From assembly GCF_030846775.1 (NCBI RefSeq), contig NZ_CP132910.1, positions 1,460,001 through 1,524,000 on the forward strand: a stretch of DNA of 64,000 nucleotides. The letters are read 5' to 3'. The notes beneath the pieces were generated by a model. That model had not been told where the DNA came from. It saw only the letters and a list, made by a program, of their open reading frames with translations, and ran no database searches. Below, piece by piece: positions 1-64,000 of the stretch (the stretch's first letter is position 1; the number at the start of each line of letters is the position of its first letter). The DNA comes from Geothrix sp. 21YS21S-2 (GTDB lineage: Bacteria > Acidobacteriota > Holophagae > Holophagales > Holophagaceae). The translations under genes were made by a program, and so were the position numbers.

Positions 1-558
1 CGAGATGTGGGGCAGCATGCGCCCGGCGAGAAGCAGGGGCGCCAGGGGCTGCAGCTCCAGGCCGAAGGACTTGATGAAGAGCTCGAAGAGGGCGGACTGG
101 GTCTTGGAGGAGGAGGCGGTGGTCCAGAGCATGCCTCCCTTGAGGTCCCAGGCCACTTCGGCCACCTTGGGGGTGGGCAGCACCTTGAGCAGCAGGTCCA
201 CCTTCACCTCCTCGGCCAGGGACGTGCGGGCCTCGCGGCCCACGAAGGCCAGGTCCTTCTCCTTCTGCAGGGTCTGCAGCCGCAGGTCCACCTGGGCCTT
301 CAGGAGGGCGCCGGGCACCTTGCGGGAGTCGATGCGCAGGCCGAAGACCGCGAAGCGCTCCTGGATCACCCAGTCCCGGTCGGGGGGCAGGATGAGGAGG
401 TTGCGCCAGTCGCACCAGCCCATGCGCTCCTCCTCGAGGCCGTCCTCGAAGGGCCGGAAGCAGTGCTGGCTGAGGCCCTCGTGGAGCTCCTGCTCGGAGG
501 GGACGGGCCCCAGGACCAGGAAGCGCCTGAGGGATAGGGTTCCTTGGATAAGGCTCAT
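1..558 (-). CDS. rdgC: RdgC-like recombination-associated protein (3' end cut by window edge)
   Basis: The first 186 codons of a reverse-strand gene that leaves the window at base 1. The start MSLIQGTLSLRRFLVL, the stretch GWCDWRNLLIL, then RKVPGALLKAQVDLRLQTLQ, a central basic and acidic region with EEVKVDLLLKVLP, and WDLKGGMLWTTASSS follow the layout of RdgC proteins. RdgC is a DNA-binding ring protein that modulates RecA. The ATG overlaps the TGA of the upstream PP2C gene (ATGA), so the two are probably translationally coupled. RdgC families diverge strongly and the C-terminus is not visible, so the assignment is fairly but not fully certain. Confidence 0.7.
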   Translation of the reverse strand, partial: MSLIQGTLSLRRFLVLGPVPSEQELHEGLSQHCFRPFEDGLEEERMGWCDWRNLLILPPDRDWVIQERFAVFGLRIDSRKVPGALLKAQVDLRLQTLQKEKDLAFVGREARTSLAEEVKVDLLLKVLPTPKVAEVAWDLKGGMLWTTASSSKTQSALFELFIKSFGLELQPLAPLLLAGRMLPHIS

Positions 559-1502
559 GTGTTCCCTCGTAAGAAACGGCCTAGACGGTTGATGATGGGC
601 TGGTTGGGATGGGTGTCCTCGTTGGCCAGGAGCGGGTCCGAGGAGAGCTGCGGCTCCACGATGCGCACGGGCTCGTAGAGGTTGGGCATGGCGAGGCCGG
701 GGTCGTCCAGGGTGAGGAGCAGGCCCGTGAGGTTGTCCCGCCCGCCCCGGGCCAGGGCTTCCTGCGCCATGGCCTCCAGGGTCAGGTTCGCCGGATCGCC
801 CCGGGACAGCAGGAGGGCCAGGTGCTCGTCGGGAATCTCGCCGTGGAGGCCGTCCGAGCACAGCAGGAGGCGGTCCCCGCGCCGCAGCGCCACGCGGCTC
901 AGCACGGCCCGGATGGGCACGGGGGCGCCGAGGGCCTGGGTGATCATGCTGCGCTGGGGGTGGGTCTTGGCCTCCTCGGCGGTGATGCTGCCGTTGCTGA
1001 TCATCTCGCGCACCAGGGTCTGGTCCTCGGTGATCTGCACCAGGTTGGGCTTGCGGTAGACGTAGGCCCGGCTGTCGCCCACCTGGGCCACGTAGGCATG
1101 GCCCTTCCAGATGACGGCGGCGGTGAGGGTGGAGCCCATGCCCCGGCTGGAGCGCTCGGCGTCCGCGTAGCGCAGGACGGCGCTGGAGGCGCCCTCCACG
1201 GCCTGCTTGAGGGCCTTGAGGAGGCCCATCTCGTTGGCCAGGTGGGCCGGGAACCGCCCCCAGTGACCGAAGAGGTTCACCGCCACCGACGCAAGCCCCT
1301 CGCGGCTGGCGATCTCGCCGGAGGCCGCGCCGCCCATGCCGTCGGCCACCGCGGCGAGAATCCCCGCGTGGCAGGTGTTGGGCATGGGCCCCAAACCGTT
1401 CACCAGGGGCTCATCCCCATCCAGGGCGCTCACCAGATAGGCATCTTCGTTGTTTTTCCGCACCCGGCCGACGTGGGTGATGGCAGCATAATCGATGAGC
1501 AT
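555..1502 (-). CDS. PP2C-family serine/threonine protein phosphatase
   Basis: A 315-residue single-domain PP2C (PPM) phosphatase. The metal-binding motifs are in order: RKNNEDAYL near residue 15, VADGMGGAASG near 52, GSTLTAAV near 123, GDSRAY near 142, LLLCSDGLHG near 215 and RGGRDNLT near 252. There is no membrane segment, so it is cytoplasmic. It probably removes phosphate from Ser/Thr residues placed by a Hanks-type kinase, but no such kinase is in the window. It overlaps the RdgC-like gene by 4 bp. A second PP2C lies at 7156-7926; the two are clearly related but diverged. Confidence 0.92.
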   Translation of the reverse strand: MLIDYAAITHVGRVRKNNEDAYLVSALDGDEPLVNGLGPMPNTCHAGILAAVADGMGGAASGEIASREGLASVAVNLFGHWGRFPAHLANEMGLLKALKQAVEGASSAVLRYADAERSSRGMGSTLTAAVIWKGHAYVAQVGDSRAYVYRKPNLVQITEDQTLVREMISNGSITAEEAKTHPQRSMITQALGAPVPIRAVLSRVALRRGDRLLLCSDGLHGEIPDEHLALLLSRGDPANLTLEAMAQEALARGGRDNLTGLLLTLDDPGLAMPNLYEPVRIVEPQLSSDPLLANEDTHPNQPIINRLGRFLRGNT

Positions 1503-1685
1503 GAAGGGGATGTTCCTGCAGACGGCGAAAGGGTCACATCCGGGGCACAGAACCGGTGCGGGGAAGATTCCATGGTACCAGGAACCCCCATCATATCCCC
1601 TGCCCGGCCATCATGAGTGAATCAGATATCAAGGAGCCGAACCGTGATTCCCCACCCCCCGCCCGCCCCCCAGCACCTTCCTCCC

Positions 1686-1838
1686 ATGACCACGACCCAG
1701 ACCGTCATCGCGGTCATTCTGCTGCTCCTGCTGCTCTGGGTTGCCTATAAAATCGGGAAAGTGATCCTCCGGGTCGTGGCGGGCCTGCTTTTTCTCGGCC
1801 TCGCGGGCTACGTCATCTGGTACCTTTTGATCAGGTAG
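1686..1838 (+). CDS. small two-helix membrane protein, unknown function
   Basis: A possible 50-residue protein starting MTTTQTVIAVILLLLLLW. It has two hydrophobic segments (about 6-22 and 30-47) separated by the basic turn KIGKVILR. The frame is open further upstream to a GTG at 1617, but that extension is proline-rich and unconvincing, so the ATG at 1686 is preferred. No clear Shine-Dalgarno sequence precedes it. It is followed after 40 bp by the small zinc-ribbon gene in the same direction. No family is recognised, and it could be a chance hydrophobic reading frame. Confidence 0.5.
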   Translation: MTTTQTVIAVILLLLLLWVAYKIGKVILRVVAGLLFLGLAGYVIWYLLIR

Positions 1839-1878
1839 AAATTTCGTCCTTCCCTTCAACATCCCTCGAGGAGCAAGC

Positions 1879-2091
1879 ATGGCTGCCATCTCCTGCCCCA
1901 ATTGCGGCGCTGATCTCACCGTCCCCCAGAGCGTTCGCATCGCCGAATACCACTTCGGCCGCCTGGAAAAGGTCGACCAGGCCCCCATGGAAGGGCCCGG
2001 CTTCAAATACCACTTCGAACAGCCCGACACGTACACGATCCTCTGCAACACCTGCAAGCGGCTCGTGCGCACCCTCCCCATCGGCAAGTAG
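1879..2091 (+). CDS. small protein with two CxxC pairs (zinc-ribbon-like)
   Basis: A 70-residue protein with CPNC at residues 6-9 and CNTC near residues 59-62. This spacing is expected for a single four-cysteine zinc ribbon. A GAGGAGC Shine-Dalgarno sequence precedes the ATG. The middle (RIAEYHFGRLEKVDQAP) is polar and not recognised. It ends just before a strong hairpin at 2107-2138. Its job is unknown; zinc ribbons this small often bind nucleic acid or a partner protein. Confidence 0.75.
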   Translation: MAAISCPNCGADLTVPQSVRIAEYHFGRLEKVDQAPMEGPGFKYHFEQPDTYTILCNTCKRLVRTLPIGK

Positions 2092-2106
2092 GCCGGCGCC
2101 GGGGCA

Positions 2107-2138
2107 AAGGAAAGGGGCCCTCGCGGGCCCCTTTCCTT
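2107..2138. terminator. intrinsic terminator hairpin between convergent genes
   Basis: A perfect 14-bp stem (AAGGAAAGGGGCCC / GGGCCCCTTTCCTT) with a TCGC loop. It lies between the stop of the zinc-ribbon gene (+) and the stop of pilQ (-). The A-rich left arm gives a U-rich tail on the reverse strand and the T-rich right arm gives one on the forward strand, so it can serve both directions. Confidence 0.8.
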
Positions 2139-2153
2139 GTGCCTCCCCGGGAA

Positions 2154-4310
2154 CTAGTTCTTGAGGATGCGGGGGGTGATGAAGATCAGCAGCTCGTCGT
2201 TGCTGTCCTTGTTGATCTTGTTGCGGAACAGGAAGCCGATGAGGGGCAGGTCCTTGAGGAAGGGCACGCCGGTCGACTGCTGGGTCGAGTTGTTCTTGTA
2301 GACGCCGCCCATGATGGCCGTGCCGCCGTCCTTCACGAGCACCTGGGTCTCCACGGCCTTGCGAGTGATGGTCGGCGTGGTGCCCACCAGCTGCCCGAAG
2401 TCCGCGTCGGCCTTCTCCACCTTGATGTCCATGAGGATGGTGCCGTCGTTGGTGATCTGGGGGGTGACCTCGAGTTCCAGGTTGGCGTCGGCGAACTGCA
2501 CCGCGATGGCGCCGCCGCTCACGCCGGTCTGCTGGGCGGGATAGGGGATCTTCGCGCCGGAGAGGATCTTGGCCTTCTTGTTGTTCTGGGTGACCACCTT
2601 GGGCGAGGAGACGATCTTGACCACGCCCTGCTTTTCCAGGGCCTGGAGGATGACGTTAACGCTCATGCGGTTGCTGAGGAAGGAGACCCAGAACTCGCCC
2701 GCGGGGCTGGCGATGTCGGTGACGTTCGTGGCGCCTGGCGAGAAGGCCACGGTGGCGGCATTGCCCGTGGTGGCCAGGTTGTTGATGCTGTTCCAGGAGG
2801 GGCCGTTGGTGCTGCCCCAGGGGGCGGCGGTGGTCCCGCCGGTGGTGATGGCGGCGCTGCCGGTGTTGGACGTGGGCCACTTGACGCCGAAGTCCTTCTC
2901 CCAGTTCTTGGAGGCTTCCACCACCCGGGCCTCGATCTGCACCTGCTGGATCTGAACGTCCAGCTGGGCGATGAGATCGTCGAGGATGGGGAGGTTCCTG
3001 GGCAGGTCGGTGATGATCAGGGTGTTGGTGCGGTCGTCCACGATGATGCCGCCGCGCTTGGTGAGCATCTTGTCGAGGATGGTCTTGGACTCGGAGGCCT
3101 TGGCGAACGACAGGGGCCGCGTGATGCTCTGGACGTCGCCGGCGAGGGACTTGGCGTCGTCGAGGCGCTTGCGGTCCTCCTCCTCCTTCTGGAGCTTCTC
3201 GATCTTGGCCACGCGGATGATGCCGTTGCTCACTTCCTTGCCCAGCCCGGCGTGCTTGAGGATCACGTCCAGGACCTGGTCCCAGGGGGTGTCGGTGAAC
3301 TTGAACGTGTAGATGCCCTGCACGTCCTGGTCCACGATGAGGTTCAGGTGGGCCGTGTCGGCGATGATGCGCAGGAAGCTGGTGAGGTCGGTGCCCACCA
3401 CGTCGATGGTCATGCGGGCGCCGGTGTAGCGGCCCGAGACATCGCCGAGGGTGCGGCCGCTGCGGGATTCCTCGCGGCGCGGGGCGGCCTTCTCCTGGGC
3501 CAGGGCGGTCGGCAGGACGGACTGCACGGCCAGGGACGGCAGGGCCTGGAAGGGCGCGCCGACCACCGGGACGGGGACGAGGGGAGCGGGCTTGGCGGCG
3601 ACCTTGGGGGCCTCCTCCTTGAGGACGATCGGGGCCGGCGGCGGAACGGGGGCGGGCGCCTCTTCCGTCACGACGTAGGCGGCGCGCTCGACGGGAGCCG
3701 CAGCGGCCAGAAGCGCGGCGGGCTGGGCAACGGCCTGGGGGGCCGCGCGCTCGGGCAGGGCGGGCGTCTGGGGAAGGGCGGCCAGGCTGGCGGCAACGGC
3801 CTCGGTCTCCATGGGCACGGGCGCCGCGGGGGCGACCGTCACCTGGGTTCCCAGCTGGGCGCGGACCGCGCCCTGTCCGGAATCGAGGGTGATGCTCACG
3901 CCCGTGCCGTCGCTGGTCACGGTGGCCTGGGTTCCGGGCACCACTTCGAGGACGATGCGGGTGACGGGCTGCGGCGCCGTGGCGAACTGCGCCAGCCGGG
4001 AGCGGAGGATCTGGGGGCACGCGAGTCCCTGCATGTCCTTCCGTGTGACCTTGTCCCCGCGGTTGACCCCCGGGAGGTCCACGACGACCCGGGACGGGTT
4101 GGGCAGCACCTGGAGGCGCGGAACGCCGGTGAATCCGGGGATGCTGAGCTTCAGCACCTGGATGGCACCCGGCTGCATGCTCGCCCCGGCAAGCGTTGCG
4201 ATGGCGGCGTTGGTGCCAGCATCAGGGAGGGCTCCGTTGAGAGATCCGGATTGGATCCCCGCCAGTACCACGCCCCCTGCGACCAGCAAGGAACTCAGGC
4301 GAGCATTCAT
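2154..4310 (-). CDS. pilQ: type IV pilus outer-membrane secretin PilQ
   Basis: A 718-residue secretin that forms the outer-membrane pore for the type IV pilus. In order: an N-terminal signal sequence (1 to about 25); an AMIN domain (about 45-130, with VLPNPSRVVVDLPG) that would bind peptidoglycan; a Pro/Ala-rich linker (about 130-260); a secretin N0 domain (about 295-360); an N1/NolW domain with TNTLIITDLP; and the C-terminal secretin beta domain containing VPFLKDLPLIGFLF and ending DELLIFITPRIL. It is last in pilMNOPQ. Its ATG overlaps the pilP stop (ATGA). Confidence 0.97.
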   Translation of the reverse strand: MNARLSSLLVAGGVVLAGIQSGSLNGALPDAGTNAAIATLAGASMQPGAIQVLKLSIPGFTGVPRLQVLPNPSRVVVDLPGVNRGDKVTRKDMQGLACPQILRSRLAQFATAPQPVTRIVLEVVPGTQATVTSDGTGVSITLDSGQGAVRAQLGTQVTVAPAAPVPMETEAVAASLAALPQTPALPERAAPQAVAQPAALLAAAAPVERAAYVVTEEAPAPVPPPAPIVLKEEAPKVAAKPAPLVPVPVVGAPFQALPSLAVQSVLPTALAQEKAAPRREESRSGRTLGDVSGRYTGARMTIDVVGTDLTSFLRIIADTAHLNLIVDQDVQGIYTFKFTDTPWDQVLDVILKHAGLGKEVSNGIIRVAKIEKLQKEEEDRKRLDDAKSLAGDVQSITRPLSFAKASESKTILDKMLTKRGGIIVDDRTNTLIITDLPRNLPILDDLIAQLDVQIQQVQIEARVVEASKNWEKDFGVKWPTSNTGSAAITTGGTTAAPWGSTNGPSWNSINNLATTGNAATVAFSPGATNVTDIASPAGEFWVSFLSNRMSVNVILQALEKQGVVKIVSSPKVVTQNNKKAKILSGAKIPYPAQQTGVSGGAIAVQFADANLELEVTPQITNDGTILMDIKVEKADADFGQLVGTTPTITRKAVETQVLVKDGGTAIMGGVYKNNSTQQSTGVPFLKDLPLIGFLFRNKINKDSNDELLIFITPRILKN

Positions 4311-4789
4311 CGTTTACCCTCCTCGCGTTTGAACGTCTTGACGACGGTTCGGAAGATTTTGGTGTTAGTGCTGCTGGCATCCCACTGATGGAACGTGACG
4401 GACTTGTCGTTGACGCCGACCAGTTCACCGTCCCGGAACCGATACCCGATGGGCAGGGAACGGACGTTCCCGCGGGCATCGGTGACCACGGCCAAGACCT
4501 TGCCGTTGGAAACCACCATTCCTTTGACGCCGATATCGTCCACCATGTCCCCCTTGTTGGTCTGCTCCGCATCGGTGGGGGCGGAGAAGGGGTCCCGCTG
4601 CAGGGTGGGCCTGTAGGGGGTCGCGCGGACGGCGATCAGCTCGTCGGGATTGATCCCCTGGTTGGCGGAAAGGGCCGGAGTCGCGACGGATTCCGCGCGG
4701 CCCTTGGCACCTTCCTTGGGAGGCGTTCCCTGTGCGCAAAGCTGAAGGCCGAGCGCCAAGGCGGGGAGGATGTATGCGATCCGTGCCAT
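4307..4789 (-). CDS. pilP: type IV pilus assembly protein PilP
   Basis: A 160-residue exported protein with an N-terminal hydrophobic segment ending LALGLQLCAQG. The cysteine may be lipidated, although LQLC is a poor lipobox. The mature part has LQRDPFSAP, typical of PilP just before its beta-sandwich domain, followed by GMVVSNGKVLAVVTD and YRFRDGELVGVNDKSV. PilP connects the inner-membrane PilNO complex to the PilQ secretin. It lies between pilO and pilQ and overlaps the latter by 4 bp, as in the standard operon. Confidence 0.93.
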   Translation of the reverse strand: MARIAYILPALALGLQLCAQGTPPKEGAKGRAESVATPALSANQGINPDELIAVRATPYRPTLQRDPFSAPTDAEQTNKGDMVDDIGVKGMVVSNGKVLAVVTDARGNVRSLPIGYRFRDGELVGVNDKSVTFHQWDASSTNTKIFRTVVKTFKREEGKR

Positions 4790-4793
4790 GGTC

Positions 4794-5405
4794 TCAGTCT
4801 CCCGTTTCTTTCTTGGCCGGTGCCGCTGCCGGTTTCGGCTGCGGCGTGCCCGCCGGAGGAGGCGGTGGGGCCGGGTTGTATACGAAGGCGCTGACCTTGC
4901 AGGTGACGGAGACGGGATACAGGCTGCGGTTGCTCTCCCGCTTCAAGGCCATCTCGCTGAGATTGATGATCTTCTCGTAGCCGGAGATCAGGGAGGAGAA
5001 CTGCCCGAGGGTGTGGTAGCCCGCGCGGAACGTGAACTGGACCGGGTATTCCGTGTAGTAGTCCTTGGCCACGGGAGCCATGAGCGTGAAGGAGACCTGC
5101 TCGATGCCGGCGGTGTCCGCCAGTTTCTTGACACGGTAGGGGAGCTCGCCCCGGTCGGCATCGGTGGGCATGATCTTGATCAGCTCATCAATTACCTTCT
5201 CCTGCTCGACGACCTCGGCCTTGAGCTTCTCGTAGTTGGCCTTGAGGGCGTAGCCCTTGGCCACGTCGGCCTGGAGCCCCTGGTTGACCAGCTTGAGGCC
5301 CGCAAGCTCGTCCCGCTTGCCGCCCAGGAAGAAGACGATGAGGATGGCCAGCATCAAGCCCGCCAGGCCACCGATCAACAGTTGTTTCTGAAGTTGCGAG
5401 TTCAT
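4794..5405 (-). CDS. pilO: type IV pilus inner-membrane alignment protein PilO
   Basis: A 203-residue bitopic membrane protein. A short cytoplasmic start is followed by one transmembrane helix (about 10-28, LIGGLAGLMLAILIVFFL), a coiled coil (about 30-75) and a periplasmic ferredoxin-like domain containing YTEYPVQFTFRAGYHTLGQF. The tail is rich in Pro, Ala and Lys. It pairs with PilN to form the inner-membrane ring under PilP/PilQ. It lies 7 bp downstream of pilN and 4 bp upstream of pilP. Confidence 0.95.
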   Translation of the reverse strand: MNSQLQKQLLIGGLAGLMLAILIVFFLGGKRDELAGLKLVNQGLQADVAKGYALKANYEKLKAEVVEQEKVIDELIKIMPTDADRGELPYRVKKLADTAGIEQVSFTLMAPVAKDYYTEYPVQFTFRAGYHTLGQFSSLISGYEKIINLSEMALKRESNRSLYPVSVTCKVSAFVYNPAPPPPPAGTPQPKPAAAPAKKETGD

Positions 5406-5412
5406 AGCTACC

Positions 5413-6003
5413 TCAGGCCGAATTCTTCAAATCACAGGAGATGGTGAATTCGACGGTGCGTCCGTTCTTGTTGGCGGCCGGGTAGTTGACGTTCTGGAAC
5501 CACTTGGTCTGTTCCACCAGGCGGTTCCGGAACTGGTTGACGGCCTCGAAACTGGAGCTCTCGCCCTTGATGCTTATGGTCAGCCCCTTCTGGTTGATCT
5601 CGCGGAACCACACGTCGTCGGGAAGCGCGTTGGCGAGTTCCTCCAGGAAGTGGACGGGAAGGTGCTGGAAGGACTTGAGTCCCATCATCACTTCCTTCTT
5701 CTTTTGGAGCATCTCCTTTTGGGACCTGAACTTCCGCTCAAGATCCATGTATTTTTCGAGCTCCTTCTTCTTGGCTTCCAGTTCGACCTTGGTGCGCTGT
5801 TCGCGCTCGATCTGGGAGTTCAGCATGACGTAGTAGATGCCGCCCGCCGATGCGATGACCAGGCCGAAAAGCACCCCTGCGATGGGAAGGCTCGGACGCC
5901 CGGTAGCCGCGGAATCGGCGTAGACGGGGACGGCCTCGGCCTTTTCGGCCTTCTTCCCACCCACCTGGGCGAGCGTGTCTCCCAGAAGGTTGATCTTGAT
6001 CAT
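5413..6003 (-). CDS. pilN: type IV pilus inner-membrane alignment protein PilN
   Basis: A 196-residue protein starting MIKINLLGD, the conserved PilN N-terminus that docks into the groove of PilM. One transmembrane helix (about 38-58) is followed by a Lys/Glu-rich coiled coil (about 64-105) and a periplasmic domain with LPDDVWFREINQKG. It overlaps pilM by 4 bp, consistent with stoichiometric production of the PilM-PilN pair. Confidence 0.95.
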   Translation of the reverse strand: MIKINLLGDTLAQVGGKKAEKAEAVPVYADSAATGRPSLPIAGVLFGLVIASAGGIYYVMLNSQIEREQRTKVELEAKKKELEKYMDLERKFRSQKEMLQKKKEVMMGLKSFQHLPVHFLEELANALPDDVWFREINQKGLTISIKGESSSFEAVNQFRNRLVEQTKWFQNVNYPAANKNGRTVEFTISCDLKNSA

Positions 6004-7082
6004 CGGTCCCCCACTTGGCGCAAGGCCAATCCGACCGCAACAGCGGCCGTGCAGCCGACTCCATTGACCACGGCCGGGTCCAGGCTCCGCTCATCCATTT
6101 CGAGGAGCTGGAAGGGATTCAGCCGATCCACGGAAACCCTCAGACGATCCCCGAGAATCTCGGGAAGCTTGTCCACCTTGGCGCTGCCGCCGCAGAGGAG
6201 GACCCGGTCCAGGCGGTCCACCTTGAAGCTGGAGCGGAAGAAATCGATGGTGCGGCCGAGTTCGTCGGCGAAGCTGTCGGAGACGGAGGAGAGGGAGGGC
6301 TCGACCTCTTCGGGCGTCCGGCCCTCCGCGGCGTGGCCTTCCTTGAGCATCTCGGCGGCCTCGCGGCTCACGCCCCAGTCCTCCATGAGCTTGTCCGTGA
6401 ACCGGTGGCCGCCCCAGGCGATATCGCGCCAGAAAAGCGACTTGCGGCCGACCAGCATGGTCAGGTTCGTGAACTGGGCGCCGATGTTGACCAGGGCCAC
6501 CACTTCATCGCGCCCGCCCGGGGGCGAGTTGATCTCGTAGGCGTTCTGGATGGCGAAGACGTCCACGTCCACCAGGACGGAACGGGCGCCCGCCATGGCG
6601 ACGCAGCCGATGTAGGACTCGATCTTGTCCTTGCGGCAGGCCACCAGGACCACGTCCATGTTGCCTTCCGCGGGACGCTCCTCCAGGACGGCGAAGTCCA
6701 GGGCGTAGGCGTCCAGGCCCTGGCCGGCGGGGAAGAAGCTCTCGGCCTCCCACCGCACCGATTCTGCCAGCTCCGTGGGGCTCATGAGCGGGAAGGTCAC
6801 TTTTTTGACCATCACCTGCTGCCCCGCCACGGAGATGGCCACGTCCCGGGCCTTGATCTTCTGCTCCGTGAGCACCTGGCGAATGGCCGCGGCCACCGCG
6901 TTGCTGTCCATGATGTCCCCGTCGACGATCGCGTCGAAGGGGAGCGGGGCTATGCCAAGTTTCTGGAGCCGGTACCGCTGGCTCCCGCCTTTGCCTAGCA
7001 CCTGCAGTTCACAGACCTTTACGGAACTGGAACCAATGTCCAGGCCCACGAGCTGGTTTTTTTTGCCACCGAAAAGACCCAC
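6000..7082 (-). CDS. pilM: type IV pilus actin-like ATPase PilM
   Basis: A 360-residue actin/FtsA-like cytoplasmic protein. The phosphate-1 motif LVGLDIGSSSVKVCEL is at about 12-27, phosphate-2 appears as VALVNIGAQFTNLTML, and the adenosine motif is VLLCGGSAKVDKL. It binds the PilN N-terminus and anchors the alignment complex on the cytoplasmic side. It is the first gene of pilMNOPQ. A candidate promoter lies upstream at 7115-7142. Confidence 0.96.
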   Translation of the reverse strand: MGLFGGKKNQLVGLDIGSSSVKVCELQVLGKGGSQRYRLQKLGIAPLPFDAIVDGDIMDSNAVAAAIRQVLTEQKIKARDVAISVAGQQVMVKKVTFPLMSPTELAESVRWEAESFFPAGQGLDAYALDFAVLEERPAEGNMDVVLVACRKDKIESYIGCVAMAGARSVLVDVDVFAIQNAYEINSPPGGRDEVVALVNIGAQFTNLTMLVGRKSLFWRDIAWGGHRFTDKLMEDWGVSREAAEMLKEGHAAEGRTPEEVEPSLSSVSDSFADELGRTIDFFRSSFKVDRLDRVLLCGGSAKVDKLPEILGDRLRVSVDRLNPFQLLEMDERSLDPAVVNGVGCTAAVAVGLALRQVGDR

Positions 7083-7114
7083 TTGGAGCCTCGCTTTAGT
7101 TGATTAGGCGGTTC

Positions 7115-7142
7115 AGTTTAACCTTTATATCTTTCCGGTCAA
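7115..7142 (-). promoter_or_regulatory. candidate promoter of the pilMNOPQ operon
   Basis: On the reverse strand TTGACC (7137-7142) and TAAACT (7115-7120) are 16 bp apart, 33 bp upstream of the pilM ATG, in an AT-rich 73-bp gap. The same TAAACT -10 hexamer occurs upstream of the small cytochrome gene (11939-11944). Inferred by eye from sigma-70 consensus. Confidence 0.45.
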
Positions 7143-7155
7143 CCGAATGTTGTTA

Positions 7156-7926
7156 TCAAACATTTTTATCCGGATCGAACGCGACGATGACGACGGTGAT
7201 GTTGTCTTCCCCCCCATTGCCCATGGCTTTGGCGATCAAGCGTCCCGCAGCCTCTTCCATGTCCGGGGCATTCTGGACTATTTCCCAGATTTCCTGATCT
7301 TGAACCATTCCTGACAGTCCATCGGAGCAAAGCAAAATCCGGTCCAATTCCTTAACCTGGATCTCCCTTACGGAGATGTCCAGCTCCCCTCCGTTGCCCA
7401 GGGCCTGGGTGATGACGTTGCGGAAGGGATGGCGGCGGGCCTCGTCGGGGGTCAGGATCCCGTTGGCGACCTGCTCCGCCACCCATGAATGATCCCGGGT
7501 GACTTGCTGGATCCCGTCCGGGTTCAACAGGTAGGCCCTGCTGTCCCCCACGTGGACAAGGGTGATGGTGTCCGCATTGACCAGGCAGGCCACCACGGTG
7601 GAGCCCATGGACTCCCGTTCGGGGTTGGTGCGGATGTCGTTCAGGATGCTCTGGTCGGCCAGGAGGAGGGCGGCCTTGAGCCGGTTGCCGTCGTAGGGCA
7701 GCGCGGTGTCGTATTCCACCGGCCAGGTCCGGTCCCGCTCCACCGTATGGGTGATGAACTGCCCCACCTTCTCCACCACGATCTGGCTGGCGACCTCCCC
7801 GGCGGCATGCCCGCCGAGCCCATCGGCAACCACAAACAGGCCGAGGTCAGGTTCCATGAGGAAGTTGTCTTCATTGTGCTTGCGAACGCACCCAACTTCC
7901 GTCCGTCCCGCTGCCACCACCCGCAT
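7156..7926 (-). CDS. PP2C-family protein phosphatase
   Basis: A 256-residue PP2C phosphatase. The start MRVVAAGRTEVGCVRKHNED is set by an AGGGG Shine-Dalgarno sequence and by the preceding stop, 2 bp upstream; the frame is open a further 21 codons into the upstream gene. Metal-site motifs: RKHNEDNFL, VVADGLGGHAAG, GSTVVACLV, HVGDSRAYLL, RILLCSDGLSG and GGEDNITVV. It is soluble. It is coupled to a J-domain/TPR protein gene upstream, and the pil operon follows in the same direction after 73 bp, so pilus genes could receive some read-through. Confidence 0.93.
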   Translation of the reverse strand: MRVVAAGRTEVGCVRKHNEDNFLMEPDLGLFVVADGLGGHAAGEVASQIVVEKVGQFITHTVERDRTWPVEYDTALPYDGNRLKAALLLADQSILNDIRTNPERESMGSTVVACLVNADTITLVHVGDSRAYLLNPDGIQQVTRDHSWVAEQVANGILTPDEARRHPFRNVITQALGNGGELDISVREIQVKELDRILLCSDGLSGMVQDQEIWEIVQNAPDMEEAAGRLIAKAMGNGGEDNITVVIVAFDPDKNV

Positions 7927-7928
7927 GC

Positions 7929-8678
7929 TCAACCCCTTTTGAATAGCTTTTCCAGCTTGATGCGCGTCTCCGCAACGAGTTCGTTCCACTGGTCGCCCAG
8001 GCTCGCCATCTGTTCCTTGGCCTTGCCCTTCGGGTTGGCTGGCTTTCCGGGCTGCCTGAAGATCGCGTGATCGGGGGCCAGATTGTGCACCGTCTCCCAG
8101 AGCCGGGTGGCCCGGGCCTGCATTCCCAGCCCCTGGAAGGTCTGGGCCAGCAGGATCATGGAATCGACATCCTTGGGGTTGAGCTTGATGGCTGTTTCAA
8201 GCGCCTTCACCTTGCCGCGCGCGTCCCCGCCGGTGGCCTCCAGGACCTTGCCGTGCAGGGCGTGGAATTCCGGGCGTTCGTTGTCCAGGCGCAGGGCGTA
8301 GAGGATCAGCGCCAGGGAGCGCCCGTAGGCGCGGCCCTCGAAGGCGCCCTGGGCATCCTTGAACCACTCGTCGGCGGTCTTGGGGATCGCCGTGCGGTCC
8401 GGGCCTTCGTCGAGCTGGATCGAGGGCGCGGCCGCCTGTGCCGGGGCCTGGGCCCTGGCCGGTTCGGACGGCGGGGCGGGGGCGGCGGAGCCCCGGCTGG
8501 GCGTGTCCTTGAGCATGCTGAAGGCCTCGGCCAGCATGCGGAAGCGGCGCTCCGCATCGGCTTTCGCCTCGCCCGTGAACCGGTCCGGATGCCACTGCTT
8601 GGCCATCCGGTGGTATGCGGCCTTGATCTCCTCGATCGTGGCTCCTGGCGAAATTTCCAGCACTTCGTATGGGTTCAT
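7929..8678 (-). CDS. J-domain protein with TPR-like C-terminal region
   Basis: A 249-residue protein starting MNPYEVLEISPGATIEEIKA. The upstream open frame is ignored because homology begins at this methionine. Residues 1-60 are a J-domain with the HPD tripeptide (KQWHPDRF), which stimulates DnaK-type Hsp70. A Pro/Ala linker (about 62-100) leads to helical repeats resembling TPRs (about 105-215: ALRLDNERPEFHALHGKVLE, AIKLNPKDVDSMILLAQTFQ). There is no Gly/Phe or zinc-finger region, so it is not classical DnaJ. It is probably a specialised co-chaperone and shares an mRNA with the PP2C downstream. Confidence 0.85.
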   Translation of the reverse strand: MNPYEVLEISPGATIEEIKAAYHRMAKQWHPDRFTGEAKADAERRFRMLAEAFSMLKDTPSRGSAAPAPPSEPARAQAPAQAAAPSIQLDEGPDRTAIPKTADEWFKDAQGAFEGRAYGRSLALILYALRLDNERPEFHALHGKVLEATGGDARGKVKALETAIKLNPKDVDSMILLAQTFQGLGMQARATRLWETVHNLAPDHAIFRQPGKPANPKGKAKEQMASLGDQWNELVAETRIKLEKLFKRG

Positions 8679-8768
8679 CTCAGTTCCATGGCGAACGGGA
8701 GCATTTCGGGGTGTAGGGCGTGTCCGGTGTGTCTGTGATATTAACCCAGGACTCTTGGGAAAAAGAAA

Positions 8769-8784
8769 GGGGACAATCGTCCCC
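8769..8784 (+). promoter_or_regulatory. hairpin in the 5' region of gatA
   Basis: GGGGAC-AATC-GTCCCC forms a perfect 6-bp stem about 120 bp before the gatA ATG. It is followed by GGAGGGGGACC, which could pair alternatively with the right arm. No U-tract follows, so it is not an ordinary terminator. It could be a leader structure. No riboswitch class is recognised. Confidence 0.3.
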
Positions 8785-8905
8785 GGAGGGGGACCCGCCA
8801 AGGATCCCCCGGTACGGAAAGACCTTTGGCCCCGGTCACGGGATTGGAGAATCTATCTCAATACCCCATTTGGTGGCACACTCGAACCCGAGGCGGGAGT
8901 TGGGC

Positions 8906-10360
8906 ATGGGTCCGAGTTCGTTGGCAGATCTGAGGGATGGCCTGGAAGCGGGGGACCTGTCCGCCACCTTCCTGGCCCTCGGCTGCCTGGACCGCATGGC
9001 CGGCCTTGAGCCCCGGCTCAACGCCACCGTCTTCCAGGATTCCGGCCTGACCCTCGCCGCAGCCCGTGCCGCCGACGCCCGCCTGACCCGGGGCGAGCGG
9101 ACGCCGGTCCTGGGCATCCCCATGGTCCTCAAGGACAACCTCCACTGGAAGGGGGCCCCCGTGGGCAACGGCTCGCGCATCCAGCGCGGCTATCGGGCCC
9201 CCTACGACGCAACCGTCGTGCGCCGGCTCCTGGAGGCCGGGGCGGTGCCGGTGGCCAAGGCCAACATGGACGAGTTCGCCATGGGCTCCAGCGGCGAGCA
9301 CAGCGCCTCGGGCCCCGCCCGCAACCCCTGGGACACCACCCGGGTCCCCGGGGGCAGTTCCTCGGGCTCCGTGGTCTCCGTGGCCGCGGGCTATGCCCCC
9401 TTCGCCCTGGGCACCGACACGGGCGGGTCCGTGAGGCTGCCGGGGAGCTTCTGCAACGTGACCGCCCTGCGGCCCACCTACGGCGTGCTGAGCCGTTACG
9501 GCGTCACGGCCATGGCCTCCTCCCTGGACATCGTCGGACCCGTGGCCGGCTCCGCCCGGGACCTGGCGGCGGTCCTCTCCGTCATGGCCGGTCCCGATCC
9601 CCTGGACGCCACCAGCGTGGACCTGCCCGGACGGGAGCGCCTGGGCGACCTCCGGCCCCGCGCGCTCAAGGGCCTGCGGGTGGGCCTGCCCCGCGAGTAC
9701 TTCGGCGAAGGCATCGACGCCGGCGTCAGGGACGTCCTGGAGACGGCGCTGCGCGACCTGGAGGCCCAGGGCGCCGAGCTGGTGGAGGTCTCCCTGCCCC
9801 ACACCCCCTTCGCCATCGACACCTACTACCTCATCAACACCTCCGAGGTCTCCAGCAACCTCTCCCGCTTCGACGGCGTGCGGTACGGCGCCAGGGCGGC
9901 TTCGGACACCCTGGACGGCATGATCGCCGGCACCCGGGACGCGGGCTTCGGCATGGAGGCCAAGCGCCGGATCCTGCTGGGGGCGTTCTGCCTGTCCAAG
10001 GGCTACTACGAGGCCTTCTACCTGAAGGCCCAGAAGGCCCGGACCCTCATCACGCGGGACTTCGCGGCCGCCTTCGGGAAGGTGGACGTCCTGGCCACCC
10101 CCGTGAGCCCGACCACCGCCTTCCCCCTGGGGGAAAGGACCGGCGATCCCCTGGCGATGTACCTGTCGGACGTCTTCACCGTCACCCCCGCGCTGGCGGC
10201 CCTGCCCGCTCTTTCCATGCCCGCGGGTTTCGCCTCGGGCCTGCCCGTGGGACTGCAGCTCATCGGCCCCTCCCTATCGGATGTCCCCCTGCTGGAGCTG
10301 GCCCACGCCTACCAGCGGATCACGAAGCACCACACCGAGGCGCCCCGCCTCGACAGCTAG
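8906..10360 (+). CDS. gatA: Asp-tRNA(Asn)/Glu-tRNA(Gln) amidotransferase subunit A
   Basis: A 484-residue amidase-signature enzyme that releases ammonia from glutamine for transamidation of Glu-tRNA(Gln) or Asp-tRNA(Asn). The Ser-cisSer-Lys triad is visible: Lys76 (VLKDN), the serine cluster at 151-153 (VPGGSSSGS) and Ser175 (DTGGSVRLPGSFC). TYGVLSRYGVTAMASSLD is typical of GatA. The ATG at 8906 has a GGGAG Shine-Dalgarno sequence; the frame is open 62 codons further but without homology. GatB and GatC are not in the window. The E2 gene follows after 10 bp. Confidence 0.88.
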   Translation: MGPSSLADLRDGLEAGDLSATFLALGCLDRMAGLEPRLNATVFQDSGLTLAAARAADARLTRGERTPVLGIPMVLKDNLHWKGAPVGNGSRIQRGYRAPYDATVVRRLLEAGAVPVAKANMDEFAMGSSGEHSASGPARNPWDTTRVPGGSSSGSVVSVAAGYAPFALGTDTGGSVRLPGSFCNVTALRPTYGVLSRYGVTAMASSLDIVGPVAGSARDLAAVLSVMAGPDPLDATSVDLPGRERLGDLRPRALKGLRVGLPREYFGEGIDAGVRDVLETALRDLEAQGAELVEVSLPHTPFAIDTYYLINTSEVSSNLSRFDGVRYGARAASDTLDGMIAGTRDAGFGMEAKRRILLGAFCLSKGYYEAFYLKAQKARTLITRDFAAAFGKVDVLATPVSPTTAFPLGERTGDPLAMYLSDVFTVTPALAALPALSMPAGFASGLPVGLQLIGPSLSDVPLLELAHAYQRITKHHTEAPRLDS

Positions 10361-10370
10361 GAGCACGAAC

Positions 10371-11657
10371 ATGGCTTTCGACGTCGTCATGCCCCAGATG
10401 GGGGAATCCATCGCCGAGGCAACGATCCTGAAGTGGCACCGGCAGCCGGGTGAGGCCATCGGCAAGGACGAGACCCTCTACGAGATCTCGACGGACAAGG
10501 TGGACGCCGAGATCCCCGCCCCCATCGCCGGCACCCTGCTGGAGATCCTCGTGGACGTGAACGTCACCGTCCCCGTGGGCACCGTGGTGGCGCGCATCGG
10601 GGCCGCCGGGGAGAAGCCCGCCGCCGGCGGGTCCGAGCCCAAGGCCGCTCCGGCAGCGGCGCCCCAGGCCGCCGCTGCGCAAGCCGCCCCGGCCCCCGCC
10701 GCCCCCGCGGCCCCGGCCGAAGACACCCTCGAGGGCCGCCTGCGGACCCGGTCCAGCCCACTGGTGCGCCGCATGGCGCAGGACCACGGCGTGGACCTGA
10801 CCGCCGTGCCGGGGTCGGGCATGATGGGCCGGGTCACCAAGCAGGACATGGAGGCCTTCCTGACCGCCAAGCCCGCCGCCCCCGTGGCCGCCGCACCCAA
10901 GGCCGCCCCCGCCCCGGCCGCGCCCTCCGTCCCCGCCTTCGCCCCCGGCGAGCGGGTCCGGGTCGAGCCCATGACCCGCATGCGCAAGATCATAAGCGAC
11001 AACATGGTCCTCTCGAAGCACACCAGCGCCCACGTGTACACCGTGTTCGAGATCGACATGTCCAACGTGTCCAGACTGCGCGCCAGGCACAAGCAGGCCT
11101 TCGAGGCCGCCTACGGCACGAAGCTGAGCTACATGCCCTTCGCCATGATGGCCGCCGCCAAGGCCCTCCGGGCCTATCCGGTGGTCAACGCCAGCGTCGA
11201 CGGGGATTCCATCGTCTACAAGCAGGACGTGCACCTGGGCATCGCCGTGGCCCTGGACTGGGGCCTCATCGTCCCCGTTGTGAAGAACGCCGACCAGCTG
11301 AACCTGGGCGGCCTGGCCCTGGCCCTCAACGACCTGGCCGGCCGCGCCCGCTCCAAGCAGCTCAAGCCCGACGAGATCTCCGGTGGGACCTTCACCATCA
11401 CCAACCCCGGCGTCTTCGGCGACACCTTCGGCCTGCCCGTGATCAACCAGCCCCAGGTGGCCATCATGGGCATGGGCGCCGTGAAGAAGCGCCCCGTGGT
11501 CGTGACCGACGACCTGGGCCAGGACGTCCTGGCCATCCGCGAAGTGATGTTCAGCGCCCTCAGCTTCGACCACCGCATCATCGACGGCTCCACCGCCGAC
11601 CTGTTCATGGCCGCGGTCAAGAAGGAACTGGAGACCTCGGACTTCGGCCTGGCCTAG
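10371..11657 (+). CDS. 2-oxo acid dehydrogenase E2 (dihydrolipoamide acyltransferase)
   Basis: A 428-residue E2 subunit. It has an N-terminal lipoyl domain (1-76, lipoyl Lys43 in STDKVDAEIPAP), an Ala/Pro linker, a peripheral subunit-binding domain (about 125-160, RTRSSPLVRRMAQDHGVDL), a second Ala/Pro linker and the catalytic domain (about 200-428) with the SFDHRIIDG active-site motif. The substrate (pyruvate, 2-oxoglutarate or branched-chain) cannot be told from sequence alone. Starting MAFDVVMPQMGESI, it resembles branched-chain or 2-oxoglutarate types. E1 and E3 genes are not adjacent, which is unusual. Confidence 0.93.
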   Translation: MAFDVVMPQMGESIAEATILKWHRQPGEAIGKDETLYEISTDKVDAEIPAPIAGTLLEILVDVNVTVPVGTVVARIGAAGEKPAAGGSEPKAAPAAAPQAAAAQAAPAPAAPAAPAEDTLEGRLRTRSSPLVRRMAQDHGVDLTAVPGSGMMGRVTKQDMEAFLTAKPAAPVAAAPKAAPAPAAPSVPAFAPGERVRVEPMTRMRKIISDNMVLSKHTSAHVYTVFEIDMSNVSRLRARHKQAFEAAYGTKLSYMPFAMMAAAKALRAYPVVNASVDGDSIVYKQDVHLGIAVALDWGLIVPVVKNADQLNLGGLALALNDLAGRARSKQLKPDEISGGTFTITNPGVFGDTFGLPVINQPQVAIMGMGAVKKRPVVVTDDLGQDVLAIREVMFSALSFDHRIIDGSTADLFMAAVKKELETSDFGLA

Positions 11658-11676
11658 AAGCTTCTGCCCACAAGGA

Positions 11677-11702
11677 AAGCGCCCACCGCGAGGTGGGCGC
11701 TT
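11677..11702 (+). terminator. terminator after the E2 gene
   Basis: An 11-bp perfect stem AAGCGCCCACC / GGTGGGCGCTT with a GCGA loop, 19 bp after the E2 stop and just before the convergent small cytochrome gene. The GC-rich stem with flanking A and T runs could work in both directions. Confidence 0.75.
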
Positions 11703-11723
11703 CCGATGTTCAGGGGTTTCGCA

Positions 11724-11915
11724 CTACTTCTTGGCGGGAACCCACTTCTTGCCTTCGTCGGTCAGGTTGGTCTTGGTGCAGGGCATGGCGGTGTGGCAGG
11801 TCTTGCAGGTGACCTTGGGATCCTTGGCCTTGGCTTCCTTCTGGATGGTCACGCTGGCGAACGAGAACGACGCGGCGCAGAGGGCGACGGCGATGGCGAG
11901 GATGGAACGCTTCAT
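11724..11915 (-). CDS. small exported monohaem c-type protein
   Basis: A 63-residue protein starting MKRSILAIAVALCAASFSFA, a clear Sec signal peptide. The mature part is about 43 residues and carries one CKTCH haem c motif (Cys37-His41), followed by TAMPC. A GGAGG Shine-Dalgarno sequence fixes the start. With so short a mature chain it is smaller than ordinary cytochromes c, and no obvious distal Met ligand is placed as in class I. It may be an electron shuttle or a haem-binding fragment. It has its own candidate promoter. Confidence 0.75.
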   Translation of the reverse strand: MKRSILAIAVALCAASFSFASVTIQKEAKAKDPKVTCKTCHTAMPCTKTNLTDEGKKWVPAKK

Positions 11916-11938
11916 TGGAACCTCCAAAAGGTAGGCCA

Positions 11939-11967
11939 AGTTTAACGAGGGAACCCGGGCCGATCAA
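11939..11967 (-). promoter_or_regulatory. candidate promoter of the monohaem protein gene
   Basis: Reverse strand: TTGATC (11962-11967), 17-bp spacer, TAAACT (11939-11944), 23 bp before the ATG. Just upstream, AGGTCG-N10-CGACCT (11983-12004) is an inverted repeat around an AT-rich centre that could be an operator or the tail of the deoxyhypusine-synthase-like transcript. Confidence 0.5.
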
Positions 11968-12035
11968 GAGAACAAGACCTCCAGGTCGCAAATATTAACG
12001 ACCTATACGTTCCGGGTGCCGGTCGTCCGGAAGAT

Positions 12036-13028
12036 CTACCACCCCAACAGATAGGCGAACATCAAGGGCGCCACGATGGTCGCGTCGCTCTCCACGATGA
12101 ACTTGGGGGTGTCCGCCCCCAGCTTGCCCCAGGTGATCTTCTCGTTGGGCACGGCGCCCGAGTAGGAGCCGTAGCTGGTGGTGGAGTCGCTGATCTGGCA
12201 GAAGTAGCCCCAGAGCGGCGCCTCCAGCTCCAGGTCCTGGTGGAGCATGGGCACCACGCAGATGGGGAAGTCCCCCGCGATGCCGCCGCCGATCTGGAAC
12301 ATGCCCAGGGTGCAGTCCTTCGTGACGTCCTGGTAGAAGCGGGCCAGCCAGGTCATGTACTCGATGCCGGTGCGGACCGTGTGGACGTTCTTCACGTCCC
12401 CGCGGATCACGGCGGCGGCGTACATGTTGCCCAGGGTGCTGTCCTCCCAGCCGGGAACGACGATCGGGAGGTTCTTCTCGCAGGCGGCGATCATCCAGCT
12501 GTTCTTCACGTCGATCTGGTAGTGCTCCTCGAGGGCGCCGCTGCGCAGGAGGCGGTAGAGGAACTCGTGCGGGAAATGGCGTTCCCCGGCCGCGTCGGCC
12601 CCCGTCCACTCCTTGAGGATGGCCTTCTCGATGCGGCGCATGGCCTCCATCTCGGGGATGCAGGTGTCCGTGACCCGGTTCATGTGGCGGTCCAGGAGGG
12701 CCTTCTCGTCCGCGGGGGTGAGGTCCCGGTAGTGGGGCACGCGCTCGTAGTAGTCGTGGGCCACCAGGTTGAAGACGTCCTCCTCCAGGTTGGCGCCGGT
12801 GCAGGTGATGAGGTGCACCTTGTCCTGGCGGATCATCTCGGCGAGGCTCAGACCCAGCTCGGCCGTGCTCATGGCCCCCGCCAGGCTCACCATCATCTTT
12901 CCGCCTTCCAGGAGGTGGGTGCGGTACCCTTCGGCCGCGTCGACCATGGCCGCCGCGTTGAAGTGGCGGAAATGGTGCTTGATGAACGAACCCACGGGAC
13001 CGGGGGTGAACGTGGCGGTGCTCGGCAT
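12036..13028 (-). CDS. deoxyhypusine synthase-like / homospermidine synthase-like protein
   Basis: A 330-residue member of the deoxyhypusine synthase family. NAD-site motifs ITCTGANLEEDVF and the C-terminal SGAVPNEKITWGKL are present; the lysine in WGKL corresponds to the catalytic lysine that carries the aminobutyl intermediate. Bacteria lack eIF5A, so the likely reaction is on a polyamine, for example homospermidine formation, or on an unknown protein. That is inference. The start at 13028 (MPSTATF) is chosen over 13040 because GGAG lies 8 bp before it. It follows comF after 68 bp. Confidence 0.85.
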   Translation of the reverse strand: MPSTATFTPGPVGSFIKHHFRHFNAAAMVDAAEGYRTHLLEGGKMMVSLAGAMSTAELGLSLAEMIRQDKVHLITCTGANLEEDVFNLVAHDYYERVPHYRDLTPADEKALLDRHMNRVTDTCIPEMEAMRRIEKAILKEWTGADAAGERHFPHEFLYRLLRSGALEEHYQIDVKNSWMIAACEKNLPIVVPGWEDSTLGNMYAAAVIRGDVKNVHTVRTGIEYMTWLARFYQDVTKDCTLGMFQIGGGIAGDFPICVVPMLHQDLELEAPLWGYFCQISDSTTSYGSYSGAVPNEKITWGKLGADTPKFIVESDATIVAPLMFAYLLGW

Positions 13029-13096
13029 GGTCGACTCCATTCAAAGGCATACAGATCCCAGGGTTCCCTGGGGGCCGATGCGAAGCATACCACGGC

Positions 13097-13780
13097 CTAG
13101 CGGCCTCCCCGCTTCCCGGCCCGGAAGAGCGCCAGGACCGCCACGTCCCGGGCCCCTGCGGCCCCCAGGGCCTGGGCGCACCTGAGCAGGGTCGTTCCGG
13201 TGGTCCAGACGTCGTCCACCAGGAGCACGGCCTCCCCCTCCACCGACGCTCCGGGCTCCAGGGTCACGTGGGGACCCATGCGCCGCCGCCGGCCCTGGGG
13301 CAGGCCGGCCTGGGCGCGGGTGTAGAGCGGCTTGCGGAGCACCTGGCGGCAGGGGGTGCCCAGGCGTCCGGCGAACATCCACGCGGCGCGCTCGGCCAGG
13401 TCGAAGCCCCGGTACCAGCGCCGCAACCGGGCGGTGGGCGCATTGCACACCAGGCTGAACCCCGCGGTCCAGCCCGGCAGGGGCACCCGCCCCGCCCGCC
13501 CGAGAAGCGCGTCCATCCACCCCAGTTCCCCCCGCTTGATGGCGGGCACCAGGAGGGCCCCCAGCCCGCCGTGATAGTCCCAGAGGGCCTCCCCCCAGGT
13601 CCAGGCCACGGGATCCGGGCAGCCCTCGCCCCAGCCGTGCCCCAGGGCGCAAAGGGGGCAGCGTTCCTCCGGAAGGCGGGTGAGCAGGCTCCAGCACCGG
13701 CCGCACAGGCCCGCCTGGGCGCGGTCGTCCATGGCCCCCAGGCAGCCCCGGCAGCGGATGACCTCATGAAGGGCGTGCAT
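13097..13780 (-). CDS. comF: ComF family phosphoribosyltransferase-like protein
   Basis: A 227-residue ComF/GntX-type protein. An N-terminal four-cysteine zinc finger (CRGC and CGRC, then CPLC) is followed by a phosphoribosyltransferase fold with the PRPP-loop motif VLLVDDVWTTGTTL near residue 185. CNAPTARLRRWYRGFD is a typical ComF segment. It has a role in DNA uptake in competent bacteria, which also use type IV pili. The start overlaps the end of the upstream permease by 17 bp and has GGAGGGG before it. Confidence 0.9.
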   Translation of the reverse strand: MHALHEVIRCRGCLGAMDDRAQAGLCGRCWSLLTRLPEERCPLCALGHGWGEGCPDPVAWTWGEALWDYHGGLGALLVPAIKRGELGWMDALLGRAGRVPLPGWTAGFSLVCNAPTARLRRWYRGFDLAERAAWMFAGRLGTPCRQVLRKPLYTRAQAGLPQGRRRRMGPHVTLEPGASVEGEAVLLVDDVWTTGTTLLRCAQALGAAGARDVAVLALFRAGKRGGR

Positions 13781-15293
13781 CGGATCCCCTCCCCAGCACG
13801 CTGTGGTGGCGGCCGTACAGGAAATAGACCAGGATCCCCAGGGCCAGCCAGCCCCCGAGCCGCCACCAGTTGGCCGCCGGCAGGGAGAACATCAGGAGGA
13901 GGCAGGAGAGGATGCCCAGGACGGGCACCACCGGCACCCACGGGCACCGGAAGGGGCGCTCGGCCCCGGGGTGGGACCTGCGCATGATGAGGACCGCGGC
14001 GCAGACGATCACGAAGGCCAGGAGCGTCCCGATGTTGGTGAGGTGGAGCAGCACGTCGATGGGCAGCAGCCCGGCCAGGGTGGCCACGCAGGCGCCGGTG
14101 AGGACGGTGGACTTCCAGGGGGTGCGGTAGCGCGGATGCACGACCCCGAACACCTTTCGGGGCAGGAGCCCGTCCCGGGCCATGGCCAGGAAGACCCGGG
14201 GGCCGCTGAGCATCATCACCAGGAGCACCGACGTGATGCCGGCCACCCCCGCCACGGCGATGAGCCCCTCGGCCCAGCCCAGGCCCCTCGCCTTGAAGGC
14301 CAGGGACACGGGCGCGCTGATGTCCAGCTGGTCGAACCGCACCATGCCGGTGAGCACCGCCACCAGGGCGATGTACAGGAGGGTGCAAACGGCCAGCGAG
14401 GCCACGATGCCCACCGGGATGTCCCGCCGGGGATTCCTGGCCTCCTCCGTGTGGGTGGACACCGCATCGAACCCGATGTAGGCGAAGAAGATGATGGCCG
14501 CGCCGGCCAGCATCCCCACGGGCTTGCCGCCCGGGTCCACCTGCCCGGCCACGGTGTGGCCGAAAAAGCACAGGCCCGTCCAGCCGTAGGGGGCGAAGGG
14601 CCGCCAGTTGGCGGAGCTCACGAAGAAGAGCCCCACGGCGATGACGAAGACCACCGCGGCCACCTTCACGGCCACCATGGCGGTGTTCAGCCTTGACGTC
14701 TCCTGGATGCCCTTCACCAGGATGAGGGTGACCGCGGCCACCACGAGGACCGCGGGCAGGTTCAGGAGGGCCCCCGTGCCCACCAGGGCCCCCGAGGCCG
14801 CGTCGTAGCGCCACGGCGATTCCACCAGGGCCGGCGGCAGGCCCAGCCCGGCCTTGGCGAGGAGACCCTGGGCGTAGGCGGACCAGCCGGTGGCCACCGC
14901 GGCGCTGGACACCCCGTATTCGAGGATCAGGTCCCAGCCGATGATCCATGCGAAGAGCTCGCCCAGGGTGGCGTAGGCGTAGGTGTAGGCCGAGCCCGCC
15001 ACCGGCACCATCGCGGCGAATTCCGCGTAGCAGAGCGCCGCGAACACGCAGGTCAACGCCGCCACGGCGTAGGAGAGCATCAGCGCCGGGCCCGCGACGT
15101 TGCGCGCCGCGGCCCCGGTGGCCACGAAGATGCCCGCCCCGATGACGGCCCCGATGCCCAGGGCCGTGAGGTGGACCGGGCCCAGGACCCGCCTGAGCCG
15201 GTCCTCCCCCTTGGCCTCCTCCAGGAGGGCCGCAAGGGGTTTGCGGGAGAACAGCCGGGAACGGCGGGGAACCGCCGGAACAGTAGGATCCAT
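13764..15293 (-). CDS. APC-superfamily amino acid permease (copy 1)
   Basis: A 509-residue permease of the cationic amino acid transporter group. It has about 12 transmembrane helices beginning LTALGIGAVIGAGIFV, the conserved AAMVPVAGSAYTYAYA and FFAYIGFDAVSTHTEEARNP. A GGAGGTGG Shine-Dalgarno sequence precedes the ATG at 15293; an in-frame extension of 48 codons upstream lacks homology. It is very similar throughout to the permease at 15537-17063, so the two arose by tandem duplication. Substrate unknown, probably an amino acid. Confidence 0.92.
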   Translation of the reverse strand: MDPTVPAVPRRSRLFSRKPLAALLEEAKGEDRLRRVLGPVHLTALGIGAVIGAGIFVATGAAARNVAGPALMLSYAVAALTCVFAALCYAEFAAMVPVAGSAYTYAYATLGELFAWIIGWDLILEYGVSSAAVATGWSAYAQGLLAKAGLGLPPALVESPWRYDAASGALVGTGALLNLPAVLVVAAVTLILVKGIQETSRLNTAMVAVKVAAVVFVIAVGLFFVSSANWRPFAPYGWTGLCFFGHTVAGQVDPGGKPVGMLAGAAIIFFAYIGFDAVSTHTEEARNPRRDIPVGIVASLAVCTLLYIALVAVLTGMVRFDQLDISAPVSLAFKARGLGWAEGLIAVAGVAGITSVLLVMMLSGPRVFLAMARDGLLPRKVFGVVHPRYRTPWKSTVLTGACVATLAGLLPIDVLLHLTNIGTLLAFVIVCAAVLIMRRSHPGAERPFRCPWVPVVPVLGILSCLLLMFSLPAANWWRLGGWLALGILVYFLYGRHHSVLGRGSDARPS

Positions 15294-15536
15294 GCACCAC
15301 CTCCAAAGGGGAAACGCACCCTGGAGGCAGAGCGATCCCCTGCCCTGCGGACTGGATACTCCAGATTCATGATGCGATGGAGTATTCAAGCAGCGGCGTT
15401 CGGGGCTCCACGCTCGGAGGGCCAGGCGGTGGTTCAATCCGAAGGGAGAGCGTCGCCTGGCGTTTTTGATGCCAGTCGTCGGTGAAAATTCTTCCTTAAA
15501 TTCTCAATGGCGGCATGCCGCATTCATTGGCGGACG

Positions 15537-17063
15537 TCAGACGTGGGTCGTGTCCCCGTCGCCCGCCAGGTAGTGCTTCATGACGCTGTGCTTCCGGCCG
15601 TAGGCGAAGTAGATCACCATCCCGAAGGCCAGCCAGGTGAACATCCGCCACCAGTTGGCCACGGGCAGGGAGAACATCAGCATGAGGCAGGAGGCGATGC
15701 CCAGGATGGGGACCACGGGCACCCAGGGGCACCGGAAGGGCCGCTCCGTCTCGGGGTACTTCCTGCGCATGATCAGCACGGCCCCGCACACGATCACGAA
15801 GGCGAACAGGGTGCCGATGTTGGTCAGCTGGAGCAGGACCCCGATGGGCAGCAGGCCGGCCATGATGGCCACGAAAGCCCCGATGAGAATGGTCGACTTC
15901 CAGGGCGTCCGGTATTTCGGGTGCACGTCCCCGAACACGCCCTTGGGCAGGAGGCCGTCCCGGGCCATGGACAGGAAGACCCGCGGGCCGCTGAGCATCA
16001 TCACCAGCAGCACGGAGGTGATGCCCGCCACGCCGGCGGTGGCGATGATCCCTTCGGCCCAGCCCAGGCCCCGCTGCTTGAAGGCCATGGAAACCGGGGC
16101 GTTCACGTCGAGCTGGTCGAACCGGACCATGCCCGTGAGCACCGCCACCACGCCGATGTAGAGGAAGGTGCAGACCACCAGGGAGGCCATGATGCCGATG
16201 GGCACGTCCCGCTGGGGGTTCTTGGCCTCCTCGGTGTGGGTGGATACGGAATCGAAGCCGATGTAGGCGAAGAAGATGATGGCGGCGCCGGCGAGCATGC
16301 CCAGGGGCTTGCCGCTGGGGTCGGCGTGCCCGGCCACGGCGTGGCCGAAAAAGCTGATGCCGGTCCACCCGAAGGGGGCGAAGGGGTGCCAGTTGCTCTT
16401 GAGCACGAAGAAGGAGCCGACGCCGATGACGAAGAGGACGGCGGTGATCTTGATGGCCACCATGGTGGCGTTGAACGAGGCGCTCTCCTGGATCCCCTTG
16501 ACCAGCACCGCCGTGATCACGAGGATGATGAGGACCGCCGGGAGGTTGAGGAGGGAGCCGGTGCGCACCATCAGGCCCGTGGTCACGTCGTACTTCCAGG
16601 GGGACTCCGTGAGCAGGTGGGGGATGTGGATGCCCAGCTTGGAGATGGAGTCCTGGAAGTAGCCCGACCACCCCGTGGCCACCGTGGCCGAGGACACGCA
16701 GTACTCCAGGATGAGGTCCCAGCCGATGATCCAGGCGAACAGCTCGCCCATGGTCGCGTAGGCGTAGGTGTAGGCCGAGCCTGCCACCGGCACCATGGCC
16801 GCGAACTCCGCGTAGCAGAGGGCCGCGAAGATGCAGGTGATCCCCGCGATGACGTAGGAGAGCATCAGGGCCGGACCGGCCACGTTGTGGGCGGCCTCCC
16901 CCGTGACCACGAAGATCCCCGCGCCGATGATCGCCCCGATCCCCAGCGCGGAGAGCTGGACGGGCCCGAGGACGCGCCGCAGGCGGTTCTCCCCTTTCAT
17001 CTCCTCCAGCAGAAGCGCCAAGGGTTTGCGCGCGAAGTACTGGGACTTGGGTCGATCCGCCAT
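15537..17063 (-). CDS. APC-superfamily amino acid permease (copy 2), fused onto the liv operon scar
   Basis: A 508-residue paralogue of the neighbouring permease, with the same motifs (LSALGIGAIIGAGIFV, AAMVPVAGSAYTYAYA, FIGFDSV-type helix 8, LLVMMLSGPRVFLSMARDGL). It is predicted to have about 12 membrane helices. It starts only 13 bp after the last recognisable codon of a truncated liv ATPase. Its Shine-Dalgarno sequence (CCGGAGACC) overlaps the end of that remnant. It is therefore probably transcribed from the liv promoter upstream. Confidence 0.93.
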   Translation of the reverse strand: MADRPKSQYFARKPLALLLEEMKGENRLRRVLGPVQLSALGIGAIIGAGIFVVTGEAAHNVAGPALMLSYVIAGITCIFAALCYAEFAAMVPVAGSAYTYAYATMGELFAWIIGWDLILEYCVSSATVATGWSGYFQDSISKLGIHIPHLLTESPWKYDVTTGLMVRTGSLLNLPAVLIILVITAVLVKGIQESASFNATMVAIKITAVLFVIGVGSFFVLKSNWHPFAPFGWTGISFFGHAVAGHADPSGKPLGMLAGAAIIFFAYIGFDSVSTHTEEAKNPQRDVPIGIMASLVVCTFLYIGVVAVLTGMVRFDQLDVNAPVSMAFKQRGLGWAEGIIATAGVAGITSVLLVMMLSGPRVFLSMARDGLLPKGVFGDVHPKYRTPWKSTILIGAFVAIMAGLLPIGVLLQLTNIGTLFAFVIVCGAVLIMRRKYPETERPFRCPWVPVVPILGIASCLMLMFSLPVANWWRMFTWLAFGMVIYFAYGRKHSVMKHYLAGDGDTTHV

Positions 17064-17076
17064 GATTCTGGTCTCC

Positions 17077-18246
17077 GGTGGTGGTCTTGCCCGCGCCGTT
17101 GGCGCCGATCAGGGCCACGATCTCCCCGGGTTCGACGGTGAGCGAAATGCCCAGCAGGGCGTGGATGGTGCCGTCCCCGGTGATGCTGCCGATGCCCCCC
17201 AGGATGACCATCGTGAGCACCCCCACCGACTGCAGGAAGGTGAAGGACTCCGGGCTCACGAAGGTGCGGCTGGCGGCGAAGAGCACCCCCATGGCCCCGG
17301 CGAAGGACGCGCCCACGGCGAAGGCGCCGAGCTTGAGCCGGTTGACGTTGATGCCCATGGCGCCCGCGGAGAGCTCGTCCTCGCGGATGGCCGTCCAGGC
17401 CCGGCCCACGTTGGAGTCGTCCAGGCGGTACGTGATCACGATGACCACCACCACCACCAGCAGCGCGATGAGGTAGAACAGGATGTTGTAGGCCTGGTTG
17501 GGGGTGACGTGGTGGCCCACCACCGGGCGCAGGGCGCCGTCCAGCGCCCGCAGCAGGCCCGGGGGCAGGGTCGGCCTCTGGATGGGGGTGATGCCCTGGG
17601 GCCCGTTGGTGAGGTTCCAGGGCTTGTCCAGGTTGTTGGCCAGCTGGCGCACGATCTCCCCGAAGGCCAGGGTGATCACCGCGAGGTAGTCGCCCCGCAC
17701 CCGCAGCACCGGCAGGCCCAGGAGGAGGCCCAGGATGGCGGCCACGATCACGCCCAGGAAGACGAAGAGGTAGAAGTAGTCGGGGGCCAGGAAGAAGGGC
17801 GTCCCCAGCACCTGGGTGGTGACCGTGGCGTGGAGCAGGTAGGGCTGCTGGCTGCCGAAGAAGGCCCACAGGTAGGCGCCCACCGCGTAGAAGGCCATGT
17901 AGCCGAAATTGAGCAGGCCCGAAAACCCCACCACGATGTTCAGGCCCAGCGCCAGGGCCGAGAACACGGCGATCTGGAAGATCACCTCCAGGTAGAAGAC
18001 GTTCCGGGCGCCCAGGATGGGCACCAGCACCACCGCGAACAGCACCGCCAGGGCGAGCCGCACGGCCCGGTTCATGCGCAGCCAGTAGATGGAGCTGCCG
18101 GCGAAGACGAACACCAGGAAGCCCGGGATCGAGCGCGGGCTGCCGTACACCAGGGCGAACCCCAGGGCGATCAGGCCGCAGCACGCCGCGTAGGGCGTCC
18201 GCCCCCGGTCGAGGAAGGCCCTGAAGGTCGCGAGGAGCGCGTGCAT
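17077..18246 (-). pseudogene. livM: livM lacking its C-terminus, fused in frame to the start of a livF-type ATPase
   Basis: Residues 1-357 are a branched-chain amino acid ABC permease LivM: about 8-9 helices, ALGLNIVVGFSGLLNFGYMA, VRGDYLAVITLAFGEIVRQL, RAWTAIREDELSA, ending VILGGIGSITG. Residues 358-390 abruptly become the N-terminus of an ABC ATPase, GTIHALLGISL then EPGEIVALIGANGAGKTTT, which is LivF-like up to and including Walker A. After that the frame runs into the permease gene out of register. So the last helix of LivM, all of livG, the first 15-20 residues of livF and everything after Walker A are missing. Both junctions could be deletion points or an assembly error. Confidence 0.85.
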
Positions 18247-18255
18247 GGTGGCCTC

Positions 18256-19407
18256 CTACGCCTTCTGGGCGACCTGCTCGCCGAGCAGGCCGTTGGGACG
18301 GAATACGATCACGAGGATCAGGATGACGAAGGCCAGCATGTCCTTGTACTCCGCCCCGAAGGTCCCCATCGTGTAGGTGCCCAGGTAGGCCCCGGCGAAG
18401 CTTTCGATCATGCCCAGGAACATGCCGCCCAGGAGGGCCCCGGTCAGGTTGCCGATGCCCCCCAGCACCGCCGCGGCGAAAGCCTTGATGCCCGGCATGA
18501 AGCCCACGAAGGGGTCGATGCGGGTGAACTTGAGGGCATAGAGCACGCCCGCGGCGCCGCCCAGGGCCCCGCCAACCAGGAAGGTGAGTGAAATCATCAA
18601 GTTGACATCGATGCCCATGAGCGCGGCGGTGTCCTTGTCCTGGGCCACGGCCCGGATCGCCTTGCCCACCTTGGTGGCGCCCACCAGGTAGTTCAGGGCC
18701 ACCAGCATGACCATGGCCGCCACGATGACCACCACCGACTTGACCTGGATGTCGATCACCCGCGGGCCGAGGCGGAACAGCGTCAGGCGCGCGTCGAACA
18801 CGCCGAAGGTGGGCATCACCCGGAAGAACTGGCCCGTGGTGAGGCTCTCGGTAAGGCGGATCAGGTCCTGCAGGGCGAAGGAGAGGCCGATGGCGGAGAT
18901 CAGGGCCACCAGGGTGGGGGAATGGCGCAGGGGGCGGTAGGCCACCCGTTCCACCAGCACCGCCATGCCCCCCGAGGCCGCCATGCCGATCAGCAGGGCC
19001 AGGCCCAGGTAGAGGAACCCGCCGAGGGCCCCCGCCCGGGCCAGGAGCCCGGTGCCGTTCAGGGCGATGAGGGACTCGACCCCGCAGAAGGCGCCGATGG
19101 CGAAGATCTCGCTGTGGGCGAAGTTGATGAACTGGAGCACCCCGTAGACCATGGTGTAGCCCAGGGCGATGGCGGCGTACACGAAGCCGATGGTCACCCC
19201 GTCGATGAGCACCTGGGGCAGGCTGGACAGGGTGTAGCCCAGGATGCCCACCCCCTGGGTGGCCCGCAGGGCCAGATCGGCCCCGGTGCCCCGGCACAGC
19301 AGGGCCAGGAGCACCATGACCGCCGAGCACAGCGCGCCCGCCCCGGCCACGAACACCGCCATCTGGCCCAGCGGAAGGAGGATCTGGCGCAGCTTCGTCG
19401 GGCCCAT
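18256..19407 (-). CDS. livH: branched-chain amino acid ABC transporter permease LivH
   Basis: A 383-residue membrane protein with about 9 helices. Conserved LivH segments include IDGVTIGFVYAAIALGYTMVYGVLQFINFAHSEI, VAYRPLR, AVAQDKDTAALMGIDVN and AAVLGGIGNLTGALLGGM, ending VFRPNGLLGE. It is somewhat longer than usual because of an extra N-terminal helix (about 12-38). It is intact, unlike LivM. GAGGGCGC before the ATG serves as ribosome-binding site, 9 bp after livK. Confidence 0.93.
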   Translation of the reverse strand: MGPTKLRQILLPLGQMAVFVAGAGALCSAVMVLLALLCRGTGADLALRATQGVGILGYTLSSLPQVLIDGVTIGFVYAAIALGYTMVYGVLQFINFAHSEIFAIGAFCGVESLIALNGTGLLARAGALGGFLYLGLALLIGMAASGGMAVLVERVAYRPLRHSPTLVALISAIGLSFALQDLIRLTESLTTGQFFRVMPTFGVFDARLTLFRLGPRVIDIQVKSVVVIVAAMVMLVALNYLVGATKVGKAIRAVAQDKDTAALMGIDVNLMISLTFLVGGALGGAAGVLYALKFTRIDPFVGFMPGIKAFAAAVLGGIGNLTGALLGGMFLGMIESFAGAYLGTYTMGTFGAEYKDMLAFVILILVIVFRPNGLLGEQVAQKA

Positions 19408-19416
19408 GCGCCCTCG

Positions 19417-20604
19417 CTACTGGGGGGGGGCGATGGACAGGGTCTGGTCGATCCGGTTCGAGGGCCACCTGGCGGGCTCGGCGGACGTGACCTGGATGAC
19501 GAAGTACTTGCCCGCCACCAGGTCGCCCTTGCCGTTGAAGGTCAGGTCGCCGGTGATGCCCTTGAAGCCCTTCAGGGCCCGCACGGCGGAGGAGACTTCG
19601 GACCGGGAGGGCAGCTTGCCGCCGTTGGCGTTGACGGCGTTCTCGATGCCCTTGAGGAGGAGGGCGGCGCAGTCGTAGGACTGGGCGGCGTTGGGCTGGG
19701 GCAGGTTGCCGAACCGGGCCTTGAAGTCGGCGATGAACCGGGCCGTGCCGGGATAGGCCCCGGCCGGCCCCGACACGGTGGAGAAATACGTCCCGGCGCC
19801 CTGGAGCAGGGCCTCGCCGGCGATCTTGGCGGCGTCGGAGGAATCGAAGCCGTCGTCGGAAAGGCACATGCCCTTGTAGCCCTTCTGCCGGGCCTGCTTG
19901 AAGAGCACGGCGCCCTGGTCGAACATGCCGCCGAAGTAGAGGCACTCCGGGCGGGCCGCGATGATGGGGGAGAGGATGGCGTCGAAGTTGGCCTTCTCCT
20001 CCGTGCCGTTGAACCCGACCACCTTCATGCCCAGGCTCTCGGCCTCCTTCCGGAAGTATTCGGCGATGCCCTGGCCGTAGGCGGTCTTGTCATGGAGGAC
20101 GTAGATGACCTTGATGCCCTTGGCCTGGGCGAACCGGGCGCCCACCGCGCCCTGCACGTCGTCCCGGCCGCAGACGCGGTTGATCTCGGGGTAGCCGCGG
20201 TCGGTCACCTTGGGGTTGGTGTTGGCGGGCGACACGTTGCAGAGGCCGGCGGCGTGGTACTCCTCGGAGGAGGGCAGCTGGACCCCGGAATTGTAGTGGC
20301 CCACCACTCCCAGCACCGCCGGGTCCGAGACGATCGCCTTGGCATTGGCCACGCCCGTGTCCGGATTGGCCTGGTCGTCGAAGGAGGCCAGCTCCACCTT
20401 GTAGCCCAGCTTCGTCAGGGGGCCGTTCAGCTGCTCCACCGCCAGCTGGGCCCCGCCCTTGATGTCGCTGCCGATGACGGAAATGGCGCCCGACAGGGGA
20501 CTCTGGGTGGCGATCTTGATGGTTTTGCTTTCTTTATCGCAGCCGATGGCCAGCAGCAGACCGAGCGCGGCGAAGGGCGTGAGCGGGAACCAAGGTCTGC
20601 GCAT
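19417..20604 (-). CDS. livK: branched-chain amino acid-binding lipoprotein LivK
   Basis: A 395-residue periplasmic binding protein of ABC transporters. Start MRRPWFPLTPFAALG, lipobox LAIGC with Cys about 22, so it is anchored as a lipoprotein. KIATQSPLSGAISVIG, GVVGHYNSGVQLPSSEEYHAAG and NTNPKVTDRGYPEINRVCGRD are typical of Leu/Ile/Val-binding proteins. GGAGGAGGTACC precedes the ATG, excluding the longer frame. It is first in the damaged livKHM operon. Without livG/livF nearby it may work with ATPases encoded elsewhere, or be non-functional. Confidence 0.93.
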   Translation of the reverse strand: MRRPWFPLTPFAALGLLLAIGCDKESKTIKIATQSPLSGAISVIGSDIKGGAQLAVEQLNGPLTKLGYKVELASFDDQANPDTGVANAKAIVSDPAVLGVVGHYNSGVQLPSSEEYHAAGLCNVSPANTNPKVTDRGYPEINRVCGRDDVQGAVGARFAQAKGIKVIYVLHDKTAYGQGIAEYFRKEAESLGMKVVGFNGTEEKANFDAILSPIIAARPECLYFGGMFDQGAVLFKQARQKGYKGMCLSDDGFDSSDAAKIAGEALLQGAGTYFSTVSGPAGAYPGTARFIADFKARFGNLPQPNAAQSYDCAALLLKGIENAVNANGGKLPSRSEVSSAVRALKGFKGITGDLTFNGKGDLVAGKYFVIQVTSAEPARWPSNRIDQTLSIAPPQ

Positions 20605-20943
20605 GGTACCTCCTCCAGGGAACTCCGGCATCCGGGGCCGGTCCGATGCCGGCCAGGGTGGATCTGATAATTCCCTACAGGATTACTGGGACTCCCCGAC
20701 CAGGGGAAGGGTTTTCTCAAAAGTACATGCAAGGGCCGGGCTTGCCACGGCACTCGGGGGAACGACTTAGGGCTGCTTCTTCCGATCTGACCCGGTTCAT
20801 CGCACCCCGATGCATGGGGCCCGGCTTGATTCCATCGTAGCCTGACGCGGCCCCGGGGCATAGCCCGGGCTGGACCGGAGGGGCCGGGGAGGCCCGTTGG
20901 ATAATCACTTTGATTTTTATGGCTCTTTTCCAAAGGCGAAAAA

Positions 20944-20962
20944 AAGGGGGCGGCTCCCCCTT
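20944..20962 (+). promoter_or_regulatory. hairpin upstream of nrdJ promoter
   Basis: AAGGGGG-CGGCT-CCCCCTT, a 7-bp stem with a CGGCT loop. It lies immediately before the TTGACG -35 element (sharing two bases). The same loop with a related stem is found in front of etfB (33729-33745). Function unknown; it may end read-through from upstream or act at the DNA level. Confidence 0.35.
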
Positions 20963-21014
20963 GACGCCCCAAGATCTTGGGGTGATTCTTTCTACCCAGC
21001 ACAACCCCTTGATG
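20961..21014 (+). promoter_or_regulatory. nrdJ promoter with a pair of NrdR boxes
   Basis: CCCCAAGATCTTGGGG (20967-20982) is a perfect 16-bp palindrome. A second, weaker copy, GCACAACCCCTTGATG, lies at 20999-21014. Their starts are 32 bp apart, about three helical turns, which is the arrangement NrdR uses. TTGACG (20961-20966) and GATTCT (20984-20989) form a promoter with a 17-bp spacer almost filled by box 1. NrdR represses ribonucleotide reductase genes when dATP is high. The match to the NrdR consensus is from memory of the family and the second box is imperfect. Confidence 0.6.
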
Positions 21015-21092
21015 TCGAACCTGGTAGCAAGCTGGATAGGCCGCGTGAAATGGGCCATTTCAACGAAGCTCGAGCCCAACCCTGAGGATCTT

Positions 21093-24491
<3,399 letters not shown>

Positions 24492-24500
24492 ATCCCTTCC

Positions 24501-24652
24501 GCTTTCCTCGGCGAACCTCGGCCCCTCGGCCGCCTCGGCGATGCAATTCCGTTCTCAAGCCTTGCGGCGCATAGACAAAATGCGCCGCGGGATCCAGGAA
24601 ACAGACTGCATCGCCGAGGTGGCCGAGGGGCCGAGGTTCGCCGAGAAAAGCC
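24501..24652. repeat. nested palindromic repeat element, copy 1
   Basis: Outer arms 24508-24545 and 24607-24644 are a 38-bp inverted repeat with one mismatch. Pyrimidine/purine tails extend it by a few bases. Inside lies a second perfect hairpin, GCGGCGCAT / ATGCGCCGC (24564-24572 and 24580-24588). The arm motif CTCGGCGAACCTCGGCC also makes the arms of the element at 62046-62176. It lies just after the nrdJ stop and could stop transcription, but it looks like a dispersed REP-type repeat. Confidence 0.85.
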
Positions 24653-24664
24653 CAAAAAATACGG

Positions 24665-24716
24665 GATGACCACCCTCAGGTCGCTGGCCAGGATCCGGTG
24701 CGGCAGGTGCAGGCCC
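24665..24716 (-). repeat. duplicated 3' end of the GNAT gene (detached copy)
   Basis: These 52 bp match 25258-25309 with one mismatch and encode, on the reverse strand, the last residues of the acetyltransferase (HRILASDL, then VVI). Here they have no gene attached. Together the two copies flank the 540-bp segment carrying the membrane-protein gene as direct repeats. Confidence 0.85.
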
Positions 24717-24752
24717 CTCCCCGCCGGCCCCGCATCATGATCAAATAGGCGC

Positions 24753-25262
24753 ATGCCAAAATCATTGGGTTGCGGGCTTCTGCTCCTGGTCCTCCTGTGG
24801 CTGCCCCTGGTGGCGGCCATCTGGCTCTGGGTCGATCACGCCCGGATGAAGGCGGCCGGCATCGACCCTCCGGAGGAGCCCGGCTGGCCCTGGAATGCCG
24901 TCCTCGTGGCCATCCGCGGGGGAATTCTGGGCCTCCTGGGGCCCGTTGCCATCCAGCGCGGACTGGCGGGCGCAGCCGCGGGCTCCTTCTACTGGCGCCA
25001 CGCGGCGGAGAACGTGGCCATCGGGGCCATCCTGGGCCTCCTGCTGCTCCTCCTCCAGAAGAACCTGGTCCGGCGGGAGTTCACGGCCCTGGAACTGGCC
25101 ACGGCCCGAGGGATGGCCATCCTCTTCATCCTCTTCCTCGTGAGGACCCAACGGCTCCTGCCGTCCCTGGGCGCCTCCGTTTCGGGGGGGTGCGTCGCCT
25201 GCCTTCTGTATGCGGTGGAGTTGGGAGTCGCGCGGGTCCTTGGGCGGGAACCTACTGGATGA
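24753..25262 (+). CDS. membrane protein of unknown function between direct repeats
   Basis: A 169-residue protein with about four or five hydrophobic segments (5-27, 47-65, 85-103, 113-130, 140-158) and short charged loops. It starts MPKSLGCGLLLLVLLWLPLV. The Shine-Dalgarno sequence is weak. Its stop codon lies inside the second direct repeat and overlaps the end of the convergent GNAT gene by 11 bp. Flanking 52-bp direct repeats and the adjacent palindromic element suggest that it arrived or was rearranged here. No family recognised. Confidence 0.65.
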   Translation: MPKSLGCGLLLLVLLWLPLVAAIWLWVDHARMKAAGIDPPEEPGWPWNAVLVAIRGGILGLLGPVAIQRGLAGAAAGSFYWRHAAENVAIGAILGLLLLLLQKNLVRREFTALELATARGMAILFILFLVRTQRLLPSLGASVSGGCVACLLYAVELGVARVLGREPTG

Positions 25263-25773
25263 CCACGCTCAGGTCGCTGGCCAGGATCCGGTGCGGCAGG
25301 TGCAGGCCCTCCCGGATCTTCACGCTGCCCGCCAGGTCCTTGAAGCCCCAACGCTTGTAGAACCGCAGCGCCCTGGGGTTGCCCTCGAAGGCCTCCAGCC
25401 ACACGCCCCGGGTCCCCTTGGCCCTCGCGTCGTCCAGGAACGCGGTCATCAGGGCGTCGGAGACCCCCTGCCCCATCCACGGGGCGGGCACGTACAGCCT
25501 CGAAAGCTCCAGGTGGGGCTTGGCCAGGCCCTCCACGGGGCACGGATCCGCGGAGAGGGCCAGGTAGCCCCGCCAGCCCTCCTCGCCCACCGCGATCCAG
25601 GTGCCGTTGCGGATGAGGCCCTCCATCACGGGCGTGGTGAAGGCCTTGGAGCACAGGAGGTCCAGGGCCTCCTCGGGGAAGAGGTAGCCGAAGGACTCCC
25701 GGAAGCAGGCTTCCGCGAACTGTCCCAGGGCGTGGCCTTCATGGAGTTCCGCTTTCCTGACGGTGAAGGTCAT
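25252..25773 (-). CDS. GNAT family N-acetyltransferase
   Basis: A 173-residue acetyltransferase. The start MTFTVRKAELHEGHALGQFA has GGAGGG before it; a 20-codon extension upstream is not used. The acetyl-CoA-binding motif A reads LYVPAPWMGQGVSDALM and motif B reads NPRALRFYKRWGFKDLAG. Substrate unknown. It lies 25 bp downstream of the Ldh2-type dehydrogenase gene and is probably co-transcribed. The last 52 bp of the gene are duplicated at 24665-24716. Confidence 0.88.
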   Translation of the reverse strand: MTFTVRKAELHEGHALGQFAEACFRESFGYLFPEEALDLLCSKAFTTPVMEGLIRNGTWIAVGEEGWRGYLALSADPCPVEGLAKPHLELSRLYVPAPWMGQGVSDALMTAFLDDARAKGTRGVWLEAFEGNPRALRFYKRWGFKDLAGSVKIREGLHLPHRILASDLSVVIQ

Positions 25774-25798
25774 GGCCGCCCTCCTTCGATTTTGAGAC

Positions 25799-26938
25799 TC
25801 AGGCGTCCCAGGGGAAATGGTAGGGCAGATCATACCACTTCCTCAAGGTCTCCATGTCCTTTCTCAGGGCGGCGCCCACCGGGCAGCCCTTCTCCTTCCG
25901 GATCTGCCAGGCGAGGTGCTCCTTCTCGCCCGCGGTGAAGATGTGCTCCTCGCCCGGGGCCTTCCGGCTCGCCCGCAGCTCCCGCATGATGTTGCCTGCG
26001 ATCTCCTTGAACCGCGCCAGCTCGATGAACTCCTCGATGTCGACGGCCATGAAGAAGTGCCCGATGGGAATGGGGACCTTCTTCCCGTTCTCGTCCAGGC
26101 CGTTGAGCAGCTTGAGGTAGGCGCCGTCCTGCAGGGCCGCGCTGAGCACTTCCACGACGGTGGCGTAGCCGTACCCCTTGAAGCCCGCCATCTCCTCGCC
26201 GATGCCGCCCAGGGGGGTCAGGGCGGCCTTGCCCAGGGTCAGGTCCACCAGCACCTGGGCCGTGTCGGTGCGCGTGCGGCCCTCCTCGTCGATGACCCAG
26301 CCGGGCACCAGGTCCTTGCCCATGCGGGCGTAGCTCTCGATCTTGCCCCGCTGGGTGACGGACGTGGCGCAGTCGAGGATGAAGGGGAAGTCCTCGTCCG
26401 TGGGGAAGCCGATGGTCAGCGGATTGGTGCCCAGCATGTTCTCCACGCCGAAGGTGGGGGCGATGGAGGGGCGGGCGTTGGTGCCGGTGATGCCGATCAT
26501 CCCCGCCTGCGCGGCCATGGAGGCGTAGTAGCCGGCGATGCCGTAGTGGGTGGAGTTCCGCACGGCGGTCATGCCCATGCCGTGGGCCCTGGCCTTGGCG
26601 ATGGTGGTCTCCATGGCCTGCCTGGCCACCACGTGGCCCATGCCGTTCTGCCCGTCCAGGACCGTGACGGTCTTGCGGTCCCGCACCACCTTCACGCGCG
26701 TGACGGGGTCCAGGATGCCGTCCCGGATGCGGTCGATGTAGATGGGCTTGAGCCGCCCGATGCCGTGGGAATCGATGCCGCGCCGGTCGGATTCGATGAG
26801 GACGTCGGCGATGACGGCCGCGTCCGGACCGGGGACGCCGGCGGCGGCGAGGGCGTCCCGCATGAACCCCTCGAGGTAGGTGAAATCAAGCCAGACGCAG
26901 TCCTGGTACTGGTTCGGATACGCTTCGACCCACTTCAT
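25799..26938 (-). CDS. Ldh2-family NAD(P)-dependent 2-hydroxyacid (malate/lactate/ureidoglycolate-type) dehydrogenase
   Basis: A 379-residue protein of the malate/L-lactate dehydrogenase (Ldh2, type 2) family. DRRGIDSHGIGRL carries the conserved SHG, and VLDGQNGMGHVVARQAM, VRNSTHYGIAGYYASMA and GTNARPSIAPTFGVENMLGTNPL are hallmark segments. The ATG at 26938 has AAAGGA upstream. The C-terminus (REKGCPVGAALRKDMETL) fits. Substrate cannot be told. First of a two-gene unit with the GNAT gene. Confidence 0.88.
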   Translation of the reverse strand: MKWVEAYPNQYQDCVWLDFTYLEGFMRDALAAAGVPGPDAAVIADVLIESDRRGIDSHGIGRLKPIYIDRIRDGILDPVTRVKVVRDRKTVTVLDGQNGMGHVVARQAMETTIAKARAHGMGMTAVRNSTHYGIAGYYASMAAQAGMIGITGTNARPSIAPTFGVENMLGTNPLTIGFPTDEDFPFILDCATSVTQRGKIESYARMGKDLVPGWVIDEEGRTRTDTAQVLVDLTLGKAALTPLGGIGEEMAGFKGYGYATVVEVLSAALQDGAYLKLLNGLDENGKKVPIPIGHFFMAVDIEEFIELARFKEIAGNIMRELRASRKAPGEEHIFTAGEKEHLAWQIRKEKGCPVGAALRKDMETLRKWYDLPYHFPWDA

Positions 26939-27008
26939 GGAGGATCCTTTCAAGAGGGGATGGTGCCATGTTGGACGGTTCGGCCCGGTGGCACAAGCCC
27001 CAAAGGAT

Positions 27009-28256
27009 CTATTGGCGGTACTGGGCGGGAGGCCCGAAGACCCCGGGCCGGCCGGTGATCTGGAACCGCACGAAGAGGGCGCCGTCCCCGATCACCAGGT
27101 CCTTCAGGCCGTCCCCGTCGATGTCGGCGATGGCGACGGAGCCGGGCCCCTGGACGCCGCCGTAGCGCACGGCCGGCTTGAAGGTGCCGCCCGCGGCGGG
27201 GTCCTGGATCAGCACGGCGACGCTGCCGGGGTAGCCGGGCAGGCCCGCGTTCGCCACCACGAGGTCGGGGCGCCCGTCGCCGTCCAGGTCGCCCACGGCC
27301 ACGGAGGAGGCGTACGAATCGCCGGTGTCGTAGGTCACCGCCGCCTGGAAGGTGCCCGCCTGGGCGCCCTGGAGGAGGACGCTGACGCCCTGGGTGGTGG
27401 GGGCGAGACCGGTGCCGTTGTTGGCCACCACGAGGTCGGGACGGCCGTCGCCGTCCAGGTCGGCGACCGCCACCGCCACGGGTCGGGTGCCCACGCCGTA
27501 GTCCACGTGCGGAAGGAAGGTGCCGGGGTGGGCGGGGTCCTGCAGGAGCACGGAGACGAGGTTGCCGGACGTGGTGGCCACGATGTCCGGGAGCCCGTCG
27601 CCGTTGACGTCGGCGACGGCGGCAGCCGTGGGCTCCCCGCCCACCGCCAGGGCCACGGGGGCGGCGAAGGTCCCGCCCGGGGCCTGCTGGGTGAACAGGA
27701 GCAGGGTGCTGGCGCCGTCGGCGGCCACCACCACGTCGGGGAAGGTGTCCCCGTCCAGGTCGCCCACGGCCGCCGCCTGCGGGTTGCGCGCGCCCACCGG
27801 CAGGGCCACGGGGGCCTTGAAGCCGCCGGGTGCCGCCGGATCCGGGAACAGGACCGAGACGGTGTTGGCCGCGCGGGTGCTCAGGGCCAGCTGGCGGTTC
27901 ACCACCACCACGCCGGGGTTGCCCGAAGGCGAGAGCCGGGCCGCCACGAGGAAGGCCGGGTTGTCGCCGGCGGAGGTCTGGACGGGATCCCTGTAGGTGC
28001 CGGGGCTTGCGGGGTCCTGGAGGCGGGCCGAGACCCACCCGGAGGCGTTGACGCCCCCGCCCTCGTAGTGGACGGCGTCCACGATGTCCACCCGGCCGTC
28101 CCCGTCCAGGTCGGCCACGGCGACCCAGGTTGCGGGATAGGTCGGGGTGCCCACCCGGTAGTAGTGGTCGTCCCCCGAGCAGGAGAGCTGGATGGCCGCG
28201 AGCCCCGCCAGGAGAGGCGCGCTCCACAGGAGTCGGTTCATCGGATGGCTGCCCAT
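27009..28256 (-). CDS. FG-GAP/VCBS repeat lipoprotein
   Basis: A 415-residue secreted protein. After a signal sequence ending AAIQLSC it contains about seven tandem FG-GAP-like repeats of about 55 residues. Each has a calcium-loop motif such as ADLDGDGRPDLVVAN, ADVNGDGLPDIV or ADIDGDGLKDLVIGD. The repeats should fold as one seven-bladed propeller. Lipidation is possible although Gln at -3 is unusual. GGAGG 7 bp before the ATG supports the start at 28256. Surface-exposed function unknown. Confidence 0.88.
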   Translation of the reverse strand: MGSHPMNRLLWSAPLLAGLAAIQLSCSGDDHYYRVGTPTYPATWVAVADLDGDGRVDIVDAVHYEGGGVNASGWVSARLQDPASPGTYRDPVQTSAGDNPAFLVAARLSPSGNPGVVVVNRQLALSTRAANTVSVLFPDPAAPGGFKAPVALPVGARNPQAAAVGDLDGDTFPDVVVAADGASTLLLFTQQAPGGTFAAPVALAVGGEPTAAAVADVNGDGLPDIVATTSGNLVSVLLQDPAHPGTFLPHVDYGVGTRPVAVAVADLDGDGRPDLVVANNGTGLAPTTQGVSVLLQGAQAGTFQAAVTYDTGDSYASSVAVGDLDGDGRPDLVVANAGLPGYPGSVAVLIQDPAAGGTFKPAVRYGGVQGPGSVAIADIDGDGLKDLVIGDGALFVRFQITGRPGVFGPPAQYRQ

Positions 28257-28528
28257 GATGGATCCTCCGGAACGGGTGTCGGGAAAACGACGGAATGATC
28301 TCCCGCTGATGCAGGTTAGACGATTCCCATCCTGGAACCGTTGACGCGGGTGGAGCCCTTTTTTTCGACCTACATCGTTTCACGATGCTTCATCCCCTCC
28401 AGGCCGGAACGGTCCAACCCCAACCGATAGGAAATAATCATTTCCATGAGACTTCCCTTGGGATGGCGTCCCAAGCCGTGGCAAACTCGACTCTCAGGCC
28501 ACGAACCGGCCCGGAGTCCTGATTGGCC

Positions 28529-28855
28529 ATGATCAATGCCGTGACGATCTTCACCACCTGTGGCAGCGAAGAGACAGCCCTCACCATTGCCGCCGCGGTC
28601 GTGGACCAGGGGTATGCCGCCTGCGTCAATATCCTTCCTTCAATAAAAAGCTATTACTACTACAAGGGCGGCACCCACCTCGACGAGGAGGTGATGCTGA
28701 TGATCAAGACCAGCCGCGACCGGTACGACGCGGTGGCCCAGGTCATCACCGAACTCCACACCTACGAGATTCCGGAGATCCTCATGGTCCCGGTCGAAGC
28801 ATGCTCGGACAGTTTCCTCGAGTGGATCGAGGAATCGGTCTCCCGCGAAGGCTGA
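28529..28855 (+). CDS. cutA: CutA divalent-cation tolerance protein
   Basis: A 108-residue CutA1 family protein. The stretch from GYAACVNILPSIKSYYYYKG through EEVMLMIKTS to HTYEIPEILMVPVEA is diagnostic of this trimeric ferredoxin-like protein. A TTG six bases upstream (28523) sits at a better distance from the GGAG sequence, so the true start could be either. It is followed 24 bp later by glpX and probably co-transcribed. Physiological role is unsettled in the family. Confidence 0.93.
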   Translation: MINAVTIFTTCGSEETALTIAAAVVDQGYAACVNILPSIKSYYYYKGGTHLDEEVMLMIKTSRDRYDAVAQVITELHTYEIPEILMVPVEACSDSFLEWIEESVSREG

Positions 28856-28879
28856 TCACCTCACAACCTGGAGCCCATC

Positions 28880-29848
28880 ATGGAAATGTCCCTCAGCGGA
28901 GAGTTTCTCAGCGTCGTGGAACAGGCCGCGATAGCCTGCGCCGTGAGCATCGGCAACGGCAACCGCAAGCACAGCGACTGGCTGGCCGTGGAGTCCATGC
29001 GCAAGAGCATGGAGCACCTGCCCATCGACGGCACCATCGTCATCGGCGAAGGCGAACGGGATGAAGCGCCGATGCTCTACGTGGGCGAGAAGCTCGGCCT
29101 GGGCATGGGCCACCCCGCCGTCGACATCGCCGTGGACCCCCTGGAAGGCACCAACCTCTGCGCCACCGGCGCCCCCAATGCCATCACCGTGCTGGCCGCC
29201 TCCGAGAAGGGCGGGCTGCTCCACGCCCCCGACCTCTACATGCAGAAGCTCTGCGTGGGCCCCGCGTCCAAGGGCAAGGTCCACCTGGACGCCACCCCCG
29301 CCGAGAACCTCAAGGCCATCGCCCTGGCCCTCCACCGCAAGGTGAGCGAGCTCACCGTGGTGGTGCTGGACCGGCCCCGGCACGACGACCTCATCGAGGC
29401 CATCCGCACCGCCGGCGCGCGCATCCAGCTCATCGGCGACGGCGACCTCTCCGCCGCCATCTCCGCCGCGGTCTCCGGCACGGGCATCCACGCCGTCATG
29501 GGCATCGGCGGCGCCCCCGAGGGCGTCATCTCCGCGGCTGCCCTCAAGTGCCTCGGCGGCGAGATCCAGGGCCGCCTCGTGGTGGACACGAACACCGCCA
29601 GCAGGGAGAAGGCCGAGGCCATGGGCGTCGACTTCAACCGCATCTACTTCACCGACGACCTGGCCCCCGGCGAGCACATCGTCTTCGCGGCCTGCGGCGT
29701 CACCCGCGGCAACCTCCTGGACGGCGTCCACACCTTCGGCGACGGCGTGCGCACCGCGAGCCTGATCCTGAACCGCCACCCCCGGCGGGTGCGCTTCATC
29801 GACACGGTCCACGTGAACGAGGGCGAGGACATCACGGTCCGGTTCTAG
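28880..29848 (+). CDS. glpX: class II fructose-1,6-bisphosphatase GlpX
   Basis: A 322-residue lithium-sensitive phosphatase of gluconeogenesis. Metal and substrate motifs: [33 protein letters not shown] and [20 protein letters not shown]. Length matches the family (about 320-335). It is soluble and removes the 1-phosphate of fructose 1,6-bisphosphate. GGAG 7 bp before the ATG. No other gluconeogenic gene is adjacent. Confidence 0.95.
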
Positions 29849-29857
29849 CCGTGCCCC

Positions 29858-30304
29858 CTACCTGAACCTGCACCAGAGCGTACCCTGCCGTCCACGCCAG
29901 GAACCGTAGACGCAAAGGTTGCCATCGTCCTGCAGGATCATGAATGGATTATCGATAATGCGTGGGGAATCGGATTGCCAGATGAGCCTCTTGCTGGGCT
30001 TCATCTCATACAGGCAGAGGTTTCCATCCTTTTGCATTTCAAGGTTGTAGACCGGCTCGAGGGAGGTTCCGCCGCCGCCGGCGGCCCACACGACATGCTT
30101 TTCGGTTCCAACGATGCGCTCGATGCATAGAACACCGAAGGGCCTGATGGTGAGCTCGAATATTTTGTTCCGAGAATACATCACCTGCCCGCTGCTCATG
30201 ATTCCAGGTGATTTCAGGACATTCCCGAGGTTGGCGGCCTGCGCGGTCGCACTGGCGAGGAGAAGCAGGGCTGAAAATGCGCATCGGATTGGGCTGACCC
30301 GCAT
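29858..30304 (-). CDS. secreted bulb-type (mannose-binding) lectin-like protein
   Basis: A 148-residue protein with a signal peptide (about 1-23, ending ATAQA). The mature part has two repeats of the bulb-type lectin core, MQKDGNLCLYE and LQDDGNLCVYG, which match the QxDxNxVxY sugar-site pattern with Gly for one Asp and Cys or Leu in between. WQSDSP also fits. Third-position bases are less GC-rich than in neighbours, which suggests acquisition. It is not an evident bacteriocin, since only one lectin module is present. It has its own promoter. Confidence 0.75.
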   Translation of the reverse strand: MRVSPIRCAFSALLLLASATAQAANLGNVLKSPGIMSSGQVMYSRNKIFELTIRPFGVLCIERIVGTEKHVVWAAGGGGTSLEPVYNLEMQKDGNLCLYEMKPSKRLIWQSDSPRIIDNPFMILQDDGNLCVYGSWRGRQGTLWCRFR

Positions 30305-30331
30305 GGGTGGCTCCTGATAAATTAATTAAAT

Positions 30332-30359
30332 AATTTATACAGACTCCACCCGCCGTCAA
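30332..30359 (-). promoter_or_regulatory. candidate promoter of the lectin gene
   Basis: Reverse strand: TTGACG (30354-30359), 16-bp spacer, TAAATT (30332-30337), within a strikingly AT-rich stretch (30317-30340) in an otherwise GC-rich region, 28 bp before the ATG. The AT block is nearly self-complementary and may hold an operator. Confidence 0.5.
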
Positions 30360-30364
30360 GGGTG

Positions 30365-31276
30365 CTACCGCGCCAAATCTCCGGCCCGCACGAACTGCAC
30401 CCTCCCCTTCGCAGCCGGGATGAGCTTTTCTAGGGCCTCCACCGTCTCCGGGTAGATGTGCCCGATGATCACGGCGTGACCCTCCTTGGCCGCGATGCCC
30501 AGGGCCCGCTCCCACTGCTTCTTCATCTCCGCGAAGCTCTTGTCGTCGTCCAGGAAGACCTTGCGCTGGACGGTGGGCACGGACAGCTCCCGGGCCACGT
30601 CATAGGCCACGGATTCCTTCTCGGTGCGGCTGTCCACGAAGAAGCACTTCTTCGCCCGGATCTCCTCCAGGATCCACCGCATGCGGGTGCGGTCGGGGGT
30701 GATGCGCGAGCCCATGTGGTTGTTCACGCCCTTGCGCCAGGGGACGTCGGCCAGGGCCTTGCGCACCCGGGCCCGCAGGTCGGGCTCCTTGAGGTCGAAC
30801 ATCACGGCCTCGGGGCCGGGGTCCTTGCCGGGGGCCGGGTAGCCCACGGGCTCCATGGGGAGGTGGAGCATCACCTCCTTGCCGCGTTCGTGGGCGATGT
30901 CGGCGCTGGCGCGGGTGTGCTCCTGGTAGGGCAGGACCGCCACGGAGAGGGGCACGGGCTGGGCGCACAGGCGCGTGACCAGCTCGGTGGGAGCGTAGCC
31001 CAGGTCGTCGATGACCACCGCCAGCTTCGGCAGGGCCGACTTCGGCTCGGGCGCGGGAGCGGGCGTTGGCGCGGGCGGGACCGGTTCGGGCTTGCGGGGC
31101 TTGGGCTTGGGGGCGGGCTTGGGCGGAGCCTTCTCCTCGTCCCCGGGAAGGCGGCCCTTCTTCGAGCAGGACTGGGAGGTGAACAGGGCGCCGATTCCCA
31201 GGCCCAGCGCGAACATGAGCACGGCCAACGCGGCCAGGCGGGGCGTGGAGGCTCGGCCCCCGCGTCGGGTCGCCAC
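30365..31276 (-). CDS. divergent polysaccharide deacetylase (YibQ/DUF610 family)
   Basis: A 303-residue protein. It has an N-terminal membrane anchor (about 14-36), a long Pro/Lys-rich spacer (about 45-80) and a periplasmic NodB-like barrel starting KLAVVIDDLGYAPTE. HLPMEP, NNHMGSRIT and AVIIGHIYPETVEAL are typical of the YibQ branch. In other bacteria this gene often sits with envC and an S41 peptidase gene, and it does so here with the S41 homologue 4 bp upstream. Probably acts on the cell envelope. Confidence 0.88.
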   Translation of the reverse strand: MATRRGGRASTPRLAALAVLMFALGLGIGALFTSQSCSKKGRLPGDEEKAPPKPAPKPKPRKPEPVPPAPTPAPAPEPKSALPKLAVVIDDLGYAPTELVTRLCAQPVPLSVAVLPYQEHTRASADIAHERGKEVMLHLPMEPVGYPAPGKDPGPEAVMFDLKEPDLRARVRKALADVPWRKGVNNHMGSRITPDRTRMRWILEEIRAKKCFFVDSRTEKESVAYDVARELSVPTVQRKVFLDDDKSFAEMKKQWERALGIAAKEGHAVIIGHIYPETVEALEKLIPAAKGRVQFVRAGDLAR

Positions 31277-31280
31277 GGGC

Positions 31281-32579
31281 CTAGGCCGGTTCCCGGTCCG
31301 CCGGGACCCTTCGCAGCAGCCCGGACACCAGCACCGGGTCGCGCCGGTTCTGCCGCGGGATGTTCAGCTGGGCGGCCTTGGCCTTCTCCTCCAGGATCTC
31401 AAGGATCCGCGGGATGGGGTCCTCCTCCGGCTTCAGGTTCTTGAAGACGTGATCGGGGATGACGCCGGCCTGGACGGCGTCCCCGGGGTGCGCGGGGTCG
31501 GTCCGGGCCTTCATGGCGGCGGGCTTCTCGCCGCCCACGCCCAGGAACTCGCCGCCGGCGCCCAGCCAGCGCTTGTTCACGACTTCCGCGGCGCCGCCCT
31601 GGCGCAGGGGGAAGCGGGTGCGTTCCACGCCCAGCCCCATGGTGCGCTCGCCGAAGACGGGCACGGACTGCTTCTTGAGGGCCGAGGACAGGGCCTCGGC
31701 GGCGCCGCAGGTCCAGGGGCCCTGGAGCACGGCCACCTTGGCGAAGGTCGGCAGGCCGGCGGGAATGACGGCCACGGCGACGGGGGCCTTGCCCGTCTCC
31801 TGCACGGTGGCCAGCGGTCCGGCGCCCGCCAGGAGGCCCGCCACCAGGGCGGCCTCGTTGAGGCTGCCGCCGTTGCAGCGGCGCAGGTCCAGGATGAGGG
31901 GCAGCTTGTGGTCCAGTTCCTTCAGCAGGGCCTGGAGTTCGACCGCCCGGCCGGGGGTCAGGTCCTCCATGCCGATGAGGGTGGCCTTGGCCTCCTTGCG
32001 CACGAATGCGGGGGGACGGGCGACCAGCTCGCGCTTGACGGAGATCTTCTTCAGCTCGCCGTTGGCGGCCGCATAGCGCAGGAGGGCGACCTCGGAACCC
32101 GGCGTCCCGCGCAGCCTGCGCTCCAGGGTCCAACTGCTCATGGGACCGATGGAATCGCCGTCCACCTTGCGGATCACGTCCCCGGGCTGGAAGCCGGCCT
32201 TGGCGGCGGGACTGCCGGCGGTCACGCCCATGACCTGGGCGTAGATCTGGCGCTTGAGCACCTGGATCCCGATGGAGCCGGCCCCGGGATCGGGAAGGCG
32301 CAGGTCCTCGGGGGTGAGGTAGGAGTTCAGGGGATGGGCCCGTTCCAGGGCGGCCTGGATGCCGCCGGTGATGACCTTCTCCATGTCCGGGGGATCGACG
32401 TAGTTGTCCTTGATGAGGGACAGCACGTCCTGGATGTCGGAGAGGCCGGCCAGGGGATCGGTGCTGGCGGGCTTGACCTCCTTGCGCGGCGCTTCCTGCA
32501 CCGGGTGGAAGACCACCGGGTAGGTGAACATCGCCACCATGGGGAGAGTCAGGAGGGAGAGCCAGGTGCGCTGGTGCAT
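31281..32579 (-). CDS. S41 (CtpA-like) peptidase homologue with both catalytic residues replaced
   Basis: A 432-residue exported protein. It has an N-terminal hydrophobic segment (1-22), an N-terminal helical region, a PDZ domain (about 97-180, with AGSPAAKAGFQPGDVIRKVDG) and the S41 fold with LILDLRRCNGGSLNEAA. The usual Ser of the S-A-S/A-E motif is Gly292 (TCGAAEAL) and the usual Lys of TFGKG is Leu316 (TMGLG). The protein is therefore probably not an active protease but may keep a binding role. It lies between the YibQ-type gene and murG, on the same strand, with 3-4 bp gaps. Confidence 0.85.
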   Translation of the reverse strand: MHQRTWLSLLTLPMVAMFTYPVVFHPVQEAPRKEVKPASTDPLAGLSDIQDVLSLIKDNYVDPPDMEKVITGGIQAALERAHPLNSYLTPEDLRLPDPGAGSIGIQVLKRQIYAQVMGVTAGSPAAKAGFQPGDVIRKVDGDSIGPMSSWTLERRLRGTPGSEVALLRYAAANGELKKISVKRELVARPPAFVRKEAKATLIGMEDLTPGRAVELQALLKELDHKLPLILDLRRCNGGSLNEAALVAGLLAGAGPLATVQETGKAPVAVAVIPAGLPTFAKVAVLQGPWTCGAAEALSSALKKQSVPVFGERTMGLGVERTRFPLRQGGAAEVVNKRWLGAGGEFLGVGGEKPAAMKARTDPAHPGDAVQAGVIPDHVFKNLKPEEDPIPRILEILEEKAKAAQLNIPRQNRRDPVLVSGLLRRVPADREPA

Positions 32580-32582
32580 CCC

Positions 32583-33671
32583 CTAGTGTAGGCTCCTTTG
32601 CATCCTGGACGCGAGATCATCCAGGCAGATGTCCACCGCCCGGTTGGGTTCGGCGCGGGACAGTCCGGCCAGCACGGCGGGATCCCCCATGAGCCGGGCC
32701 GCCTCCTCCGCCAGGTGCAGGTGCATCCCGGGCCCCTGGAGCACGACCCGGGCGCGGCCCTCGGCCTCCATGGCCCGGGCGTTGCCCACCTGGTGGTCGC
32801 CGGCGCTGCCCGGCATGGGCACGATGACGGCCGGGCGACCCGCGGCCTTGAGCTCGGCGCAGGTGCTGGCCCCGGCCCGGGTCACCACGAGGCTGGCGGC
32901 CTCCAGCTGGCGGTCCATGAACTCCAGGAAGGGCGCCAGCTTGTGCCGGGGATGCCGGTCCAGGGCGGCCAGGTCCGCGAAGGGCCCCGGGCCGGTCTGG
33001 TGGAGGAGGTCCCACTGGGGAAACCGCTCCAGGAGCCCGGGAGCCGCCAGGAACACCGCCTCGTTGAGGGCCCGGGCCCCGCCGCTGCCCCCCAGCACCA
33101 GGAGCCGGTAGGGCGGACGCTGGGCCGACAGGGGCTGGAACTCCCGCAGGAAGGCCTCCCGCACCGGCGTCCCAGCCAGGACGCACCGGGCCCCGGAGAG
33201 GCCGCCGCGGGCCTCCTCCATGCCGCACCAGACGCCGTCGGCCCCCTTTGCCAGGGTCTTCACCAGCAGCCCGGGGCTCGCGTTGGACTCGTGGAGGAAG
33301 TAGGGGATGCCCAGGCTCCGCGCGGCCAGGAGGGCCGGGCCGGCCCCGTAGCCGCCGGTCCCCACCACCGCCCAGGGGCGATGCACCTTCCAGGTGTTGA
33401 CCAGGATCCGCCAGGCCCGGAAGAGCTTCCAGGCCGCGCGCAGGGTCCTCAGGGGCGAGCGCCCCACGAAGCCCTCCACGTCCAGCAGCTCGAAGGGCCA
33501 GGGGCCCGGGGGCAGGAGCCGCGCCTCGATGCCCCGGGTGGCCCCCACGAAGGCGATGGGCCGGTCCCAGCGGGCCCGGGCCCCCTCGGCCAGGGCCACG
33601 GCGGGGAAGAAGTGCCCCCCCGTCCCGCCCCCTGTGAACACGAGGCTGTCGGCATACATGCGTCCGGTCAT
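32583..33671 (-). CDS. murG: UDP-GlcNAc:undecaprenyl-PP-MurNAc-pentapeptide GlcNAc transferase MurG
   Basis: A 362-residue GT-B glycosyltransferase that makes lipid II at the inner face of the cytoplasmic membrane. TGGGTGGHFFPAVALAE at the N-terminus, HESNASPG, LLVLGGSGGARALNEAV and TRAGASTCAELKAAGRPAVIVPMP are the donor and acceptor site motifs. The start is uncertain among 33677 (GTG), 33671 and 33659. It heads a tightly packed murG/S41/YibQ unit. Unusually it is not within a dcw cluster. Confidence 0.93.
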   Translation of the reverse strand: MTGRMYADSLVFTGGGTGGHFFPAVALAEGARARWDRPIAFVGATRGIEARLLPPGPWPFELLDVEGFVGRSPLRTLRAAWKLFRAWRILVNTWKVHRPWAVVGTGGYGAGPALLAARSLGIPYFLHESNASPGLLVKTLAKGADGVWCGMEEARGGLSGARCVLAGTPVREAFLREFQPLSAQRPPYRLLVLGGSGGARALNEAVFLAAPGLLERFPQWDLLHQTGPGPFADLAALDRHPRHKLAPFLEFMDRQLEAASLVVTRAGASTCAELKAAGRPAVIVPMPGSAGDHQVGNARAMEAEGRARVVLQGPGMHLHLAEEAARLMGDPAVLAGLSRAEPNRAVDICLDDLASRMQRSLH

Positions 33672-33728
33672 GGGCACGAGGATACCATTTGGCGATTCCC
33701 TGGTAGTATTTAGGACTAGGCCGTACCG

Positions 33729-33749
33729 AAAGGGCGGCTCCCTTTTTTT
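33729..33749 (+). promoter_or_regulatory. terminator-like hairpin in the etfB leader
   Basis: AAAGGG-CGGCT-CCCTTT followed by TTTT, ending 11 bp before the etfB ATG. It has the shape of an intrinsic terminator and shares its CGGCT loop with the hairpin upstream of nrdJ. It may attenuate etfBA. The GGGAG of the ribosome site follows directly. Confidence 0.45.
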
Positions 33750-33760
33750 CGGGAGATCGA

Positions 33761-34510
33761 ATGAAGATTCTTGTGGCCCTGAAGCAGGTGCCCGACACCG
33801 AGACCAAGATCAAGGTGGCTGCGGACGGAAGATCCCTCGACGGCGGCGACGTCAAGTGGATCACCAGCCCCTACGACGAGTACGCCCTGGAGGAGGCCCT
33901 GCGCCTCAAGGAAACCGCCGCCGCCGAAGTGACCGCCGTCTCCGTGGGCGGGGACAAGGCCAAGGACATCCTGCGCAACGCGCTGGCCCTGGGCGCCGAC
34001 CAGGCCGTGCTGGTCAAGTCCGCCGAGACCGGGGACCCCCTGGCCGTGGCCCGGACCCTGGCCGCCTTCGCCGAAGGCAAGGGCTTCGACCTGATCCTGC
34101 TGGGCAACAAGGGCTTCGGCGGCGACAACGCCTCCGTGGGCCCCATGCTGGCCGAGCTCCTGGGCGTGGCCCAGGCCAACGTCGTGACGAAGCTGGAACT
34201 GGCCGAGGGCCGCTTCAAGGCCGAGCGCGAAGGGGACGCGGACAGCGAGGTGCTGGAAGGCTCCCTGCCGGCCGTGGTCACCGCCCAGCGCGGCCTCAAC
34301 GAGCCCCGCTACGCCAACCTCAAGGGCATCATGGCCGCCAAGAAGAAGACCATCGAGGAAGTCGACGCCGCCCCCGTGGCCCCCGCGGTCACCACCGTCA
34401 CCCTCGCCCTGCCCCCCTCCCGCCCCGAAGGCCGGAAGCTGGAAGGGGACGCCGCCGCCCAGGCCGCGGCGCTCCTGGGTCTCCTGCGCGACGAAGCCAA
34501 GGTCCTGTAA
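33761..34510 (+). CDS. etfB: electron transfer flavoprotein subunit beta
   Basis: A 249-residue EtfB. MKILVALKQVPDTETKI, WITSPYDEYALEEALRLKE, GNKGFGGDNASVGPMLAELLG and the AMP-site region near the C-terminus match the family. It pairs with EtfA to carry electrons from acyl-CoA or other dehydrogenases. The ATG has GGGAG upstream. It is followed by etfA after 21 bp. Confidence 0.95.
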   Translation: MKILVALKQVPDTETKIKVAADGRSLDGGDVKWITSPYDEYALEEALRLKETAAAEVTAVSVGGDKAKDILRNALALGADQAVLVKSAETGDPLAVARTLAAFAEGKGFDLILLGNKGFGGDNASVGPMLAELLGVAQANVVTKLELAEGRFKAEREGDADSEVLEGSLPAVVTAQRGLNEPRYANLKGIMAAKKKTIEEVDAAPVAPAVTTVTLALPPSRPEGRKLEGDAAAQAAALLGLLRDEAKVL

Positions 34511-34531
34511 ACCACCCATTCCGAGGTCGAG

Positions 34532-35494
34532 ATGATTCTAGTTTTCTGTGAGACGAAGGATGGGAAGATCCGCAAGCCTTCCCTCGAGGCCCTCAGCGAG
34601 GCCCGGAAGCTGGCCGATGCCGCGGGCAAGGGCCTGGGCGCCCTGTTCGTGGGCGCCACGAGCGCCGGAGCCGAGGAGGCCGCCCAGTACGGCGCGGACG
34701 TGATCGTGAAGATCGAGGACCCGAGCCTCGCCGCCTATTCCAGCGACGGGTACGCCCAGGCCATCGCCGACGCCGTGAAGGCCAAGGGCGCCACCGCGCT
34801 CCTGGCCGCCGCGACCTCCTGCGGCCGCGACGTGGCCCCCCGGGCCGCCGCGCGCCTCGGGGCGGGCTACGCCTCGGACATCACCGGCCTGGCCATGGAG
34901 GAGGGCCGCCTCCTGGTGACCCGCCCCGTCTACGCCGGCAAGGCCTTGGCCACCACCCGCTTCGAGACCCCCGTGCAGGTGGCCACCACCCGCCCCAACG
35001 TCTTCTCCCTGGCGCCCTGCGCCAAGGCGGGCACCGTGGAGACCCTCCCCGCCCCAGGCGGCGGCTTCCTGGCCGTGGTGAAGGAGATCCTCACCAAGGG
35101 CGCGGGCCACGTGGACATCGCGGAGGCCGACGTGATCGTGGCCGGCGGCCGCGGCATGAAGGACGGCGCCAACTTCAAGCTCCTCGAGGAGCTGGCCGAG
35201 GCCCTGGGCGGCGTGGTCGGCGCGAGCCGGGCCGCGGTGGACGCGGGCTGGGGCCTGCCCCACAGCATGCAGATCGGCCAGACCGGCAAGGTCGTGAGCC
35301 CGACCCTCTACATCGCCTGCGGCATCAGCGGCGCCATCCAGCACGTGGCGGGCATGTCGGGCTCCAAGGTCATCGTGGCCATCAACAAGGACCCCGAGGC
35401 CCCCATCTTCAAGCTGGCCACCTACGGCATCGTGGGCGACCTGTTCGAGGTGGTGCCCGAACTGACCAAGGCCGCCAGGGCCCTGGCGAAATAG
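34532..35494 (+). CDS. etfA: electron transfer flavoprotein subunit alpha
   Basis: A 320-residue EtfA. The C-terminal FAD domain has [62 protein letters not shown] and [21 protein letters not shown]. It contains no iron-sulfur extension, so it is the conventional type. It ends with a TAG directly against the stop codon of the convergent gene. Confidence 0.96.
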
Positions 35495-37387
35495 CTACCG
35501 CGTGGGGTAGGCTCCGATCACGTCGTGCTCGAAGTGCTCCCCGTTGAAGTGCCGCAGCGTCCTCACCACGAAGCGCCCCGTGGGCACCTCGCTTCCGAAG
35601 CGGGTGCCCACGTCCGCTTTTTCGCAGAACGTGAGGAAGTGGCCTTCCGCGTCGGTGACCCGCACCCGGCCGATGGCGCCGGCGTTCTCCATGCCCTCGG
35701 CGATCAGCGCGGCCAGGGCCGCGGGCGTGCCGTATTCCGGCGCGAACTGGCTCTTGTCCGGGCACGACCCGTATCCGTGCTTGGCCAGGATGCTCCGCAG
35801 GGCCCCCCAGGAGAGGTTCACGTCCAGGGCCGCGAGCCGGTCCTGGGGCCCCGCCGGGATGGGGGCTGACTTCACCTCCTCCTGGGGCGCGGGGGCCGGC
35901 TCGGTCCATGCCCGGTAGCGCTCTTCCGCCGCCAGCACCCGGGCGCCGTGGCGCTCGCGGCGCCCGGCGTCCGTGAGGGGCTTGCGCCGCTCCACCCGGG
36001 GCGGCGCGTAGACCGCGACGTCCCATCCGCCGCCTGGAGAAGCCTTCTTCTCCTCCCCGAGGGGCGGCACCGCCAGGACGGACCCGATGAGGCGCTCGCC
36101 TTCCACCGTGAAGAACATCCGGCCACCCGGGCCCCGCACCAGTTCCGAGGCGCGGAAGCCCTCGGGAAGCGGAAATTCGACCGGCTCGCCTCCGGGCTTG
36201 AGGCGGCCCAGGCTGGACCTTCCCCGCTGCGTGAACCACACGGCCCCCTCCGCGTCCAGGGCCAGGTCCCAGGGCATGCGGGGGCCTCCCCCGGGGGGAA
36301 GCTTGGTGAAGGTCACGGCCCGGGTGTCCTCGTCGAAGCAGCCGATCCCCTCCTGGGAACCCGTCAGGGTGAACCACACCGTGTTTCCCGCTCCCCGCAC
36401 GAGGCGGTCGGCGCGGCAGCCCGCGGGCAGGTCGATGGCGATGCCGCCCCTGCCGCCCACCTTCACGACCCGGATATCCGTGCGCTCCGGCCCCGCGAGG
36501 AAGACCCCGGTTCCGGCGGCGTTCATCGTGGCCACCGCCGCGGGGCCGATGCCGGGAAGCGTTCCGAGGGAGTCCACCCTGAATTTGCCGTCGTAGGCGT
36601 GGAAGTGGAGCGCCCCGCCGGATATGGAAACCAGCACGTCCCCGCCGGGTCCGGCGGTGATGGCGACGGGTTCCATCCCCGGCTCCGCGGCAAGGGTGTG
36701 GCAGAAGCCCCGGGCGGACCTGGGCCCGGGACTCAGGTCGGCGAGGAGGAGCCACGCGTTCCGCCGGTCCCCGAACACCCAGAGGCGGTCCAGGGAGTCC
36801 TTGGCGAGCCCTTTCACCGCCTGGTCCTCCCCCAGGATCCGGAGCCCGTACTGGACGCCCGTGGGCGACAGGTGCCGCAAGGCCGAGCCTTCCAGCCAGA
36901 ACACCTCGCCCCAGGGCGAGGCCACGAGAAACCGGGGCGCCTCCTCTCCGCCGGTGTGGAAGAAGCGCAGGGCTCCGGTCTTCTCCGGCCCGCCGGCGGG
37001 TTCGAAGAAGGGATGCAGCTGGGCCCCGGCGAGGTCCAGCCCGGTCGCGCCGGAGATGTCGGCCTGGAACAGGCGGGTTCCCTTCAGGCTGGCGCCGGTC
37101 AGGGTCGCATTGCGGAAGGTGGCGCCCGTGCAGTCCGCTCCGTCCAGGCGGGCCCCGGTGAGGTCGCGGCCGGCGAAATCGGCCCCCCTCAGATCGGCGT
37201 TCTCCAGGCGGGCCCCAGGCCCTGCCAGGCGTCCGTTGACCCGTTTCGAGCGGGTGGTGATCCCCGTCCCCAGGGCCCCCACGCTGCCGGGCGGGAGGCC
37301 GGACGGAAGCGAATAGATGCGCTCCTGGGCGCCCAGGGCGAGGGAGCCCAGGAGCAGGCCAAGGGCCACGGGAAGGGTCGCGTGCAT
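35495..37387 (-). CDS. secreted pentapeptide-repeat / beta-propeller fusion with distinct C-terminal domain
   Basis: A 630-residue protein. Signal peptide (1-20, ending LALGA), then about eight pentapeptide repeats (about 60-120: ADLRGADFAGRDLTGARLDG, ATLTGASLKGTRLF). A propeller of Vgb/SMP-30 type follows (about 130-430: VWFTLTGSQEGIGCFDEDT, DLALDAEGAVWFTQRGRSSLG). After a charged linker, a C-terminal domain (about 525-630) contains LRSILAKHGYGSC and ends EHDVIGAYPTR. The last domain loosely resembles small secreted RNase-fold domains. That is only a shape impression. It converges on etfA with abutting stops. Confidence 0.75.
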   Translation of the reverse strand: MHATLPVALGLLLGSLALGAQERIYSLPSGLPPGSVGALGTGITTRSKRVNGRLAGPGARLENADLRGADFAGRDLTGARLDGADCTGATFRNATLTGASLKGTRLFQADISGATGLDLAGAQLHPFFEPAGGPEKTGALRFFHTGGEEAPRFLVASPWGEVFWLEGSALRHLSPTGVQYGLRILGEDQAVKGLAKDSLDRLWVFGDRRNAWLLLADLSPGPRSARGFCHTLAAEPGMEPVAITAGPGGDVLVSISGGALHFHAYDGKFRVDSLGTLPGIGPAAVATMNAAGTGVFLAGPERTDIRVVKVGGRGGIAIDLPAGCRADRLVRGAGNTVWFTLTGSQEGIGCFDEDTRAVTFTKLPPGGGPRMPWDLALDAEGAVWFTQRGRSSLGRLKPGGEPVEFPLPEGFRASELVRGPGGRMFFTVEGERLIGSVLAVPPLGEEKKASPGGGWDVAVYAPPRVERRKPLTDAGRRERHGARVLAAEERYRAWTEPAPAPQEEVKSAPIPAGPQDRLAALDVNLSWGALRSILAKHGYGSCPDKSQFAPEYGTPAALAALIAEGMENAGAIGRVRVTDAEGHFLTFCEKADVGTRFGSEVPTGRFVVRTLRHFNGEHFEHDVIGAYPTR

Positions 37388-37467
37388 GGGGATTCCTTGA
37401 ACAAGCCAATGCCCGGGTTCCGGGGCATTTGACCTTCAAGTGTCCGCTCCGAGGATCCGGTTCCCCC

Positions 37468-37689
37468 TCAGGCCCGCTCGAAGCCCTCTTCCTCCAGGAA
37501 GGACCTCGCGTCCTCCACATCCCCGAAGCGCGCGATGATCTCCACGCCCTCCCGCATGTCGCCGTCGGCCCGGTCCAGGCTGCTGAAACCCTGGCGGATG
37601 ATGCAGCCGCCGCCGGTCTCGTCCAGGCCCAGCTGCACGAGCTCCCACGTGACCCCGTGCTCGTCGCGCCACACCTCGACGCTGATCAC
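37468..37689 (-). CDS. small protein coupled to the FHA/cNMP sensor
   Basis: A 73-residue acidic soluble protein starting MISVEVWRDEHGVTWELVQL and ending EEEGFERA. No family recognised. Its ATG overlaps the stop of the FHA/cNMP gene (ATGA), which argues that it is real and produced with it. It has a possible beta-strand start and a helical end. Confidence 0.65.
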   Translation of the reverse strand: MISVEVWRDEHGVTWELVQLGLDETGGGCIIRQGFSSLDRADGDMREGVEIIARFGDVEDARSFLEEEGFERA

Positions 37690-38411
37690 GAGGGCTTCTC
37701 GAAGAACAGCACCACCATGCCGAAGCCCACGCGGTCCCCGGGCTTCAGCTCCCGGGCGTCGCCGGGGGGGAGGCGCTCGCCCTTGATGTAGGTGCCGTTG
37801 GCGACGCCGTGCTCCTCCACCAGGAAGTACCGGTTGTGCTCGCAGAGGATCCGGGCGTGGCGCCGGGAGACGCTGAGCTGCGGGTCCTCCTCGGTGAGGT
37901 CGATGTCGGGGTGGATGCCCGTGTTGGGGTCGAAGCGGCCCACGAGCGCGCCGTGGGAGAGGATGTTGAACTTCCGCCCGGAGATGACGGACACGAGGCT
38001 CACCGCGGCGGGCTGCGCCCTGGCCTTCATGCCCTTGGAGACGTCCACGTCCGTGCGGCCGGCCAGTTCGCGGTTGCGCTGGGCCAGGCGCTGCATCATC
38101 TTCACGGACACTTCCGGGTTCTGGCGGATCATGCGCAGGAAGGTGCCCCGGGAGATGGTCACCACCTCGGTGTCCTCCAGGGCCACGACCGTGTGGTGGC
38201 GCGGGATGGGCTCCAGGAGGCTGCCCTCGCCGAAGAAGTCGCCCTTGGCCAGTTCCTCGGACCAGTCGCCCTGGGGTTCGGTGCCGACGTACATGCGGAT
38301 CTTGCCGGAAAGGATCACGTACATCGTCTGGGCCAGGTCGCCCTTGCGGTACACAATCTCCCCTTCCTTGAAGGTGAGCTTGCTCTGGCCTATGAAGTTC
38401 GATTCGGACAT
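37686..38411 (-). CDS. cyclic nucleotide-binding / FHA domain protein
   Basis: A 241-residue protein. Residues about 10-125 are a CAP-type cyclic nucleotide-binding domain (EGEIVYRKGDLAQTMYVILSG, FFGEGSLLEPIPRHHTVVA). Residues about 145-235 are an FHA domain, with ISGRKFNILSHGALVGR, SVSRRHARIL and NGTYIKGERLPPGDAREL, that would bind a phosphothreonine. The phosphoprotein theme matches the two PP2C genes. Soluble. It is divergent from lpxK. Confidence 0.9.
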   Translation of the reverse strand: MSESNFIGQSKLTFKEGEIVYRKGDLAQTMYVILSGKIRMYVGTEPQGDWSEELAKGDFFGEGSLLEPIPRHHTVVALEDTEVVTISRGTFLRMIRQNPEVSVKMMQRLAQRNRELAGRTDVDVSKGMKARAQPAAVSLVSVISGRKFNILSHGALVGRFDPNTGIHPDIDLTEEDPQLSVSRRHARILCEHNRYFLVEEHGVANGTYIKGERLPPGDARELKPGDRVGFGMVVLFFEKPS

Positions 38412-38501
38412 GGGTAACCGAGGGATGGATCTAAAGATAACCTGCCTTCGACTCCGTTGGGAACTTCACTGGGAGGCGATTTTTCCCTTTATGCTGGTGG
38501 A

Positions 38502-39563
38502 ATGCAACCGCTCCGCTGGATCCTCGCGCCCCTGGCCCCCCTGTACGGGGGGGTCGTGGCCCTGCGGAACCGCGCGTTCGACCGGCACCCGGAACGGGCC
38601 GCCCGGGTGGAGGTGCCCGTGGTGTCCATCGGCAACCTGACCACCGGCGGCACCGGCAAGACCCCCGTGACCCTCCATCTGGCCGAAGCCTTGGAAGCAG
38701 AAGGATTTCTGCCCGCGGTGGTCTCCCGTGGCTACGGTGGGCGGCGCGACCTGGATCCCATGGAGGTGGACCCCGCCTCCGACCCGGCCCAGACCGGGGA
38801 CGAGCCCCTGATGATGGCCCGGCGCCTGGGTCCCGGACGGGTGGTGGTGGGCAGGCGCCGCCACCACGCGGCCCTGCGGGCCCTGTCCCTGGCGCCCCGG
38901 CCGGACCTCCTCATCATGGACGACGGGTTCCAGCACCGGGGCCTCCACCGGGACCTGGACCTGCTCCTGCTGGACGGGGTGCGCCGCTGGGGCAACGGGC
39001 GCATGCTGCCCCTGGGCGACCTGCGCGAGCCCGCGGCCTCGGCGGCCCGGGCCTCGGCACTGGTGGTCACCCGCGGCGGCCGCGCCGACCGGGACGCCAT
39101 CCTGGCCTGGTGGGGCCGTTTCGGTTCCGGGGGCCCGGTGTTCTGGGTGGACTTCGCCATCACCTCCCTGCGGCGCCTGGACACCGGCGCCCGCATCCCC
39201 CTGCCCCTGGGCGGTCCGGGGCCGCTCTTCGCGTTCTGCGCCCTGGGGCACCCGGAGGCGTTCTTCGCGGACCTGCTGGTGGCCGGCGCCCCCTGGACCG
39301 GCAACCACGCCTTCCCGGACCATCAGCCCCTGGGCCCGCGCCTGGCGGCCCTGGAGGCCGAGGCCCGGGCCACCGGCGCCGAGGGCCTGGTGTGCACGGA
39401 GAAGGACGCCGTGAAGCTGGACCCCGCCCGCGCCGCCGGAATGCCCATCTGGGTCGCCGAGCAGCGGGTGACGGGCGCCGGGCCCCTGGAGGCCTGGGTC
39501 CTGGAGCGGCTCAGAGGCTCTTCAGGATCTCCTGCCGCTTCTTCTGGTACTCGTCCTCGGTGA
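38502..39563 (+). CDS. lpxK: tetraacyldisaccharide 4'-kinase LpxK
   Basis: A 353-residue inner-membrane kinase of lipid A synthesis. The Walker A motif SIGNLTTGGTGKTPVTLHL is at about 38-56, LIMDDGFQHRGLHRDLDLLLLDG is the conserved central segment, and LVCTEKDAVKLDP lies near the C-terminus. The start at 38502 is chosen by homology. The last 17 codons (51 bp plus stop) overlap the 3' end of the convergent SHOCT gene, which is unusual. Confidence 0.93.
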   Translation: MQPLRWILAPLAPLYGGVVALRNRAFDRHPERAARVEVPVVSIGNLTTGGTGKTPVTLHLAEALEAEGFLPAVVSRGYGGRRDLDPMEVDPASDPAQTGDEPLMMARRLGPGRVVVGRRRHHAALRALSLAPRPDLLIMDDGFQHRGLHRDLDLLLLDGVRRWGNGRMLPLGDLREPAASAARASALVVTRGGRADRDAILAWWGRFGSGGPVFWVDFAITSLRRLDTGARIPLPLGGPGPLFAFCALGHPEAFFADLLVAGAPWTGNHAFPDHQPLGPRLAALEAEARATGAEGLVCTEKDAVKLDPARAAGMPIWVAEQRVTGAGPLEAWVLERLRGSSGSPAASSGTRPR

Positions 39564-40239
39564 TGAGGTTCTCGTCCCGGAGCCGCTTCAGGGCCCGCAG
39601 ACGGGCCTCGGGGCCTTCGGCGGGGGCGGCCTTGGGCTCGGGTGGAGGGGCGCCCTGGAACCCCGGCAGCACCGGCGTCGGCGCCGCGTAGGGCACCGCA
39701 GGGAACTCCACCCAGTCGCCGCGCCTGGAGGCCAGGCCCTCGCCCCTGAGCACCACCTTGCCGGCCTGGACGCGGGACCCGTAGGTGAACTCGGGCTTGT
39801 CGCCGCGCACGCGGAAGCGGTCCACGAAATCCAGGCGCGCGTCCCGCACGATCACCTGCACCTTGCCCCCCTCCACGAAGAGCCGCGCCGTTACGCCGAA
39901 GGACGGGTTCATGAACCCCCCGCCCCTGCGCCCCGTGCTCAGCAGCACGAGGTCCTCGCCCGGGTCGGCCACGGCGAAGGCCTCCAGCAGCGGCTTGACC
40001 AGCTGGTCCACCTCCTTGGCCTCGAACAGGGGCCCCTCCTCGAAGCGGATCGCCCGCAGGCTGCGCCTCAGGGCCTCCGCGTCCAGCTGCGCCGGGTGCT
40101 GCGCCGGCGCCGCGCCCGCCTCGGCGGGCACCAGCTTCACCCAGGTGAACTCCTTCAGCTCCCAGTTCGTGCGATGGGGAGCGGCGGCAAAGGCCGCGAA
40201 CGCGCACAGGACCGCCGGCACACCTGAAAACACCTTCAT
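39511..40239 (-). CDS. exported protein with C-terminal SHOCT domain
   Basis: A 242-residue protein. The start MKVFSGVPAVLCAFAAFAAA gives a signal peptide and is fixed by GGAGG. The middle is not recognised and holds FEEGPLFEAKEVDQLVKPLL. A Pro/Ala stretch leads to ARLRALKRLRDENLITEDEY, the SHOCT helical pair at the very end, often involved in oligomerisation. Convergent with lpxK with an overlap of 53 bp. Confidence 0.78.
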   Translation of the reverse strand: MKVFSGVPAVLCAFAAFAAAPHRTNWELKEFTWVKLVPAEAGAAPAQHPAQLDAEALRRSLRAIRFEEGPLFEAKEVDQLVKPLLEAFAVADPGEDLVLLSTGRRGGGFMNPSFGVTARLFVEGGKVQVIVRDARLDFVDRFRVRGDKPEFTYGSRVQAGKVVLRGEGLASRRGDWVEFPAVPYAAPTPVLPGFQGAPPPEPKAAPAEGPEARLRALKRLRDENLITEDEYQKKRQEILKSL

Positions 40240-40286
40240 GGAACCTCCAGAGCTTGGATGCTGCATCCGCCAGGATAGCACCCAGG

Positions 40287-40315
40287 TTGACCCCCTCCCC
40301 TCCCCGTGATACGTT
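40287..40315 (+). promoter_or_regulatory. candidate promoter of tRNA-Gly
   Basis: TTGACC (40287-40292), 17-bp pyrimidine-rich spacer, TACGTT (40310-40315), placing transcription start about 10 bp upstream of the mature tRNA. Inferred by eye. Confidence 0.4.
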
Positions 40316-40331
40316 GACCGTGCACGTTAGC

Positions 40332-40406
40332 GCGGGCGTAATTCAGTGGCAGAATGTCAGCTTCCCAAGCTGAACGTCGTCGGTTCGATCCCGATCGCCC
40401 GCTCCA
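40332..40406 (+). tRNA. tRNA-Gly (anticodon CCC)
   Basis: 75 nt including an encoded CCA. Acceptor stem GCGGGCG / CGCCCGC; anticodon stem TCAGC / GCTGA with loop TTCCCAA, giving anticodon CCC for the GGG codon; T-loop GGTTCGATCCC; discriminator T. The 3' portion from base 40387 on is part of a larger repeat (see repeat features). Confidence 0.95.
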
Positions 40407-40652
40407 AAGCAAAGGCCCCGCAAGGGGCTTTTGTTTTGGAGCGGGCAATCGGGATCGAATCGTCCGATGCGCGCCGGTAGGCCCCCTCCGGACAGCCCGG
40501 GGGGCTGTCCGGAGGATCAGGGCCGGGCGCAGCAGCGGACGCGGCCCGGAGGGGATCCCGATCGCCCGCTCCAAAGCAAAGGCCCCGCAAGGGGCTTTTG
40601 CTTTGGAGCTGGGGATCGGGATCGAATCGTCCGATGCGCGCCGATAGGCCCC
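40387..40652 (+). repeat. tandem direct repeat of the tRNA-Gly 3' end, with inverted copies
   Basis: Unit 1 (40387-40485) and unit 2 (40554-40652) are about 99-bp direct repeats with a few mismatches, 167 bp apart. Each begins with the last 20 nt of tRNA-Gly and runs into a hairpin around GGCCCC-GCAA-GGGGC. The right arm of that hairpin is an inverted copy of the tRNA 3' end: a 33-bp arm with three mismatches reaching ATCGGGATC. Between the units is a perfect 14-bp hairpin (40485-40515). Unit 2 lacks that hairpin. Repeats of tRNA 3' ends often mark integration sites, but no integrase is present. Confidence 0.85.
40411..40436 (+). terminator. terminator after tRNA-Gly
   Basis: The core GGCCCC-GCAA-GGGGC with flanking A and T runs forms a terminator-like hairpin right after the tRNA. 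The stem can extend into the tRNA 3' half because of the inverted copy downstream, so folding may compete with tRNA maturation. Confidence 0.6.
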
Positions 40653-40760
40653 CGCAGGACCAGGGCGGGGCGCAGCGGCCATCAACTTATTTTCCCAACA
40701 AAGTTGCCTTTGTAAAAGGCCGGGCGGGTCGATAGGCTCAACGCATCCCCCGGAGTCAAC

Positions 40761-42332
40761 ATGCGCCGTTTAGGGCTTCTCTTGGCTGTCGCCTGCACCC
40801 TTGGAGCCAAAGACCCGATCCCGGTGGAAACGACGATTGCGGCTGTCCGTCTTCATCCAGGCGAAGGTTGGGTAACCCGCAAGGGAACCGTCCAGTTGCT
40901 GGAGGGAGGGTCCAGCCGCGTAATCATCCCTGGGCTTCCAGCAGGGCTCCGGTTTGATGACTTGCGCCTCAGAGCCCAGGGGCCTGCTGGAACTCGAATC
41001 GGTGACTTGACGGTCAGGGAGGCCCCCCAGACCTACCGTGAGCGAACGGAATGGAAACGCCTGGAGAAGGAGGCCGCTGACCTCCGGGGAAGGCTGGCCC
41101 TCCTCGATCTTCGCCAGAAGAACCAGGCAAAGGCCAGGCAGCTATTCCTGGACCTTAAAGCCGCCCAAACCAAGGGGTTTCAGCAATCCCTGACCACCGG
41201 CGCCCTGAAGCCCCAATCCATCCTGGATTTCAGTTTCGCGGTCGAGAGTCGGAGCCTCGAACTTGCGCGCCAGGATGCGGCCTTGAGCGAGGAGCGAAGC
41301 TCCTTGAAGTCGAGGGCTGACCGGAACGATGAAGCCATGGAAGGACTGAAACGGGAAGGCGAGGCCAATCCCACGGTCATCTCCGTGGAATTGGAGGTCC
41401 CCCGGGCCTGCTCCGTGGGCCTGGAATTGTCCTTCCGGGTCCAGGAGGCATCCTGGGCACCAGCCTACGAGGCGCGCTTAAGCCCAGACAAGCGTCACCT
41501 GGAACTGGTCCTGTTCGCAGCCGTGAAACAAGCGACCAATGAGAATTGGAACGGAATCAGCCTGGAACTTCTGAGCCAGGCCCCTTCAGGTCGCCTGGAC
41601 CTTCCGGCAGGGATTCGCCTCCCTGGGCTGAGTTACCAGGAGTCCGGCGCTCGAAAACCCGGCATTCCTGTTCCTGAGAATCCAGTTTCGCCCGCCGCCC
41701 TGACTACCTTGAAGGTGCCAGGCCAGGTTCAGGTGCGAACGGGAGAGGAACAGCGCTTCCGAATCGGCAGCCTCGATCTGGTTCCTTCATTCCGCTACCT
41801 GGCGATCCCCCGCCAGGGAAGCGATGTCTATTTGATGGCCATGGTCCTCCCTGCTCCCGGTTTTCCCCTTGTTGGAGGCAGCCCTGTGGATATGCTCCAA
41901 GGCACCGAAAGGGTCGGCACCCTCCAGATGGAAGCCCCGGGGCCTGGAGACCCACTCCGGTTGAGCTACGGCCCGGTGCCTGGGTTGACTGCACGCAGGG
42001 AAGTCCTCGAGCGCAACCATTCGGAAATCGGGGACAAGACCAAGGAGCGTCAGTGGGTCTTCAAGGAGAGCTTTGAAGTGGAGAGCACGTTTTCGACCCC
42101 TGTGGAAGTCGAGGTCCAGGACCGGACAGTGACCTCAGGTACGGATTCCGTGAAAGTGGACCAGGTGTCGGGTACGACTCCAGGCTGGGAAACCATCCAT
42201 ACAGGAATACGACGCTGGATCCTCCAATTGCCTCCCGGCGGCAAGGCCACGGTCCTTCAGAAGACCCGGATCCAGGGTCCCTTGGTGGGACACCTTGTCA
42301 ACGTGGGCGATCTTTCATTGGAGGGGAACTGA
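40761..42332 (+). CDS. DUF4139 (MuiA-like) protein, first of a pair
   Basis: A 523-residue protein of the mucoidy inhibitor A family. Signal peptide (about 1-16); DUF4140-like N-terminal domain (VRLHPGEGWVTRKGTVQLLEGG); a coiled coil (about 95-205); then the DUF4139 domain, beginning VISVELEVPRACSVGLELSF and continuing WAPAYEARLS and NENWNGISLELLSQAP. The family is secreted or periplasmic with unclear function. Base composition looks a little lower in GC than in surrounding genes. The stop overlaps the next start by one base (TGATG). Confidence 0.85.
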   Translation: MRRLGLLLAVACTLGAKDPIPVETTIAAVRLHPGEGWVTRKGTVQLLEGGSSRVIIPGLPAGLRFDDLRLRAQGPAGTRIGDLTVREAPQTYRERTEWKRLEKEAADLRGRLALLDLRQKNQAKARQLFLDLKAAQTKGFQQSLTTGALKPQSILDFSFAVESRSLELARQDAALSEERSSLKSRADRNDEAMEGLKREGEANPTVISVELEVPRACSVGLELSFRVQEASWAPAYEARLSPDKRHLELVLFAAVKQATNENWNGISLELLSQAPSGRLDLPAGIRLPGLSYQESGARKPGIPVPENPVSPAALTTLKVPGQVQVRTGEEQRFRIGSLDLVPSFRYLAIPRQGSDVYLMAMVLPAPGFPLVGGSPVDMLQGTERVGTLQMEAPGPGDPLRLSYGPVPGLTARREVLERNHSEIGDKTKERQWVFKESFEVESTFSTPVEVEVQDRTVTSGTDSVKVDQVSGTTPGWETIHTGIRRWILQLPPGGKATVLQKTRIQGPLVGHLVNVGDLSLEGN

Positions 42333-44242
42333 TGCGCCGCCTGATCCTGCCCGTTCTCTCCCTCTGTCTTTCCGCCCAGGAACCCGCCCTGAACCTTTCC
42401 CTTAGCCGCGTAAGGATCCATCCTCATCAAGCCTGGATAACCCGTGAGGCAACCTGGAACTTTCGCAGCCCTGGATCCCAGCGGATTCGGCTCACGGACC
42501 TTCCCCCAGGCCTTTCCTTGGAGGATATTCGCGTCCAGGCCGAAGGCATCCCCGGTCTCCGCCTGGGCAACATCGGCATCACCCAGGAAGAAGCCCGGAC
42601 TGAACCTGATGCTGGCACCAAGGCCCTTCAGACCGAGATCCAGACGCTGACCCGCGGCCAGGAAGAGCTGGTGCAAAAGCTTGGCGCCCTGGATGAAGCC
42701 ATGGCTGCCATCACCAATCTGAAGCCCGATTCAGGCGCGACCCCGACAGGCCAGGTTCCGGATCCCAAGGCGGCCGTTGATCTTGCACGGGCGATCCAGG
42801 CACGTTCGGAAGCAATTCTTGCGCAGGCAGAAGACTTGAGGAAGGAACAGGCCGTTGTCCAAGCCCGATTGGGCGCCCTTTCCGCCTCTCTCTTCAAGAA
42901 GGAGAGTTTGGCAAAAAGAAACAAAAGCGTCATTTCGGTAGAGCTGGATTCCCCGGCGGCAGGAGAGGCCCGGATCCAGGTTCTGAGCCGCACCGGAGCT
43001 GCCCGCTGGAGACCCACCTATGAGGTCCGCCTGGGCGAGAAGGGGCTCGAACTCCTGTGCTATGCAAGCATCGGCCAGGCGACGGGAGAGGACTGGAAGA
43101 ACGTCGGGCTGGAGATTTCGAACGCGGAACCGGAAAGGGCGATCCATGCCCCGATCCCGCCCCCGCCCGTTAAGCTGCTCTACAACGCCCCAGAAGTGGC
43201 CGCTATGGGCAGCATCGAGGGGAGGGTCACGGACAGGAGCGGCCACCCTCTGGCCGGGGTTGCAGTGATCGCCAGCTCCGACGCCATCAAGCCAAGGACA
43301 AGGTCCGCAACGACCGACCGGAATGGGGTGTTCCGGCTTCAACTTTTGCCGCTGGGGGACTATCGATTGCAGGCGACAAGGGCTGGCTACCCCTCCTCGA
43401 TGTCATTCGCTCGCGTCCTCTCGGCGCAACCCGTGAGCATTGGCATTCAACTTATGCCATCCGCAGGAGGGGCCACCGTCGAGGTCGTTGCGAGCACACC
43501 GGCGGTGGACCACTCAGTGACCAATACAGCCATTGTCCTCGGAGGTTCGGCAGTCTCAAACAACTATGCGCTGGAAGAAACGCCTGCCCATTATGAGGAA
43601 TCAGGAGAGTTGAGTCTTGCGTGGAGCTTGGCCGGCAAGCGGGATATCCCCTCCGACTCCCAGGCCAGGCGCATTCTTTTGGCCCAGAGCATCGCGGAAG
43701 CGAATTTGCAACTCCGGGCGCTTCCGAGGAGCAGTTCGGAAGTGTTCCTGGTCGCACCCCTGCGCTCACAGCCCGGCTACCCCTGGTTCCCTGGAACCCC
43801 GACCACGGTATTCCGCAATGGAGAGCAACTCGGGCAGGTAGCCCTGCCGCGCCTTCAGCCCGGCGAACGGACCTTGTTCAGTTTTGGCCCAGTTCCCGGG
43901 ATCCGGGTCCAACGTCAGCGGACGGAAGCCACGGTTGCCCTGGCCAGGAACGGGAAGTCCCGGCAATGGACCCTCCGGGAGAAGGTGATCCTGTTCAACG
44001 ACCTGGACCATGAAGTCGACATCCAGGTGCAGGAGCCCTCGATTCGCTCAGCGTCAGACCGGGTGCGGGTCGAGGTACTTCCTGAAGCGACTCCAGCCCA
44101 GGAAATCGAGGGCGATCTTGTTTGGCACGTCAAGGTGCCATCCCACGGCCAGGCAAGGATCGAGGAGGCTTGGCGCATTCTGGGACCGACCACCGGATCT
44201 GTCCCTGAAGTTGTCGCCCTTGGACTCCCAACAAGCGATTAG
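42332..44242 (+). CDS. DUF4139 (MuiA-like) protein with inserted carboxypeptidase-regulatory/TonB-receptor-like domain
   Basis: A 636-residue paralogue of the preceding gene, with signal peptide (1-16), DUF4140-like start (VRIHPHQAWITREATWNF) and coiled coil (about 105-195). DUF4139 begins VISVELDSPAAGEARIQVLS and is interrupted at about 290-420. The insert is a carboxypeptidase-regulatory beta-sandwich (IEGRVTDRSGHPLAGVAVIA, LPLGDYRLQATRAGYPS), then GGATVEVVAS and TPAVDHSVTNTAIVLGGSAVSN. These segments look like the N-terminal part of acidobacterial TonB-dependent receptors. DUF4139 resumes with ELSLAWSLAGKRDIPSDSQ. The pair is probably translated together from one mRNA. Confidence 0.82.
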   Translation: MRRLILPVLSLCLSAQEPALNLSLSRVRIHPHQAWITREATWNFRSPGSQRIRLTDLPPGLSLEDIRVQAEGIPGLRLGNIGITQEEARTEPDAGTKALQTEIQTLTRGQEELVQKLGALDEAMAAITNLKPDSGATPTGQVPDPKAAVDLARAIQARSEAILAQAEDLRKEQAVVQARLGALSASLFKKESLAKRNKSVISVELDSPAAGEARIQVLSRTGAARWRPTYEVRLGEKGLELLCYASIGQATGEDWKNVGLEISNAEPERAIHAPIPPPPVKLLYNAPEVAAMGSIEGRVTDRSGHPLAGVAVIASSDAIKPRTRSATTDRNGVFRLQLLPLGDYRLQATRAGYPSSMSFARVLSAQPVSIGIQLMPSAGGATVEVVASTPAVDHSVTNTAIVLGGSAVSNNYALEETPAHYEESGELSLAWSLAGKRDIPSDSQARRILLAQSIAEANLQLRALPRSSSEVFLVAPLRSQPGYPWFPGTPTTVFRNGEQLGQVALPRLQPGERTLFSFGPVPGIRVQRQRTEATVALARNGKSRQWTLREKVILFNDLDHEVDIQVQEPSIRSASDRVRVEVLPEATPAQEIEGDLVWHVKVPSHGQARIEEAWRILGPTTGSVPEVVALGLPTSD

Positions 44243-44468
44243 ATGGACGGGGTTGGCCGTCCTTCCGATTGTTTGCGCCGACCACTTCGCATTGAACCTG
44301 GATGTCGGAAGGTGGCAGCGACTGACCAAACGCAGAGGCGCTGAGGATTCGCTGGGGCGCAGAGAACAGAGGCTCACAAAGCGCGCACCTAGAATCTTCT
44401 CGAAGGAACCCGGTCTGGGGCCAGAGGAGGAACTTGCCACCACGTGTACGCATGGCTGCAGTCAGCAT
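44243..44468. other. intergenic region with no gene
   Basis: 226 bp between the MuiA-like pair and the helicase remnant. It contains GCAGAGGCGCTGAGGATTCG followed by GGGGCGCAGAGAACAGAGG, a loose purine-rich repeat of a type seen scattered in acidobacterial genomes. Nothing else recognised. Confidence 0.4.
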
Positions 44469-45471
44469 TTATTCCTGGGACTCAACCTGGGCCCCAGCGG
44501 CCTTCACCCGGTCCGCGATGGCATCCATCCACCGGTACCATTTGCGGGGGTCCTTCTTCAGGAGGTCCACTTCCGGTTCCGGTTCCGGTTCGGCCATGAT
44601 GGCCAAAACACGCTGGTGGGCGGGGTCGTTAGGGCGGCACCGAAGCTACCTTTCTTCTTCCGGGAAGAGGGGCGGGGCAGGTTCCGCGGCAGCTCTCGCG
44701 GCCAACTCCGCATCCCGCCTGGTCTTCTCGGCTTCCATCTTCCGCTCCCAGGGCGTGCGGAACGGGTCCGGCTGTTCGATGAAGGAGCCGGTTGGCCAGG
44801 TTCGTCACCTGGGGCGTGTTGCGGTACTTGGCCTGCAGGATCCGGGTGATGTCCCTGGAGGCGAGATCCCCGTGCTCGAAGAAGAAGCTCTTGATGTGGG
44901 CCCAGGAGAAGAAGTTCGGGTGGACGATCTGGTTGGAGTCCCTGCACCGGATGAATCGCCCCGCCTTGTGCAGGGTCTTCAACAACAGGGCCGCCAGGTC
45001 GCAGCGGGCCTGGCAGACCGGAAGGTGGCCGTGCGCCACGATGTTGGGCTCGAACAGGCGTGCCTCCCCCTGGAAGGCCAGGTATTTCTCGAAGAGGTCG
45101 AAGACTTTCGCCCGCTGGGCCTCGGGGAGGATGGATTGGCGCACGCCCAGGCCCAGGTAGGCCTCCCGGTCCAGCCAGGGACGATCCACGGGGTAGCCGG
45201 TCAGCACGCCCTTGAAGTCCTCGTGGAGACGGTGGACGTCGAATTCGGGCGCGGATCGGCTGTGTCGACGGAACCAGACCCGGAAATCCTTGTAGGTGGC
45301 CTCCCGGCCATCGGGAACCTGGAGGGTCTCCAGGAATTCCCGGAAGCTCAGGAAGTCCACCTCCTGCCCCTCGCGGGTGAAACCGTGGGCGTGGTAAATG
45401 CGCCGGGCGTTCTCGGCCAGGTAGGGCGACAGGGGCGCATACAGGATGGCGCCGGTCCCGGATTCCAGGTC
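44469..45471 (-). pseudogene. decayed remnant of a large superfamily 1 (UvrD/Rep-like) helicase
   Basis: The upstream frame (45471 down to about 44780) reads ILYAPLSPYLAENARRIY, DFLSFREFLETLQVP, GVRQSILPEAQRAKVFDLF, DSNQIVHPNFFSWAHIKSFF and KYRNTPQVTNLANRLL. These are motifs of a large helicase that here lacks the Walker A region. After LANRLL the sense shifts to another frame (FIEQPDPFRTPWERKMEAEK, ending in a stop near 44650). A third piece (MAEPEPEPEVDLLKKDPRKW) ends at 44469. The N-terminus and the middle of the protein are lost, so it cannot be functional. Confidence 0.7.
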
Positions 45472-45485
45472 CTAGGACATGTTTC

Positions 45486-45671
45486 TTATCGCTCGGAGGT
45501 CCGGTCCCAGGCCGTGAGCAGTTCCTCCCTCCGGAGCGCGCTCCAGTCCCGGCCGCAGTTGGCGGAGGTCGCGGCGGGTCCGCGCATGTTCAGGTCATGC
45601 CACGTGATGAGCCAATGGATTTCCATTTCGCTCAGGACGACGGGGATTCGAGGTTTGGCAGTCTGTATCAT
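45486..45671 (-). CDS. possible small protein, unknown
   Basis: An open frame of 61 codons, MIQTAKPRIPVVLSEMEIHW to TAWDRTSER. There is no clear ribosome-binding site and no family match. It lies upstream of the helicase remnant on the same strand and might be part of the same decayed locus. The remaining bases up to 45960 hold no recognisable gene. Confidence 0.3.
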   Translation of the reverse strand: MIQTAKPRIPVVLSEMEIHWLITWHDLNMRGPAATSANCGRDWSALRREELLTAWDRTSER

Positions 45672-45960
45672 TGGGCGCGACCAGGGAAAGGGCTTGTCGG
45701 GAGGGAGGCACCATGGAGGACCTTACCCCTTGGGCGGCCATACCTGGCCGGGTTCCCCTGAACGGTCGAAAACCGGGGGACGAACGGTCATATCTTGATC
45801 TTTCCTACAATCGGAAGACCCGCGGATTGCACCTTGCCAGGTGAATCCGATGCCCGGTGCGGTTGACCCTATGCGTTGCCACCGCCTCCGCCTCTTGGCC
45901 CTGGTTCAGACGCATTCTGGCCCAGCAAGGCACGTGACTGTTCACGACTTAAAATCTACA

Positions 45961-45989
45961 TTGCAATTATGGCATTTATTTCCATAATT
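45961..45989 (+). promoter_or_regulatory. promoter with inverted-repeat operator, probably leaderless
   Basis: TTGCAA (45961-45966), 17-bp spacer, ATAATT (45984-45989). Inside it, AATTATGG (45965-45972) and CCATAATT (45982-45989) form a perfect 8-bp inverted repeat with a 9-bp centre. Transcription would begin about at the ATG of the DUF4143 gene (45996), so the message may have no leader. The repeat would cover both promoter elements, as expected for an autorepressor site. The AT content is far above local average. Confidence 0.5.
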
Positions 45990-45995
45990 ACATAC

Positions 45996-47162
45996 ATGTT
46001 GCCCCGCCGCCTCACGCCCCGGATCCATGACCTGCTGGACCATTCTCCCGCGGTCGTCCTGCTGGGACCCCGCCAGGCCGGCAAGACGACGCTCGCCCTG
46101 GAGATCGGCGAGCGGTCCCCTTCGATCTACCTGGACCTTGAGGACGAGAATGACCGTGCCAGGCTCTCAGATCCCAGCAGGTATCTTGCAGGCCATGATC
46201 GCGAGCTGGTCATCCTCGATGAGGTTCACCGCATGCCGGAGCTCTTTCAACAGCTGCGCGGCATCATCGACCGGGGGCGGAGGCAGGGCAAGGCCAATGG
46301 CCGCTTCCTCCTGCTCGGGTCCGCCGCCATGGACCTGCTCAAACAATCCGGCGAAAGCCTCGCAGGGCGGATCTCCTATTCGGAGCTCGGCCCGTTCGAC
46401 GCCCTGGAAATCGGCCCTGATCAGCTGGAGACGCTTTGGGTGAGGGGCGGGTTCCCGCGAAGCTTCCTGGCCGAATCCGACGAAGTCAGCCTGACCTGGC
46501 GGCGGAATTTCATCCGCACCTACCTGGAGCGCGACATCCCGCAATTCGGCCCCCGGATCCCGGCCGAAACCCTCCGGCGATTCTGGACGATGCTGGCGCA
46601 CAATCAGGCCCAGGCCCTGAATGCGGCCAATCTCGCCAGCGCTCTGGGAGTGGATGGGAAGACCGTCGCAAGATACCTCGATCTGTTGGTAGACCTGTTG
46701 CTTGTCAGACGCCTGCCGGCCTGGAATCGCAATGCCGGGAAACGCCTGGTCAGGTCGCCCAAGGTCTATGTGCGCGACAGCGGAATCGCCCACGCACTGC
46801 TCGGAATCCGGGACAAGGAGGCGCTGCTGGGTCACCCCGTTGCGGGCCAGACCTGGGAAAGTTTTGTGATCGAGACGCTGATCACCGCGGCCCCGGAGGG
46901 AACCGAAGCCCACTACTACCGGACCTCCAACGGAACCGGACTGGACCTGCTGCTTACCCTTCCCGGCGGAGCGTTCTGGGCTGTCGAAGTCACGCGAAGC
47001 ATGGCGCCTAAACTGGAACGCGGCTTCCATTCCGCATGTGCCGATCTGAATCCGCATAAGCGCTTCTGCGCCTACCCTGGCCCGGACCGCTACCCCCTCG
47101 CCGACCGCACGGAAGCCATCGGGATCCTCGAACTGGCGAAGGAGCTCCGGGCCGCGGGTTAG
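45996..47162 (+). CDS. AAA ATPase of the AAA_14 / DUF4143 family
   Basis: A 388-residue ATP-binding protein. Walker A VLLGPRQAGKTTLALEIG (about 21-38), Walker B ELVILDEVHRMPELFQQLR (about 71-89), GRFLLLGSAAMDLLKQSGES (sensor 1), then a winged-helix and a C-terminal DUF4143 nuclease-like domain (about 180-345: TYLERDIPQ, ALGVDGKTVARYLDLLVDLLLVRRLPAW, WESFVIETLI, GTGLDLLLTLPGG). No Shine-Dalgarno sequence. The start at 45996 is taken as leaderless. The gene family is widespread, often mobile, and its role is unknown. Base composition upstream is AT-rich. Confidence 0.85.
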   Translation: MLPRRLTPRIHDLLDHSPAVVLLGPRQAGKTTLALEIGERSPSIYLDLEDENDRARLSDPSRYLAGHDRELVILDEVHRMPELFQQLRGIIDRGRRQGKANGRFLLLGSAAMDLLKQSGESLAGRISYSELGPFDALEIGPDQLETLWVRGGFPRSFLAESDEVSLTWRRNFIRTYLERDIPQFGPRIPAETLRRFWTMLAHNQAQALNAANLASALGVDGKTVARYLDLLVDLLLVRRLPAWNRNAGKRLVRSPKVYVRDSGIAHALLGIRDKEALLGHPVAGQTWESFVIETLITAAPEGTEAHYYRTSNGTGLDLLLTLPGGAFWAVEVTRSMAPKLERGFHSACADLNPHKRFCAYPGPDRYPLADRTEAIGILELAKELRAAG

Positions 47163-47239
47163 CGGGATATTGCACCTTGCGAAAACCGCCCGATGCCCGA
47201 TGCTTCGGTTCCAAGCTGCCGACGGCCAAGGAGGAACCC

Positions 47240-47704
47240 ATGCCTGTCGCCAAACTGAAGCGCTTCCTGGATGACCACGAGGTCAAGTACCTCTCCATCA
47301 CCCACTCCAAGGCCTACACCGCCATGGACGTGGCGGAGTCCGCCCACGTCAAGGGCAAGGAGGTGGCCAAGACCGTCGTGGTGAAGGTGGACGACCATCT
47401 GGCCATGGCGGTGCTGCCCGCCACCCGCAAGGTGGACCTGGACCTGCTGCGCCGGGGGACCGGAGCGGTGAACCTGGACCTGGCCAAGGAGCCGGAATTC
47501 CGGGGCGACTTCCCCGAGTGCGAGCTGGGGGCCATGCCGCCCTTCGGGAACCTCTACCGGATGGATGTCTTCGTGGACCCGCGGCTGGCCTCCAACGAGC
47601 AGATCGCCTTCAACGCGGGCTCCCATACGGAAGTGGTTCGGATGCGGTACCTGGACTTCGACCGCCTGGTGCACCCCAGGACCCTGGCCCTCTCGGCACC
47701 CTAG
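47240..47704 (+). CDS. YbaK/EbsC-type aminoacyl-tRNA deacylase-like protein
   Basis: A 154-residue protein starting MPVAKLKRFLDDHEVKYLSI with AAGGAGG upstream. THSKAYTAMDVAESAHVKGK has the family pattern, followed by AKTVVVKVDDHLAMAVLPAT with the conserved lysine. PFGNLYRMDVFVDPRL and NAGSHTEVVRMRYLDFDRLV complete the fold. The family hydrolyses mischarged tRNAs; the exact substrate is not known here. Its stop shares the sequence CTAG with the stop of the convergent kinase. Confidence 0.85.
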   Translation: MPVAKLKRFLDDHEVKYLSITHSKAYTAMDVAESAHVKGKEVAKTVVVKVDDHLAMAVLPATRKVDLDLLRRGTGAVNLDLAKEPEFRGDFPECELGAMPPFGNLYRMDVFVDPRLASNEQIAFNAGSHTEVVRMRYLDFDRLVHPRTLALSAP

Positions 47705-49578
47705 GCCACCGGAAAGTGGATCCGGAACGCCAGGCCGTCCTGCGGCCCGGGCAGGATGTGGATGCCGGCGCCATGGGACTGGAGCACCCCCAGCACCGAG
47801 GCCAGGCCCAGCCCCCGCCCCACGAAGCGCGTGGTGAAGAAGGGGTCGAACATCCGGCTGAGGACCTCGGGGTTCGGCCAGGTGCCGTCATTGGCGATTT
47901 CCAGGCACACGGTCCAGGGGCCCTTGGGACGTTCCGAGGCCCAGACGCCCGGTGCGCCGGGACCCGGCGCGCCCTCCTGGTGATCCATGAAGAGCCTCGC
48001 CCGCACCTGGCCCCCGGCCAGGCCGGCCTCGTCCATGGCCTCCCAGGCGTTGGCCACGATGGCGTCCAGGGCCCCTTCCAGGCGGGCGGGATCCCCGTTG
48101 ATGGGTGGCACCCCTTCCAGTTCCAGGTGCGGCACGCGGCCTCCGTGCCGGGCGCCCGAAGCCGGGGCCCAGCGCCGGAGCAGTTCCGGAAGCTCCAGGC
48201 GGACCATCCTCGAAATGCCCCGTCCGGAAAAATCGTTCATCTTCCAGGACAGGGCGATGGCGCGCTTGAGCACCCCCCTGGTGGTGGCGGTGGCCAGGAG
48301 GACTTCGGGGCGGTCCGAGGCCTGGAGGTCGATGATGTCCAGGCCCGCCGAGAGCGCCGCGAACAGGTTATTGAAGTCGTGGGCGATGCTGCCGGCCATC
48401 AGGACGAGGCTGTCGGCCTTCCGGGCCAGGGCCTCGGCCTCCTGGGCCCGGCGCAGCGGCGTGATGTCCTGGGCGAAGACGAGCATGGTCCGGAGCCCCT
48501 CGAAGTCCACGGCCCGGGCGTTGATGGCCACGTCCACGGATGTGCCGTCAAGCCGGGTGAGCCGCTCCTCTGTGGCCGGCGCCAGGTCGCCCGTTTCTAA
48601 AGCCTTCAGGATCCGGTCCTCCGCCCCGCACCGGTCCCCGGAGCACACCCGGTCCAGCACGGGCTCCCCCACGAGATCCGCAGGACCCCCGGCGCGGAAA
48701 AGCGCGACCGCCGCGGGATTGAGGTACACGAACCGCCCCTCCCTGTGCAGGAAGAGCGCCACGGGACTCTGCTCGGCCATGACCCGGAAGCGGTCCTCGC
48801 TTTCCCGCAGCGCGTCCACCGCGGCCAGCTGGGCCGTGATGTCCTTGCCGGTCATCAGCACCTTCAGACTCCCCTGCAGGTTCACCAGGGTGCAGCTCAG
48901 GAGCAGCCGGCGGACCTCTCCCGCGCGGGACCTGAGGTCGACCCTGCTCCCGGTGCAGACGCCCGTGGCCTGGAGTTCCGCGAAGAGGGCCCCCCTGGCC
49001 CCGGGATCCAGCCACACCCCGAGTTCCGCCGGGTTCCGTCCCACCGCCTCCTCCCGGGGGACCCCCGTCAGGGTGGTCCAGGCCTGGTTGGCCAGGACGA
49101 CCCGGCCGCTGGGGAATTCCGAGAGGGTCACAGGGTCGGGCGTCTGGTCGAAGAGTTCCTGGAACAGCCCGGCGCTGGCCTTCGCTTGCTCCTCTGCTTC
49201 CTTCGTGTGCGTGATCTCGATGTGGTTGACCAGACAGCCGGCCTGGCTGTCCAGGGGCGTTGCGATCATCTTGAACCAGCGCCGGCGGTCCGTGGAGTCG
49301 CAGGTGTAGTCGAAGGTGAACGGCGTCCTGCCGCCGGCCAGGACGTCCAGAAGCCCCTCCCGGAGCTCCACGGCCTCCACCGGCACCGAAGCCAGGTAGT
49401 CGGCCCCCACCTCGCTCCCGGTCCCTCCGTTGGCCAGGCCGAAGGCCCTCCAGGCCCGGTTCACAAGGAGGATCCTGCCGGCAGGGTCCAGCACCGCGAT
49501 GTTCGTCGGAATGGCGTCCAGAACGGTCTGCATGCCTGCCAAGCCGGACTTGTCCAAGCCCGGTCCTCCACTCGCCAT
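47701..49578 (-). CDS. sensor histidine kinase with three PAS domains
   Basis: A 625-residue soluble kinase without evident membrane helices. It has three PAS domains (about 16-130, 135-255, 260-380; LFDQTPDPVTLSEFPSGRVV, ALFLHREGRFVYLNPAAVAL). A histidine-box follows, SIAHDFNNLFAALSAGLDII (His400), and an ATPase domain with N-box DAIVANAWEAM. The usual DxGxG G1 box reads NDGTWPNP, so the G1 glycine is changed. RGLGLASVLGVLQSHGAGI is the G2 box. Gene start 49578 has GAGGAACC before it. No response regulator is adjacent. Confidence 0.88.
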   Translation of the reverse strand: MASGGPGLDKSGLAGMQTVLDAIPTNIAVLDPAGRILLVNRAWRAFGLANGGTGSEVGADYLASVPVEAVELREGLLDVLAGGRTPFTFDYTCDSTDRRRWFKMIATPLDSQAGCLVNHIEITHTKEAEEQAKASAGLFQELFDQTPDPVTLSEFPSGRVVLANQAWTTLTGVPREEAVGRNPAELGVWLDPGARGALFAELQATGVCTGSRVDLRSRAGEVRRLLLSCTLVNLQGSLKVLMTGKDITAQLAAVDALRESEDRFRVMAEQSPVALFLHREGRFVYLNPAAVALFRAGGPADLVGEPVLDRVCSGDRCGAEDRILKALETGDLAPATEERLTRLDGTSVDVAINARAVDFEGLRTMLVFAQDITPLRRAQEAEALARKADSLVLMAGSIAHDFNNLFAALSAGLDIIDLQASDRPEVLLATATTRGVLKRAIALSWKMNDFSGRGISRMVRLELPELLRRWAPASGARHGGRVPHLELEGVPPINGDPARLEGALDAIVANAWEAMDEAGLAGGQVRARLFMDHQEGAPGPGAPGVWASERPKGPWTVCLEIANDGTWPNPEVLSRMFDPFFTTRFVGRGLGLASVLGVLQSHGAGIHILPGPQDGLAFRIHFPVA

Positions 49579-49894
49579 GGTTCCTCCCCCGCGGGCGCCG
49601 GACATCGGCCGCCTTGATTGAACAATAGGCGTTTAACCATCTATGCCCATACGTAATACCGCTTAGATGCACGGATTCCGGAAAACCACCCCCGGAATTG
49701 GAACAAGGGGACGCCGCGGTCATCCAATAGCCAAACCGTAGACCTGCCCCATGGTGGGGGAGGTTCGTCCCAGGCCCCCTTGGCGAACCCCAAGGCGGGT
49801 AGGCATTGTGCCGACCTATTCACGGAGGTCCCTTCATCCAACCCCGGAGCCGGGGGGAGCGCCATTTCCCGGTTCCACGCACCTGGAGAACGCC

Positions 49895-51034
49895 ATGACA
49901 CGGACAACCCTATCGAAGTTCCTGCTCGCCTCGGCGGCGGTGGCCGCGCTGATGGTCGCCCCGGCCTGCGGCCGCACCGAAGGCGAGAAGGAGGTCAAGG
50001 ATCTTTCCCAGAAGGCCGCAGAACTGGAGACCCTCAACCAGAAGGCGGGCGCCGCCAGCGCCGAGGAGAAGCGAAAGCTCGCCCAGGCGGGCGTCAACAA
50101 CGTGGCGCCCAACCCCGACACCCTGGAGCTGACCCCGGACCAGAAGACCGCCCTGGAGGCCCGCATCAAGGTGGAGAAGAACAGCTCCTACCAGGCCCTG
50201 CTCCAGGAGGTGCTGGACAAGGACAAGGAGATCAAGGGCCTCAACCAGAAGATCGGCCAGCTGCGGGCCGTCCTGCCCCGGCCTGAGATCGCCAAGGCCG
50301 ACGACACCCACTTCGACATGTCCGTGCGCTACCTGAGGAAGCGGGGCGTGCCCGAGGAGAAGGCCAAGGCGCTGGTGGCCAAGGTGCTGACCGTGGACCA
50401 GCTTGCGCCGGGCTTCCACGTCTACCACTTCTACAGCAACGGCGTCTACGGCTCCTGGGTGGCCCAGGGCAAGGCGGACATGAGCCCCACGCAGCTGCAG
50501 GCCGAGAGGAAGGCCAAGATCGAGGGTGAGCGGGACCAGGCCCTGGAGCGCAGCAAGGAGCTGCAGGCGAGCATCGTGGACCTCACCGCCCAGCAGCAGA
50601 AGCTCACCGCCGACGTGGAGGGCCTGCGCGCGGAGAAGGAGAAGATGACCAAGGACCTGACCGTGCTCACCGCCGCGAGCCAGGCCCAGCAGGCCCTCCT
50701 CAACTCCGTCCACTACCTGGTGGGCAGGCGCAAGGCGCTCGAGGACGAAGGCATCATCGTGGTGCCCGTGTTCGCCAAGGACCGCGCGGGCTCCAACTGG
50801 AACGACCAGGCCTTCACGAAGGCGGCCGATCTTCGTTCCCAGGACACCATCACCATCAGCGCCGCCGAGGCGGGCGTGGAGAAGATCAACAAGGTCAACG
50901 TGGTCCCCGGCTCCCTCGTGAAGGACAAGCACTACACGCTTGCGTTCAACCCGGACCACACCCAGGCCACGGTCAGGCTCCTGGCCAAGGAACGGTTCCG
51001 CAACGAGAAGGTGGCCTTCGCGGTCACCGACTGA
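49895..51034 (+). CDS. exported coiled-coil protein, unknown
   Basis: A 379-residue protein. Signal peptide starting MTRTTLSKFLLASAAVAALM, with a possible lipid cysteine in APACG (weak lipobox). The chain is mostly heptad-rich coiled coil (about 30-115 and 200-285), separated by a globular piece (HFDMSVRYLRKRGVPEEKAK, FHVYHFYSNGVYGSWVAQGK). The C-terminal 90 residues look beta-rich (NKVNVVPGSLVKDKHYTLAF). No family recognised. GGAG before the ATG. It overlaps the convergent hybrid kinase by 11 bp. Confidence 0.7.
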   Translation: MTRTTLSKFLLASAAVAALMVAPACGRTEGEKEVKDLSQKAAELETLNQKAGAASAEEKRKLAQAGVNNVAPNPDTLELTPDQKTALEARIKVEKNSSYQALLQEVLDKDKEIKGLNQKIGQLRAVLPRPEIAKADDTHFDMSVRYLRKRGVPEEKAKALVAKVLTVDQLAPGFHVYHFYSNGVYGSWVAQGKADMSPTQLQAERKAKIEGERDQALERSKELQASIVDLTAQQQKLTADVEGLRAEKEKMTKDLTVLTAASQAQQALLNSVHYLVGRRKALEDEGIIVVPVFAKDRAGSNWNDQAFTKAADLRSQDTITISAAEAGVEKINKVNVVPGSLVKDKHYTLAFNPDHTQATVRLLAKERFRNEKVAFAVTD

Positions 51035-53090
51035 CGGCTTCGATCAGCTTCACCCGGGCCTCCTCCAGCGTATAGGGCTTCGATAGAGCCAGCAGGTGGG
51101 GGTCCGTGGCCAGAAGCCGCGTGACGGCGTCGCCCAGGAAGCCCGTGGCCAGGATGACGGGCAGGCCGGGGCGGCGCTCGCGCAGGAGGGCCAGGGTCTC
51201 CGTGCCGCTCAATCCGGGCATGTTGAGATCCAGGAGCACGACGTCCACCTCCAGGTCCAGGTCCAGCAGGGCCAGGCCCTCCGATCCTCCGGAAGCGGTC
51301 GTCACCTGGTGGCCCAGGAGCTCCAGGAGTTCGGGGGCGGCGTCGCGGATCAGTTCGTCGTCGTCCACCAGAAGGATCCGCAGGGGCCTGCCGGGATCGG
51401 CGGGGACCGGCACGGGCGCGGCGGGCCGCGCGGCCCCGGCCAGGGCGGGAAGGCGCAGCCGGATGCGCGTGCCCTCGCCGGGCCTGCTGTCGATGGCGAT
51501 GGTACCGCCGTGGGCCTTGACGGTGCTGTAGACCATGGAGAGGCCCAGCCCCGTGCCCTTCCCGTAGGGCTTGGTCGTGTAGAAGGGCTCCATGGCCCGC
51601 TGGAGCACCCAGGGCTCCATGCCCTGGCCGGTGTCGTCCACCGCAAGTTCCACCTGGGCATCGGGCAGGGCCCGGGTGCGGATGACCAGGACGCCGCCGT
51701 CGGCCATGGCGTCCACGGCGTTCACGCACAGGTTCATGAAGGCGCTGCCAAGCGCGCTGGGCTCGCCCATGACCATGGGCAGACCCGCCTCCAGGGCCAC
51801 GTCCAGGCGGACCCGCTGCAGCAGGGTGCGGCGGAGCAGCTCGCATTCCTGGCCCACCACCTCGTTGAGGTCCACGGGGCAGGCCTCCCGCAGGTCCTTG
51901 CGGGCGAAGTCCGACAGGCCCTTGACCAGGTCCCGCCCCCGCAGCGCGGCGCGCTCGATGGTGGTGATGGAGGCCATCAGCCGGTCCTCCCCCGCGTGCA
52001 CGACCTTGAGGGTCTGGGTGACGGCGTGGATGGCGCCGAGCACGTTGTTCATGTCGTGGGCCACGCCGCCGGCGAGGCTGCCCAGGCTCTCCAGCTTCTG
52101 GGCGTGCTGGAGCTCGGCCTCGAGCCGCTTGCGCTCCTCCTCCGCGGTCTGGCGCTCCAGGCTCGCGGCGATCTGGCCCGAGACGAACTGCAGCAGCTCC
52201 AGGTCCCCCTGCGAATAGTGCACGCCGCCCTTGTAGCTCTGCACCGCCAGCATCCCCAGTACGCGCCCGGCCGAGGACAGCGGCACGCCGAGCCAGTCCA
52301 GGGGCGGCTCCCCACGCAGGGCGATGCGGCCCTCCAGAACCAGCTCCTCGATCCGCCGGGGATCCAGGCGCCAGGGCTTCCCGCTGCGCAGCACCAGGTC
52401 CGTGAGGCCATGGGCCATCTTCAGGGGCGGAGGGGGCGGGTCGTTCTCGTCCACGAAGTAGGGGAAGCGCACCGTCTCCCCGTCGGGATCCAGGAGGGCC
52501 ACGTAGAAGTTCTCCGCGGGCATGAAGGCCTTGATGATCCCGTGGATCCGCGCGTACAGGTCCCCCAGGCTCCGTGCGGCCTCCGAGATCTCGAAGAGCG
52601 CCGTCTGCATCTTCTGGGCGGAGAGACGGTCGTGGATATCCATGTTCATGCCCACCCAGGACTCCACCGTCCCGTCGGGGCCCATCAGCGGCACGGCCCG
52701 CACGTGGTTCCACCGCCACTGGCCCGTGTGGTGGCGCAGGCGGTACTCCTGCTGCACGCGCACGCACGATTCGAGCCCCTTGAACCAGACCTCCATCACC
52801 CGGGGCCGGTCCTCGGGATGGATGCAGGCCTCGTAGCCGTAGCCGCACCACTGGTCGAAGGTCTGGCCCGTGTAGGCCCGCCAGGAGGGGGAGTCCTCGG
52901 TGACGAAGCCCCGGCCGTCGCAGGTCCAGACGATCTGGGCGGAGGCCTCCACCAGGGCGCGGTACTTGGCCTCGTTGGCCAGCACTTCCCGGCCCTTGGC
53001 CTCCCAGTGGCCGACGGCCTCGACGCCCCCATTGCCCGACTGGGCCAGGACGCGGCCCAGAAGATCCAGCAATGGTTCCTTGCCACCCAT
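51024..53090 (-). CDS. hybrid sensor histidine kinase/response regulator (PAS-GAF-HK-REC)
   Basis: A 688-residue cytoplasmic kinase. PAS/PAC (about 38-155: EASAQIVWTCDGRGFVTEDS), GAF (about 165-312: FYVALLDPDGETVRFPYFVD), histidine box GGVAHDMNNVLGAIHAV (His345), ATPase with N-box, DDTGQGM and GTGLGLSMVYSTVKAHGG, then a REC domain (about 565-688) with ILLVDDDELIRDA, VVLLDLNMPGLSGTETL (phospho-Asp) and LSKPYTLEEA. The output is probably an intramolecular or phosphorelay step; no DNA-binding output is present. It lies 55 bp downstream of the biotin-carrier gene. Confidence 0.93.
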   Translation of the reverse strand: MGGKEPLLDLLGRVLAQSGNGGVEAVGHWEAKGREVLANEAKYRALVEASAQIVWTCDGRGFVTEDSPSWRAYTGQTFDQWCGYGYEACIHPEDRPRVMEVWFKGLESCVRVQQEYRLRHHTGQWRWNHVRAVPLMGPDGTVESWVGMNMDIHDRLSAQKMQTALFEISEAARSLGDLYARIHGIIKAFMPAENFYVALLDPDGETVRFPYFVDENDPPPPPLKMAHGLTDLVLRSGKPWRLDPRRIEELVLEGRIALRGEPPLDWLGVPLSSAGRVLGMLAVQSYKGGVHYSQGDLELLQFVSGQIAASLERQTAEEERKRLEAELQHAQKLESLGSLAGGVAHDMNNVLGAIHAVTQTLKVVHAGEDRLMASITTIERAALRGRDLVKGLSDFARKDLREACPVDLNEVVGQECELLRRTLLQRVRLDVALEAGLPMVMGEPSALGSAFMNLCVNAVDAMADGGVLVIRTRALPDAQVELAVDDTGQGMEPWVLQRAMEPFYTTKPYGKGTGLGLSMVYSTVKAHGGTIAIDSRPGEGTRIRLRLPALAGAARPAAPVPVPADPGRPLRILLVDDDELIRDAAPELLELLGHQVTTASGGSEGLALLDLDLEVDVVLLDLNMPGLSGTETLALLRERRPGLPVILATGFLGDAVTRLLATDPHLLALSKPYTLEEARVKLIEAVSR

Positions 53091-53145
53091 GGGTTCCTCT
53101 TGTATTGGAATCCCCGGTCGCCCGGGGATTTCCTACTCGATCGTA

Positions 53146-53703
53146 TCACCCCTTGGGGGCTTCCCCGGTATCGAGGTTCTCCAGGTTCTGCAGCGAGATC
53201 ATGGGCGCGTGGATCTCCAGGTTGACGCCCTCCTCCACGTGGATCGCGGCCACCCGGCTCGCGGTGGGGGCCGTGTACTCGTTCTGCATCTTCATGGCCT
53301 CGAGGATCAGCAGGGGCTGCCCCTCCTCCACCACGTCCCCGGGCTGCACGAGGAGCTTGAGCACCTTGCCCGGCATCAGGGCGATGATCGTCTTGGCCTC
53401 GCTGCGCTTGCTCCGGGCCATGGCTTCGGCCAGGAGGGTCTTGCGGGGGTCCTGGAGCGTGAACTCGTAGGCCCCGTCGTACGTGGCGGCCCGGAAGCCG
53501 TGGAGGTCCGGGTCGGGATTGCGGATGCGGTCGATGTTCACGCCCACGCTGCGGCCTTCCATGATGATGGAATAGCTGGAGCGCTCCACCTTCACGATGT
53601 CCAGGGGCACCTCCTCCCCGTCCCAGGTCATGACGGTGGTGCCGCGGCGGCGGTAGATCTCGAGTTCAACGGTCTGGTCGGCGACGACGAGGGTTCGTTT
53701 CAT
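53146..53703 (-). CDS. biotin carboxyl carrier protein (acyl-CoA carboxylase type)
   Basis: A 185-residue biotin acceptor. The C-terminal biotinyl domain (about 103-175) has IIALMPGKVLKLLVQPGDVV and ILEAMKMQNEYTAP, with biotin Lys138. The N-terminal part (1-100) is beta-rich and resembles the extra domain of acyl-CoA/methylmalonyl carboxylase carriers. It lies 10 bp downstream of the unusual biotin carboxylase. No carboxyltransferase gene is present in the window. Confidence 0.88.
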   Translation of the reverse strand: MKRTLVVADQTVELEIYRRRGTTVMTWDGEEVPLDIVKVERSSYSIIMEGRSVGVNIDRIRNPDPDLHGFRAATYDGAYEFTLQDPRKTLLAEAMARSKRSEAKTIIALMPGKVLKLLVQPGDVVEEGQPLLILEAMKMQNEYTAPTASRVAAIHVEEGVNLEIHAPMISLQNLENLDTGEAPKG

Positions 53704-53713
53704 GTTCTGTACC

Positions 53714-55213
53714 TCAGAGCCTATTGAACTTGTTCAGGGACTTCCAGGCCTGGCTGGTGGGGACGCAGTCGTTCCTGGGGGTGGGCTGCTGGGCCCGGCG
53801 CTCCTCCATCTCCAGCTCGTCGAAGAGCGCGGCGGCCACGGCGAACTTGAGGCTGGGGCCCACGGCCTTCTGCTTCCACCACGGATGCGCCAGGATCCCG
53901 GTGTGGAGGTCGCCCTTGAGGAACTGCTTGTTCTCCAGCAGCGTCTTGAAGAAGGCCACGTTGTTGCGCACGCCGCCCAGGCGCATCTCCATGAGGGCCG
54001 AGTGCATGCGCTGCAGGGCCTCCTGGCGCGTCTGGCCCCAGGTGGAGATCTTGGCCAGCAGCGGCGCGTAGAAGGGACTCATCTCCCAGCCGAAGTAGAC
54101 GCCGCTGTCGTTGCGCAGGTTGTGCCCCTGGGGCGAGCGCAGGTACTGGATCCGGCCCGAGGAGGGCGCGAAGTCCCGGTCCGGGTCCTCGGCGTTGATG
54201 CGGCACTGGATGGCGTGGCCCCAGAAGGGGATCTTGTCCTGGGTGAGGGGGAGCTTCTTGCCCTGGGCGATGTCGATCTGCCACTTCACCAGGTCCTGGC
54301 CCGTGATCCACTCCGTGACGGCGTGGCCGCCCTGGATGCGGCAGGTCATCTCCAGGAAGTAGTGGTTGCCCTCCTGGTCCAGGAGGAACTCCACCGTGCC
54401 GATGCCCACATAGCCCACCGCCCTGGCGATGGCCACGGCCTGCTCGCCCAGGGTCCGGCGCAGCTCGGGGGAGACGCCCGGGGACGGCGCCTCCTCGCAG
54501 ATCTGCTGGAAGCGGCGCTGCACCGAGCCCTCCCGCTCCCAGAGGTAGACGTAGTTCCCGTGGGCGTCGCCGGCGATCTGCACCTCGATGTGGCGGGGGT
54601 GGATGAGGGCCTTCTCCAGGTAGACCCGCTCGTCCCAGAAGGAGAAGATGCTCTCGCCCTTGACCCGGGGCAGCGCCCGGCGCAGGTCCCCGGCGGTCTT
54701 GACCAGGCGCATCCCCTTGCCGTCCCGGCCCAGCACGGGCTTGACCATCAGGGGATAGCCCATCTTGCGGGCCTCGTCCAGCAGCTCCTCGTCGCCCATG
54801 GTCTCCTGGATTCCGGGCAGCACGGGGCAGCCCACGGACTGGGCGATCTCCCGGGCGGTGATCTTGTTGTCCATCTTCTCCAGCACCTCCGCGCTGGGGC
54901 CCAGCCAGGTGATGCCGGCGTCCTGGATCAGGCGCACCGCCTCGGGGTCCTCGGCCAGGAAGCCGTAGCCCGGGTGGATGGAATCCGCCCCCGTCTTCCG
55001 GCAGGCCTCGATGAGCTTGTCGGCGCGCATGTAGCTTTCCCGCGCGGGCGTGGGACCGATGGGCACGGACAGGATGGCGAGGCGCACGTGCATGGCCCCC
55101 CGGTCCGAATCCGAATACACGGCGACCGTGGGGATGTCGATCTCCCGGCACGTGCGCATGATCCGGCAGGCGATTTCGCCTCGGTTCGCGATGAGCAATC
55201 TGGTGACGGGCAT
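53714..55213 (-). CDS. biotin carboxylase homologue with substituted bicarbonate-site residues
   Basis: A 499-residue ATP-grasp protein. The N-terminal RLLIANRGEIACRIMRTCRE, HPGYGFLAED, RHIEVQIAGDAHGN and CRINAEDPDRDF (Arg338) are ordinary. But the motif normally written EMNTRxQVEHPVTE reads EMTCRIQGGHAVTE, giving Thr290, Gly295 and Gly296 in place of Asn, Val and the catalytic Glu. The glycine loop is LGRDGKGM rather than GGGGGRGM, and QRRFQQ replaces QRRHQK (loss of the Lys). The start MPVTRLL has GAGGAAGAGG before it. ATP-binding may persist while carboxylation is doubtful. Confidence 0.9.
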   Translation of the reverse strand: MPVTRLLIANRGEIACRIMRTCREIDIPTVAVYSDSDRGAMHVRLAILSVPIGPTPARESYMRADKLIEACRKTGADSIHPGYGFLAEDPEAVRLIQDAGITWLGPSAEVLEKMDNKITAREIAQSVGCPVLPGIQETMGDEELLDEARKMGYPLMVKPVLGRDGKGMRLVKTAGDLRRALPRVKGESIFSFWDERVYLEKALIHPRHIEVQIAGDAHGNYVYLWEREGSVQRRFQQICEEAPSPGVSPELRRTLGEQAVAIARAVGYVGIGTVEFLLDQEGNHYFLEMTCRIQGGHAVTEWITGQDLVKWQIDIAQGKKLPLTQDKIPFWGHAIQCRINAEDPDRDFAPSSGRIQYLRSPQGHNLRNDSGVYFGWEMSPFYAPLLAKISTWGQTRQEALQRMHSALMEMRLGGVRNNVAFFKTLLENKQFLKGDLHTGILAHPWWKQKAVGPSLKFAVAAALFDELEMEERRAQQPTPRNDCVPTSQAWKSLNKFNRL

Positions 55214-55288
55214 GGCCTCTTCCTCACGGATGGCCCCGGGCTGAAACTGGGGCATCATAGAATAGTGCGAACCCCCAGACTACCAAAC

Positions 55289-55720
55289 ATGACCCTAAGG
55301 TCCATAATCTGTACCCTCCTGGTCCTCTCCTTGGGCGCCTGTGGGCGCAAGGGGGATCCCATTCCCCGCACCCGCGCGGCGCCCGGCCCCTGCGTCATCC
55401 GCTGGACCGCCCACCGCGTGCTGGAGGTGCGCCTGCCGGTCCTGGACGCCCGGGGCGGCGGCCTGGTGGGCGTGGAGAAGGTCCGCGTCTTCCTTCTCCC
55501 CCTGGGCCCGGGCCGCCCCACGGCCCAGGAGGTCCTCGCCCGGGGCGAGGTGGTGCTGGAGCGGAGCCGCCCGGATCTTCCGGGCCCCGGCGGGATCCTG
55601 CAGCTGGACATGCGCCAGATCGGCAGGCCGTCCGGTTGGGTCGTCGCCGCCGCCGTGCGCGTCGGCAACGTGGTGGGCGTTCCCAGCGAGCCGGTCGCCT
55701 GGCTGGATCCGGCGATCTGA
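55289..55720 (+). CDS. small lipoprotein
   Basis: A 143-residue protein with a clear lipoprotein signal: MTLRSIICTLLVLSLGACGR, lipobox LGAC with Cys18, then GRKGDPIPRTRAAP, the short motif often found after the Cys of small outer-membrane lipoproteins. The rest is a predicted beta-sandwich of fibronectin type (VRLPVLDARGGGLVGVEKVR, GILQLDMRQI). No defined family. It stands alone between the divergent biotin carboxylase and convergent coaBC. Confidence 0.82.
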   Translation: MTLRSIICTLLVLSLGACGRKGDPIPRTRAAPGPCVIRWTAHRVLEVRLPVLDARGGGLVGVEKVRVFLLPLGPGRPTAQEVLARGEVVLERSRPDLPGPGGILQLDMRQIGRPSGWVVAAAVRVGNVVGVPSEPVAWLDPAI

Positions 55721-55723
55721 ACG

Positions 55724-56926
55724 TCAGCGAGACGCCAGCCAGTCCCCCCACCAGTTCGCAACGGCCCGGGCCAACTGGTCCTTGGGCAGCGGCCCGAGGG
55801 GCTCGGCCTGGCCGGCGGCGGTGACGGGCAGGAGGGTGTTGGCCTGGTGGCCGAAGGCCCTGCCGGAGCCGATGTCGTTCACCAGGACCCCGTCCAGGTG
55901 CTTCTTCCTGAGCTTCACGGTGGCGTTGGGGACGTGCTCCTCGCTTTCGGCGGCGAAGCCCAGGAGCCACTGGCCGCTGCGCTTCTCCCCCGCGAGGGTG
56001 GCCAGCACGTCGGGGGTGCGCACCAGGGTGAGGGTCTCGGGACCCTCCTGCTTCTTCACCTTCTCGGGGGCGCAGGCTTCGGGACGCTGGTCGGCCACGG
56101 CGGCGGCGGCCACGAGGCCGTCCGCGTCCGGCCACACCTTCCGACAGGCCTCCAGCATCTGCTGGGCGCTGCGCACCCGGTGGGTCTCGATGCCCCAGGG
56201 CGCGGGAAGCTCGCCGCCCAGCACCAGGTCCACCCGGGCGCCGAGGTTGCGGAAGGCCCGGGCCAGCTCCACCCCCATCTCCCCCGAGGAGCGGTTGGTG
56301 AGCGTGCGCACCGGGTCCAGGTCCTCCCGGGTGGGCCCGGCGGTGACGAGGATGCGCTTGCCCAGGAAGCTGCGGTGGGAGGGCCCGGCCAGGGCCTCCA
56401 CGGCGTCGGCGATGTCCAGGATGTCGGCGAGCTTGCCCGCGCCCTCCTCCCCGCAGGCCAGGAGGCCTTCCACCGGCTCCACGATGGTGTGGCCGAAACC
56501 CTTGAGGGTGGCCACGTTGGCCTGCACCGCCGGGTGGGCCCACATGGCCTTGTTCATGGCCGGCGCCCAGAGCACCCTGGCGGTGGTGGCCAGGAGCAGG
56601 GTGGACAGCAGGTCCGTGGCCAGGCCGTTGGCGGTCTTCCCGATGATGTCCGCGGTGGCGGGCACCACGGCCGCCACGTCCGCCCAGCGGGCCAGGTCGA
56701 TGTGCTCGATGACCGGGTTGGGCCGCCACTCGTGGTAGTCCGGGTTGGCGCCGAAGCAGGGCTGGCCCGTGAGGGAGGCCAGGGTGAGGGGGGTGATGAA
56801 CCGGGACCCCGCGTCCGTCAGGCAGCATCTGACCACATGCCCGCGTTTGGTGAGAGTGCGCGCCAGTTCCGCCGCCCGGTATGCCGCGATCCCCCCCGTG
56901 ATGCCCAGCAGGATGTTCATCTTCAA
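55724..56926 (-). CDS. coaBC: bifunctional phosphopantothenoylcysteine decarboxylase / phosphopantothenate-cysteine ligase
   Basis: A 400-residue CoA-biosynthetic enzyme. The N-terminal flavin-dependent CoaC domain has LLGITGGIAAYRAAELARTL, PATADIIGKTANGLATDLLS, and a MNKAMWAHPAVQANVATLKG segment with the active-site region. The C-terminal CoaB domain starts RILVTAGPTREDLDPVRTLTNRSSG and includes GFAAESEEHVPNA. Next to rpoZ, as in many bacteria, but here divergently transcribed. Confidence 0.96.
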   Translation of the reverse strand: MKMNILLGITGGIAAYRAAELARTLTKRGHVVRCCLTDAGSRFITPLTLASLTGQPCFGANPDYHEWRPNPVIEHIDLARWADVAAVVPATADIIGKTANGLATDLLSTLLLATTARVLWAPAMNKAMWAHPAVQANVATLKGFGHTIVEPVEGLLACGEEGAGKLADILDIADAVEALAGPSHRSFLGKRILVTAGPTREDLDPVRTLTNRSSGEMGVELARAFRNLGARVDLVLGGELPAPWGIETHRVRSAQQMLEACRKVWPDADGLVAAAAVADQRPEACAPEKVKKQEGPETLTLVRTPDVLATLAGEKRSGQWLLGFAAESEEHVPNATVKLRKKHLDGVLVNDIGSGRAFGHQANTLLPVTAAGQAEPLGPLPKDQLARAVANWWGDWLASR

Positions 56927-56998
56927 GCCTCCAATACCATACTAACGCTGGATTTCTCCCAGTTTCCTTGATAGACTTGGCCTCTTCGAGGGAAGTCC

Positions 56999-57286
56999 AT
57001 GACCGTACAGCGCACCGTAGTCCATATTCCGGAAGAGATCGCCAACAAGTACCGGTTCGTCGTGGTCACGGGTAAACGTTGCGAGCAGCTTCAGCGCGGC
57101 GCCTATCCCAAGGTGGAAGTGACCGTCCCCATGAACAAGCTGGGCCAGCCCCAGGAGGCTCCCCGCCTCGCCTCCTTCTGGGCCCAGGTGGCCATCAAGG
57201 AAGTGGAGGAAGGCCGCATCGCCTTCGAGGAGCCCGAGGTGATCACCCTGGACTACACCACGGAGATCCCCATCTCGGTGGAGTAG
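56999..57286 (+). CDS. rpoZ: RNA polymerase omega subunit
   Basis: A 95-residue omega protein. NKYRFVVVTGKRCEQLQRGA is the conserved core near residues 16-35; the remaining helix ASFWAQVAIKEVEEGRIAFE matches the C-terminal part. It aids assembly of beta-prime. Divergent from coaBC across a 72-bp gap and followed by a strong terminator. Confidence 0.93.
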   Translation: MTVQRTVVHIPEEIANKYRFVVVTGKRCEQLQRGAYPKVEVTVPMNKLGQPQEAPRLASFWAQVAIKEVEEGRIAFEEPEVITLDYTTEIPISVE

Positions 57287-57303
57287 GCACCGGCCAGGAC
57301 CGT

Positions 57304-57331
57304 GACGAGGCCCCCGCGAGGGGGCCTCGTC
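57304..57331 (+). terminator. rpoZ terminator
   Basis: A perfect 12-bp stem GACGAGGCCCCC / GGGGGCCTCGTC with GCGA loop, 17 bp after the rpoZ stop. No long U-run, but the same GCGA-loop stem design is found after the E2 gene (11677-11702), which suggests a local terminator type. Confidence 0.75.
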
Positions 57332-57350
57332 GCGTCCCGCGGGAACTTAT

Positions 57351-57416
57351 TTCAACACCTGATGAAATTCGGGTTGCCTTTCCTTCCGGGGAACCCATAA
57401 TTCAACAAGCGTTGAA
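57351..57416 (+). promoter_or_regulatory. promoter with two TetR-type operators
   Basis: TTCAACACCTGATGAA (57351-57366) and TTCAACAAGCGTTGAA (57401-57416) are two 16-bp inverted repeats, the second with perfect 6-bp arms, 50 bp apart. Between them TTGCCT (57374-57379) and CATAAT (57396-57401) form a promoter with a 16-bp spacer. Operator 2 overlaps the transcription start. The TetR protein encoded 12 bp downstream is the obvious repressor. Binding is inferred. Confidence 0.65.
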
Positions 57417-57428
57417 AAAGGATTCCCC

Positions 57429-58097
57429 TTGGCAACTCCCCGCCCCCGTGGCCCCAAATCCGTGAAGATGGACCCCAGGACCCTCCTGGACGCCGCCCTG
57501 AAGGTCTTCGGCCGGGAGGGCCTGGAGGGGGCCAGCCTGCGGGCCATCGCCCGGGAAGCCGGCTGCGACCCCTCGCTCATCTACTACCACTTCGAGAACA
57601 AGGAGGCCATGTTCACGGCCCTCCTGGAGGAGCGCATCACGCCCCTGGTGAAGGACCTGCGCCGGCTGGCCAATCCCCTGGACCCGCGGAGCACGGCCGA
57701 AAAGCTCTGGCTGGCCATGCAGGCCTTCCACCTCCACGTGCACGACAGCGCCGGGTTCCGGGCGATGGTGCGGGGGCAGATCGTGCGGGGCGCCGAGACC
57801 ATCCCCGAGCAGCTGGCGATCCGCCTGCGTCCGGCGCAGATGGCCGTGCTCGGCATCCTCCGCCGGGGCCAGCGCCGGGGCGAGCTCCGGCCGGGCCTCA
57901 ATCCCTTCCTGCTGGGCCTGTTCCTCATCCGCATGGAGGCGGAGATCCTCGACCTGGTCCCGATCTTCGCGGAGCGCCTCGCGGGGCTCCCGGCCCCCAC
58001 GGGCATCGCCCTGGCCGAGCGCACCTGGTTCGAAGTGTTCTGGCGGGGCGTGGCCGCCCATCCCCTGGAACCCCTGCCCTTCCTGGAGACCGTATGA
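57429..58097 (+). CDS. TetR family transcriptional regulator
   Basis: A 222-residue repressor. The N-terminal DNA-binding domain (about 16-62) has LLDAALKVFGREGLEGASLR, IAREAGCDPSLIYYHFENKE and AMFTALL. The C-terminal ligand-binding part resembles the CecR/YbiH group that controls HlyD/ABC exporters. The start is TTG at 57429 (AAGGA Shine-Dalgarno sequence) or ATG at 57468. It overlaps hlyD by 4 bp, so it is co-transcribed with the pump it probably controls. Confidence 0.88.
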   Translation: MATPRPRGPKSVKMDPRTLLDAALKVFGREGLEGASLRAIAREAGCDPSLIYYHFENKEAMFTALLEERITPLVKDLRRLANPLDPRSTAEKLWLAMQAFHLHVHDSAGFRAMVRGQIVRGAETIPEQLAIRLRPAQMAVLGILRRGQRRGELRPGLNPFLLGLFLIRMEAEILDLVPIFAERLAGLPAPTGIALAERTWFEVFWRGVAAHPLEPLPFLETV

Positions 58098-59047
58098 AGA
58101 AGACCGCCCTGGTCCTGCTCGCCCTGCTCACCCTCGGGTGCAACCGCGACGGCGTCGTCACCCTGAACGGCCGGGTCGAGGCCTACCTCTCGGACCTGGG
58201 CCCCCGGGTGCCGGGCACCATCCTCTCCATCGACGTGAAGGAGGGCCAGCGGGTGAAGGCCGGCGATCTCCTGGTGCGGCTCTCCGCGGCCGAACTGGGG
58301 TCCGCGGTGGACCGGGACGCCGCGGGCCTGGCCTCGGCCGAGGCCAGGAACCGCATGTACCGGGCCGGCAACCGCCCCGAGGACATCGCCCAGGGCGAGG
58401 CCCGGGTGCGGGACGCCCAGGCCGCGCTGGCCCTCGCGACCGACACGCACAAGCGCGTCGCCAGCCTCCACGGAGACAGGATCGCCTCCAGGGCCGACCT
58501 GGACAAGGCCGTGGCCGACCGGGACCGGGCCGAGGCGGCCCTCCACCTGCAGAAGAAGGCCCTGGATGAGCTCCGCGCGGGCTTTCGCGCCGAGGACCGC
58601 GCCGGCGCCGAGGCCGATGCCCGCAAGGCCCGGGCGGTCCTGGACCAGAGCCGGGTGCAGGCGTCCTTCCTGGAGATCCGGGCGCCCTTCGACTGCGTGG
58701 TGATCCACCGCCTGCGCGAGGTGGGCAGCGTCGTGGGGGCCTCCCAGGCCGTGCTCACCGTCGCGCGTCTGGACGAGCTCTGGGTGCGCCTCTACATCCC
58801 CCAGCCCCTCCAGCCCCGGGTGGCGCAGGGCATGCCGCTGCAGGTGGCGACCCTCGACGGCCGGACCTTCGACGCCGCCCTGGACGAGGTGAACAGCGTG
58901 CCCGAATACACCCCCAAGATGGTGGAGACCGCCGAGGAGCGCATCAACCTCGTCTACCCCGCCCAGGTGCACCTGGCCCGCGGCTGGGACAAGGGCCTCA
59001 TCCCCGGCGTGGCCGTGGACGTCAAGCTCAAGCCCAGGGGCAAGTGA
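58094..59047 (+). CDS. HlyD-family membrane fusion lipoprotein
   Basis: A 317-residue periplasmic adaptor. Signal peptide with lipobox LTLGC (Cys16) so it is a lipoprotein, anchored on the inner membrane. Lipoyl/barrel halves are AYLSDLGPRVPGTILSIDVK and LEIRAPFDCVVIHRLREVGS, separated by a long coiled-coil hairpin (about 75-185). It would link the ABC pump to an outer-membrane channel. Second gene of the operon tetR-hlyD-ABC-ABC-permease. Confidence 0.92.
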   Translation: MKKTALVLLALLTLGCNRDGVVTLNGRVEAYLSDLGPRVPGTILSIDVKEGQRVKAGDLLVRLSAAELGSAVDRDAAGLASAEARNRMYRAGNRPEDIAQGEARVRDAQAALALATDTHKRVASLHGDRIASRADLDKAVADRDRAEAALHLQKKALDELRAGFRAEDRAGAEADARKARAVLDQSRVQASFLEIRAPFDCVVIHRLREVGSVVGASQAVLTVARLDELWVRLYIPQPLQPRVAQGMPLQVATLDGRTFDAALDEVNSVPEYTPKMVETAEERINLVYPAQVHLARGWDKGLIPGVAVDVKLKPRGK

Positions 59048-59049
59048 CC

Positions 59050-59946
59050 ATGGCCCGCCTCCTGGAGACCTCCGGCCTCGCCTGCCGGTATCCCAACGGC
59101 ACCCGCGCCGTGGAGGGCCTCGACCTGGCCCTGGACGAAGGCGACCTGGTGGGCCTCATCGGCCCCGACGGCGCCGGGAAGACCACCACCTTCCGCATGC
59201 TCATGGGCCTCCAGAACCCCACCGGCGGGCACCTCCGCCTCCATGCCGACCGCCACACCCTGAGCTACGTGCCCCAGGTCTTCAGCCTGGCCCCCGACCT
59301 CACGGTGGAGGAGAACCTCCAGCTCCAGGCCCGGCTCTACGGTCTCCGGGACCCCGGCCCCCGCATCGCGTCCCTGCTGGAGTCCGTGGACCTCGCCCGC
59401 TTCCGGGAGCGCATGTCCGGGGCCCTCTCCGGAGGGATGAAGCAGAAGCTCTCGCTGTGCTCGGCCCTCCTGCCGGCGCCGCGCCTGCTCCTCCTGGACG
59501 AGCCCACCACCGGCGTGGACCCCGTGAGCCGGCGGGAGTTCTGGACCATGCTCCACGCCATCCACGACGACGGCGTGGCCATCCTCTTCTCCACGCCCTA
59601 CATGGACGAGGCGGAGTACGCGCTGAGCCTGCTGCTCATGGACGGCGGCCGGATCCTGGCCGAGGGCACCCTGGACGGGTTCCGGGAGGAGCTGGGAGGG
59701 GTCGTGGCGGCCCTGACCATGGCGGACCGCAGGCTCGCCAGGGCCCAGGTGGCCCTGCTGTCGCCCCTGGACCTCTTCGCCGAAGGCGACGTGCTCCGGG
59801 CCCGGTTCCCGGACCAGCCCATGGAGCCGCTCCTGGCGAAGCTGGGGGCCCTGCCCGGGGTGGCCGCGGCGCGGGAATCCGAGAGCACCCTGGAAGACTA
59901 TTTCCTCCATGTCCTCAACGCCCAGGAGGGGGCCCTCCATGAGTGA
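59050..59946 (+). CDS. ABC transporter ATP-binding protein (first of two)
   Basis: A 298-residue ATPase. Walker A LIGPDGAGKTTTFRML, signature LSGGMKQKLSLCSALL, Walker B LLLLDEPTTGVDPVSRREFW, and H-loop replaced by STPYMDEAEY. GPDGAGKT and the missing H-loop histidine resemble the first half of fused YbhF-type proteins. A GTG at 59044 is an alternative start. Confidence 0.9.
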   Translation: MARLLETSGLACRYPNGTRAVEGLDLALDEGDLVGLIGPDGAGKTTTFRMLMGLQNPTGGHLRLHADRHTLSYVPQVFSLAPDLTVEENLQLQARLYGLRDPGPRIASLLESVDLARFRERMSGALSGGMKQKLSLCSALLPAPRLLLLDEPTTGVDPVSRREFWTMLHAIHDDGVAILFSTPYMDEAEYALSLLLMDGGRILAEGTLDGFREELGGVVAALTMADRRLARAQVALLSPLDLFAEGDVLRARFPDQPMEPLLAKLGALPGVAAARESESTLEDYFLHVLNAQEGALHE

Positions 59947-60877
59947 GCCCGTCCTGCAGGTGGAGAACCTGACCCGGCGCTTCGGCGATTTCACGGCGGT
60001 GGACGGGGTCTCCTTCGAGATCCGCAAGGGGGAGATCTTCGGGTTCCTGGGCCCCAACGGCGCCGGGAAGAGCACGACCATCCGGATGCTCTGCGGCGTC
60101 CTCGCGCCCACGTCCGGCCACGCCCGGGCCCTGGGCCGGGACCTGTTCACCGAGGGCCAGCTGGTGCGCGCCCGCATGGGCTACATGAGCCAGAAGTCGA
60201 GCCTCCTCACGGACCTCACCGTAGGCGAGAACCTGGCCTTCTTCGGGAGCCTCTACGGCCTTTCGGGGGAGCGCCTGAAGGCGGAGACCACCCACCGGCT
60301 CAAGGAGATGCAGGTGTGGGCCCTGCGGGACCACCTGGTGTCGGGCCTCTCCACCGGCGAGCGCCAGCGGGTGTCCCTGGCCGCCGCGACCCTCCACGAG
60401 CCCGAGGTGCTCTTCCTGGACGAGCCCACCTCGGGGGTGGACCCGCTGCGCCGCCGCCTGTTCTGGGAGGCGATGGCCGACCTCATCGCCGACGGCATGA
60501 CCATCCTGGTGACCACCCACAACCTGGGCGAGGCCGACCAGTGCGACCGCCTCGCCTTCATCCTGGGCGGCAGGCTGGTGGCCAGCGGCAGTCCCTCCTA
60601 CCTCAAGACCAGCCTGCACCGCCGGGTGCTGTCGCTGCGCACCCCCGAGTACCGCCGCCTCCAGGAGGCGGCCCGGGCCATCCCGGGCGTCCTGTCCGCG
60701 GTCCTGCAGGGGCGCAGCGTCCGCCTCACCTACGCCGAAGGCGGCGACCCCGGGGCCATCCTGCAGGCCGTGGCGTCCCTGGGCCTGCCCTTCGCCCCCG
60801 CGGAGCCCGAGCTCCCCTCCCTTGAAGACTTCTTCGTGGACCTGGTGGACCAGGGCCGCGGCGCCCCCTTGAGGTGA
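59939..60877 (+). CDS. ABC transporter ATP-binding protein (second of two)
   Basis: A 312-residue ATPase. Walker A FLGPNGAGKSTTIRML, signature LSTGERQRVSLAAATL, Walker B EVLFLDEPTSGVDPLRRRLFW, H-loop VTTHNLGEADQCDRL. It looks like the second half of a YbhF-like double ATPase. The ATG at 59939 has AGGAGGGG upstream and lies inside the end of the previous gene by 8 bp. Confidence 0.92.
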   Translation: MSEPVLQVENLTRRFGDFTAVDGVSFEIRKGEIFGFLGPNGAGKSTTIRMLCGVLAPTSGHARALGRDLFTEGQLVRARMGYMSQKSSLLTDLTVGENLAFFGSLYGLSGERLKAETTHRLKEMQVWALRDHLVSGLSTGERQRVSLAAATLHEPEVLFLDEPTSGVDPLRRRLFWEAMADLIADGMTILVTTHNLGEADQCDRLAFILGGRLVASGSPSYLKTSLHRRVLSLRTPEYRRLQEAARAIPGVLSAVLQGRSVRLTYAEGGDPGAILQAVASLGLPFAPAEPELPSLEDFFVDLVDQGRGAPLR

Positions 60878-60880
60878 ACC

Positions 60881-62008
60881 ATGTGGAACCGCATCAAGGC
60901 CCTGGTCTGGAAGGAATTCCTGCAGCTGCGCAGGGACCGCCTGACCATCGGGTTCGTCCTCATCATGCCGCTGGCCCAGATACTGATCTTCGGCTTCGCC
61001 GTGAACACCGACGTCAAGCACCTCCCCTGCGTGGTCTACGACGAGTCCCGCAGCCAGGAGAGCCGCGACTTCGTCGACGGCCTGGTGGCCACCCAGTACT
61101 TCGACCTCAAGAGCCGCGCGGACAGCGAGGCCGCCTTCACCCGGGAGATCGACATGGGCCGGGCCCAGGTGGGCGTGTGGTTCCCCCCCGACTACGCGCG
61201 AAAGCTCAGGTCGGGCGGCACGGCCGAGGCCATGGTGGTGGTGGACGCCTCCAATCCCACCACCGCCTCCAACGCCATCGCCACCGCCGTGGGCGTCTCC
61301 CAGATGCGCAGCACCACCCTGCTCTTCCAGCGCATGGGCTACGGCCAGGCCACCCAGCCCATCCCGCCCATCGACCTGCGCGTGCGGCCCTGGTACAACC
61401 CGAACCTGCGCAGCCCCAACTTCATCGTCCCGGGGCTCGTGGGCGTGATCCTGGCCATGACCTGCGTCATCTACGCCTCGGGCAGCATCGTGAAGGAGAA
61501 GGAGCGGGGCACCCTGGACCAGGTGATGGTCACCCCGGTGCGCCCGTTCGAACTGTTCCTCGGGAAGATCATCCCCGTGGTGGGCATCGCCTACCTGCAG
61601 CTGACCGTGCTCTTCGGCGCGGCCCGGGTGCTTTTCGGCGTGCCCGTCGCAGGCTCCGTGCCCCTGCTCTACGTCACCTCGCTCTTCTTCATCATCCCCA
61701 TGCTGGGCGTGGGCATCAAGCTGTCGACCGCCGCCGACACCCAGGCCCAGTCGACGCAGATGGCCATCCTCACCTTCCTGCCCATGGTGTTCCTGTCCGG
61801 CTACATCTTCCCCATCGAGGGCATGCCGCTCTTCTTCCAGGGTCTGGCCCAGGTCATCCCGCTCACCCACTATCTGATAATCGTGCGCGCCATCGTGCTC
61901 CGCGGGGCGGGCGTCGAGGCGTTCTGGCCGCAGCTCATCAAGCTGACGGTGTTCGGCCTGATCGTGTGGACCGTCGCCCTGCGGGGCATGAAGCGGGCCT
62001 CGGCCTAG
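60881..62008 (+). CDS. ABC-2 type permease (YbhS/YbhR-like)
   Basis: A 375-residue permease. One N-terminal membrane helix (about 20-38, FVLIMPLAQILIFGFAVNTD), a large extracytoplasmic loop (about 45-175) and five C-terminal helices. KEKERGTLDQVMVTPVRPFELFLGKIIP is the typical ABC-2 segment. In Escherichia coli two such permeases, YbhS and YbhR, partner one fused ATPase. Here only one permease follows two separate ATPases. It ends the operon, and the palindromic element begins 37 bp later. Confidence 0.92.
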   Translation: MWNRIKALVWKEFLQLRRDRLTIGFVLIMPLAQILIFGFAVNTDVKHLPCVVYDESRSQESRDFVDGLVATQYFDLKSRADSEAAFTREIDMGRAQVGVWFPPDYARKLRSGGTAEAMVVVDASNPTTASNAIATAVGVSQMRSTTLLFQRMGYGQATQPIPPIDLRVRPWYNPNLRSPNFIVPGLVGVILAMTCVIYASGSIVKEKERGTLDQVMVTPVRPFELFLGKIIPVVGIAYLQLTVLFGAARVLFGVPVAGSVPLLYVTSLFFIIPMLGVGIKLSTAADTQAQSTQMAILTFLPMVFLSGYIFPIEGMPLFFQGLAQVIPLTHYLIIVRAIVLRGAGVEAFWPQLIKLTVFGLIVWTVALRGMKRASA

Positions 62009-62045
62009 AAAATGGCCGGGCCGATCGTTTCCATTTTTCTTTTCC

Positions 62046-62176
62046 TCGGCGAACCTCGGCCTCCTCGGCGCCTCGGCGATGGGCTTTTCCATGAGCTGTC
62101 GGCGCAAGGCTCACCCGCGCCGGCCCACCCATCGAAAGCCCATCGCCGAGGCGCCGAGGAGGCCGAGGTTCGCCGA
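62046..62176. repeat. palindromic repeat element, copy 2
   Basis: Arms 62046-62087 and 62135-62176 are a perfect 42-bp inverted repeat separated by 47 bp. The arm begins TCGGCGAACCTCGGCCTCC, and the sequence CTCGGCGAACCTCGGCC is common with the arms of the element at 24508-24644. Both copies follow the stop codon of a long forward-strand gene. It could terminate the exporter operon and stabilise mRNA 3' ends, as REP elements do. Confidence 0.88.
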
Positions 62177-62233
62177 GAAAAGGACTCCAGGCTGTGGCTG
62201 ACCTTTTCATGGAGTCGCCCAGGGGATGCTGCA

Positions 62234-62314
62234 CTATCCCCACAGCAGGAGGAACGACCGGAGCCCAAGCGCGAAGAGGGCCAAGCGGATCGCTGGGCTA
62301 AATATGTATTTCAT
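62234..62314 (-). CDS. possible 26-residue hydrophobic peptide
   Basis: MKYIFSPAIRLALFALGLRS followed by FLLLWG, then stop. GGAGG lies 7 bp before the ATG on the reverse strand in an AT-rich 300-bp gap. One short hydrophobic helix. It has the look of a small membrane protein, but such a short frame can occur by chance. The rest of 62177-62512 has no other gene recognised. Confidence 0.35.
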   Translation of the reverse strand: MKYIFSPAIRLALFALGLRSFLLLWG

Positions 62315-62512
62315 CAACCTGCCTCCATCCCATTTCAATGAACATCAAATTTCATTTCTCCCTTTCCCCGGCACCAATATAGGTCTTTCCCGGCATCATT
62401 CATGCGGCGCCCATGCCTTCCGAACGAAGCGCCTGCCGTCCCGCCGCCATGAACCATTCCAGGATAGGCTTCCTCCTTCCGCGCCCCGCTAGACTGGAGG
62501 ATGGAGACGTTC

Positions 62513-63631
62513 ATGCACAGCCTCAGCCTCGGATTGCAAAGCTACCTCACCGATCCCCGCCTCATCCCCATCGCGGAGAAGGTGGAACAGGGCATCCGGC
62601 TCACCTTCGACGACGGCCTCCTGCTCTACGAGAGCCCCGATCTCACGGGCATCGGCGCCATGGCCCACTTCGTCCGGCTGAAGCTCCACGGGAAGAAGAC
62701 CTACTACGTGGTGAGCCGGCGCATGTCCTACACGAACATCTGCGTCACCCACTGCCAGTTCTGCGCGTTCCAGGCCCGGCCGGGCGATCCGCGGGCCTAC
62801 GTGCTTTCGGCGGACGACATCGTCTCCGAGATGGAGAAGCCCGAGAACCTGGGCGTGCGGGAACTGCACATGGTGGCCGGGCACTACCCCAAGCTCAAGA
62901 TCGAGTACTTCGAGGACCTGTTCCGGCGCCTCAAGGCCCGCTTCCCGGACCTGCACCTGAAGGTCTTCACCATGGTGGAGATGGACTACTACGCCCGGGC
63001 GTCCGGGATCCCCATCGAGGCGTTCATCGCCCGCTGCATGGCCGCGGGGCTGGAGAGCTGCCCGGGCGGCGGCGCGGAGATCTTCGACGAGGAGATCCGC
63101 GAGAAGATCTGCATCGGCAAGAAGGACGCCGGCACCTGGCTGCGCGTGGCCGAGCTGAGCCACCGCATGGGCCTGCCCACCAACTGCACCATGCTCTACG
63201 GGCACATCGAACAGGCCCGGCACCGGGTGGACCACCTCCTGCGCCTGCGCGAGCTGCAGGACCGCACGCGGGGGTTCCTGGCCTACATCCCCCTGGCCTA
63301 CCAGATCGAGGACAACGAGCTGGGCCGGACCTACGAGATCCACGAGACCACCGGCCACCAGGACCTGCGGGAAGTGGCCGTGGCCCGCCTCCTCCTGGAC
63401 AACGTCCCGCACATCAAGGCCTACTGGGTCATGATCACCGAGGGCCTGGCCCAGGTCGGCCTCAACTACGGCGCGGACGACCTGGACGGCACCATCATCG
63501 AGGAGTCCATCGCCCACCTCGCCGGCGCCAAGACCCCCCAGGCCCTCACCAAGGCCGAGCTGGAGCGCCTGATCACCGAAGCCGGCTTCGAGCCCCTGGA
63601 ACGCGACAACCTCTACAAAGTCTATGCCTGA
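62513..63631 (+). CDS. mqnE: aminofutalosine synthase MqnE
   Basis: A 372-residue radical SAM enzyme of futalosine menaquinone biosynthesis. CVTHCQFC (Cys77, Cys81, Cys84) binds the iron-sulfur cluster. HMVAGHYPKLKIEYFEDL, ESCPGGGAEIFDEEIREKIC and TNCTMLYGHIE are MqnE-specific. The ATG at 62513 (MHSLSLGLQ) has GGAG 8 bp upstream; the ATG at 62501 abuts GGAGG and is less likely. It overlaps the next gene by 8 bp. Confidence 0.93.
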   Translation: MHSLSLGLQSYLTDPRLIPIAEKVEQGIRLTFDDGLLLYESPDLTGIGAMAHFVRLKLHGKKTYYVVSRRMSYTNICVTHCQFCAFQARPGDPRAYVLSADDIVSEMEKPENLGVRELHMVAGHYPKLKIEYFEDLFRRLKARFPDLHLKVFTMVEMDYYARASGIPIEAFIARCMAAGLESCPGGGAEIFDEEIREKICIGKKDAGTWLRVAELSHRMGLPTNCTMLYGHIEQARHRVDHLLRLRELQDRTRGFLAYIPLAYQIEDNELGRTYEIHETTGHQDLREVAVARLLLDNVPHIKAYWVMITEGLAQVGLNYGADDLDGTIIEESIAHLAGAKTPQALTKAELERLITEAGFEPLERDNLYKVYA

Positions 63632-64000
63632 ACTCCGCGACAAGGCCGCGCTGAGGCGGCACCACCTGGCCCTGAGGGACGCCGTCGATCCCCTGGAGCG
63701 GGCCCTCTGGTCCGCGGAGGCCTGCCGGCACCTGGCCGCCTTCTGCGAAGCCCGGGGCATCCATTCCGTCGCGGCCTTCTGGCCCTTCGGGTCCGAGATC
63801 GACCTGCGCCCCCTCCTGGACGCCCACCCCTTCTGGACCTTCCTCTTCCCGAGAATCGTGGAAAAGGCGCCGCCAACCCTGGCCTGGGGCCCGCCTCCGC
63901 TGGGACCCGGCGCCTGGGGCCTCCAGGAGCCGCTGGCGTCCCCCTTCGCCTCCCCACCGGTGCAACTGGTCCTGGTCCCGGGCCTCGCCTTCGCCGCGGA
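63624..64000 (+). CDS. 5-formyltetrahydrofolate cyclo-ligase (3' end cut by window edge)
   Basis: The first 125 codons of a gene leaving the window. MPELRDKAALRRHHLALRDA is the family's N-terminal helix; FWPFGSEIDLRPLL and the incomplete LVLVPGLAFAA are the folate- and ATP-site region. ATP-dependent conversion of 5-formyl-THF to methenyl-THF. Its ATG lies within mqnE (8-bp overlap). Confidence 0.85.
   Translation, partial: MPELRDKAALRRHHLALRDAVDPLERALWSAEACRHLAAFCEARGIHSVAAFWPFGSEIDLRPLLDAHPFWTFLFPRIVEKAPPTLAWGPPPLGPGAWGLQEPLASPFASPPVQLVLVPGLAFAA

Follow-up and report, generated by a model that had tools for sequence, protein, structure and literature searches.

Among described systems, the closest to the locus reported here is the enterobacterial RtT element (RF00391), a unit of 168–178 bp behind the tRNA genes tyrT and proK, whose 178-bp repeat reportedly goes back to Egan and Landy in 1978. 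RtT matches were present in 4695 of 5426 E. coli genomes at 1–14 places each, and at E. coli tyrT we observed three RF00391 matches with a unit of 178 bp. The unit carries an exact direct copy (D) of the final tRNA nucleotides, 19 nt in K-12 and 18 nt in a Salmonella strain, as well as an inverse copy (I) of the T-arm, which covers positions -9 to -30 at tyrT (19/22 matching) and -13 to -29 at proK (15/17). The longest exact inverse block at E. coli tyrT is 10 nt, a length reached by 7 of 2000 shuffles. A homologous RtT core with D and I fitting tRNA-Pro follows proK in K-12 and in a Salmonella strain. In the K-12 record (L270, NC_000913.3 3707400-3708900) the RtT-type unit with tRNA-Pro arms behind proK has no RtT feature, and it carries the label in other E. 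coli records.

The units that we found in Holophagaceae are alike in layout. They lie behind a tRNA gene, carry the final 19–20 nt of the upstream tRNA (D typically being 20 nt), bear an inverse T-arm copy upstream of the core (E) and, like RtT with its core common to two tRNAs, combine a common core with tRNA-specific arms in tandem arrays of variable number. They differ from RtT in an unrelated core with a different fold and in their occurrence behind tRNAs of 22 anticodons and tmRNA. With the Rfam model, RF00391 gave no match up to an E-value of 1 in the window stretch or at 8 loci, while the positive control (L168) gave three. Since the layout is the same and the cores are unrelated by the Rfam model, the Holophagaceae element would work like RtT without being a member of RF00391.

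Single features also recall other systems. GTAG-tagged REP and REPIN sequences have GTAG at the foot of a hairpin, as has E, but E is longer, nested and tRNA-bound, occurs in few copies and has several carriers without Y1 transposase. The attL/attR sites in tRNA 3' ends repeat that end directly and stop at CCA, as here, whereas the Holophagaceae unit includes an inverse copy, places one core at many tRNAs and, at 167 bp behind tRNA-Gly, contains no integrase and leaves no room for coding. Integron attC-type folded sites, imperfect hairpins with an internal loop, one bulged base and a terminal part that varies, may offer an analogy to E, although no cassettes accompany the Holophagaceae units.

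The locus lies in a window of 64,000 nt, bases 1460001-1524000 of one 5.25-Mb contig of Geothrix sp. 21YS21S-2, and comprises the following features (window positions):

40332..40406, + strand: tRNA-Gly(CCC) gene with encoded CCA (ARAGORN; Rfam RF00005)
40387..40406, + strand: D0, the final 20 nt of tRNA-Gly and origin of the copies (sequence)
40407..40436, + strand: t1, terminator-like GC hairpin flanked by an A-run and a T-run (sequence; hairpin I2)
40437..40459, + strand: I1, inverse copy of the final 23 nt of tRNA-Gly (sequence)
40460..40553, + strand: E1, conserved foldback core with P1, GGTAG, P2, P3 and a GATCA bulge (CM R1; covariation)
40476..40480, + strand: GGTAG, near-invariant, at the foot of P2 (column counts)
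40485..40515, + strand: P3, perfect 14-bp hairpin of E1 and family-variable part (arms 40485-40498 / 40502-40515)
40554..40573, + strand: D1, exact direct copy of the final 20 nt of tRNA-Gly (sequence)
40574..40603, + strand: t2, second terminator-like hairpin (sequence)
40604..40626, + strand: second inverse copy (I2), imperfect (sequence)
about 40627..40679, + strand: E2, shortened core without P3 and with no third D after it (sequence)

An earlier note on this DNA had described direct repeats 167 bp apart, each opening with the final 20 nt of the tRNA; we confirmed both, the repeats being 40387-40493 and 40554-40660 (107 nt, 93% identity). The inverted tRNA piece said to form a 33-bp imperfect hairpin was recovered as hairpin I3 (arms 40554-40586 / 40591-40623, 33 nt, 91% complementary) beside the longer hairpin I2 (arms 40381-40419 / 40424-40462, 39 nt, 90% complementary), and the perfect 14-bp hairpin is indeed missing in the second unit. 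The geometry for the suggested invasion of the tRNA 3' half is also in place, the inverse copy being able to pair with that half or with the direct copy. None of 1000 dinucleotide shuffles of the downstream 400 nt reached the exact 20-nt direct copy, and 1 of 1000 reached the longest exact inverse block behind tRNA-Gly (13 nt). The match of I1 to the tRNA extends with mismatches to -26 (24/26). The stem of t1 was called by the terminator scan on the - strand only. E1 was matched by the model CM R1 at G000:C1:1500458-1500557 with an E-value of 1.0e-12, E1 being itself one of the seven elements from which R1 was built; E2 was not among the CM R1 matches.

This genome has 44 tRNA genes, and 4 of them show the same arrangement, namely Gly(CCC), Asn(GTT), Gln(TTG) and Pro(CGG). 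When inverse copies of each gene's own end were scored within 400 nt downstream, these four reached 18.5–23 and the next best of the 44 reached 11.5. Their cores are homologous and their arms specific to each tRNA. The number of tandem units varies: the Gln array consists of three equal 171-bp units, the Pro array of two units and part of a third. The recombination hotspot proposed in the earlier note is consistent with this variable copy number.

CM R1, built from seven cores of this and related genomes with 28 predicted pairs, gave 92 matches in 16 of 41 genomes, comprising 16 of 25 genomes of the same family and 0 of 16 outside it. A family sample of 77 genomes from 11 genera had matches in 58 genomes and 9 genera (E-value up to 1e-4), and in a phylum sample 26 of 297 genomes had them, of which 25 belong to the same family. 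The remaining one (G192) has its match on a contig of 10 kb, where it follows a bare tmRNA tail; this could reflect mis-binning. A motif scan of 84,980 species genomes yielded 41 stretches, with titles nearly all of Holophagaceae, Geothrix or Acidobacteria, from which the family name was taken; the others were four Modestobacter, one Polyangiaceae MAG and one Bacillota MAG. The Modestobacter and Polyangiaceae matches have no tRNA nearby and were read as coincidence, and the Bacillota MAG sequence equals contig C147 of the family genome G011. Phages and plasmids gave no match to window 40430-40560, and no viral contig had the type-A motif. MiRNA-like Rfam matches at the loci, below gathering scores, were dismissed as hairpin artefacts. 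The RtT-like family thus appears to be confined to Holophagaceae and absent from Rfam, and no description of a Holophagaceae tRNA-tail family was found in the literature surveyed, which consisted mostly of listings. We regard the existence of the family and its anatomy as firm.

Presence of the unit at a given tRNA differs among species and includes decayed remnants. At the tRNA-Gly locus of Geothrix the units are intact at one extreme, and at the other a terminator is left beside an inverse copy in decay; the unit is absent in the congeners G001, G002 and G003, and in G005 it is present and spans an assembly gap. Many units of draft genomes lie at contig ends or N gaps (e.g. L101, L106, L117, L127 and L152), so that short-read assemblies probably break at the arrays and give too low a count of them. 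In G013 (C1:3074067-3111958) two tRNA-Gly-like stretches in the same orientation lie 37.8 kb apart, a possible island.

The position of the core is strict. A tRNA or tmRNA gene was found within 700 nt upstream for 87 of 111 aligned cores, and the 68 first units lie 17–75 nt (median 53) past the gene end. RNA genes within 115 nt of a core were in all 68 cases upstream on the same strand, with 0 in the three other arrangements; selenocysteine tRNA is among the 22 host anticodons. The 24 cores for which no RNA gene was found upstream were left out of these counts. They lie at contig starts, N gaps, missed tmRNA genes or bare tRNA tails, except for L116, which has no tRNA tail although 1 kb of upstream sequence is present. 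At L088, L096, L173 and L249 a bare tRNA or tmRNA 3' tail is followed by the unit and foreign-looking DNA replaces the gene body. Such loci are likely island ends, the genomic island having separated the gene from its units.

The boundaries of the arms are precise. Of 49 first units whose D matches at 18 positions or more, 27 have a D starting at -20 and 8 one starting at -27; in 42 of the 49 D ends at -1, directly at CCA. Of 61 first units whose I matches at 14 positions or more, 25 have the far end of I at -23 and 20 have it at -30. In either class, then, the commonest positions of D and I lie three bases apart, and seven bases, as many as the T-loop has, separate one class from the other. 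The complementarity of I to the tRNA 3' end takes in CCA at several loci. An exact 20-nt D is present in 37 of the 68 first units. For 52 of these 68 a same-anticodon partner with a different tail was available in another genome. Compared with the best such tail, the own tRNA matched D better in 40 cases (3 ties, 9 worse) and I better in 43 (5 ties, 4 worse), and tails of other anticodons reached 18/20 in only 15 of 4306 comparisons. By these sequence comparisons both D and I track the tRNA of their own species. For the odd D behind tRNA-Ser of G008 no donor tRNA was found within its genome.

We also assessed the fold of the core. In a free alignment of seven sequences 17 of 28 pairs had changed on both sides. 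Among 104 distinct cores 92.6% of the cells were paired, compared with 65.7% in shuffled and 30–42% in slid alignments. Two-sided changes amounted to 654 cells versus 196 in shuffles and all 28 model pairs covary, although these pair counts lean toward the model structure because the alignment (A2) was fitted to it. The cells of P1 and P2 contain 1809 Watson-Crick, 18 GU and 9 AC pairs, whereas the stems of 114 distinct tRNAs from the same loci contain 109 GU and 7 AC in 1938 cells. If the structure were maintained purely as RNA, it would be expected to resemble the tRNA stems; that GU and AC are both nearly absent and nearly balanced points to upkeep mainly at the DNA level, which we consider likely. 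Interior GU pairs are 56 of 3644 on the + strand and 29 of 3543 on the - strand, and in 83 of 100 comparisons the better fold is that of the + strand, a bias that suggests some constraint on E at the RNA level. GGTAG is near-invariant in the alignment, with GTAG in columns 24-27 beside the hairpin; together with the strict downstream placement on the same strand it would also suit an RNA role, and E may in addition act as RNA. Nearest-neighbour comparisons gave 38 pairs with two-sided changes, 24 of them via routes needing a true mismatch, and 24 pairs with one-sided changes. In a tally of rows for the 18 closest pairs (identity at least 0.86), several of which set a unit against a decayed tandem neighbour, one-sided changes prevailed by 14 to 3, as expected from slow selection; this speaks against instant concerted copying.

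Of the 68 first units, 17 have as nearest neighbour the same tRNA of a different genome (3.6 expected) and 9 a different tRNA of their own genome (3.5 expected). In the present genome the Pro core shows 79% identity to the Gln core, compared with 65% and 60% to the Pro(CGG) cores of two congeners. Taken together, these values suggest that E is inherited at one tRNA over genus-level time and is sometimes copied elsewhere.

The locus belongs to a family of tRNA- and tmRNA-tail units, [t - I - E - D]n, and we propose, with intermediate confidence, that these are kept and remodelled mainly as DNA. E is a conserved foldback of about 95 nt inherited within the family, and D and I copy, directly and in inverse, the end of the tRNA or tmRNA that lies upstream. 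During replication the folded-back strands (I with D, and P1/P2 inside E) would template one another by template switching or conversion, by which the arms would stay matched to the adjacent tRNA and the tRNA end would be rebuilt at each D. Recombination among the D and t repeats could lead to gain and loss of units, and E may occasionally be copied behind another tRNA via the common T-arm sequence. Template switching has been reported to create and maintain hairpins (PMC8794818).

An alternative that we consider unlikely, yet with a real share of the probability, is an RNA element, in which E and its arms form a trailer RNA from the tRNA precursor, as reported for the rtT RNA of E. coli, and function as a small RNA or regulate maturation through pairing of I with the tRNA 3' half. 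The strand and downstream position of E, the strong covariation and the better folding of the + strand agree with it, but GU pairs are scarce compared with true RNAs at the same loci, a terminator-like hairpin separates the tRNA from I at the window locus and at the other intact loci read, and presence at a given tRNA varies by species, with decayed remnants. The small RNA from duplicated tRNA tails considered in the earlier note is near in kind to the enterobacterial RtT RNAs, with which the locus shares its layout.

It is doubtful that the units are miniature integrative elements, non-autonomous and integrated, at times in tandem, by island integrases of the same tails with D as attachment core. 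The exact end of D at CCA would fit, D0 and D1 are identical as att cores at two ends would be, tRNA and tmRNA genes are typical integrase targets, and the four bare-tail loci adjoin foreign-looking DNA. However, integrases are usually tRNA-specific, whereas one core family serves 22 anticodons and tmRNA; D mostly starts at -20 and so omits half of the T-loop; the arms follow species-specific changes of the tRNA; and E is common to the same tRNA among congeners. The one-off scar of an integrated element put forward earlier is unsupported since the core is homologous at different tRNAs and across the family while the arms track the local tRNA, and no island bounded by the unit was found at the window locus.

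Mobilisation of E as a REP-like GTAG palindrome by a RAYT/Y1 transposase is very improbable. The near-invariant GGTAG at the hairpin foot recalls the GTAG-tagged REPs, a known super-family (PMC3733652), but E is about 95 nt long, bound to tRNA genes and without single dispersed copies, and Y1_Tnp is absent from the E carriers G001, G008, G009 and G014. Still less credence is due to retro-copying, in which I would resemble a primer binding site and tRNA-primed reverse transcription would write D and I: I complements the tRNA 3' end and D stops at the mature 3' end, but the reverse-transcriptase domain PF00078 is absent from the same four carriers and the comparative data lean against it. With several carriers having neither, reverse transcriptase and Y1 transposase were both rejected as obligatory partners. 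Simple slippage or local tandem duplication of the tRNA end, least probable of all, is refuted as an origin because homologous cores at different tRNAs and genera cannot arise in this way, although tandem units within a locus are nearly identical, as in the three Gln units, and slippage may account for copy number.

In the present genome, outside the window, we noted ten reverse-transcriptase domains that do not differ in score or coverage and probably belong to a single intron-type element in multiple copies, and three Y1 transposase copies of equal scores with one in-frame TAG each.

Returning to upkeep as DNA, we tentatively extend it: foldback elements that track the tail of an upstream tRNA or tmRNA gene may form a general class in bacteria, with at least two sequence-unrelated families (RtT and that of Holophagaceae). 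They would rewrite their arms from the adjacent tRNA by DNA self-templating; each copy would rebuild the tRNA end, and the element could colonise any gene bearing a T-arm. With the Holophagaceae family, what was a puzzle of RtT repeats at a handful of enterobacterial tRNA genes becomes a pattern that recurs in two distant bacterial groups, and the independent copies are numerous enough for testing how a repeat tracks its neighbour's sequence. The family, which Rfam lacks, is situated where genomic islands mainly land. If the arms are indeed self-templated, a DNA process can yield conserved structure and covariation, often taken as proof of RNA function, and the count of GU and AC pairs would be a simple discriminator between upkeep as RNA and as DNA.

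Next to the locus, two neighbouring ORFs of 523 and 636 aa at window 40761-44242 on the + strand are alike in start and layout and are possibly tandem paralogues.

Follow-up and report, generated by a model that had tools for sequence, protein, structure and literature searches.

In the genome of Geothrix sp. 21YS21S-2 (5.25 Mb, one contig; closest named relative found, Holophagaceae bacterium UBA692), a 64-kb stretch of DNA, referred to here as the window, encodes a homologue of biotin carboxylase (BC; an enzyme that ordinarily spends ATP to attach CO2 to biotin), P0002, next to a biotin carboxyl carrier protein (BCCP), with which it is probably cotranscribed (Table 1). The BC reading frame was unbroken, and a scan for promoters and terminators found none. 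The domains Biotin_carb_N, CPSase_L_D2 and Biotin_carb_C all scored above their Pfam gathering cutoffs and were arranged in the order typical of BCs. P0002 fell below the NCBIfam accC equivalog cutoffs (520.1 vs 626.5 for TIGR00514; 524.4 vs 597 for NF006367), and no NCBIfam BC model reached its cutoff among the matches listed. An AlphaFold model (pLDDT 87.3, pTM 0.83) predicted an ordinary BC fold, which matched the Escherichia coli BC structure with biotin, bicarbonate and ADP (3g8c) with a TM score of 0.95 (target length); the E. coli E296A mutant (3g8d) was also among the best structural matches. On the plus strand, divergent from the BC gene, a small lipoprotein reading MTLRSIICTLLVLSLGACGRKGDP is encoded at about positions 55291 to 55720 of the window, and many BC orthologues had a similar open reading frame in this position next to them (cluster c2).

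Table 1. Features of the locus and the candidate carboxyltransferase (positions refer to the window unless stated otherwise)
Feature	Position	Strand	Basis and remarks
Degenerate BC homologue P0002	53714..55213	-	499 aa; ATG at 55213, stop ends at 53714; Pfam domains and AlphaFold model
Remodelled glycine loop LGRDGKGM (canonical GGGG[KR]GM)	54710..54733	-	Alignment and motif position
QRRFQQ (canonical QRRHQK; H236F, K238Q)	54503..54520	-	Alignment and motif position
EMTCRIQGGHAVTE (canonical EMNTRxQVEHPVTE; N290T, T291C, V295G, E296G)	54311..54352	-	Alignment and motif position
FYAPLLAK, D382A (canonical YDPM[IL]AK)	54050..54073	-	Alignment and motif position
BCCP	53146..53703	-	185 aa; PF00364, 1.9e-14; starts 10 bases after BC stop
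EAMKM biotinylation motif of BCCP (lysine 138)	53287..53301	-	Motif position; conserved in all BCCP orthologues aligned
Unlinked PccB-like carboxyltransferase	own genome C1:3432873-3434321		PF01039 family match

Alignment of P0002 to E. coli AccC (L052) reproduced the active-site substitutions listed in a preliminary description of this DNA, namely Thr, Gly and Gly for Asn290, Val295 and Glu296, the loss of Lys238 from QRRHQK and the altered glycine loop, with Arg292 and Arg338 kept. Its statement that the E. coli numbering coincides held around the EMNTRxQVEHPVTE motif; elsewhere, numbering was off by one. The alignment also revealed A160P, C230G, T291C and D382A. Lys238, His236, Asn290 and Val295 of the bicarbonate/phosphate site are thus all replaced in P0002, as is E296, the reported general base acting on bicarbonate (PMC11077971, residues by equivalence). 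In the BC modelled in the same study, Mg-ADP is held by E201, Q233, E276 and E288, and biotin by R338 and D382 (again by equivalence). P0002 is therefore like AccC (TIGR00514; EC 6.3.4.14) in its three Pfam domains, fold, nucleotide, Mg and biotin ligands and adjacent BCCP, and unlike it in lacking E296, K238, H236, C230, N290, V295, D382 and the glycine loop and in staying below the NCBIfam cutoffs. The automatic label "acetyl-CoA carboxylase biotin carboxylase subunit" would mislead for this protein. The E. coli E296A enzyme likewise lost this one residue in an otherwise folded BC; it is a laboratory single mutant, whereas here about nine further active-site residues have changed naturally.

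The same losses, including the Thr/Gly/Gly set that the preliminary description had proposed to look for in a conserved clade, were common to 12 aligned orthologues from five genera (g1, g2, g3, g6 and g7) of the Holophagaceae, whose members live in soil and sediment. In g4, g5, g8, g10 and g11, which are further Holophagaceae genera, the eight orthologues aligned had canonical active sites. In a maximum-likelihood tree, the degenerate BCs formed one clade (100/100) nested among the canonical orthologues, with a long stem (0.48 changes per site) and the canonical BC of G009 as nearest neighbour. Of the 93 genomes available for the class, 15 matched a DNA signature for EMTCRxQG, all within those five genera; the reversed control pattern yielded 0 matches, so the recurrence of the set greatly exceeds what chance would give. 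No degenerate BC was detected outside the Holophagaceae in a contig scan limited to close relatives. Sequence comparison thus indicates that the residues of the canonical chemistry were lost once, in the common ancestor of the five genera. Taken alone, the altered motif would speak for a sequencing error or a decaying gene. We rejected this explanation as exceedingly improbable, since the frame is intact in 12 orthologues of five genera with a single origin, as the earlier reading of an unshifted frame implied, since the signature recurs in 15 genomes, and since pairwise dN/dS values of 0.06 to 0.39 (NG86; some high-GC pairs had a low or saturated dS) place the degenerate BC under purifying selection.

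Among 72 columns that are near-invariant in canonical BCs, 47 were retained in every degenerate sequence, and ten were replaced throughout or nearly so: A160 (still present in 2 of 12 orthologues), G164, G165, C230 (present in 1 of 12), H236, K238, N290, V295, E296 and D382. Position 296 was Gly or Ser in all 12, so that the catalytic Glu is absent throughout, and the glycine loop changed from GGGG to GRDG in P0002 and to G[RE][DHN]G across the clade. Residues K116, K159, E201, Q233, R235, E276, E288, R292, Q294 and R338 were invariant, the BC dimer residues R16 and R366 were retained, and the new residues T290, C291, G295 and A382 were fixed in 12 of 12. As far as sequence can tell, the set of residues bearing the chemistry is gone, and most of the set that holds the ligands remains. 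Protein divergence within the clade, relative to that among canonical orthologues, was 1.7-fold in the central domain (residues 204 to 330), 1.2-fold in the lid and 1.0- to 1.1-fold in the N- and C-terminal domains.

These patterns bear on the main rival to the interpretation developed below, according to which a remodelled BC is still ATP dependent, with other residues performing proton abstraction and phosphate/bicarbonate binding, and serves as the BC of an acetyl/propionyl-CoA carboxylase. The invariant ligand residues, the fixation of new residues and the intact predicted fold all fit such an enzyme. It would have to work after the joint loss of E296, K238, H236, N290, V295, D382 and the glycine loop, which are otherwise near-invariant and include the reported general base (PMC11077971), and its active-site domain is evolving faster, not slower. 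We consider this explanation rather unlikely, though it is the rival we take most seriously.

As first described, the EAMKM lysine of the carrier is intact in the window. A BCCP orthologue adjoined the BC orthologues examined, and the pairing of a conserved noncanonical BC with a live biotin carrier, suggested previously, is now strongly supported. Where carriers normally have APMPG, BCCPs of the degenerate clade (e.g., that at 53146 to 53703 of the window) have ALMPG or AQMPG, and 1.3S carriers have A[IV]MPG; loss of the Pro was rejected as a clade marker, as some canonical BCCPs of related families also lack it. The identified neighbours of the BC orthologues were housekeeping genes (coaBC, ileS-lspA and murD). 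In one genome (L093, G016:C9), a fabD gene lies ∼8 kb from the degenerate BC on the same contig, with genes for a ribosomal protein, pth, asparaginase and radC in between. No carboxyltransferase (CT) was encoded within the window, in agreement with the preliminary description, as all six PF01039 matches of the genome lie elsewhere. Nor was a linked CT present in any fetched neighbourhood of a BC orthologue, CT and BC being unlinked in all of them, and a CT linked to the degenerate BC was rejected.

Of the six CT family matches, one adjoins a canonical BC with its BCCP and another adjoins an MCC-like BC; the rest are AccA, AccD, the 12S subunit of a 12S-cupin-5S-1.3S operon and an unlinked PccB-like CT. 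Orthologues of the latter from 17 genomes were placed in a tree, and all 17 genomes also carry a BC of the P0002 orthogroup; in G013 and G021, the PccB-like CT, the P0002-orthogroup BC and methylmalonyl-CoA mutase are all absent. The CT tree mirrored the BC tree in that it grouped the genomes of the degenerate clade and placed G009 closest to them. The ratio of BC to CT divergence was 2.4 in the degenerate clade vs 1.2 in canonical genera; judged by sequence, the BC of this clade is relaxed while its PccB-like CT is not. In the CT, no more than 15 positions were fixed differently in the degenerate clade. One of these is equivalent to residue 422 of Streptomyces coelicolor PccB (ScPccB) and was Ile in 9 of 9 degenerate-clade CTs, Cys in 8 of 8 canonical orthologues and Asp in 12S subunits. 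The exchange D422I broadens ScPccB to accept acetyl-CoA, and D427I raises the acetyl-CoA preference of the Thermobifida fusca enzyme (PMC7835884). Broad-specificity β subunits of acyl-CoA carboxylases (S. coelicolor AccB with I420, PccB D422I) share Ile at this acyl-specificity position; their BC partner, unlike the one proposed here, is active. That the Cys-to-Ile switch favours use of acetyl-CoA is an extrapolation, as the cited studies compared Ile with Asp, not Cys. The PccB-like CT is thus a candidate partner of the degenerate BC and its BCCP. The correlations among BC, CT and gene content are not independent and count as one correlated event, because all trace to one ancestral change.

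A second canonical accC, which had been suggested as a check, was found three times over: the genome containing the window has three other canonical BCs. Besides AccABCD, it has a second full CT-BC-BCCP locus and one that is MCC-like, and its malonyl-CoA supply is therefore independent of any complex containing P0002. One canonical CT-BC-BCCP cluster (L053, own genome C1:2837-2844 kb) has Cys at CT position 422 and lies next to a long open frame that contains a domain of the methylmalonyl-CoA mutase type. The genome further contains a complete 12S-5S-1.3S methylmalonyl-CoA transcarboxylase operon (L125:5888-9753; C1 at about 1826.9 to 1830.75 kb), in which a 110-aa cupin frame (PF07883) lies between the 12S and 5S genes, an arrangement shared by at least three genomes from two genera. 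A role of the degenerate BC as part of this 12S/5S operon was rejected, since the operon has its own 1.3S carrier; the only 5S-type PYC_OADA subunit of the genome sits there, and none is encoded at the degenerate-BC locus. Genes for a 12S/5S transcarboxylase or of the OAD_beta type occur in the genera with a degenerate BC and are missing from the sampled canonical Holophagaceae genera. In G010 (L129, G010:C172), a pair of OAD_beta genes and a pair of biotin carriers flank one CT, which suggests a doubled sodium pump decarboxylase cluster.

In G006, G016 and G024 (all g2) and in G010 (g6), by contrast with the window's own genome, the degenerate BC was the only BC found. AccA and AccD were not found in these four genomes; FabD and methylmalonyl-CoA mutase are present in all of them, and FabF in G016 and G024. 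This sole-BC argument rests on four draft genomes, which are 92% (G006), 94% (G016), 69% (G024) and 96% (G010) complete. As only the degenerate BC was present, AccA and AccD were missing and FabD was kept, malonyl-CoA would be made without a canonical BC in these organisms, which probably need it yet have no canonical ATP route to carboxylate biotin. That the protein is the sole BC in two genera although FabD remains would also suit a remodelled, ATP-dependent BC. In g8 (G012 and G020), no BC other than a canonical member of the P0002 orthogroup is present; these genomes lack AccA and AccD but have FabD and FabF, so the ancestral complex probably served as an acetyl/propionyl-CoA carboxylase.

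The same gene content weighs on the suggestion, made in the preliminary description, that the protein regulates another carboxylase. Such a regulatory or decoy subunit would titrate BCCP or associate with some other BC or CT and thereby modulate an active carboxylase. The three canonical BCs of the window's genome and the retained dimer residues are compatible with this role, which is possible there. In the sole-BC genera it is unlikely, as the four genomes of two genera hold no other BC to regulate, and we doubt it as a general function. Plant BADC proteins are carrier homologues without biotin. As proposed for the degenerate BC, they are noncatalytic homologues that a biotin enzyme complex has retained (noted in PMC7835884), but here the BCCP retains its biotin lysine and the BC is altered instead.

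Our preferred, if tentative, reading, which we hold at slightly less than even confidence, is that the degenerate BC serves as a pseudoenzyme subunit in an acyl-CoA transcarboxylase that works without ATP. The BC of an ancestral acetyl/propionyl-CoA carboxylase would have lost the bicarbonate and carboxyphosphate chemistry and been retained as a structural, possibly nucleotide-binding or nucleotide-sensing, subunit, forming a biotin-dependent complex with the adjoining BCCP and the unlinked PccB-like CT. Instead of relying on ATP and bicarbonate, the CT would carboxylate biotin from (S)-methylmalonyl-CoA and, aided by its changed acyl pocket, hand the carboxyl group to acetyl-CoA (overall, methylmalonyl-CoA + acetyl-CoA -> propionyl-CoA + malonyl-CoA). 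We infer the assembly and membership of this putative complex, the reaction together with the direction in which it runs, and the role of the BC as a scaffold. With more reserve, we consider it possible that fatty acid synthesis in the two genera obtains its malonyl-CoA solely from a methylmalonyl-CoA:acetyl-CoA transcarboxylase with a noncatalytic BC. The invariant nucleotide and Mg ligands lend some weight to the earlier proposal of a different ATP-dependent reaction and speak against the transcarboxylase, since by sequence they exceed the needs of a bare scaffold; nevertheless, ATP-independent transfer is favoured because it accords better with the selective loss of residues, the accelerated divergence in the active-site domain and the specificity switch in the CT.

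The proposed complex would resemble the 12S/5S/1.3S transcarboxylase in ATP-free carboxyl transfer via biotin, an acyl-CoA CT and a small BCCP; it would differ in having a BC-fold subunit and no 5S partner. A soluble biotin-dependent decarboxylase, in which the CT would transfer the carboxyl group of methylmalonyl-CoA to biotin and the altered BC pocket would free CO2, so that methylmalonyl-CoA is drained to propionyl-CoA, strikes us as improbable. It could draw on the retained biotin contact R338, a partial bicarbonate site (R292 and Q294), methylmalonyl-CoA mutase and the propionate-type carboxyl recycling genes of the same genomes. However, genomes of the clade can already route this carbon through OAD_beta or 12S/5S systems, the biotin contact D382 is gone, and the malonyl-CoA supply of the sole-BC genera would be left unexplained. 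The locus also differs from Na+-pumping biotin decarboxylases, as no OAD_beta membrane subunit was found in the window's own genome.

A family survey described the BC domain as limited to carboxylases (PMC3199775), and a search of open-licence full texts found no earlier description of an inactive, degenerate or pseudo-BC. This absence of precedent is provisional, and BCs were surveyed in depth in this class only. Metabolism has few active sites as conserved as that of BC. This clade has dismantled the site while retaining the protein, the carrier and presumably the transferase, and so offers a natural test of the roles of BC besides catalysis. The findings point to ATP-free formation of malonyl-CoA in bacteria that otherwise lack acetyl-CoA carboxylase; if this is true, malonyl-CoA, the building block of fats, would be made in some relatives without paying ATP.
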